DNA from: a virus
Strand: one strand, 5' to 3'
IMG/VR virus record: IMGVR_UViG_3300032289_001361
Span: 1 to 23,355 of that record
DNA: 23,355 bases
Shown here: piece after piece, positions 1 through 23,355 of the stretch
How the letters are laid out: the number at the start of each line of letters is the position of its first letter
Numbering within the stretch: the first letter of the stretch is position 1
The notes under the pieces: generated by a model
The model's database searches: none
What the model was told of the DNA's origin: nothing
The model's input: only the letters and a program-made list of their open reading frames with translations
Translations under genes and position numbers: made by a program

Positions 1-61
1 ATCACGCACCCTAATATGATCCTCTCAATATCATTTTTTCAAAAAAATTTTTTTAAAGGCA

Positions 62-193
62 GTTGATCTTTTAGTAGCTCGCTTCGCTCGCTATATGTTG
101 TTGATCTTTGGTAACTCGCTTCGCTCGTATTATGTTGTTGATCCTCACGTAACGCTCACTTCGTTCGCTTAATGTGCTGTTCGCTTCGCTCAC
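62..193. repeat. Degenerate 37-40 bp repeats with CTCGCTTCGCTCG core
   Basis: The 13-base core CTCGCTTCGCTCG occurs exactly at 78-90 and 115-127, with variants at 155-167 (CTCACTTCGTTCG) and 180-192 (TTCGCTTCGCTCA). The first three are preceded by TTGATC and the first two followed by a TATG-TTGTTG segment, giving about three and a half units. The core is not self-complementary, so a protein-binding or packaging role is likelier than a hairpin. Confidence 0.7.
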
Positions 194-210
194 TACTACT
201 ATCATCATCG

Positions 211-345
211 GGCTGATTTTAATTTTTCAATTTCACCTTAAAGCGGTGGGCGATTTTAATTTTGCAGTTTCAGGTTGGCCGGCGATTTTAATTTTGCAGT
301 TTCAGGTTGGCCGGCGATTTTAGTTTTTCAATTTCAGGTTTAACC
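211..345. repeat. Tandem array of ~32-bp repeats (four units)
   Basis: Two adjacent units, 249-280 and 281-312, are identical over 32 bases. They begin GGCGATTTTAATTTTGCAG and end CAGGTTGGCC. A diverged unit follows at 313-345 (33 bases) and another precedes at 211-248 (38 bases). The units abut without spacers. A 32-bp period is close to three helical turns, so any bound protein would sit on one face of the DNA. Confidence 0.85.
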
Positions 346-363
346 GGATTGATCGGTCACTAT

Positions 364-444
364 CATCCTTGCTGTATTTTGGATAATCAGTTTTCCCAGC
401 AGCCCTGTGACCACCCACCCCCATTGACATCCTTGCTGTATTTT
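364..444. repeat. 17-bp direct repeat pair
   Basis: The sequence CATCCTTGCTGTATTTT is present exactly at 364-380 and at 428-444, 64 bases apart. The pair lies between the 32-bp array and the sigma-54-like sites. Its function is unknown; an integrase arm site or an activator site upstream of int are both possible. Confidence 0.7.
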
Positions 445-460
445 TAGAAATCCAAAGCAG

Positions 461-477
461 TTGGCACGGTTCCTGCT
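461..477 (+). promoter_or_regulatory. Sigma-54-like promoter, upstream copy (one mismatch)
   Basis: TTGGCACGGTTCCTGCT matches the sigma-54 consensus YTGGCACGrNNNTTGCW except for C instead of T at 473. It is part of an 18-bp direct repeat (460-477 and 489-506) that differs at one base. If active, transcription would start near 488. Confidence 0.4.
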
Positions 478-489
478 GGTAGAAAAATG

Positions 490-506
490 TTGGCACGGTT
501 CTTGCT
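490..506 (+). promoter_or_regulatory. Consensus sigma-54 (RpoN) promoter upstream of int
   Basis: TTGGCACGGTTCTTGCT fits every fixed position of the -24/-12 consensus YTGGCACGrNNNTTGCW, with GG at 492-493 and GC at 504-505. The predicted start is near 517, giving a leader of about 64 bases to the integrase ATG at 581. Sigma-54 promoters need an upstream-bound AAA+ activator; the 32-bp array 150-250 bp upstream lies at a suitable distance. The match is seen in the sequence; activity is inferred. Confidence 0.6.
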
Positions 507-580
507 CAAAATACAAAAAAGATTTTTTAAAAAAGTTCTTGTCATTTTTCCCCAGCGGAATTACCTTTTCACTGTTACAA

Positions 581-1630
581 ATGAGCACCATTAACATCCG
601 ATCCAATGGGAGTTTCCTCGTCTCCGTTCATCAGAACAACAAACGAGTTCGTCGCACCTTCAAGACAAGACACGAAGCTGAATTGTTTCTGGCTGAATCT
701 CAGGTCAGGTCATTGAAAGGTAACGTCAATGTTCTAGACGTTCTTTCTTCCGAAGCACCAAAGAATCTTGGTGAGCTACGCAGTCGGGTTCTGTCAAACC
801 TGTGGAAAGGAACATCAGGTGAAAAAACAGTCTCTACCAATAGCCAAAGCGTTATTGATTTTTTCGGTAGCGATACATCGCTGGAAGCTGAAAGTTTCTC
901 AGCCCAAAAGATTGACCAGTTCATTGAGTTTTTGAAACAGAAAGGCAACGCCAAAGGAACCATCAATCTGAAGCTGTCAGCTTTGAATCGGATGCTTTCC
1001 TACGCACGGCAACGGAATTGGATAAACATTAGTCCTAAAATCCGTGGCTTGAAGCAGGACAAAGGACGTATTCGCTTCCTGTCTCAACTAGAAGAAAGCA
1101 AGTTGATTGATAAAACCAATGAGCTTGGTCGCCCCGACTACGCAGTTCTATGGCTTTTCTTGGTCGATACCGGAGCACGAGTGGGTGAAGCGTTGAATCT
1201 CAAATGGGAAGACGTTCGGTTTGTCGGTAATGAGAACCAACGTAATGAGGTTATTTTCTGGGACACCAAAAACGGAGAGTTCCGAACCGTCCCTATGACA
1301 AGCAGGGTTGCCGTTGCCATGCAGGAGCGGAAAAACAGCGGACATGAACGACCCTTCAACATGAAACAATCTCTGGTCAACTACGTTTGGCAGTTGATTA
1401 AAAAGTCCAACCCTGAATGGGCAGCAGACAAAGAGTTTGTCCCACATACCTTGCGTCATACCTGTGCCTCTAGGTTGGTTCAACGTGGGATTCCTCTCTA
1501 CACGGTGATGAATTTCTTGGGCCATAAAGACCTTCACATGACCACACGGTATTCCCACCTTACTTCAGCTAACTTTGGAGACGCTGTAGCGGCTCTGGAA
1601 CAAACAACAACACCTAATACAAATGAATAA
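581..1630 (+). CDS. int: Tyrosine site-specific integrase
   Basis: This 349-residue protein would catalyse integration of the phage genome into, and excision from, the host chromosome. The N-terminal part (about 1-130) resembles arm- and core-binding domains; a SAM-like core-binding segment lies near 100-160. The catalytic set is complete: Arg200 (in GARVGEALNLKW), Lys230, His289 and Arg292 (HTLRH), His315 (LGHKD) and the nucleophile Tyr324 (RYSHL). The reading frame is open back to a TTG at 461, but that extension runs through the sigma-54-like sites and has no family resemblance, so the ATG at 581 is preferred. Its last codons overlap the next small gene by 8 bases. Standing upstream of the RNA polymerase gene is the usual place for integrases in marine T7-like phages. 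The att site was not identified. Confidence 0.93.
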   Translation: MSTINIRSNGSFLVSVHQNNKRVRRTFKTRHEAELFLAESQVRSLKGNVNVLDVLSSEAPKNLGELRSRVLSNLWKGTSGEKTVSTNSQSVIDFFGSDTSLEAESFSAQKIDQFIEFLKQKGNAKGTINLKLSALNRMLSYARQRNWINISPKIRGLKQDKGRIRFLSQLEESKLIDKTNELGRPDYAVLWLFLVDTGARVGEALNLKWEDVRFVGNENQRNEVIFWDTKNGEFRTVPMTSRVAVAMQERKNSGHERPFNMKQSLVNYVWQLIKKSNPEWAADKEFVPHTLRHTCASRLVQRGIPLYTVMNFLGHKDLHMTTRYSHLTSANFGDAVAALEQTTTPNTNE

Positions 1631-1760
1631 AGAAGAAATCCAAGACATCCTGATTGCCCTTGTAACCCTGTTTTCCGTGGCTCTTGCCAAGCTCACAATG
1701 CTTGCGTTGTGTGTATGGGTAGTTGTGGAAGTCCTACGCATCCTTAAAGTAATCGCTTAA
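1623..1760 (+). CDS. Small hydrophobic membrane protein (45 aa)
   Basis: A 45-codon ORF overlaps the end of int by 8 bases. After a short charged start (MNKEEIQDIL) almost all the rest is hydrophobic, about residues 9-40, with one Lys at 23, so it could span the membrane once or as a tight pair of helices. It has no cleavable signal or lipobox. The next gene starts two bases after its stop codon, so int and the two small membrane genes look like one translationally coupled unit. The family is not recognised. Superinfection exclusion, a holin-like role or control of lysogeny are possibilities, not conclusions. Confidence 0.55.
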   Translation: MNKEEIQDILIALVTLFSVALAKLTMLALCVWVVVEVLRILKVIA

Positions 1761-1761
1761 C

Positions 1762-1938
1762 ATGGTCTATTTAACCTACAAAAAGTCTGATCTTAAACCG
1801 GAACGCAAACCCCTAACCTTTGGACGGTTCTGGTTCTTCATCGGATTGGCCTTTCTTCACCATCTTGGGAAGCTGGGACAAATAGCTTTGGCAACCATTG
1901 TCGTTATCTACGTCCTCAAAGCCTTTAACATTTTGTAA
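1762..1938 (+). CDS. Small membrane protein with basic N-terminus (58 aa)
   Basis: The 58-residue product has a polar, basic N-terminal part (residues 1-19, KSDLKPERKP) followed by two hydrophobic stretches, about 20-34 (FGRFWFFIGLAFL) and 41-57. The HHLGKLGQ turn between them suggests a two-pass hairpin. It starts one base after the stop of the 45-aa gene, and 106 non-coding bases follow it. I do not recognise the family. Its pairing with another tiny membrane protein directly behind the integrase suggests a function in the lysogenic or early phase. Confidence 0.55.
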   Translation: MVYLTYKKSDLKPERKPLTFGRFWFFIGLAFLHHLGKLGQIALATIVVIYVLKAFNIL

Positions 1939-2005
1939 AACACTTAGGGATTGCGGCGGAGTTTTGCACTCGTATGGTGTATTTCCTCTGGTCATTTTCA
2001 TCCCC

Positions 2006-2033
2006 TGTTCAGTAACCGCATAAAAGCTGAACA
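2006..2033 (+). promoter_or_regulatory. 7-bp inverted repeat upstream of the 85-aa gene
   Basis: TGTTCAG at 2006-2012 and CTGAACA at 2027-2033 form a perfect 7-bp inverted repeat with a 14-base spacer, ending 12 bases before the ATG at 2045. No U-run follows, so it is unlikely to be a classical terminator. It could be an operator for a dimeric regulator or an RNA hairpin in the leader or processing site. Confidence 0.4.
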
Positions 2034-2044
2034 CCCCTTAAAAA

Positions 2045-2302
2045 ATGAGCGCATTTATTACACAAACATCGTTGGAAAATACAGTCTGTTTGCTTAGTAA
2101 ACGGAACGTAAACTTGTCCCTTGATAACTTGGAATTGAACCGCAGATTGCGTAAGGCCCAAGCCTCCCTTCTCCAAGTAAGAAAAGAACGAAACAGTCTT
2201 AAAAAGATGGTCAGGGAATTGAACAAAGTTCCGCTGTTCACCAACTGTAATGTTTCATTTGACGAGTTTGCCAATATCGTAGAGAATCCCAACAAACCAT
2301 GA
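2045..2302 (+). CDS. Hypothetical coiled-coil protein (85 aa)
   Basis: The 85-residue protein is mostly helical. Residues about 18-60 have a heptad-like pattern with alternating Leu and charged residues (KRNVNLSLDNLELNRRLRKA and the following segment), consistent with a coiled coil. The C-terminal 25 residues are non-basic and contain FDEFANIV. It starts after the inverted repeat at 2006-2033 and its last four bases overlap the next ORF. No catalytic motif or known family was recognised. A role as an early regulator or host-interaction protein would fit the location but is a guess. Confidence 0.6.
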   Translation: MSAFITQTSLENTVCLLSKRNVNLSLDNLELNRRLRKAQASLLQVRKERNSLKKMVRELNKVPLFTNCNVSFDEFANIVENPNKP

Positions 2303-2550
2303 TGAGCAAAACTGAGCGCAACTGTGTCAACCATTTGGAAAAAGTGTTGGGTGATCCACTACAATTCAAGTTCCACTACAACGGAATTATGTCAGACAGA
2401 TGGGACAAACGACTTCAGCTTTTGGACAAAGCTATGGTTGTGCTGGCTTTGACTGAATTGGATATACACCCAATCTACTTGAACAATGATGAATACCAAC
2501 AGGTCTTGGACAGAGTTTCAAAAAAAAGTAAACCTTTCAAATACGTTTAG
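2299..2550 (+). CDS. Hypothetical early protein, first of two tandem paralogues (83 aa)
   Basis: The gene opens with ATGATG and overlaps the previous gene by four bases. The protein lines up with the next ORF: both have an F-x-FH-x-NG motif (FKFHYNG here at residues 23-29, FHRPNG in the neighbour at 25-30) at nearly the same distance from a double-ATG start. Both also have a hydrophobic strand followed by N-x-E-(Y/F)-Q near residues 60-70. The duplication is seen directly; the function is unknown. The 3' end contains an A8 run (2520-2527) where the neighbouring frame is also open. Confidence 0.6.
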   Translation: MMSKTERNCVNHLEKVLGDPLQFKFHYNGIMSDRWDKRLQLLDKAMVVLALTELDIHPIYLNNDEYQQVLDRVSKKSKPFKYV

Positions 2551-2710
2551 GGTTTCTTTTCACAGACCTAACGGAGTTTTGGACGGCTGCTTCAACAACG
2601 TTAACGGACACAATCTCAAAGAAATTTTAAACTTACTTCCTAAACTATGGATTGCAGTAGTGTTCAACATTTCCGAAAACGAATTTCAATTCAGTCGAAA
2701 CAATTTTTAA
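2486..2710 (+). CDS. Hypothetical early protein, second tandem paralogue (74 aa)
   Basis: This ORF starts inside the preceding gene (65-base overlap, +1 frame), also with ATGATG. It encodes FRVSFHRPNG at 21-30 and FNISENEFQ near the end, mirroring FKFHYNG and YLNNDEYQ of the upstream protein. The matching spacing from the start codons favours a genuine second gene made by tandem duplication. The alternative is one longer protein produced by slippage or an indel in the A8 run at 2520-2527. Function unknown. Its stop codon lies at the left arm of the inverted repeat at 2709-2800. Confidence 0.5.
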   Translation: MMNTNRSWTEFQKKVNLSNTFRVSFHRPNGVLDGCFNNVNGHNLKEILNLLPKLWIAVVFNISENEFQFSRNNF

Positions 2711-2800
2711 CGTGTATGTATAGCAACATAATTCAAAAGCAGACAAACTCTGGGGAGGGTTTCGCGCAAAAAGAAAACCGTTGTTTCCTGCATACACGTT
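2709..2800 (+). ncRNA. Candidate structured RNA closed by a perfect 10-bp stem
   Basis: AACGTGTATG at 2709-2718 is exactly complementary to CATACACGTT at 2791-2800, with a 72-base interior. The interior can also fold: GGTTTC near 2758-2763 can pair with GAAAACC near 2773-2779 with one bulge. It occupies one of the few intergenic gaps in this compact region and ends 13 bases before the ATG at 2814. It may be a leader element, an RNase III-type processing structure or a small RNA. No known RNA family is recognised, and a DNA role (operator or origin) is not excluded. Confidence 0.4.
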
Positions 2801-2813
2801 AAACCCCTTTTAT

Positions 2814-3062
2814 ATGGAAAACACCAAAAACACAAAATGGTTGGTTCAGTCCGGTAAAGATGTAGTCAATCTGCATCGCTACGGGTTGACCAAGGAAGAA
2901 GCAACCTCTTTGGAAAAAGAGCTTAAAGAGAACGGACACAAGCACGTTAGGGTTAGGCGGGAAGACCCTCATTATCCATCTTGGCCTCAAGAGTTCGATG
3001 CTGAGAAAGAAGAACGCATCCGGTTAATCAAGGAAGCCAAGCAAAATGAAAAAGCTGCTTGA
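2814..3062 (+). CDS. Hypothetical charged protein (82 aa)
   Basis: The frame is open from a TTG at 2781, but that would begin inside the right part of the inverted repeat at 2709-2800, so the ATG at 2814 is chosen, giving 82 residues. The protein begins MENTKNTKWLVQSGKDVVNL, then has a helix rich in Glu and Lys (KEEATSLEKELKENG), a basic strand HVRVRRED, and a charged C-terminal helix. The overall pattern suggests a small alpha/beta fold. It overlaps the next gene by 17 bases. No family was recognised. Confidence 0.6.
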   Translation: MENTKNTKWLVQSGKDVVNLHRYGLTKEEATSLEKELKENGHKHVRVRREDPHYPSWPQEFDAEKEERIRLIKEAKQNEKAA

Positions 3063-3264
3063 TGTAGAGACACATTACCCCGATTGGATCTGTAACGATT
3101 GTGGTAAAAAGCACGGCAAGCGTTCATCTGGTAATCCTTATGGAGCAACTTACCACGAAGATCAGTGTGGTGTTTGCTTTCAAATAAAAGAAGTGACTGA
3201 GCCTCGTGATTTTTCTCATTTAAAACCTAGCTACAAGAATGACGTAAAGAAATTCTGGAAATGA
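3046..3264 (+). CDS. Small zinc-ribbon-like protein (72 aa)
   Basis: The 72-residue protein carries two CxxC pairs, Cys16-Cys19 (ICNDCGKKHG) and Cys41-Cys44 (QCGVC), 21 residues apart, a four-cysteine arrangement that would bind one zinc ion. A conserved-looking VTEPRDF segment follows. Small proteins with this layout (WICxDCG, then CxxC, then VTEPRDF) recur in tailed phages without a proven function. Nucleic-acid binding or a regulatory protein contact is plausible. It is tightly packed, overlapping its upstream neighbour by 17 bases and the dCMP deaminase start by four (ATGA). Confidence 0.7.
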   Translation: MKKLLDVETHYPDWICNDCGKKHGKRSSGNPYGATYHEDQCGVCFQIKEVTEPRDFSHLKPSYKNDVKKFWK

Positions 3265-3698
3265 ATAGCACCTCCGCACCCCGACCTGATTGGGATACAT
3301 GGTTCATGGGCCTTGCCGTGGCTGTGGCTTCCCGAAGCGAAGACCCCCACCAAAAGGTAGGGTGTGTGGCTGTGCGTCAAGACTTATCGATTGTCGGTGT
3401 TGGATACAATGGGGTTCCTTCTGGTGTTGAAATAGATTGGTCTAACAGAGATGCCAGAAGACCCATTGTTATCCATGCCGAAGCCAATGCTTTGCGCTAT
3501 GCCAAGCCTAATGAAGTAATGGCTCTGTATGTGACCCTGCTTCCTTGTCCATCCTGCCTGACCCTCATAGCTTCTTACAGAATACCTGTAGTTCGCTGTA
3601 TGTGTCCTAACGATAGGTCGGATGAAATACCCAATGCCCTCCATATAGCTCAATCTCTGGGCATCAAACTCAATATCAGTATGCCCAACAATGGATGA
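3261..3698 (+). CDS. dCMP deaminase (deoxycytidylate deaminase family)
   Basis: The 145-residue protein belongs to the zinc-dependent cytidine/deoxycytidylate deaminase superfamily, which converts dCMP to dUMP as a precursor for dTMP. The zinc site is clear: His72 and the proton-shuttling Glu74 in IHAEANAL, and Cys96 and Cys99 in PCPSC. The N-terminal part has the usual substrate-side segment SRSEDPHQKVGCVAV followed by GYNGVPSG. Length is typical for phage dCMP deaminases. It overlaps the zinc-ribbon gene by four bases and the RNA polymerase gene by eight, so it is probably co-translated with them. No thymidylate synthase is visible in the window. Confidence 0.9.
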   Translation: MNSTSAPRPDWDTWFMGLAVAVASRSEDPHQKVGCVAVRQDLSIVGVGYNGVPSGVEIDWSNRDARRPIVIHAEANALRYAKPNEVMALYVTLLPCPSCLTLIASYRIPVVRCMCPNDRSDEIPNALHIAQSLGIKLNISMPNNG

Positions 3699-6114
3699 CC
3701 AACTAACCCTTGAGAAAAGCCAGATTGAAGAAGGTAAATTGCGTTACCACAAGAGGGCTAACAACCTTTCCAAAATGGGGCAGACATCTGAAACCTATTG
3801 GGGAAGGAATCTTCTAAAACAAGCTTTACCAAACTATATCACCGGATTGAGCCAGTGGTTCCAATCCAACGAGAAGTTCCGTGCTGGTAATATTGCTTAT
3901 TTCCACGAAGTCAGAAAAGTCCTGTCAGTTGAGGAAATAGCTGAAACAGCCATACAAGAGATTATCAATTCTCTAACTACAGGTGAGGGATTAAACAGGG
4001 TATGCCTACTGGTGGGACACGCTATTGAGTTCCGCTACGTGATGAAGCAAGCCAGCAAAAGTATCTCAAGTAGGGAGTGGAACGACATTATCAAAAACTT
4101 TGTCAATACCCACCATTCTCTATCACACAAACAGGATTCTTTGCGGGATATTGTCACAGCAAAAGGGTTTGGCTTCTCATTCGACACAAAGCAAAGGCTG
4201 GTGATCGGTAACTGCCTTGTTCAGTTGTTTAAATCCAGCACCGGATTGATTGAGTTCATATTATTACGTAGTCCAAACTTTAGGATGAAGACCCACGTTG
4301 TCCTAGCCGAAGAAGCTAAACAATGGATTGAAAAGATGGACGAGCATTGTGAGATAATGAATCCAGTTCGTTATCCGATGGTAGCCCCTCCTGACGAATG
4401 GCAACCGTTTCAGCTTTACTCTGGAGGATACAAGCTACCAGAAAACAAGCTTCCGCTTATCAAGTCTCATCACCGTTTACACCATAGCGTTCCCCGCAAC
4501 AATCCCATGAGAACCGCTATAGAAGCAATCAATGGGCTTCAAAAAGTGCCTTGGAAGGTGAACACACAAGTTCTGGAAGTGGTTGATAAATACTTTTCCG
4601 AGAAGCGGAGTATCAATGACATCCTCCCTTTCCACGGTCTTTTAGACCTACCTCCAAAGCCGCACGACATGGAGACAAACGAAAACGCTCGCAAATATTG
4701 GAGAAGACAAGCCAACAATGTTTACCGATCCAACTACGAGAATAAGACCAGATTTTTCCTAATTGCCAAAACAATCCACATCGCCCGTATGCTTAAAGGA
4801 CACAAGAAACTTTGGTTCCCAATGCAGTTGGATTTCCGAGGACGTATGTATTACTCAACCGAGTGCTTGCATCCACAAGGAAGTGACCTTGCTCGCAGTC
4901 TACTTACGTTCGGTGAGTCAAAGCCGCTCAAAACTGAAGAAGATTTCAACTGGTTCTTCATCAATGGAGCCAACAAGTTTGGTATGGACAAAGAAAGCTT
5001 TGAAGTCCGGTTACAATGGGTAAAGGACAATTCTGACAGCATCAAAAGAAGTGCCGAAGACCCTTATTCGGAAACGTGGTGGACAAGTGCCGACAAGCCT
5101 TGGCAGTTCCTAGCGTGGTGTTTTGAGTATTGGAGATTTCACACACGGACAACCGAAGACTTTGAAACCAACCTTCCTTGCGGGATTGACTCTACCAACA
5201 ACGGATTGCAAATCCTTTCCCTACTCAGTCGTGACAAAACCGTAGCCGTGTTGACTAACGTGTTGAATCCTTCCAAAAAAGCTGGGCCAAACGACATCTA
5301 CCGGACAGTCCTTAATCGGGTAATCTCAAGGCTACAGGAAACCAACGATGAGCTTTCCAAAAAACTACTGCAAAGCGGTTTGGTCAGACGTTCTGTGATT
5401 AAAGTTCCAGTGATGGCTATGCCTTACGGAATCAAACCTCAAGGCACACTGGAAGCCATTGATTCGGAGTTCAAACGCATTAGCTTCAATGAGCCGAAAA
5501 CTTATGACATCTTACCGGATAACCTACGAAGGAGTGCCGCTTTGCTGTTGGGTAATGTCATACGCGAGGTAATGGGTGATCTTCTGCATGGCCCCAAACA
5601 AGTCATGGAATGGTTGAAAGAAACTACCAAGAAAGTTTCCAGCCAAAACGTGTTTGTCCAGTGGCTAACTCCCAGCGGTTTTAGGGTTGTGTGTGCTTAT
5701 CCCAAAACTGAAATACAGTCGTTTAACTTTTCGGTAGAACGTAAAATGGTGAACCGATCCTTCATGGTTGAAGATGATTCAAAAGTCAGTTCACGCACTA
5801 CGATTAACTCAATCTGTGCCAACTTTGTTCACAGTCTGGATGCTTCCGTAGCCCAAATCGTTTCACAAAAAGCCTCTCAGCTTGGTATATCCTTGGGGGT
5901 TATTCACGATTGCTATGCCACCCACCCCAGCGATGTTCAAGTCATAATCTCCTTGGTGCGAGACACTTACGCCGATATGTTTTCCAGCAATCTTCTGGAA
6001 GATTTCCGTAAGCAGTTGTCATGCCAAGTAGCCAAAAACAAACCAGAAAAAATTTTCAGCATTGGAGATTTTCCCATTGACCAAGTGCGTCAATCTGAAT
6101 ACTTTCTCTGCTGA
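3691..6114 (+). CDS. gp1: Single-subunit DNA-dependent RNA polymerase (T7 gp1-like)
   Basis: This 807-residue enzyme transcribes phage genes from phage-specific promoters. Catalytic motifs of the T7 family are present: motif A with Asp500 (GIDSTNNGLQ), motif B with Lys571 and Tyr579 (KVPVMAMPYG, same eight-residue spacing as T7 Lys631 and Tyr639), and motif C with His739-Asp740 (VIHDCYATH). It is shorter than T7 RNAP (883 aa), and the A-to-B spacing is about 23 residues shorter. The C-terminus is EYFLC rather than the FAFA end of T7. The start overlaps the dCMP deaminase stop by eight bases. The promoter it recognises cannot be read from the protein, and I saw no repeated T7-like promoter in the intergenic regions. 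Confidence 0.96.
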   Translation: MDDQLTLEKSQIEEGKLRYHKRANNLSKMGQTSETYWGRNLLKQALPNYITGLSQWFQSNEKFRAGNIAYFHEVRKVLSVEEIAETAIQEIINSLTTGEGLNRVCLLVGHAIEFRYVMKQASKSISSREWNDIIKNFVNTHHSLSHKQDSLRDIVTAKGFGFSFDTKQRLVIGNCLVQLFKSSTGLIEFILLRSPNFRMKTHVVLAEEAKQWIEKMDEHCEIMNPVRYPMVAPPDEWQPFQLYSGGYKLPENKLPLIKSHHRLHHSVPRNNPMRTAIEAINGLQKVPWKVNTQVLEVVDKYFSEKRSINDILPFHGLLDLPPKPHDMETNENARKYWRRQANNVYRSNYENKTRFFLIAKTIHIARMLKGHKKLWFPMQLDFRGRMYYSTECLHPQGSDLARSLLTFGESKPLKTEEDFNWFFINGANKFGMDKESFEVRLQWVKDNSDSIKRSAEDPYSETWWTSADKPWQFLAWCFEYWRFHTRTTEDFETNLPCGIDSTNNGLQILSLLSRDKTVAVLTNVLNPSKKAGPNDIYRTVLNRVISRLQETNDELSKKLLQSGLVRRSVIKVPVMAMPYGIKPQGTLEAIDSEFKRISFNEPKTYDILPDNLRRSAALLLGNVIREVMGDLLHGPKQVMEWLKETTKKVSSQNVFVQWLTPSGFRVVCAYPKTEIQSFNFSVERKMVNRSFMVEDDSKVSSRTTINSICANFVHSLDASVAQIVSQKASQLGISLGVIHDCYATHPSDVQVIISLVRDTYADMFSSNLLEDFRKQLSCQVAKNKPEKIFSIGDFPIDQVRQSEYFLC

Positions 6115-6138
6115 ATCAACAAGGATTCATGTCAAAAA

Positions 6139-6780
6139 ATGAACGATAAACCTAAATACGTCCGTCTCGTCAGCCCTAAAGGGGTGGCTGTGTATCCGAG
6201 GCTCAATACCCCTTCAACGAAGTTCAAGGAGGAAGGTGAGTATTCCGTAAAACTCGCTATTCCTATGGCAGATGCCACTCAATATCTTGAGCAAATCAAA
6301 AGCATTACACGCGAGTTCTACAAGGAACAGTGTGCCTTGCTGAAAAAAGACAAGCTCAATGTTCGTGATTTTCCTTGGGAAGAAGATGGTGACAAAGTTA
6401 CCGTCAAGTTTGCCAATGTCGCTAAGATTACGGCGAAGTCCGGTCAGGTTTACGAAATGAAAGTTGCTCTTTTGGATTCAAAAGGCAACCCCATTACTGA
6501 CCTTATCGGTGCGGGTTCAATTCTGAAAGTGGCAGCAGAAGTCAAGCCGTGGTATGTTCCAGCGATGGGAGTCGGCGTAAGCCTCCGATTGAAGGCAGTT
6601 CAGGTTATTGACCTGAAATCTCCCTCGCAGTTGGTTAGTGCGGAACAGTTCGGCTTCTCCACTGACGAAGAAGGCTTTGTTTCGGGTGGCGAAACATTCA
6701 GTGATAATCTGTTTGGTTCTGACCAGCCGAAAGAGCCTTCCGAGGCGAGCAACACCGCAACGTCTGGGGAGGAATTTTAA
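6139..6780 (+). CDS. gp2.5: Single-stranded DNA-binding protein (T7 gp2.5-like)
   Basis: The 213-residue protein has the OB-fold start typical of gp2.5-type SSBs in T7-like phages (VRLVSPKGVAVYPRLNTPST) and a later PWYVPAMGVGVSLRLKAVQV strand region near 137-157. The last 30 residues are acidic and end in Phe (SGEEF). In T7 the equivalent acidic tail with terminal Phe contacts the DNA polymerase and helicase, so the same role is inferred. An upstream ATG at 6129 has a better purine tract but gives only six codons before a stop, so the start is at 6139. A 6-bp hairpin overlaps its stop codon. It lies between the RNA polymerase and endonuclease genes, as in T7. Confidence 0.92.
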   Translation: MNDKPKYVRLVSPKGVAVYPRLNTPSTKFKEEGEYSVKLAIPMADATQYLEQIKSITREFYKEQCALLKKDKLNVRDFPWEEDGDKVTVKFANVAKITAKSGQVYEMKVALLDSKGNPITDLIGAGSILKVAAEVKPWYVPAMGVGVSLRLKAVQVIDLKSPSQLVSAEQFGFSTDEEGFVSGGETFSDNLFGSDQPKEPSEASNTATSGEEF

Positions 6781-6786
6781 TCCTCC
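6768..6786 (+). other. 6-bp hairpin across the SSB stop codon
   Basis: GGAGGA (6768-6773) pairs with TCCTCC (6781-6786) around the loop ATTTTAA, which contains the stop codon of the SSB gene. It lacks a U-run. It may stabilise or process the mRNA at the gene boundary. The GGAGG also resembles a ribosome-binding site, but no start codon follows at useful spacing. Confidence 0.35.
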
Positions 6787-6809
6787 ATTAACCGAGACAA
6801 TGCTAACCC

Positions 6810-7232
6810 ATGCCTAACCGAAGACGTAAAAAATCAGAAGCAAAGCGTGGGTTACGTTATCGCTCCAAATTGGAAGACGGGGTAGCAATTCAAATTCAGT
6901 GTTACACAACCTTTGAATATGAAACTAAAAAAATCCCTTTCGTGGTTTCGGAATCTCGTTTTTACCTTCCAGATTTCATCCTACCTAATGGTATTCATAT
7001 TGAAGCAAAAGGTTATCTACGTAGGGAAGACCGTAAAAAGCTTCTTCTCGTAAAAGAGCAACACCCTGATTTGGATTTGCGCCTCGTCTTCCAATGCGCG
7101 AGCAACAGAATTTACAAGAGGTCAAAAACAACTTACGGTCAGTGGGCCAAAAAACATGGATTCCTTTACTCAGACAACGGACGAGTTCCTAGAGAATGGC
7201 TCATCCAGCCTCGTAAAACACTTACCCTGTGA
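6810..7232 (+). CDS. gp3: Endonuclease I, Holliday junction resolvase (T7 gp3-like)
   Basis: The 140-residue enzyme resolves branched DNA and helps degrade host DNA in T7-type infections. The catalytic residues align with T7 gp3: Glu22 (YRSKLEDGVA), Asp55 (YLPDFILPNG), Glu65 and Lys67 (IEAKG). The last three sit at exactly the T7 numbers 55, 65 and 67. EQHPDLDLRLVFQ and YGQWAKKHGF are also family signatures. The basic start MPNRRRKKSEAKRG is DNA-binding in character. The 3' end overlaps the primase-helicase gene by 77 bases, a long overlap for this genome. T7 lysozyme (gp3.5), which lies here in T7, is absent. Confidence 0.95.
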   Translation: MPNRRRKKSEAKRGLRYRSKLEDGVAIQIQCYTTFEYETKKIPFVVSESRFYLPDFILPNGIHIEAKGYLRREDRKKLLLVKEQHPDLDLRLVFQCASNRIYKRSKTTYGQWAKKHGFLYSDNGRVPREWLIQPRKTLTL

Positions 7233-8811
7233 AGCGTGTGGCTCAAGCGATGCCAATGCTCTTTACACAGACGGACACGAATATTGCTTTAGCTGTAAAG
7301 CTTACAAACACGGAGATGGTTCTTCCGTAACTAGAACACCCAAAAATAACATGAGCTTTGATTTTGTCGCAGGGGATCACCGTCCTTTGCAGAAACGTGG
7401 GATTAACGAAGAAACAATCCGCAAATGGGATTACCAAGTTGGTATCTACAACAACCAACCTGTTCAGATTGCCAACTACCGGAACCTTCAAGGGGAGCTT
7501 GTAGCTCAGAAGCTTAGGTTCCCTAACAAGGAATTTGTCATCAAGGGGGATGCTTCTAAAATGGGGCTTTACGGCCAGCATCTTTGGAAAGATGGGGGTA
7601 AGATGGTGGTTGTTACTGAGGGTGAAATTGATGCCCTTTCAGTGTCCCAAGTTCAGAATAACAAGTGGCCTGTAGTTTCCGTGCCTAACGGAGCACAAGG
7701 GGCTTTGAAAGCTGTCAAAGCAAACATCGAATACCTAGACGCATTTGAGACTGTGGTGTTCATGTTCGATAATGATGAACATGGCATCAAAGCAGCAAAG
7801 GAGTGTGCTTCTGTGCTTAAACCCAACAGAGCCAAGATTGCTACGTTAGGAGCCAAAGATGCCAACGATTTATTGGTTAGTGGGAACGGTGCTAAGATTA
7901 TCGACGCAGTTTGGTCAGCTAAGAGCTACCGACCTGATGGCATCGTGGACGCTACTCAAATGTGGGATGCCCTCGTTAATGCCCCGCGCATTGATTCCCT
8001 GCCCTACCCTTGGATTGGCCTGAATGACCTTACTCGTGGGCTACGTAGGGGGGAGCTTGTGACTATCACAGCGGGAAGCGGTATTGGTAAAAGCCAGATT
8101 TGCCGTGAGATTGCTCACTGGCTGGTTCAGTCCGGTCAAACTGTGGGATACATAGCCCTTGAGGAAAGTGTTCGTAGAACCGTTCTTGGGATGCTTGGAA
8201 TCCACCTTAACCGTCCACTACACTTGGATATGAACGTCTCCGAAGAACAACTCAAGGAAGCGTTTAATGAAGTTATCGGCGGGGGTAAGTTCTTTACCTA
8301 CGACCATTTTGGTTCCATTGAGTCTAGCAATCTCCTTAACCGCATTAGGTATATGGTTCATGGATGTGAGTGCGGATGGATTATTTTGGATCATTTGTCT
8401 ATTGTGGTAAGTGCTTTTGGTGACGGAGATGAAAGGCGGCTTATTGACTCAGTGATGACCAAGCTCCGTTCTCTTGTTGAAGAACTGAAAATTGGAATCA
8501 TCCTTGTGTCTCACCTTAAAAGACCCGATGGTAGGGGGCATGAGGAAGGAGCGTCAACATCCTTGTCTCAACTCCGTGGTTCTGCTGGTATTGCACAACT
8601 CAGCGACATGGTGTTAGGATTGGAACGTAACCAGCAAGATGAGCAAAACAAACACCTCACCAGAGTCCGTGTCCTCAAGAACCGTTTCAGTGGTGAAACT
8701 GGACTTGCTTGTAATCTACTCTACATACCGGATGAGGGACGCTTGCGGGAAACCCATGTGGAAGCTGATGTTCCAGAAGAACTAGCCAAAAAAGGAGACA
8801 GTGATTTTTAG
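7156..8811 (+). CDS. gp4: Primase-helicase (T7 gp4-like)
   Basis: The 551-residue bifunctional enzyme makes RNA primers and unwinds the fork. An N-terminal zinc ribbon (Cys25, Cys28, Cys44, Cys47) is followed by a TOPRIM primase core with Glu155 (TEGEIDAL) and Asp205/Asp207 (MFDNDEHG). The helicase then has Walker A GSGIGKS (Lys312, Ser313), Walker B IILDHLS (Asp412), and the SHLKRPDG, HEEG and LERNQQ segments of gp4. The C-terminus is acidic and ends DSDF; in T7 the acidic tail with terminal Phe docks on gp5. Met66 at 7351 is placed like the T7 internal start for the helicase-only form gp4B. The start at 7156 keeps the zinc ribbon at T7-like distance despite the 77-base overlap with gp3. Confidence 0.96.
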   Translation: MDSFTQTTDEFLENGSSSLVKHLPCEACGSSDANALYTDGHEYCFSCKAYKHGDGSSVTRTPKNNMSFDFVAGDHRPLQKRGINEETIRKWDYQVGIYNNQPVQIANYRNLQGELVAQKLRFPNKEFVIKGDASKMGLYGQHLWKDGGKMVVVTEGEIDALSVSQVQNNKWPVVSVPNGAQGALKAVKANIEYLDAFETVVFMFDNDEHGIKAAKECASVLKPNRAKIATLGAKDANDLLVSGNGAKIIDAVWSAKSYRPDGIVDATQMWDALVNAPRIDSLPYPWIGLNDLTRGLRRGELVTITAGSGIGKSQICREIAHWLVQSGQTVGYIALEESVRRTVLGMLGIHLNRPLHLDMNVSEEQLKEAFNEVIGGGKFFTYDHFGSIESSNLLNRIRYMVHGCECGWIILDHLSIVVSAFGDGDERRLIDSVMTKLRSLVEELKIGIILVSHLKRPDGRGHEEGASTSLSQLRGSAGIAQLSDMVLGLERNQQDEQNKHLTRVRVLKNRFSGETGLACNLLYIPDEGRLRETHVEADVPEELAKKGDSDF

Positions 8812-8815
8812 TAAA

Positions 8816-8968
8816 ATGAAGACCAACAAACAATACGAACAAATTGAGTTTGAATTCTCTAAAAAGATGAAACGCAAACCCAAGTCCAACAACCAAAAGA
8901 AAAAACTGATTAAGCAGATCAGGGAGGAAGAAACCAAAACTCAACTTGAATTTGGTTACGAACTTTAA
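8816..8968 (+). CDS. Small Lys-rich protein between helicase and polymerase (50 aa)
   Basis: A 50-codon ORF fits exactly between the primase-helicase stop (8811) and the DNA polymerase ATG (8970). The product is highly charged: a Glu-rich start (YEQIEFEFSKK), a basic centre (MKRKPKSNNQKKK) and an acidic helix at the end. It looks like a small helical nucleic-acid- or replisome-binding protein. T7 has several tiny genes (4.1 to 4.7) in the same interval, but sequence kinship cannot be claimed. It is considered real because of its exact packing and the A-rich start context shared with its neighbours. Confidence 0.6.
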   Translation: MKTNKQYEQIEFEFSKKMKRKPKSNNQKKKLIKQIREEETKTQLEFGYEL

Positions 8969-8969
8969 A

Positions 8970-10808
8970 ATGACCTTACTTTTTGACACCGAGACAGACC
9001 ACTTGATTGAGAAAGCTACCAAGGTTCATTGTCTTGTTACTTACAATGTTGAGACAGGTGAAATCAGTCGGTTCAATTCGCAATTCGCGAATATCGAACA
9101 GGGTTTGAAACTCTTGGAATCAGCTACGCAAATCGTCGGTCATAACTCCCTTGGGTTTGACGTTCCGGTTCTACAAAAGCTCTACCCATCATTCAACCCT
9201 AAGCGTGTATTGGATACCCTTGTATTTACTCGCTACATTTGGGCTGACCTAAAAGATCGGGATTTCCAACGTCTCTCAAAGGATGCGGAGTTTCCACGTA
9301 AGCTTATCGGTTCGCATAGCCTTAAAGCGTGGGGATACCGTCTCAAAGTCCTCAAAGGTGACTTCAAGGAGAGCAACAGCTTTGAACACTGGTCACAGGA
9401 TATGGAGGACTATTGCGTTCAGGACGTTATGGTTACAAAGCGTCTTTGGGAGCTTATCCAAGGCAAGACTCCTGACCCTCGTTCCGTTGACTTGGAACAC
9501 CAGTTTGCCGAACTCATCTACAAGCAGGAAAAGAACGGCTTTAGGTTTGATGTGAGGAAGGCTCAAGAGCTTTACGCCGAACTAGCCATGAAGCGTGTTG
9601 AAATTGAAAACGAGCTTCAAAGGGTGTTTGAACCGAAGATCGAAGTGATGAAGAAGCGTCATTACCTTTTCTTTGACAAGGTGTTCGCTACCAAGGGGGA
9701 AGCCTCCGCTTTTGCTAAAGCATGGGCTAAAGATCAGACCATGACCCAAAAGGATGCCCTTGCTCTCATCAAGGAAGGGGAGCCGTTTAAGAAAGAGATT
9801 CCGTTCAACTGTGGTAGCCGTGAGGAAATTGCTCGTAGGTTCAAGGAGAAATACGGATGGGAAGCCAAGGAGTTTACTCCTGACGGTAAACCAAAAATGG
9901 ATGAATCAATCCTTTCGTCTCTTGATTTCCCCGAAGCTAAACCCCTTCTGGAATACCTTACCATCCAAAAGCGGATTGGTCAGCTTGCCGAGGGCAAAGA
10001 AGCGTGGATTAAGTTGGAGCGGAACGGACGTATTCACGGACGAGTCAACACTAACGGAGCCGTTACCGGACGTTGCACACACAGTAACCCCAATATCGCT
10101 CAAGTCCCTGCTGTAAGGGCTGCTTACGGTAAGGAGTGCCGTTCTCTTTTCACCGTGGACAGTGGAAACAAACTGGTAGGCTGTGACGCTTCCGGTTTGG
10201 AACTCCGTTGCCTAGCTCACTACATGGCTAAATGGGACGATGGAGCGTATGCCAAGGAGCTTTTGGAGGGTGACATTCATACAGCCAACCAAACGGCTGC
10301 TGGACTCCCCACACGAGACGATGCCAAGACGTTTATCTACGCTTTCTTGTATGGTGCTGGGGATGCCAAAATAGGCTCTATCATAGGTAAAGGGCAGAAT
10401 GAGGGTAAGGCTTTGCGGGAAAACTTTCTCCGTAAAACTCCAGCCTTGCGCTACCTAAAAGAAGCTGTCGAAAAGGCTTCTAGCAGGGGATACCTTGTCG
10501 GGTTGGACGGAAGACATCTAGTAGTCCGTTCCCAACACGCAGCATTGAACACGTTGCTTCAATCTGCTGGGGCTTTGGTAATGAAGAAAGCTGCTTGCTT
10601 CCTGTGGGAAGGCTACCGTGGGCTATTTCCTTGGAAGTTTGTCGCTAACATCCACGACGAATGGCAAATCGAAGTAGATGAAGACCATGCCTCACTGATT
10701 GGATCAGCTTCCGTTCAAGCCATTAAAGATTCAGGGGAATACTTCAACTTCCGATGCCCCCTAAACGGAGAGTTCCGTATCGGGAATAATTGGGCAGAAA
10801 CACACTAA
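8970..10808 (+). CDS. gp5: DNA polymerase, family A (T7 gp5-like)
   Basis: The 612-residue replicative polymerase has an N-terminal 3'-5' exonuclease with Asp6 and Glu8 (LLFDTETDH), then GHNSLGFD and DYCVQD. The polymerase part has motif A Asp406 (GCDASGLELR), motif B RDDAKTFIYAFLYGAG and motif C Asp563-Glu564 (IHDEWQIEV). The C-terminus GNNWAETH resembles the GPNWAICH end of T7 gp5. It is about 90 residues shorter than T7 gp5 (704). The region that in T7 carries the thioredoxin-binding loop is present but differs in sequence (roughly residues 210-290), so the processivity factor may differ. An upstream in-frame ATG at 8946 would overlap the small ORF; 8970 is preferred because DTET then sits at the usual distance. 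Confidence 0.96.
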   Translation: MTLLFDTETDHLIEKATKVHCLVTYNVETGEISRFNSQFANIEQGLKLLESATQIVGHNSLGFDVPVLQKLYPSFNPKRVLDTLVFTRYIWADLKDRDFQRLSKDAEFPRKLIGSHSLKAWGYRLKVLKGDFKESNSFEHWSQDMEDYCVQDVMVTKRLWELIQGKTPDPRSVDLEHQFAELIYKQEKNGFRFDVRKAQELYAELAMKRVEIENELQRVFEPKIEVMKKRHYLFFDKVFATKGEASAFAKAWAKDQTMTQKDALALIKEGEPFKKEIPFNCGSREEIARRFKEKYGWEAKEFTPDGKPKMDESILSSLDFPEAKPLLEYLTIQKRIGQLAEGKEAWIKLERNGRIHGRVNTNGAVTGRCTHSNPNIAQVPAVRAAYGKECRSLFTVDSGNKLVGCDASGLELRCLAHYMAKWDDGAYAKELLEGDIHTANQTAAGLPTRDDAKTFIYAFLYGAGDAKIGSIIGKGQNEGKALRENFLRKTPALRYLKEAVEKASSRGYLVGLDGRHLVVRSQHAALNTLLQSAGALVMKKAACFLWEGYRGLFPWKFVANIHDEWQIEVDEDHASLIGSASVQAIKDSGEYFNFRCPLNGEFRIGNNWAETH

Positions 10809-10809
10809 C

Positions 10810-11157
10810 ATGAGCATAAAAGACACCGATCTAGCTTACATCGCTGGATACATTGACGGAGAAGGCTGTATTAGATGGGGAGGATACAGCCCAAGAATAA
10901 GCCTACAAAGTTGTAATCCTAACCCCCTGAAGTTTGTTCAAAACTTTTTTCCCTATTCTCAGGTTCGTATGCAAAGTAGAAGAACCAAACGAAACAAGCC
11001 TGTGCATAGGCTGGAATACAATGGGATAAATACCATTAACCTCCTAAATGCAGTTGCCCCATACCTCATAGAAAAGAAAGACCAAGCTGAAAAACTGATT
11101 CAAATTTATCAACTAAAACAAGAGCTAAAAGAAGCCAAACAACGTAAACACAAATGA
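10810..11157 (+). CDS. LAGLIDADG-type homing endonuclease, free-standing
   Basis: The 115-residue protein has one LAGLIDADG-type motif at residues 8-20 (LAYIAGYIDGEGC); the Asp and Glu of IDGEG are the metal-binding acidic pair. Single-motif enzymes act as homodimers on near-palindromic targets. The remainder (SLQSCNPNPLKF, basic QSRRTKRNK, and a Lys-rich helical tail) fits the usual DNA-contacting strands and closing helices. It starts one base after the polymerase stop and overlaps the exonuclease start by four bases (ATGA). No intron or intein is visible around it, so it is a free-standing mobile gene inserted between gp5 and gp6 without disturbing either. Its recognition site is unknown. 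Confidence 0.85.
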   Translation: MSIKDTDLAYIAGYIDGEGCIRWGGYSPRISLQSCNPNPLKFVQNFFPYSQVRMQSRRTKRNKPVHRLEYNGINTINLLNAVAPYLIEKKDQAEKLIQIYQLKQELKEAKQRKHK

Positions 11158-11912
11158 AACGCACACTACTAATAGATGGCGATACAATCGCATACCAGCA
11201 GTCAATCCTATCCGAAGTTCCGGTAGATTGGGGTGATGGGTTCTGGACTCTCCACAGCTACGCAAAAGAAACGATTGCGGCTGTGGAAAACCGTATCTTC
11301 AACTACAAAAACGATCTGGAAGCGGATGAGGTAGTTATTGCTTTGTCCGATTCCAAAAACTTTCGGATGGGGATTCTGCCCTCATACAAGGAGAACCGGA
11401 AAAAGAGCCGTAAACCCCTCTGCCTTGGGGATGTCCGAGAGCACCTTATCTACAACCACAAAGCTGTGATTATCCCGACCCTTGAGGCTGATGACGTTAT
11501 CGGGATCATGTCAACCGAGAATACCCACCGAAATACGGAGTTCATCATTGTCGGTATTGATAAGGACTACAAAACAATTCCAGCCAAAATCTACAACCCT
11601 AACAAGCCTGACTTGGGTATTGCGGAGCAAAGCCCCTTGGAAGCTGACCGTTTTTGGATGATGCAAGCCCTCATGGGTGATGCTGTGGACGGTTACAAAG
11701 GATGCCCGACAGTGGGGCCGAAGAAAGCTGAGACACTTCTTGGAGAGCTTCAGGACTTTGATTCCATGTGGCTAAAAGTTGTGGAAACCTACGAAAAGCA
11801 GGGACTTACACGGCTTGATGCGTTGGTCAATGCGCGGGTAGCCCGAATCCTTCGGTTTGGAGACTACAACAAGAAAACCAAACACATAAATATATGGACA
11901 CCAAGTATTTAG
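11154..11912 (+). CDS. gp6: 5'-3' exonuclease / RNase H (T7 gp6-like, FEN family)
   Basis: The 252-residue nuclease belongs to the FEN/PIN-like 5' nuclease family. It would remove RNA primers and degrade host DNA from nicks and ends. Acidic metal ligands are visible in order: Asp8 and Asp10 (LIDGDTIAY), Asp66, Glu111, Asp113 and Asp114 (LEADDVIG), Asp136 and Asp138 (GIDKDYK), and Asp176/Asp179 (GDAVDGYKG). A helix-hairpin-helix-like CPTVGPKKAETLLG follows for DNA binding. It is shorter than T7 gp6 (about 300). Its start overlaps the homing endonuclease stop by four bases, and its end overlaps the next gene by 19 bases. Confidence 0.93.
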   Translation: MKRTLLIDGDTIAYQQSILSEVPVDWGDGFWTLHSYAKETIAAVENRIFNYKNDLEADEVVIALSDSKNFRMGILPSYKENRKKSRKPLCLGDVREHLIYNHKAVIIPTLEADDVIGIMSTENTHRNTEFIIVGIDKDYKTIPAKIYNPNKPDLGIAEQSPLEADRFWMMQALMGDAVDGYKGCPTVGPKKAETLLGELQDFDSMWLKVVETYEKQGLTRLDALVNARVARILRFGDYNKKTKHINIWTPSI

Positions 11913-12184
11913 CACCATCACCAGATGACCTGAAAGCCATGATTTGCGGCATCATTGACCGTGTTATGGAGGGGGGGAAAGCCAAACATGGGGAGCACAT
12001 TTGGTTCCTCAAAGAAACTGTCCGACACCATGCCGACAGGTCTTCCCGCCATGCCCTTACAGCCGCTATGCGGTGGGAAGGAGATGAGTCCTCCGTTAGC
12101 GATGGGGAATCTGCCGTAGATCACATGGAAAGGTGCGTAGTTAGAGGCTTGTTTGCCCTTGCCAAAATGAAATCAATAGCTTAG
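11894..12184 (+). CDS. Hypothetical helical protein (96 aa)
   Basis: The 96-residue protein begins inside the exonuclease gene and is predominantly helical. It is rich in His and acidic residues in its second half (HHADRSSRHALTAAMRW and GESAVDHMERCVV). This layout, with spaced His residues in helices and a D-x-E-x-x-x-DH segment, resembles the small phage proteins grouped under DUF5664 (suggested dNTP hydrolase-like). I cannot verify that and offer it only as a lead. Neighbours are the exonuclease upstream and another short unknown downstream. Confidence 0.6.
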   Translation: MDTKYLAPSPDDLKAMICGIIDRVMEGGKAKHGEHIWFLKETVRHHADRSSRHALTAAMRWEGDESSVSDGESAVDHMERCVVRGLFALAKMKSIA

Positions 12185-12196
12185 AATTTACGCTAA

Positions 12197-12382
12197 ATGG
12201 ACGAAACCCCTTCAATTCCTAAGCAACTCATTGATTGGTTGTCTGATCGTATTCCCGAACGACACCCAACTATTGACCAATCGGATAGGGAAGTGTGGTT
12301 TAATGCTGGAAAAAGAAATGTTGTAAATTTCCTTGTTGACAAATACAACGAACAAAACCAAAACATTCTTCAAAACCCCTAA
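12197..12382 (+). CDS. Hypothetical small protein (61 aa)
   Basis: The 61-residue protein starts with LIDWLSDRIPERHP, followed by DREVWFNAGKRNVVNFL and a polar tail. The pattern W-L-x-x-R-x-P followed by D-R-E-(I/V)-W-F-x-A-G-(K/Q)-R recurs in short, uncharacterised proteins of marine and T7-like phages, so this is likely a conserved family, but no function is known to me. It stands alone between 12 bases of upstream spacer and the virion-protein candidates downstream. Confidence 0.65.
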   Translation: MDETPSIPKQLIDWLSDRIPERHPTIDQSDREVWFNAGKRNVVNFLVDKYNEQNQNILQNP

Positions 12383-12398
12383 CTAAAAACCATTTACT

Positions 12399-12770
12399 AT
12401 GTGTATGCCAAAAGGCCCATCAGGGCCAAGTTCATCTTTAATTCAACAGCAGCAAGCATCTATGCGTAAGCAGGAACAGCTTCTTGAGCAGCAACTTAAT
12501 GAGTCTCGTGCTAATATGGCATCTATGAAAGAGCAGCAACGTGTGACAGCCGAACGAGCAGATAAAGCTTTCCAAGATGCAGAAACTAGGCGCAAAGAAG
12601 CCGAAGAAAATCTCAAAATTAAAGAGGCTAAAACGGAGTATCAAATGCAAAAAGGTATTTACAAAATTACTGACAAAACTCGTGGAAGGGCTGGTCTTAA
12701 AATTGATAAACAATCCCCAACGATGGGTATGCTTAGTCCTATTGAGTCTCTTGTAAACCTACCTGTTTAA
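12399..12770 (+). CDS. Candidate ejected virion protein (T7 gp6.7-like)
   Basis: The 123-residue protein starts MCMPKGPSG, has a long Gln/Glu/Lys-rich coiled-coil centre (about residues 15-85), and then a RGRAGLKIDK motif. From my knowledge of T7, gp6.7 starts MCFSPK and contains GRKGLKVERD. The position, downstream of the exonuclease and upstream of the portal, is also that of genes 6.7-7.3. gp6.7 is a minor T7 virion protein ejected with the DNA. The match is by motif and location only. The C-terminus SLVNLPV resembles that of the next protein (NPVNIPT). Confidence 0.5.
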   Translation: MCMPKGPSGPSSSLIQQQQASMRKQEQLLEQQLNESRANMASMKEQQRVTAERADKAFQDAETRRKEAEENLKIKEAKTEYQMQKGIYKITDKTRGRAGLKIDKQSPTMGMLSPIESLVNLPV

Positions 12771-12776
12771 TCAGCT

Positions 12777-13598
12777 ATGATTTTTCCTGATGCTGAAAGT
12801 AAAATGCGAGAACTAGAGGTTCTCAAAGCTAGGGAACAAACAGGAACATCTACTTTTCAGCTAGGTGGACAATGGTTCCGAAATGTGGGGATGGATAAAA
12901 AGTCGAATATTCTGGGCTATGGGGCTTCTTACGAAGCTTTCGACCCCCAAGAAGAACAAAGACAGCTTCAAGAGTCTCAGTCAAGGATTCAAAAACTCCA
13001 AACTCTAAGAGATTGGTATGGAATGTCTGAAGACGAGAGAAAACGTATTGGTAGCGAACTGTTTCAAGCTCCTGTAACTCCAGAAGGAGGGTGGAATAGA
13101 CAAGCTCTCATTGAAGCTGGGATTGTAGGTGAAGCGGTATTAAAAAACAGAAGCGAAGCTGAGAATTTATTCCCATTCATGCGGGGGGTTCGTCGTGACC
13201 CGAATGACCCCGAATATGGGGCATTTATGTATGCTCCACGTTATCAAGAAACATCTACAGTTTACAATCAACAATCTCGTCTTAACCCAAACGTAACAGA
13301 TGAGAATACTTTGCGTTTCCAAGAGTTAGCCCTTAAAGAAGGCTACGCTTTTAGAAACCCAGACCTTGATAAATTTATTCAAGAAGAATACCAAAGATAC
13401 CAAACAGTTCAAGAACAGAACACCCCAGAAGCTATCCAAAAAGCTAAAAGTCAACAAATTGAGGTAAAAGAGCAAGTAGCTTTGCGTAGTGGACGAGAAA
13501 CTGTTAAAAAAACACCGAAAAAATCTCCTTTACAAATCAATATTGCTGAAGAAGACTCTCAATTAACTCAAGAAAACCCTGTAAACATACCTACTTAA
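12777..13598 (+). CDS. Hypothetical, probable virion-associated protein (273 aa)
   Basis: The 273-residue protein has no recognised domain. Residues 1-50 include GQWFRNVGMDKK, a helical Gln/Arg-rich part follows (about 60-90), then an aromatic middle with YGAFMYAPRYQ. The last 70 residues are a charged, probably disordered linker ending SPLQINIAEED and NPVNIPT. This ending resembles that of the upstream gp6.7-like protein and the SLSV-GGGINI type ending I recall for T7 gp7.3. It is AT-richer than the replication genes. Its place before the portal suggests a structural or host-range role, which is inference. Confidence 0.6.
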   Translation: MIFPDAESKMRELEVLKAREQTGTSTFQLGGQWFRNVGMDKKSNILGYGASYEAFDPQEEQRQLQESQSRIQKLQTLRDWYGMSEDERKRIGSELFQAPVTPEGGWNRQALIEAGIVGEAVLKNRSEAENLFPFMRGVRRDPNDPEYGAFMYAPRYQETSTVYNQQSRLNPNVTDENTLRFQELALKEGYAFRNPDLDKFIQEEYQRYQTVQEQNTPEAIQKAKSQQIEVKEQVALRSGRETVKKTPKKSPLQINIAEEDSQLTQENPVNIPT

Positions 13599-13599
13599 T

Positions 13600-13851
13600 A
13601 TGCCTATTCAAACTTCACCCAACCCATACGGTCTTAACGGAGCCGTTGTTGAAACCGGAACTACTGCTGTTACTGGCCCTTTTTATGCTATTCAATGCCT
13701 TGATGATACTGTGTTTGCTTCTGTAGATGTTAATTACGAAGGAGACGCTATTACTGGTGTTACAATCGGAAAAGGAACTATTCTTTATGGGAATTGGAAC
13801 GGATTTACTCTTACCAGTGGTAAAGTTATCGCTTACAAGATGAGTTTTTAA
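13600..13851 (+). CDS. Small beta-rich phage protein, head-fibre-like (83 aa)
   Basis: The 83-residue product reads as successive beta strands with FYAIQCLDDTVFASV, then TIGKGTILYGNWNGFTLTSG and VIAYK. This pattern (AIQ-x-L-x-D-x-V-F, G-T-x-x-Y-G-x-(W/F), L-T-S-G-x-V-I-A-Y) is common in small uncharacterised tailed-phage proteins encoded next to lectin-like or fibre genes, which suggests a surface or trimeric decoration role. It starts one base after the 273-aa gene and is followed two bases later by the lectin-like gene. Family recognition is moderate and function inferred. Confidence 0.6.
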   Translation: MPIQTSPNPYGLNGAVVETGTTAVTGPFYAIQCLDDTVFASVDVNYEGDAITGVTIGKGTILYGNWNGFTLTSGKVIAYKMSF

Positions 13852-13853
13852 TT

Positions 13854-14597
13854 ATGCCTAATCTTGGGTTAAATCTATCCAGAACAGCTAACTCTGCAAT
13901 AAGCGGTGAAACACCATTTTCGCCTCTTGATCTACCAAACTTATTTGAATGGTTTTCAGCAGATCACGGAGCACTAAAAACAGTAGATCCAGATGTTTTG
14001 GCGTTGGATTTTCAGGCAGTTACTAGATGGGTCAACAAAGCACCTTCTGGGGTAAACGCAAATCAACTTTCAGCAGCTACCCAACCTATTTATAGAGAAC
14101 TTGGAGGCTTCTCTTTTTTGGACTTTAAGGGTGATGTGCTTCAACTCGACTACCCTGCTGCTATTAACCCCCCATTAAGTTACTATTTCGTTGGCTTTTT
14201 TGGAGCAGGAAATGCCTATTTAGTAAATAGAGCAACTAATACTTTATCTGCTAGAAATACGTTGTTTAACTCAGGTGGAACAATACGTTTACAGGCTTCT
14301 ACAGCAGTAAATTCAGGGGTTTCAATAAGTAACGAAGCTGTTGTTTGTGGTGTATTAGAAGGCGGAGGAACTGGGTTAGTTGGTAAAGCGGAAAACTTAG
14401 GGCTATACTCAGAAACAACTCTTAGCGGGTTAGGAACTACCGCATCAACACAACTTACGAATTTTTTAGGGGGAGCTACTAACGTTGGCGGTAATTCAAA
14501 TTGCGGCATTTACGAGTTCCTTGCTTACAATCAAGCTCACAACGCAACGGATAGATTAAAAGTAGTAAATTATTTGAGAGGAAAATACGGAAAATGA
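13854..14597 (+). CDS. Lectin-like (LamG/concanavalin A-type) virion protein
   Basis: The 247-residue protein has the layout of a concanavalin A/LamG-type jelly roll. It has an opening LFEWFSADHGA segment, then VTRWVNKAPSG and a QPIYRELGGFSFLDFKGDV strand pair. Gly/Thr-rich beta strands fill the centre, and it ends with IYEFLAYNQ followed by RLKVVNYLRGKYG, a standard end for this fold in phage proteins. Such proteins bind glycans or decorate virions. The small beta-rich gene upstream and an unknown gene downstream (four-base overlap) form a unit with it. It is a candidate for receptor or polysaccharide binding. No secretion signal is present. Confidence 0.7.
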   Translation: MPNLGLNLSRTANSAISGETPFSPLDLPNLFEWFSADHGALKTVDPDVLALDFQAVTRWVNKAPSGVNANQLSAATQPIYRELGGFSFLDFKGDVLQLDYPAAINPPLSYYFVGFFGAGNAYLVNRATNTLSARNTLFNSGGTIRLQASTAVNSGVSISNEAVVCGVLEGGGTGLVGKAENLGLYSETTLSGLGTTASTQLTNFLGGATNVGGNSNCGIYEFLAYNQAHNATDRLKVVNYLRGKYGK

Positions 14598-14827
14598 AAA
14601 TTTACAAGATTTATGCCAACCTTTACCCAGATTTTCAACAAGCCGTTGACGTTGCTTTTGAAGATTTACTTATCAAAACAAATAAATGTAAACACGTATT
14701 TCCCCCTGAGATGGAACCCGCTGAAGATGGGTATATTTATTTGAGCGTAAAAAATTGGATTGCCGACTTACCTGATATGTGGCAGTTTTTGTCTGAACTA
14801 ACCGAAGTAAACTCAATTCAACCTTAA
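14594..14827 (+). CDS. Hypothetical protein (77 aa)
   Basis: The 77-residue protein overlaps the lectin-like gene by four bases, so the two are probably co-translated. It starts MKIYKIYANLYPDF, has a KCKHVFPPEMEPAEDGYIYL middle and ends in a helix (LPDMWQFLSELTEV). There is no signal, membrane segment or recognised motif. The coupling suggests it could be a chaperone or partner of the lectin-like protein, but that is a guess from position. Confidence 0.55.
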   Translation: MKIYKIYANLYPDFQQAVDVAFEDLLIKTNKCKHVFPPEMEPAEDGYIYLSVKNWIADLPDMWQFLSELTEVNSIQP

Positions 14828-14836
14828 AACCTTATT

Positions 14837-15013
14837 ATGGATATTATTAACCTTATCACTTTTATCTCCTCTCTCAACTGGCTTGAAATTGTCGGAGCCG
14901 TCACTACACTCCTTACTGTTTTGATTGCTATTTTTGAGTTCATCCCCAGCGAACAGCCTGAGAAAACATTGAAAGCTGTTGTCTCCTTCATTGAAAAATA
15001 TTCACGAAAGTAA
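14837..15013 (+). CDS. Putative holin-like membrane protein (58 aa)
   Basis: The 58-residue protein has one strong transmembrane helix (about 16-36, LEIVGAVTTLLTVLIAIFEF) after a weakly hydrophobic N-terminus. A short polar tail follows (IPSEQPEKTLKAVVSFIEKY) and the end is basic. Size, single helix and a Pro-rich turn before an amphipathic tail fit small phage holins, which perforate the inner membrane at lysis. A lipoprotein gene lies close downstream, supporting a lysis function. No endolysin gene is seen nearby, so the assignment rests on shape and context. Confidence 0.5.
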   Translation: MDIINLITFISSLNWLEIVGAVTTLLTVLIAIFEFIPSEQPEKTLKAVVSFIEKYSRK

Positions 15014-15019
15014 ACTTCT

Positions 15020-15151
15020 ATGAGCCTCTACGAAAACATGAACAAACGTAAGAAAGCGGGAACTTCTCGCCCTAAATCTAAATCCACAATCAGCCCTAAG
15101 ATGTATTCTTTGATGATTAATAAAAAGAAAGGGTTTGCTCCTAAAAAGTAG
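15020..15151 (+). CDS. Small basic conserved phage protein (43 aa)
   Basis: A 43-codon ORF encodes MSLYENMNKRKKAGTSRPKS followed by KSTISPK and a Lys-rich end. The pattern SLY-x-N-(I/M)-N-x-R-K-K-A-G-T-S-R with later STIS-x-K is one I recognise as a recurrent tiny protein in many marine phage genomes, with no established function. It is strongly basic, so nucleic-acid or capsid-interior binding is possible. It lies six bases after the holin-like gene and four before the lipoprotein gene. Confidence 0.6.
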   Translation: MSLYENMNKRKKAGTSRPKSKSTISPKMYSLMINKKKGFAPKK

Positions 15152-15155
15152 ATTT

Positions 15156-15341
15156 ATGAATTTAGGACTTGGTTTAGGACTATTGATGATTATTTCTACG
15201 CTGCTGACCGGATGTTTGACGGTTGGTGTCTCCTATGACCAAGATGGCACTCAATTTTCAGCGGGATATTCGGATGGGAAAACTGTTTTGTCTGCTACTC
15301 AAGGAAGTAAAACACTGAATTTGAAATACAAGAAACCTTAA
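15156..15341 (+). CDS. Small phage lipoprotein (61 aa)
   Basis: The protein has a signal sequence with a lipobox: a hydrophobic stretch (LGLGLGLLMIISTLL) ending in LTGC, with Cys20 as the lipidated residue. The mature part is about 40 residues with repeated SYDQDG, GYSDGK and SATQGSK turns, suggesting a small beta sheet. The frame extends upstream to a TTG at 15135, but the ATG at 15156 gives a normal signal peptide. Membership in a lysis cassette (outer-membrane spanin-like) or superinfection exclusion are both plausible. Unlike typical Rz1 it is not Pro-rich, and it has no C-terminal membrane helix as u-spanins do. Confidence 0.7.
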   Translation: MNLGLGLGLLMIISTLLTGCLTVGVSYDQDGTQFSAGYSDGKTVLSATQGSKTLNLKYKKP

Positions 15342-15342
15342 A

Positions 15343-17067
15343 ATGCCTAACGACTCTTACAGCAAAGTATCCCTTTCAACCGAAAGTGATGAATCTGAGG
15401 GATATGAAGGAACAGCCGCTTCTCTTTACGCTAGTCTTGAGAGTAACCGTCTAACCTTCCTAGACCGTGCTAGGGACGCTTCCAAGCTAACCATCCCCAT
15501 GCTCATTCCTCCTGCTGGTTACGGCGAGCACACTAAATACGATACCCCCTTCCAATCCATAGGAGCTAGAGGTGTAAACAACCTTTCTTCCAAGCTGCTC
15601 ATGGCTTTGTATCCACCAAACAGCCCATTTTTCCGGTTGGTTATTGATCCGTATATCCTAGCTAAAGAAGCTGGGGAGGATGCCGATAAGCTCAAGACTG
15701 AGATGGATAAAGCCCTCAGTAAGATTGAACGTATTGCCATGCAGGAAGTTGAAACTACTGCTATCCGTGTTGGAGCTTACGAAGCCCTGCGTCACCTTAT
15801 TGTAGCTGGTAACGTCCTTGTCCACACTCCTGATGAGGGAGGTTTGCGGGTTTTCCGTATGGATAGCTACGTTGTTAAACGTGATCCTTCTGGGACTGTG
15901 ACACACATTGTAGTCAAAGAACGTGTCAGCCCAATGACGCTACCTCCACAGGCTAAAGCCCTTTGTTACTCCACCGAAGAAGAACACGGCTCTAAAGAAT
16001 ACGTGGATGTTTACACCAAAATCTGTTTGGAAGAGGACGATAAATCTTACGAAATCTACCAAGAAATTAACGGAGAAATAGTTCCCGAATCTCACGGTGT
16101 TTACCCAGAAGGTAAGCTTCCTTGGATGGCTCTCCGTTTTAATCGTATTGATGGAGAGGACTACGGGCGGGGTTTTGTTGAGGAATACATTGGCGATCTC
16201 CGTTCCCTTGAAGCTCTTTCCCGTGCTGTAGTCGAAGCTACGGCTGCTGCCAGTAAGGTTGTTTTCATGGTTAATCCTACCGGAACCACACGGATGAAAA
16301 CCCTTGCTGAAGCCCCTAACGGAGCTTTCATTAGCGGTATTGCCACGGATGTTACTACCCTTCAGGCTGACAAACGTGCTGATCTTTCTACCGTAATTGC
16401 TTTTACTCAAGACATCCAATCTCGCCTGTCTTTCGCCTTCCTTCTCAATAGTGCCGTCCAACGTAACGCTGAACGAGTAACGGCTGAAGAAATCCGCTTC
16501 ATGGCTCAAGAATTGGAAACCACTCTTGGAGGGGCTTATTCCATTTTGAGTCAGGAGTTCCAGCTTCCCCTTGTTCGTCGCCTTCTTGACCGTCTTAACA
16601 AGCAGAAGCGTATGCCTAAGCTTCCTAAAGAGGTTGTTAAGCCTATGATTGTCACAGGCGTTGAGGCTCTTGGCCGTGGTAACGATTTGATGAAGCTGGA
16701 TCAATTTCTCGTTGGTATCCAGCAAGCCCTTGGCCCTGAAGCCATGAGCTACATTAACCCCTCAGAATACCTTTCCCGCAGGGCTGCTGCTTTGGGTATT
16801 GATGCTGAAGGCTTGATTAAGACTCAAGAAGATTTGGCTGCTGAACAAGATGCTGCTCAACAGCAAATGCGTCAGCAACAAATGTCGGCTCTGGCTCCTG
16901 ACCTTATTAAAGGTGTTTCCCAAGTAGCTAGTTCCACTCCCGAAACAGCCGTAGCCATGACTAACATGATGGCTCGTGGGTTAGCTCAATCACAAGGACG
17001 AGAAGCTAATTTTACTCCTAATTTGGAAGGATTCACACCCCCTTCCGCACAAAAGAAAACTAAATAA
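15343..17067 (+). CDS. gp8: Portal / head-tail connector (T7 gp8-like)
   Basis: The 574-residue portal forms the dodecameric ring at the capsid vertex through which DNA is packaged and ejected. Family features are the N-terminal YASLESNRLTFLDRARDASKLT helix region followed by IPMLIPPAG, then RGVNNLSSKLLMALYPPNSPFF. Further on come the AYEALRHLIVAGNVLV core and YGRGFVEEYIGDLRSLEALS near residues 267-287. The C-terminal 60 residues are Gln-rich and helical (AEQDAAQQQMRQQQ). It is slightly longer than T7 gp8 (536). It begins one base after the lipoprotein stop and starts the virion module. Confidence 0.95.
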   Translation: MPNDSYSKVSLSTESDESEGYEGTAASLYASLESNRLTFLDRARDASKLTIPMLIPPAGYGEHTKYDTPFQSIGARGVNNLSSKLLMALYPPNSPFFRLVIDPYILAKEAGEDADKLKTEMDKALSKIERIAMQEVETTAIRVGAYEALRHLIVAGNVLVHTPDEGGLRVFRMDSYVVKRDPSGTVTHIVVKERVSPMTLPPQAKALCYSTEEEHGSKEYVDVYTKICLEEDDKSYEIYQEINGEIVPESHGVYPEGKLPWMALRFNRIDGEDYGRGFVEEYIGDLRSLEALSRAVVEATAAASKVVFMVNPTGTTRMKTLAEAPNGAFISGIATDVTTLQADKRADLSTVIAFTQDIQSRLSFAFLLNSAVQRNAERVTAEEIRFMAQELETTLGGAYSILSQEFQLPLVRRLLDRLNKQKRMPKLPKEVVKPMIVTGVEALGRGNDLMKLDQFLVGIQQALGPEAMSYINPSEYLSRRAAALGIDAEGLIKTQEDLAAEQDAAQQQMRQQQMSALAPDLIKGVSQVASSTPETAVAMTNMMARGLAQSQGREANFTPNLEGFTPPSAQKKTK

Positions 17068-17079
17068 CTAAATATCAAA

Positions 17080-17922
17080 ATGACTAATACCGTCGAAATT
17101 AAATCAGAAGAAACGGGGGCTGATGCTCCTATTGCAGAAGAAACTAAACCCACTACTGGCCCTGAAATCGAAATTGTAGATCAAGGGGGAACAAAAGTAG
17201 CCCGTCCTAAACAGGAAGATACTGAAGATCGTCCTGAAGCACTTCCAGAAAAGTTTAAGTCTGTTGAAGACTTGGCTAAAGCTTATACCGAATTGGAAAA
17301 GAAGCTTGGTCAGCCTAAGCAGACTGAGGAAACTAAAGAAGAAGAGAACAAGCAAAGTGATAGTAAGGAACCGGAAGATGGTGAAAAAACGGATGAAAAG
17401 CCCGAAGACCAAACGGAAGCCCCTAAAACCCACGATCTCTCCAAGTTCTCTGAAGAATGGGCTGAAAAAGGGGAACTCTCAGAGAATAGCTACAAAGAGC
17501 TTCAGAAGTTGGGATACCCCCAAGAGTTTGTGGACACTTACATTGAAGGTTTTCAAGCCATTCAAGACCGTCAAGTAGGGGAAGTTTACAAAACTGTTGG
17601 AGGTGAGGAAAATTACAAAGCTATGACCGAATGGGCTTCCGCAAACCTTCCTGAGAGTGAAGTAGCATCATACGATAATATCATTACTGGTAACGATCCC
17701 AGCCAAACTAAACTTGCAGTTAAGGGTCTGTGGGCGCAATACACTGAAGCCAACGGTAAACAGCCTAAACTAATCGGAGGTAGCCAAAGTGGAGTTGGCT
17801 CTGTTACTCCGTTCCGTAGCACGGCTGAAGTTGTAAAAGCTATGAGTGATCCTCGTTACTCTAATGACTCAGCTTACCGTAAGGATGTAGAAAAACGTCT
17901 AGAATTTTCAGATGTTTTGTAA
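17080..17922 (+). CDS. gp9: Capsid assembly scaffolding protein (T7 gp9-like)
   Basis: The 280-residue scaffold guides procapsid assembly and is then lost. The N-terminal half is acidic and Lys/Glu-rich, probably disordered (about 1-120). It contains LPEKFKSVEDLAKAYTELEK (51-70), a signature of T7-like scaffolds. The C-terminal half is helical, with ELQKLGYPQEFVDTYIEG and a basic end region that in T7 contacts the coat protein. Length is close to T7 gp9 (307). It is 12 bases after the portal and followed by 180 non-coding bases before the coat gene. Confidence 0.93.
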   Translation: MTNTVEIKSEETGADAPIAEETKPTTGPEIEIVDQGGTKVARPKQEDTEDRPEALPEKFKSVEDLAKAYTELEKKLGQPKQTEETKEEENKQSDSKEPEDGEKTDEKPEDQTEAPKTHDLSKFSEEWAEKGELSENSYKELQKLGYPQEFVDTYIEGFQAIQDRQVGEVYKTVGGEENYKAMTEWASANLPESEVASYDNIITGNDPSQTKLAVKGLWAQYTEANGKQPKLIGGSQSGVGSVTPFRSTAEVVKAMSDPRYSNDSAYRKDVEKRLEFSDVL

Positions 17923-18102
17923 ATTCTTTGTTGACAAAACAATTCTCATAACTTAAAAGCAATTTAACCGAAAAAATACATAAGGAGAATAGAAGACTCT
18001 CTGACCCCTTGCGAGGGATAATCTTGGGAAATCACTCTGACGTAAATGATCGGAAAACCAAAACCAAAAACTAACAACTAACATAGAAAGAAATAAAATA
18101 CT
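17923..18102 (+). promoter_or_regulatory. 180-base leader of the capsid gene
   Basis: This gap contains the promoter-like element, a small hairpin with a UNCG-type loop (CCCT TGCG AGGG, 18006-18017), two CTCTGAC motifs, and a final 45 bases almost free of G and rich in A and C, which should be unstructured next to the ATG. AAGGAG at 17983-17988 looks like a Shine-Dalgarno but is over 100 bases from the start. The layout suggests a purpose-built high-expression leader that does not depend on Shine-Dalgarno pairing. Confidence 0.5.
17931..17959 (+). promoter_or_regulatory. Candidate sigma-70-type promoter before the capsid gene
   Basis: TTGACA at 17931-17936, a 17-base spacer and TAAAAG at 17954-17959 give a full -35 and a 4/6 -10 match, with a start near 17966. 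It lies at the head of the only long gap in the virion module and would boost coat protein expression. In an unknown host, or if the phage polymerase drives late genes, the match may be accidental. Confidence 0.35.
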
Positions 18103-19062
18103 ATGGCTAATGGCGATACTACTCCCTCTCGTTTGGGGCAGATCAACAATACCGGAGATGCTTATGCTCTTTTCTTGAAGAAGTTTGCGGGTGAGGTTCT
18201 CACGAGTTTTACGACTGAGAACATCATGATGCCGTTGCATACGGTTCGCACAATTTCCAATGGTAAAAGTGCTCAGTTCCCCGTTACTGGAACTGCTACC
18301 GCGAAATACCACACTGTCGGTCAGGACATCCTTGATGACACTAATGCATACTTGTCCCGAATCCGTGCTGGAGAACGGGTTATCTCGATTGACAACCTCC
18401 TGCTTTCCTCAACCTTTATTGGTCGGATTGATGAGGCTATGAACCACTATGATGTGCGTTCCATCTACTCGACTGAGCTTGGCCGTGCGCTGGCTCAGAA
18501 GTTTGACAAGACGGTTCTTCAAGTGCTGTCTAACACGGCTAGTGTTGCTGAAGCTTTCACTGGTAGTGGAACCGGAACGACCTTGAACAAGGGAACGGCT
18601 GTTCGGACGGGTGCTAACCTTGCCGCTGCGATTTACGAAGCTGCTCAGACTCTCGACGAGAAGAACATCCCCTCGGATGGTCGCTACGTTGTGGTCAAAC
18701 CCGCTGAGTATTATGCTCTGGTTCAGGAACTTTCGGCTCCTTCCAAGCCCTCTCCTGTTGGTTCGTATGTGAATGGTGACGTTGCCGTGGTTGCGGGTAT
18801 CCGCATCTACAAGAGCAACAACCTTCCTACGACTAACGTGGGTGCTCAGGAAACCGGAACCAACACCAACTACAACGGTAACTTCACTAACACTGTCGCA
18901 CTTGTCGGCCACAAAGCCGCAATCGGCACGGTGAAGCTCCTTGATTTGGCTGTTGAATCTGAGTATCAGATCACTCACCAAGGAACTCTGATGGTTGCGA
19001 AATACGCTATGGGTCACGGTTCACTCCGTCCTGAGTGTGTTGTTCGCATCACTTCGGCCTAA
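18103..19062 (+). CDS. gp10: Major capsid protein (T7 gp10A-like)
   Basis: The 319-residue coat protein has the T7 gp10 pattern: ALFLKKFAGEVLTSFTTENI near 25-44, then VRTISNGKSAQFPVTGTATA (where T7 has VRSISSGKSAQFPVLG), and DGRYVVVKPAEYYALVQ in the P-domain region, consistent with an HK97-like fold. It is a little shorter than T7 10A (345). No slippery site or useful -1 extension occurs at its stop codon, so a 10B-type frameshift product is not supported. Its codon use is visibly richer in G and C than the accessory block and the tail tubular B gene. It is flanked by a leader and a strong hairpin. Confidence 0.95.
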   Translation: MANGDTTPSRLGQINNTGDAYALFLKKFAGEVLTSFTTENIMMPLHTVRTISNGKSAQFPVTGTATAKYHTVGQDILDDTNAYLSRIRAGERVISIDNLLLSSTFIGRIDEAMNHYDVRSIYSTELGRALAQKFDKTVLQVLSNTASVAEAFTGSGTGTTLNKGTAVRTGANLAAAIYEAAQTLDEKNIPSDGRYVVVKPAEYYALVQELSAPSKPSPVGSYVNGDVAVVAGIRIYKSNNLPTTNVGAQETGTNTNYNGNFTNTVALVGHKAAIGTVKLLDLAVESEYQITHQGTLMVAKYAMGHGSLRPECVVRITSA

Positions 19063-19069
19063 CATTGGC

Positions 19070-19127
19070 GGGGTGTCCCAAGATTTAATACGGTTTTTGC
19101 TCATTTTACCGTGTTCTGGGACACCCC
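19070..19127 (+). terminator. Compound hairpin after the capsid gene, T-phi position
   Basis: GGGGTGTCCCA (19070-19080) pairs perfectly over 11 bp with TGGGACACCCC (19117-19127). Inside, AATACGGT (19087-19094) pairs with ACCGTGTT (19108-19115) over 8 bp with one G:U. It lies 8 bases after the coat stop, where T7 has terminator T-phi. It is followed by TCCC and A7, not a U-run, so a phage-polymerase terminator, an mRNA-stabilising element or a processing site are all possible. Confidence 0.7.
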
Positions 19128-19177
19128 TCCCAAAAAAATTGTTTGAAAATGAGTCTTAACTAGCTCTTAATACTTCC

Positions 19178-19753
19178 ATGTCACTTTCCCTTACTTCCAG
19201 ACTTGAAGCAGTTAACTCAATGCTGATGTCTATTGGGGAAGCCCCTATTAACCAGTTGGACGGACTGACTGTAGATGCCTCTATTGCTGAAGCTACTCTT
19301 GATGAAGTAAGCCGTGCGGTTCAGTCTATTGGGTGGCACTTCAACACGGAAAAAGAGTTTCCCCTTACTCGGACAGTTGATAACAAAATCCCAATTACTT
19401 CTGACATTGTTCGTATTGATTTAGATACTTACGAATACATTGATATTGATGCTGTTCAACGTAACGGATTCTTGTATGACCGAAAGAACCACACTTTCTT
19501 TTTCGATAAAGATTTGAAAGCTGAAGTTGTGCGTCTTCTGGATTGGGATGATCTTCCCCAACCAGCTAGAAACTACATCATGGTAAAAGCTACTAGGATG
19601 TTCCAAACACGTGTTGTTGGTAGCGATACCCTTGCTGGTCAGTTGTCTACTGATGAACTCTCTTCTCTGGTTGTTTTGAAGGAGTTTGATGCGGATACCG
19701 GAGATCACACAGTTTTTGATAATTACAGCGTTGCTCAAGTTCTTGACCGATAA
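19178..19753 (+). CDS. gp11: Tail tubular protein A / adaptor (T7 gp11-like)
   Basis: The 191-residue adaptor connects the portal to the nozzle of the short tail. It has the family start RLEAVNSMLMSIGEAPIN, then a helical part DEVSRAVQSIGWHFNTE and TSDIVRIDL, a beta region, and a C-terminal helix with YIMVKATRMFQTRVVG. Length nearly equals T7 gp11 (196). It follows the compound hairpin by about 50 bases and has no Shine-Dalgarno sequence. The nozzle gene starts six bases after its stop. Confidence 0.94.
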   Translation: MSLSLTSRLEAVNSMLMSIGEAPINQLDGLTVDASIAEATLDEVSRAVQSIGWHFNTEKEFPLTRTVDNKIPITSDIVRIDLDTYEYIDIDAVQRNGFLYDRKNHTFFFDKDLKAEVVRLLDWDDLPQPARNYIMVKATRMFQTRVVGSDTLAGQLSTDELSSLVVLKEFDADTGDHTVFDNYSVAQVLDR

Positions 19754-19759
19754 CTAACT

Positions 19760-22700
19760 ATGTCCCTCATTAACGTAAATGTTCCTAACCTTCTAAATGG
19801 TGTCAGCCAACAAGCCGATCCTTTACGTTTTGTTACCCAAGGGAACGAACAAATTAACGGAATGAGTTCTGTTACAGAAGGTTTAAGTAAGCGGAATGGT
19901 TCTAAATTCTTATATAAGCTCTCAAATAGCTCGTATCAAAATTACAATCCAAAGATTCATTTTATTAACCGAGATCGTAACGAAAGATATGTAGTTTTGA
20001 TGTATGGAAACATTGAAAAATCTAATAGCGCAATTTCAGATTACGGAAAAATACGGATTTGGGATATAGACACAGGTGCTCAAATGCCTTTAGAAATACG
20101 ATATGAAGATAGGGAGTTAATTGAACAAGGTTTACCAATAATTAGTTGGGGAACAAGTGCTAATGTTAGTAACCCTCAGTTTCCCTATGTATCTTCAGAT
20201 TGGGATGATGGGGAACCAATATGGGCAACTCAAAACTATTCTTCAGGAAGGTCTAATCCAGTTTACTACATTGGAAAAAACCCCCAAAAAAACGTAAAAA
20301 TGTTTACGGTTGCTGACAGCACGTTTGTATTAAATACAGATAGAATAGTTAGGACAACCACAGTTGATGCAGTTACTTTTTCTAACAAAACCGTAACTCG
20401 TGTTGGAACAACGGCAACAGTAAATTTAGGAACCGGAATATCCAATGTAAATTTCCAAGTAGGAGAGTTGTTTCAAATCGAAGGCACTACTTTAATTGCT
20501 GGAGTATCAAGGGTTACTGGAAGACCTAATGGAACTTCATTTACTTTTGATACTATAGATTCCGGCCCTACAACTTATTCAAATACCGTAACTATCAAAA
20601 AAGGCGAAAGATTGGTTCCATTTGATATGCCCCATACGCTTAAAAGACAAGCAAACGGAATTTTTCTTTTAGAACGAAACTATTGGGATGCTAGATCAGC
20701 AGGGTCGCCTGTAAACAACCCAAACCCATCTTTTGTTGGTAAAAAGATAAACGACATTTTTATGTATCGTTCTAGGTTGGGATTCCTTGCCGATGAAAAT
20801 GTAATTCTTTCTGAAAACTCATCTTTTTATAATTTTTACAGGACAGAAATGAGCACACTTTTGGACTCAGACCCGATTGATGTTTCTACTGCTCATAGTA
20901 AAGTGTCTATTTTAAAACACGCTGTTCCTTTTTCGGAACGACTTGTTCTTTTTTCTGACGAGTCTCAGTTTTACATGACTGCTGTTGATGTTCTCACCCC
21001 TAAAACAGCTTCTATCCAACAAACTACTGAGTTTTCTGTAGATCAATTAGCTAAACCATCAATCGTAGGAAAAAACATTTTCTTCCCCTTTTCTCGTGGA
21101 CAGTTTTCAGGAATTATGGAGTATTTTGTTACTCAAGATACTTTGGAATTTAATGGAACTGACGTTACTGCTGCAATTCCCGCTTACTTACAGGGAACTA
21201 TTAGGAAAATTACTGCTTCAAGTAACGAGCAAATTGTCGTCGTGTTGACTGAAGACGCTCCTTCAACACTTTATATCTACAAGTATTTCACAGCAGAAGA
21301 CCAAAAAATTCAGTCTTCTTGGTCTAAATGGGAATACCCAGAAAACGAAAATGTTAAAATTTTAGATGCAGAGTTTATCGAAAATGAACTTTACTTAGTT
21401 GTGGATAATGCCAGTGAAGAAACAACTGACTTTCTGGACTTTTATGGAGAACCTAACGATAATCTGGTGTTCTCAAACAGAGGTATTTATTTAGAATCAC
21501 TTAACATTAAAGAACTAACAAATGATGTTCAAAATTCAGATTTTATCAAATTAGATAAAAAATTTGATGAATCTAAGGTTCTGTCAAAAACCTACAATGC
21601 TCAAACTGATACAACGGATTTTGTTTTACCAATCACTACAACTAAAAACATTGGTGTAACTCAGCGATATAAAGAACCTGAAACTGTTTATTCTTACGAT
21701 GGCACACCAAATAACGACAATTTTATAGTCAAAAAACCATTCGATAACCTTTTTGAGTATGGACTAATTAACAGGGGAACTTCAGTATCTTTACTCCAAT
21801 TTCAATCATTTGGGCAAGATACAGCAACAAGAAGTGTAGTTTCTTTGTCAGGGCGGGGAAGTAGAAATTTTTATTCGTCGGCTAATTCAACACAAGATGT
21901 CACAAACGTATCCCAAGTAAACGGAGTATTTTGTAATATATGTGCTATACCCTACTTTCCTTCTTCATACAGCAATCTTTATTCTATTCATTGGGTTGTG
22001 GAAAAATGGGTAGGAGGGTTCTTAACTGATTATTTGATTTCTAGACCTTACCCAGATTACACAGGTTTCTTTTTCGATATTTCTTCAGCGGATAATCCGT
22101 TATTTCATACATCAGGTGCGGTTCCTGCTGGAATAGCTTATTCTACAAATCTCCCAGCTTCTTTGCCTTTATATCCTTGGGAAGTGGATACTTGGTATTC
22201 AAACCTTAGTTTTGTTTATACTATTTATGGGCAAAACCCACCGGGATTTGGTTTTCAACCAGACCCTTTCAGTAAAATAACTGATACGGATACTTTCGTA
22301 AGGCGGGGAAGCGAGCTATCTTCTTCTGTGTTAGCTGAAGTTAAAACAGGAAAAAACTATACAGTTGCTACGCAAGAAAATTCCCTAACTGAACTGGATT
22401 ACCCAAATACTCCACAAGGAAGATATTGGCTAAATCGAACAAAAGTAACCATAAACGGGAACCACCTAAACACCCCTTTATGGTTTGGTATCCCCTACGA
22501 ATTTCGTTATCAATTTTCCAATCCACAGTTACGTCTTGGAGGTGGAGGTAATCAACGAACAGCCGTTTCTGACGGAAGGTTCCAAGTTAAAAATGGAAGT
22601 CTTACTTTTAACGATACAGTAGCTTTTAACGTGGAAGTTACTGCTCCTTTCCGTGACAAGAATGTTTACAAGTTTTCTAATTACACTTTGGGTCGAGGAG

Positions 22701-22870
22701 ATGCCGTGATTGATTCACTTCCCGTTAAAAGCGGAGCTTTCCGTTTCCCTGTGTTGAGCCGTAACGACAAGGAGCTAAAGGTTGAGATCGTAAACAACAC
22801 TCCTTTCCCTTCATCATTCATTTCAATGGATTGGGAAGCATTTTATTCAGCAAGAGCCAGACGTATTTAA
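19760..22870 (+). CDS. gp12: Tail tubular protein B / nozzle (T7 gp12-like), enlarged
   Basis: The 1036-residue nozzle protein forms the distal part of the tail tube. The N-terminal signature NVPNLLNGVSQQADPLRFVT and ITEGLSKRNG-like segment (VTEGLSKRNGSKFL) are typical, as are PKTASIQQTTEFSV and the C-terminal GIPYEFRYQFSNPQLR followed by GRFQVKNGSLTFNDT. It is about 240 residues longer than T7 gp12 (794). A Tyr-, Phe- and Pro-rich stretch from about residue 640 to 905 (21680-22480) lacks family resemblance and probably holds the extra mass. The gene is AT-rich except for its last 80 codons, which look like the neighbouring late genes. The insertion might be an exposed receptor- or polysaccharide-contacting domain. 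Confidence 0.92.
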   Translation: MSLINVNVPNLLNGVSQQADPLRFVTQGNEQINGMSSVTEGLSKRNGSKFLYKLSNSSYQNYNPKIHFINRDRNERYVVLMYGNIEKSNSAISDYGKIRIWDIDTGAQMPLEIRYEDRELIEQGLPIISWGTSANVSNPQFPYVSSDWDDGEPIWATQNYSSGRSNPVYYIGKNPQKNVKMFTVADSTFVLNTDRIVRTTTVDAVTFSNKTVTRVGTTATVNLGTGISNVNFQVGELFQIEGTTLIAGVSRVTGRPNGTSFTFDTIDSGPTTYSNTVTIKKGERLVPFDMPHTLKRQANGIFLLERNYWDARSAGSPVNNPNPSFVGKKINDIFMYRSRLGFLADENVILSENSSFYNFYRTEMSTLLDSDPIDVSTAHSKVSILKHAVPFSERLVLFSDESQFYMTAVDVLTPKTASIQQTTEFSVDQLAKPSIVGKNIFFPFSRGQFSGIMEYFVTQDTLEFNGTDVTAAIPAYLQGTIRKITASSNEQIVVVLTEDAPSTLYIYKYFTAEDQKIQSSWSKWEYPENENVKILDAEFIENELYLVVDNASEETTDFLDFYGEPNDNLVFSNRGIYLESLNIKELTNDVQNSDFIKLDKKFDESKVLSKTYNAQTDTTDFVLPITTTKNIGVTQRYKEPETVYSYDGTPNNDNFIVKKPFDNLFEYGLINRGTSVSLLQFQSFGQDTATRSVVSLSGRGSRNFYSSANSTQDVTNVSQVNGVFCNICAIPYFPSSYSNLYSIHWVVEKWVGGFLTDYLISRPYPDYTGFFFDISSADNPLFHTSGAVPAGIAYSTNLPASLPLYPWEVDTWYSNLSFVYTIYGQNPPGFGFQPDPFSKITDTDTFVRRGSELSSSVLAEVKTGKNYTVATQENSLTELDYPNTPQGRYWLNRTKVTINGNHLNTPLWFGIPYEFRYQFSNPQLRLGGGGNQRTAVSDGRFQVKNGSLTFNDTVAFNVEVTAPFRDKNVYKFSNYTLGRGDAVIDSLPVKSGAFRFPVLSRNDKELKVEIVNNTPFPSSFISMDWEAFYSARARRI

Positions 22871-22873
22871 CGC

Positions 22874-23355
22874 ATGAAATTGAGTTACAAGACGGGTAAA
22901 ATTCGTAAATCCACCCTTGAAGATGCTGATTATCTTGGCCCTAAGCTACGTCCTGAAGACCTTCTTGAGATTGAAAGCTTTAGACCAAACATAGACCCCT
23001 CAGAAGCCCTTGCAACTGGTATTGAAACTTGTGGGGAACGGTGTTGGACAGTTACGTGCCTTAAAAACAAGCCTATCCTCATGTTCGGGGTAGCTCCAGT
23101 TATCCCAGATGTGTTTGGAAGTATTTGGCTTCTAGGGACACCTAGAATCAAAGAAATCCAGTGGGAATTCCTCCGTAACTGTCGAACCATCCTTGATGAA
23201 CTCCACGAAGGGTTTCCGGTTCTCGGTAATTACGTGTCTCTAAACAACCGTATCCACGTTAAATGGTTGAAATTTATGGGATTTAAGTTTATTAACAAGC
23301 TGGACAACTTTGGAAGTTTAGGGTTGTCTTTCTACGAATTTATCCATATTAAAAA
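22874..23355 (+). CDS. gp13: gp13-like internal virion protein, GNAT-like fold (partial)
   Basis: The ORF is open at the window end; 160 codons are visible. It starts MKLSYKTGKIRKSTLEDADY, then LGPKLRPEDLLEIESF, CGERCWTV, LKNKPILMFGVAPV, GSIWLLGT, and NNRIHVKWLKFMGFKFI. This follows T7 gp13: its start with a polar T-x-x-D segment, then ILEAKAAG, the GGNCGDQCWFV block, and the NTSHIRFLKTIG end, which has an acetyltransferase-like (GNAT) shape. In T7, gp13 is needed for assembly of the internal core or tail. The position directly after gp12 agrees. Acetyltransferase activity is not implied. Confidence 0.85.
   Translation, partial: MKLSYKTGKIRKSTLEDADYLGPKLRPEDLLEIESFRPNIDPSEALATGIETCGERCWTVTCLKNKPILMFGVAPVIPDVFGSIWLLGTPRIKEIQWEFLRNCRTILDELHEGFPVLGNYVSLNNRIHVKWLKFMGFKFINKLDNFGSLGLSFYEFIHIK

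Follow-up and report, generated by a model that had tools for sequence, protein, structure and literature searches.

The window analysed here, 23.4 kb long, is an uncultured virus record from a T7-like phage. It encodes a tyrosine recombinase (integrase, int; 349 aa, 581..1630, + strand; phrog_1, E=1.1e-57; PF00589, E=7.3e-25) and, further downstream, a T7-like single-subunit RNA polymerase (807 aa, 3691..6114, + strand; phrog_414, E=6.6e-192). Other genes in the window encode a ssDNA-binding protein, a primase-helicase, a DNA polymerase, a portal and a major head protein. These gene matches agree with the original prediction of a T7-like phage, and int lies upstream of the RNA polymerase gene. 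The nearest proteins among named phages were too distant for host assignment (about 30% for the RNA polymerase). Immediately downstream of the DNA polymerase gene, a 115-aa ORF (10810-11157) looks like a homing endonuclease of the LAGLIDADG type (AGYIDGEGC). A sigma-70-like TTGACA-17-TAAAAG element lies ahead of the major head gene (17931-17959), and a GGGGTGTCCCA...TGGGACACCCC hairpin 3' of the same gene (19070-19130) is a likely terminator.

Non-coding DNA of 580 bp precedes int and contains several repeats. Among them are two sigma-54-type -24/-12 sites, both on the + strand, located 74 bp upstream of the integrase ATG in the same orientation as int. Scored against the consensus YTGGCACGRNNNTTGCW, site 2 (490..506; TTGGCACGGTTCTTGCT) had no mismatches, with its GG at 492-493 and its GC at 504-505. 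Site 1 (461..477; TTGGCACGGTTCCTGCT) starts 29 bp upstream and had one mismatch, a C replacing the first T of TTGC. The sites thus carry the correctly spaced -24 GG and -12 GC that define a sigma-54 promoter. This confirmed the original prediction that 490-506 matches the RpoN consensus at all fixed positions and has a near-copy 29 bases upstream differing by one base. The accompanying claim, that the window holds no comparable site elsewhere, also held: there were only three weaker sites, at 6011 (-), 7272 (+) and 16340 (+), each with two mismatches.

The number of sites in the window with two or fewer mismatches was five, compared with 0.73 in dinucleotide shuffles. Markov-simulated windows of the same composition (n=400) contained on average 0.0 exact sites and 0.07 sites at one or fewer mismatches, and a pair within 60 bp occurred in 0 of the 400. 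A lone perfect match can nevertheless be due to chance, as an exact sigma-54 consensus lies antisense within the RNA polymerase gene of the relative L047 (5737-5753, - strand) and also in L095 and L096, which is not so in the window. The weight of the evidence is therefore the tandem arrangement together with its conservation, not one perfect match. Two other properties of the region were considered and rejected. Single-strand folding of 455-545 was not unusual (z = 0.77), and neither the 17-mer nor the AT-rich block that follows it recurs in the window's other gaps, as promoters of the phage RNA polymerase would.

The pair is present in L025, a near-identical contig of the same species, and in two further lineages, L047 and L048/L051, whose integrases are 70-72% identical to that of the window. 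In both of these lineages the site starts are 28 bp apart. The spacer between the sites (478..489, + strand; GGTAGAAAAATG) is conserved and one base shorter in the relatives, with 11/11 aligned bases identical in all lineage pairs. Substitutions between lineages inside the 17-mers are limited to two positions, R (G/A) and the first T of TTGC (C/T), both of which the consensus tolerates. L048 and L051 match the consensus perfectly at their first site. Loss of the GG or GC elements in homologues would have spoken against the original prediction; both were kept in all three lineages. Downstream of site 2, an AT-rich block of about 36 bp (507..541, + strand; 3' end GTTCTTG) is about 90% identical (32-33/36 across lineages), whilst the flanks are only 50-65% identical and the stretch from block to ATG is poorly conserved (21-24/37). 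Because the spacer and the downstream block are conserved as well as the sites, the conserved unit exceeds two bare -24/-12 elements. The block could be an initial transcribed region, bendable DNA or a -35 region. Three further scans of the collection for more distant clade members yielded the same lineages only, and no prophage carrying the clade's block turned up when 85,000 species genomes were scanned for exact matches. In the L048/L051 lineage, the pre-int non-coding region is preceded by a gene resembling class-II glutamine amidotransferases (L048:486-1406, L287:342-1262).

One explanation of this arrangement is a plain tandem sigma-54-dependent int promoter, activated by a host enhancer-binding protein and biasing the phage toward lysogeny. 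Two co-directional near-consensus sites kept 28-29 bp apart in three lineages, 74 bp from the ATG, are what such a promoter would look like, and int follows the pair immediately in every clade member holding the region. Provided that site 2 is a promoter, transcription is predicted to start near 517, some 12 bp past the -12 element and within the conserved downstream block. The start of promoter 1, however, would coincide with the beginning of site 2. Neither a phage activator nor, upstream of the pair, a palindromic activator site was recognised.

The region also contains candidate integrase-binding sequences. A direct repeat, CATCCTTGCTGTATTTT, occurs as box A (364..380, + strand) and box B (428..444, + strand; 16 bp before site 1). 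Both copies are kept in three lineages, and the distance between them is greater in L047. The boxes are not palindromic and are candidate arm-type sites of the integrase or activator sites. Further upstream are CTCGCTTCGCTCG repeats with TATGTTGTTGATC (70-195), also found in L048 and L051, and four tandem 32-bp units of GGCGATTTTAATTTTGCAGTTTCAGGTTGGCC (212-344), two of them identical. The site pair might therefore itself consist of arm-type attP sites, or sites of another phage regulator, with only an incidental likeness to sigma-54 promoters: it adjoins int amid boxes A and B, with which it shares a YCYTGCT core, and conservation is also very high over the first 30 codons of int. A tRNA/attP core was rejected, no tRNA being found in the window. 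The evidence from other phages described below runs against the arm-type explanation, since the full 17-mer, including GGCACG, recurs in phages with no detected integrase.

Comparison with known temperate T7-like phages raises a further alternative. LUZ100, HTVC019P, Bordetella BB8 and Rhizobium RHEph21 resemble the window phage in combining a single-subunit RNA polymerase with an upstream int, and the DNA polymerases of the window and LUZ100 are about 50% identical. LUZ100 and similar phages differ in that int is preceded by a MarR-like gene and, in some of them, by a tRNA. The window has neither, with no MarR-like ORF in the 580 bp upstream of int, and carries the sigma-54-type pair instead. 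Near int, 8 temperate T7-like phages of the LUZ100 kind had no site at two or fewer mismatches, and the absence of the sites from such distant phages counts against a sigma-54-dependent int promoter. In LUZ100, MarR and int are transcribed from a sigma-70-like host promoter (PMC10134795). By analogy with this host-specific promoter, int in the window clade might be expressed from a gene-adjacent sigma-70-type promoter (TTGnnn, 16 nt, TAGACT in L047 and L048), with the sigma-54 sites acting as a roadblock or modulator. GTTCTTG (535-541) is conserved and TAGACT is found in two of the three lineages. The window's own -10 is poor, however, simple scans gave no match there and conservation is poor from the block to the ATG, making this explanation improbable.

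Tandem sigma-54-type sites were not confined to the window's clade. Two sites 6-24 bp apart were found in at least 119 viral stretches, mostly unrelated to the window's phage, and three sites in a row in 96, whilst the reversed triple pattern gave 0 stretches in the same viral collection. Among 85,000 species genomes of bacteria and archaea there was a single triple array; the numbers compared are raw counts and yield no exact density ratio. That one case (Virgisporangium) is a 25-bp unit duplicated in tandem almost without change, its spacers near-identical and TTGCC replacing TTGCW, in a genome with no detected Sigma54_DBD match and no TTGGCAYGNNNNTTGCW site. In total, 181 array loci fell into 66 groups of viral contigs, set by nucleotide similarity, so that some may yet be distant relatives. 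Arrays range from 2 to about 17 sites with a usual step of 26-28 bp, commonly 26 or 28 bp, and the loci bearing them carry podovirus-like, T7-like and other packaging and replication genes. Among 43 whole array records, which were chosen one per group where possible and may be fragments, the motif had 197 matches compared with 3 for the reversed control. Tandem arrays of near-consensus sigma-54 sites in long non-coding DNA form a phage-specific class, of which the window pair is a small, integrase-linked member.

Among the largest arrays were those of the uncultured phage contigs L291 (9549-10720; 17 sites), L290 (9199-9478; 11 sites, at a nearly strict 26-27 bp step), L292 (9205-9494; 10 sites) and L289 (2-238; 8 sites). 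The L234 contig (G047:16890-17008) differs from these direct arrays in geometry, with alternating forward and reverse sites forming head-on pairs 17 bp apart that repeat every 43 bp. No named phage with a full array was found. Roseobacter phages CRP-901/902 and MW202675, terminase relatives of array phages, had no sites in the parts read. Scattered sigma-54-type sites with 1-2 mismatches occur on both strands, mostly in gene-poor stretches, of the cultured large Vibrio phages pVp-1 (L286), VPT02 (L300) and Thalassa (L284) and the Pseudomonas phage SYP (L299), and in T5-like Vibrio phages some of them lie near the pre-early A2/A1 genes. These cultured phages might serve as test systems. A search mostly limited to the open-licence literature found no description of sigma-54 site arrays in phages, and their novelty is for that reason provisional.

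We also examined which positions vary among copies that the search pattern had not picked, defined as sites with two or fewer mismatches within 500 bp of arrays. There were 176 such copies, against about 4 expected in shuffled sequence. None of the 176 had a mismatch at G2, G3 (0-based; the -24 GG), T13 or G14 (the -12 TG), and mismatches were rare at the C, the A and the last C of the two elements. Mismatches were located instead at Y, at the terminal C and G of TGGCACG, at the first T of TTGC and at W, and the R position (position 8) was a purine in 128/176 copies. Such tolerance, which the search did not impose, is that of sigma-54 sites. Spacers between neighbouring copies were only 51% identical, indicating that the motif is maintained and not merely duplicated. 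This excess of unselected copies, together with the shuffles, simulated windows and reversed-pattern controls, rules out a chance origin of the pair. Judged by their base pattern, the sites are very probably recognised by sigma-54. Variation of this kind, and the finding that TTCTTGC-like bases are commonest in all groups and not peculiar to the window's clade, both argue against integrase arm-type sites.

The genes around the arrays were examined for signs of promoter function. By simple gene calls, which are crude near arrays, the gene following the array ran in the same direction in 29 of 46 groups and in the opposite direction in 17, an orientation bias that is weak at best. Five loci were inspected closely. 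Those of L291, L292 and L172 run against the next gene, L290 is co-directional and the L289 array points off the contig end, away from its genes. In L172, which is T7-like, the array is flanked by the terminase gene and the early genes, all of which are encoded on the other strand. Several arrays face away from genes, so that simple promoter activity does not account for every array, whilst for many it is possible. No activator motif was found in the array loci, the window included, and a Sigma54_activat domain was detected in 0 of the 43 array records, which may be fragments. The activator is possibly supplied by the host.

Tyrosine recombinase (PF00589) was encoded by only 3 of the 43 array records, indicating that arrays in general are not integrase devices. 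One of the three represents the window's clade; in the others the integrase lies several kilobases from the array. With 40/43 records lacking a PF00589 match (again, some may be fragments), the motif is not tied to integrase-bearing elements, and we consider it improbable that the pair represents arm-type sites. The original prediction that sigma-54 promoters drive the integrase thus stands in part: the sites are sigma-54-like, tandem and conserved, but the element occurs in 65 other groups, mostly without integrase. The same element in dozens of phage groups without integrase, sometimes facing no gene, also weighs against explaining the window pair as an int promoter and nothing else, and we hold that explanation to be possible but tentative. 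Similarly, a link between lysogeny and host physiology through sigma-54 is one possibility and not the default, given that these arrays mostly occur without integrase and often face no gene.

The reading we favour, whilst giving it somewhat less than even chances, is that the sites are genuine sigma-54 holoenzyme sites, that the class probably captures sigma-54 and that the window pair possibly also drives int. The holoenzyme forms a stable closed complex that awaits an AAA+ activator (PMC7057263), and its affinity for promoter DNA is reported to be about 3 nM (PMC7064336). Host sigma-54 RNA polymerase holoenzyme would accordingly be expected to bind both sites of the window, and array sites would hold it as a stable closed complex, an activator being needed only for transcription to start. 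The sigma-54 pool is small, about a hundred molecules in E. coli. Because the factor is scarce and the affinity high, a phage carrying several sites per genome could, as it replicates, occupy much of it, and many phage genome copies would draw it off host promoters, including those of stress responses to infection. Sigma-54 transcribes stress-induced genes, also upon phage infection (PMC7064336), which makes a motive for capture plausible. In the window clade, the same bound polymerase may also transcribe int when a host activator is active.

Several features of the window sit less easily with capture. The pair faces int at the usual promoter distance, two sites per genome make a weak sponge, and the conserved block reaches past both sites, which a pure decoy would not need. 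Many site copies kept despite diverged spacers, as in a decoy array, characterise the class, whilst the window itself has only two. A role of the window pair as int promoter is consequently nearly as likely as capture, and both could hold together. In its widest form, in which many unrelated phages carry sigma-54 sponges that mute the host and the window clade has placed its own in the int control region, linking free sigma-54 to the lysis-lysogeny decision, we think the capture reading rather unlikely.

Known systems offer partial parallels to the arrays. Bacterial sigma-54 (RpoN) -24/-12 promoters share the GG and GC elements, their spacing and the tolerated variation, but the phage sites are tandem and tightly spaced, with no activator gene found and often no gene downstream. 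Nucleic-acid decoys likewise hold several high-affinity copies of one factor's site, and some of the arrays are apparently geneless. Non-canonical factor sites have been suggested to act as decoys, which is also listed as a possible role for intragenic sigma-54 sites (PMC4591121). The arrays differ from known decoys in lying on phage genomes and being aimed at a sigma factor. T7 Ocr is also a phage means of lowering sigma-54 (and sigma-70) transcription (PMC7064336). Ocr, however, is a protein that mimics DNA and competes with sigma, whereas in the arrays genuine DNA sites would be competing for the holoenzyme.

The feature is readily found by pattern and can be tested on plasmids in E. coli. 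If the arrays titrate sigma-54, they would silence an entire host regulon without any protein, through promoter elements carried on the phage genome, and would represent a new kind of host-takeover device. If they are promoters instead, dozens of phage groups would be wired to the nitrogen and stress state of the cell, and in the window clade host physiology would feed directly into lysogeny.
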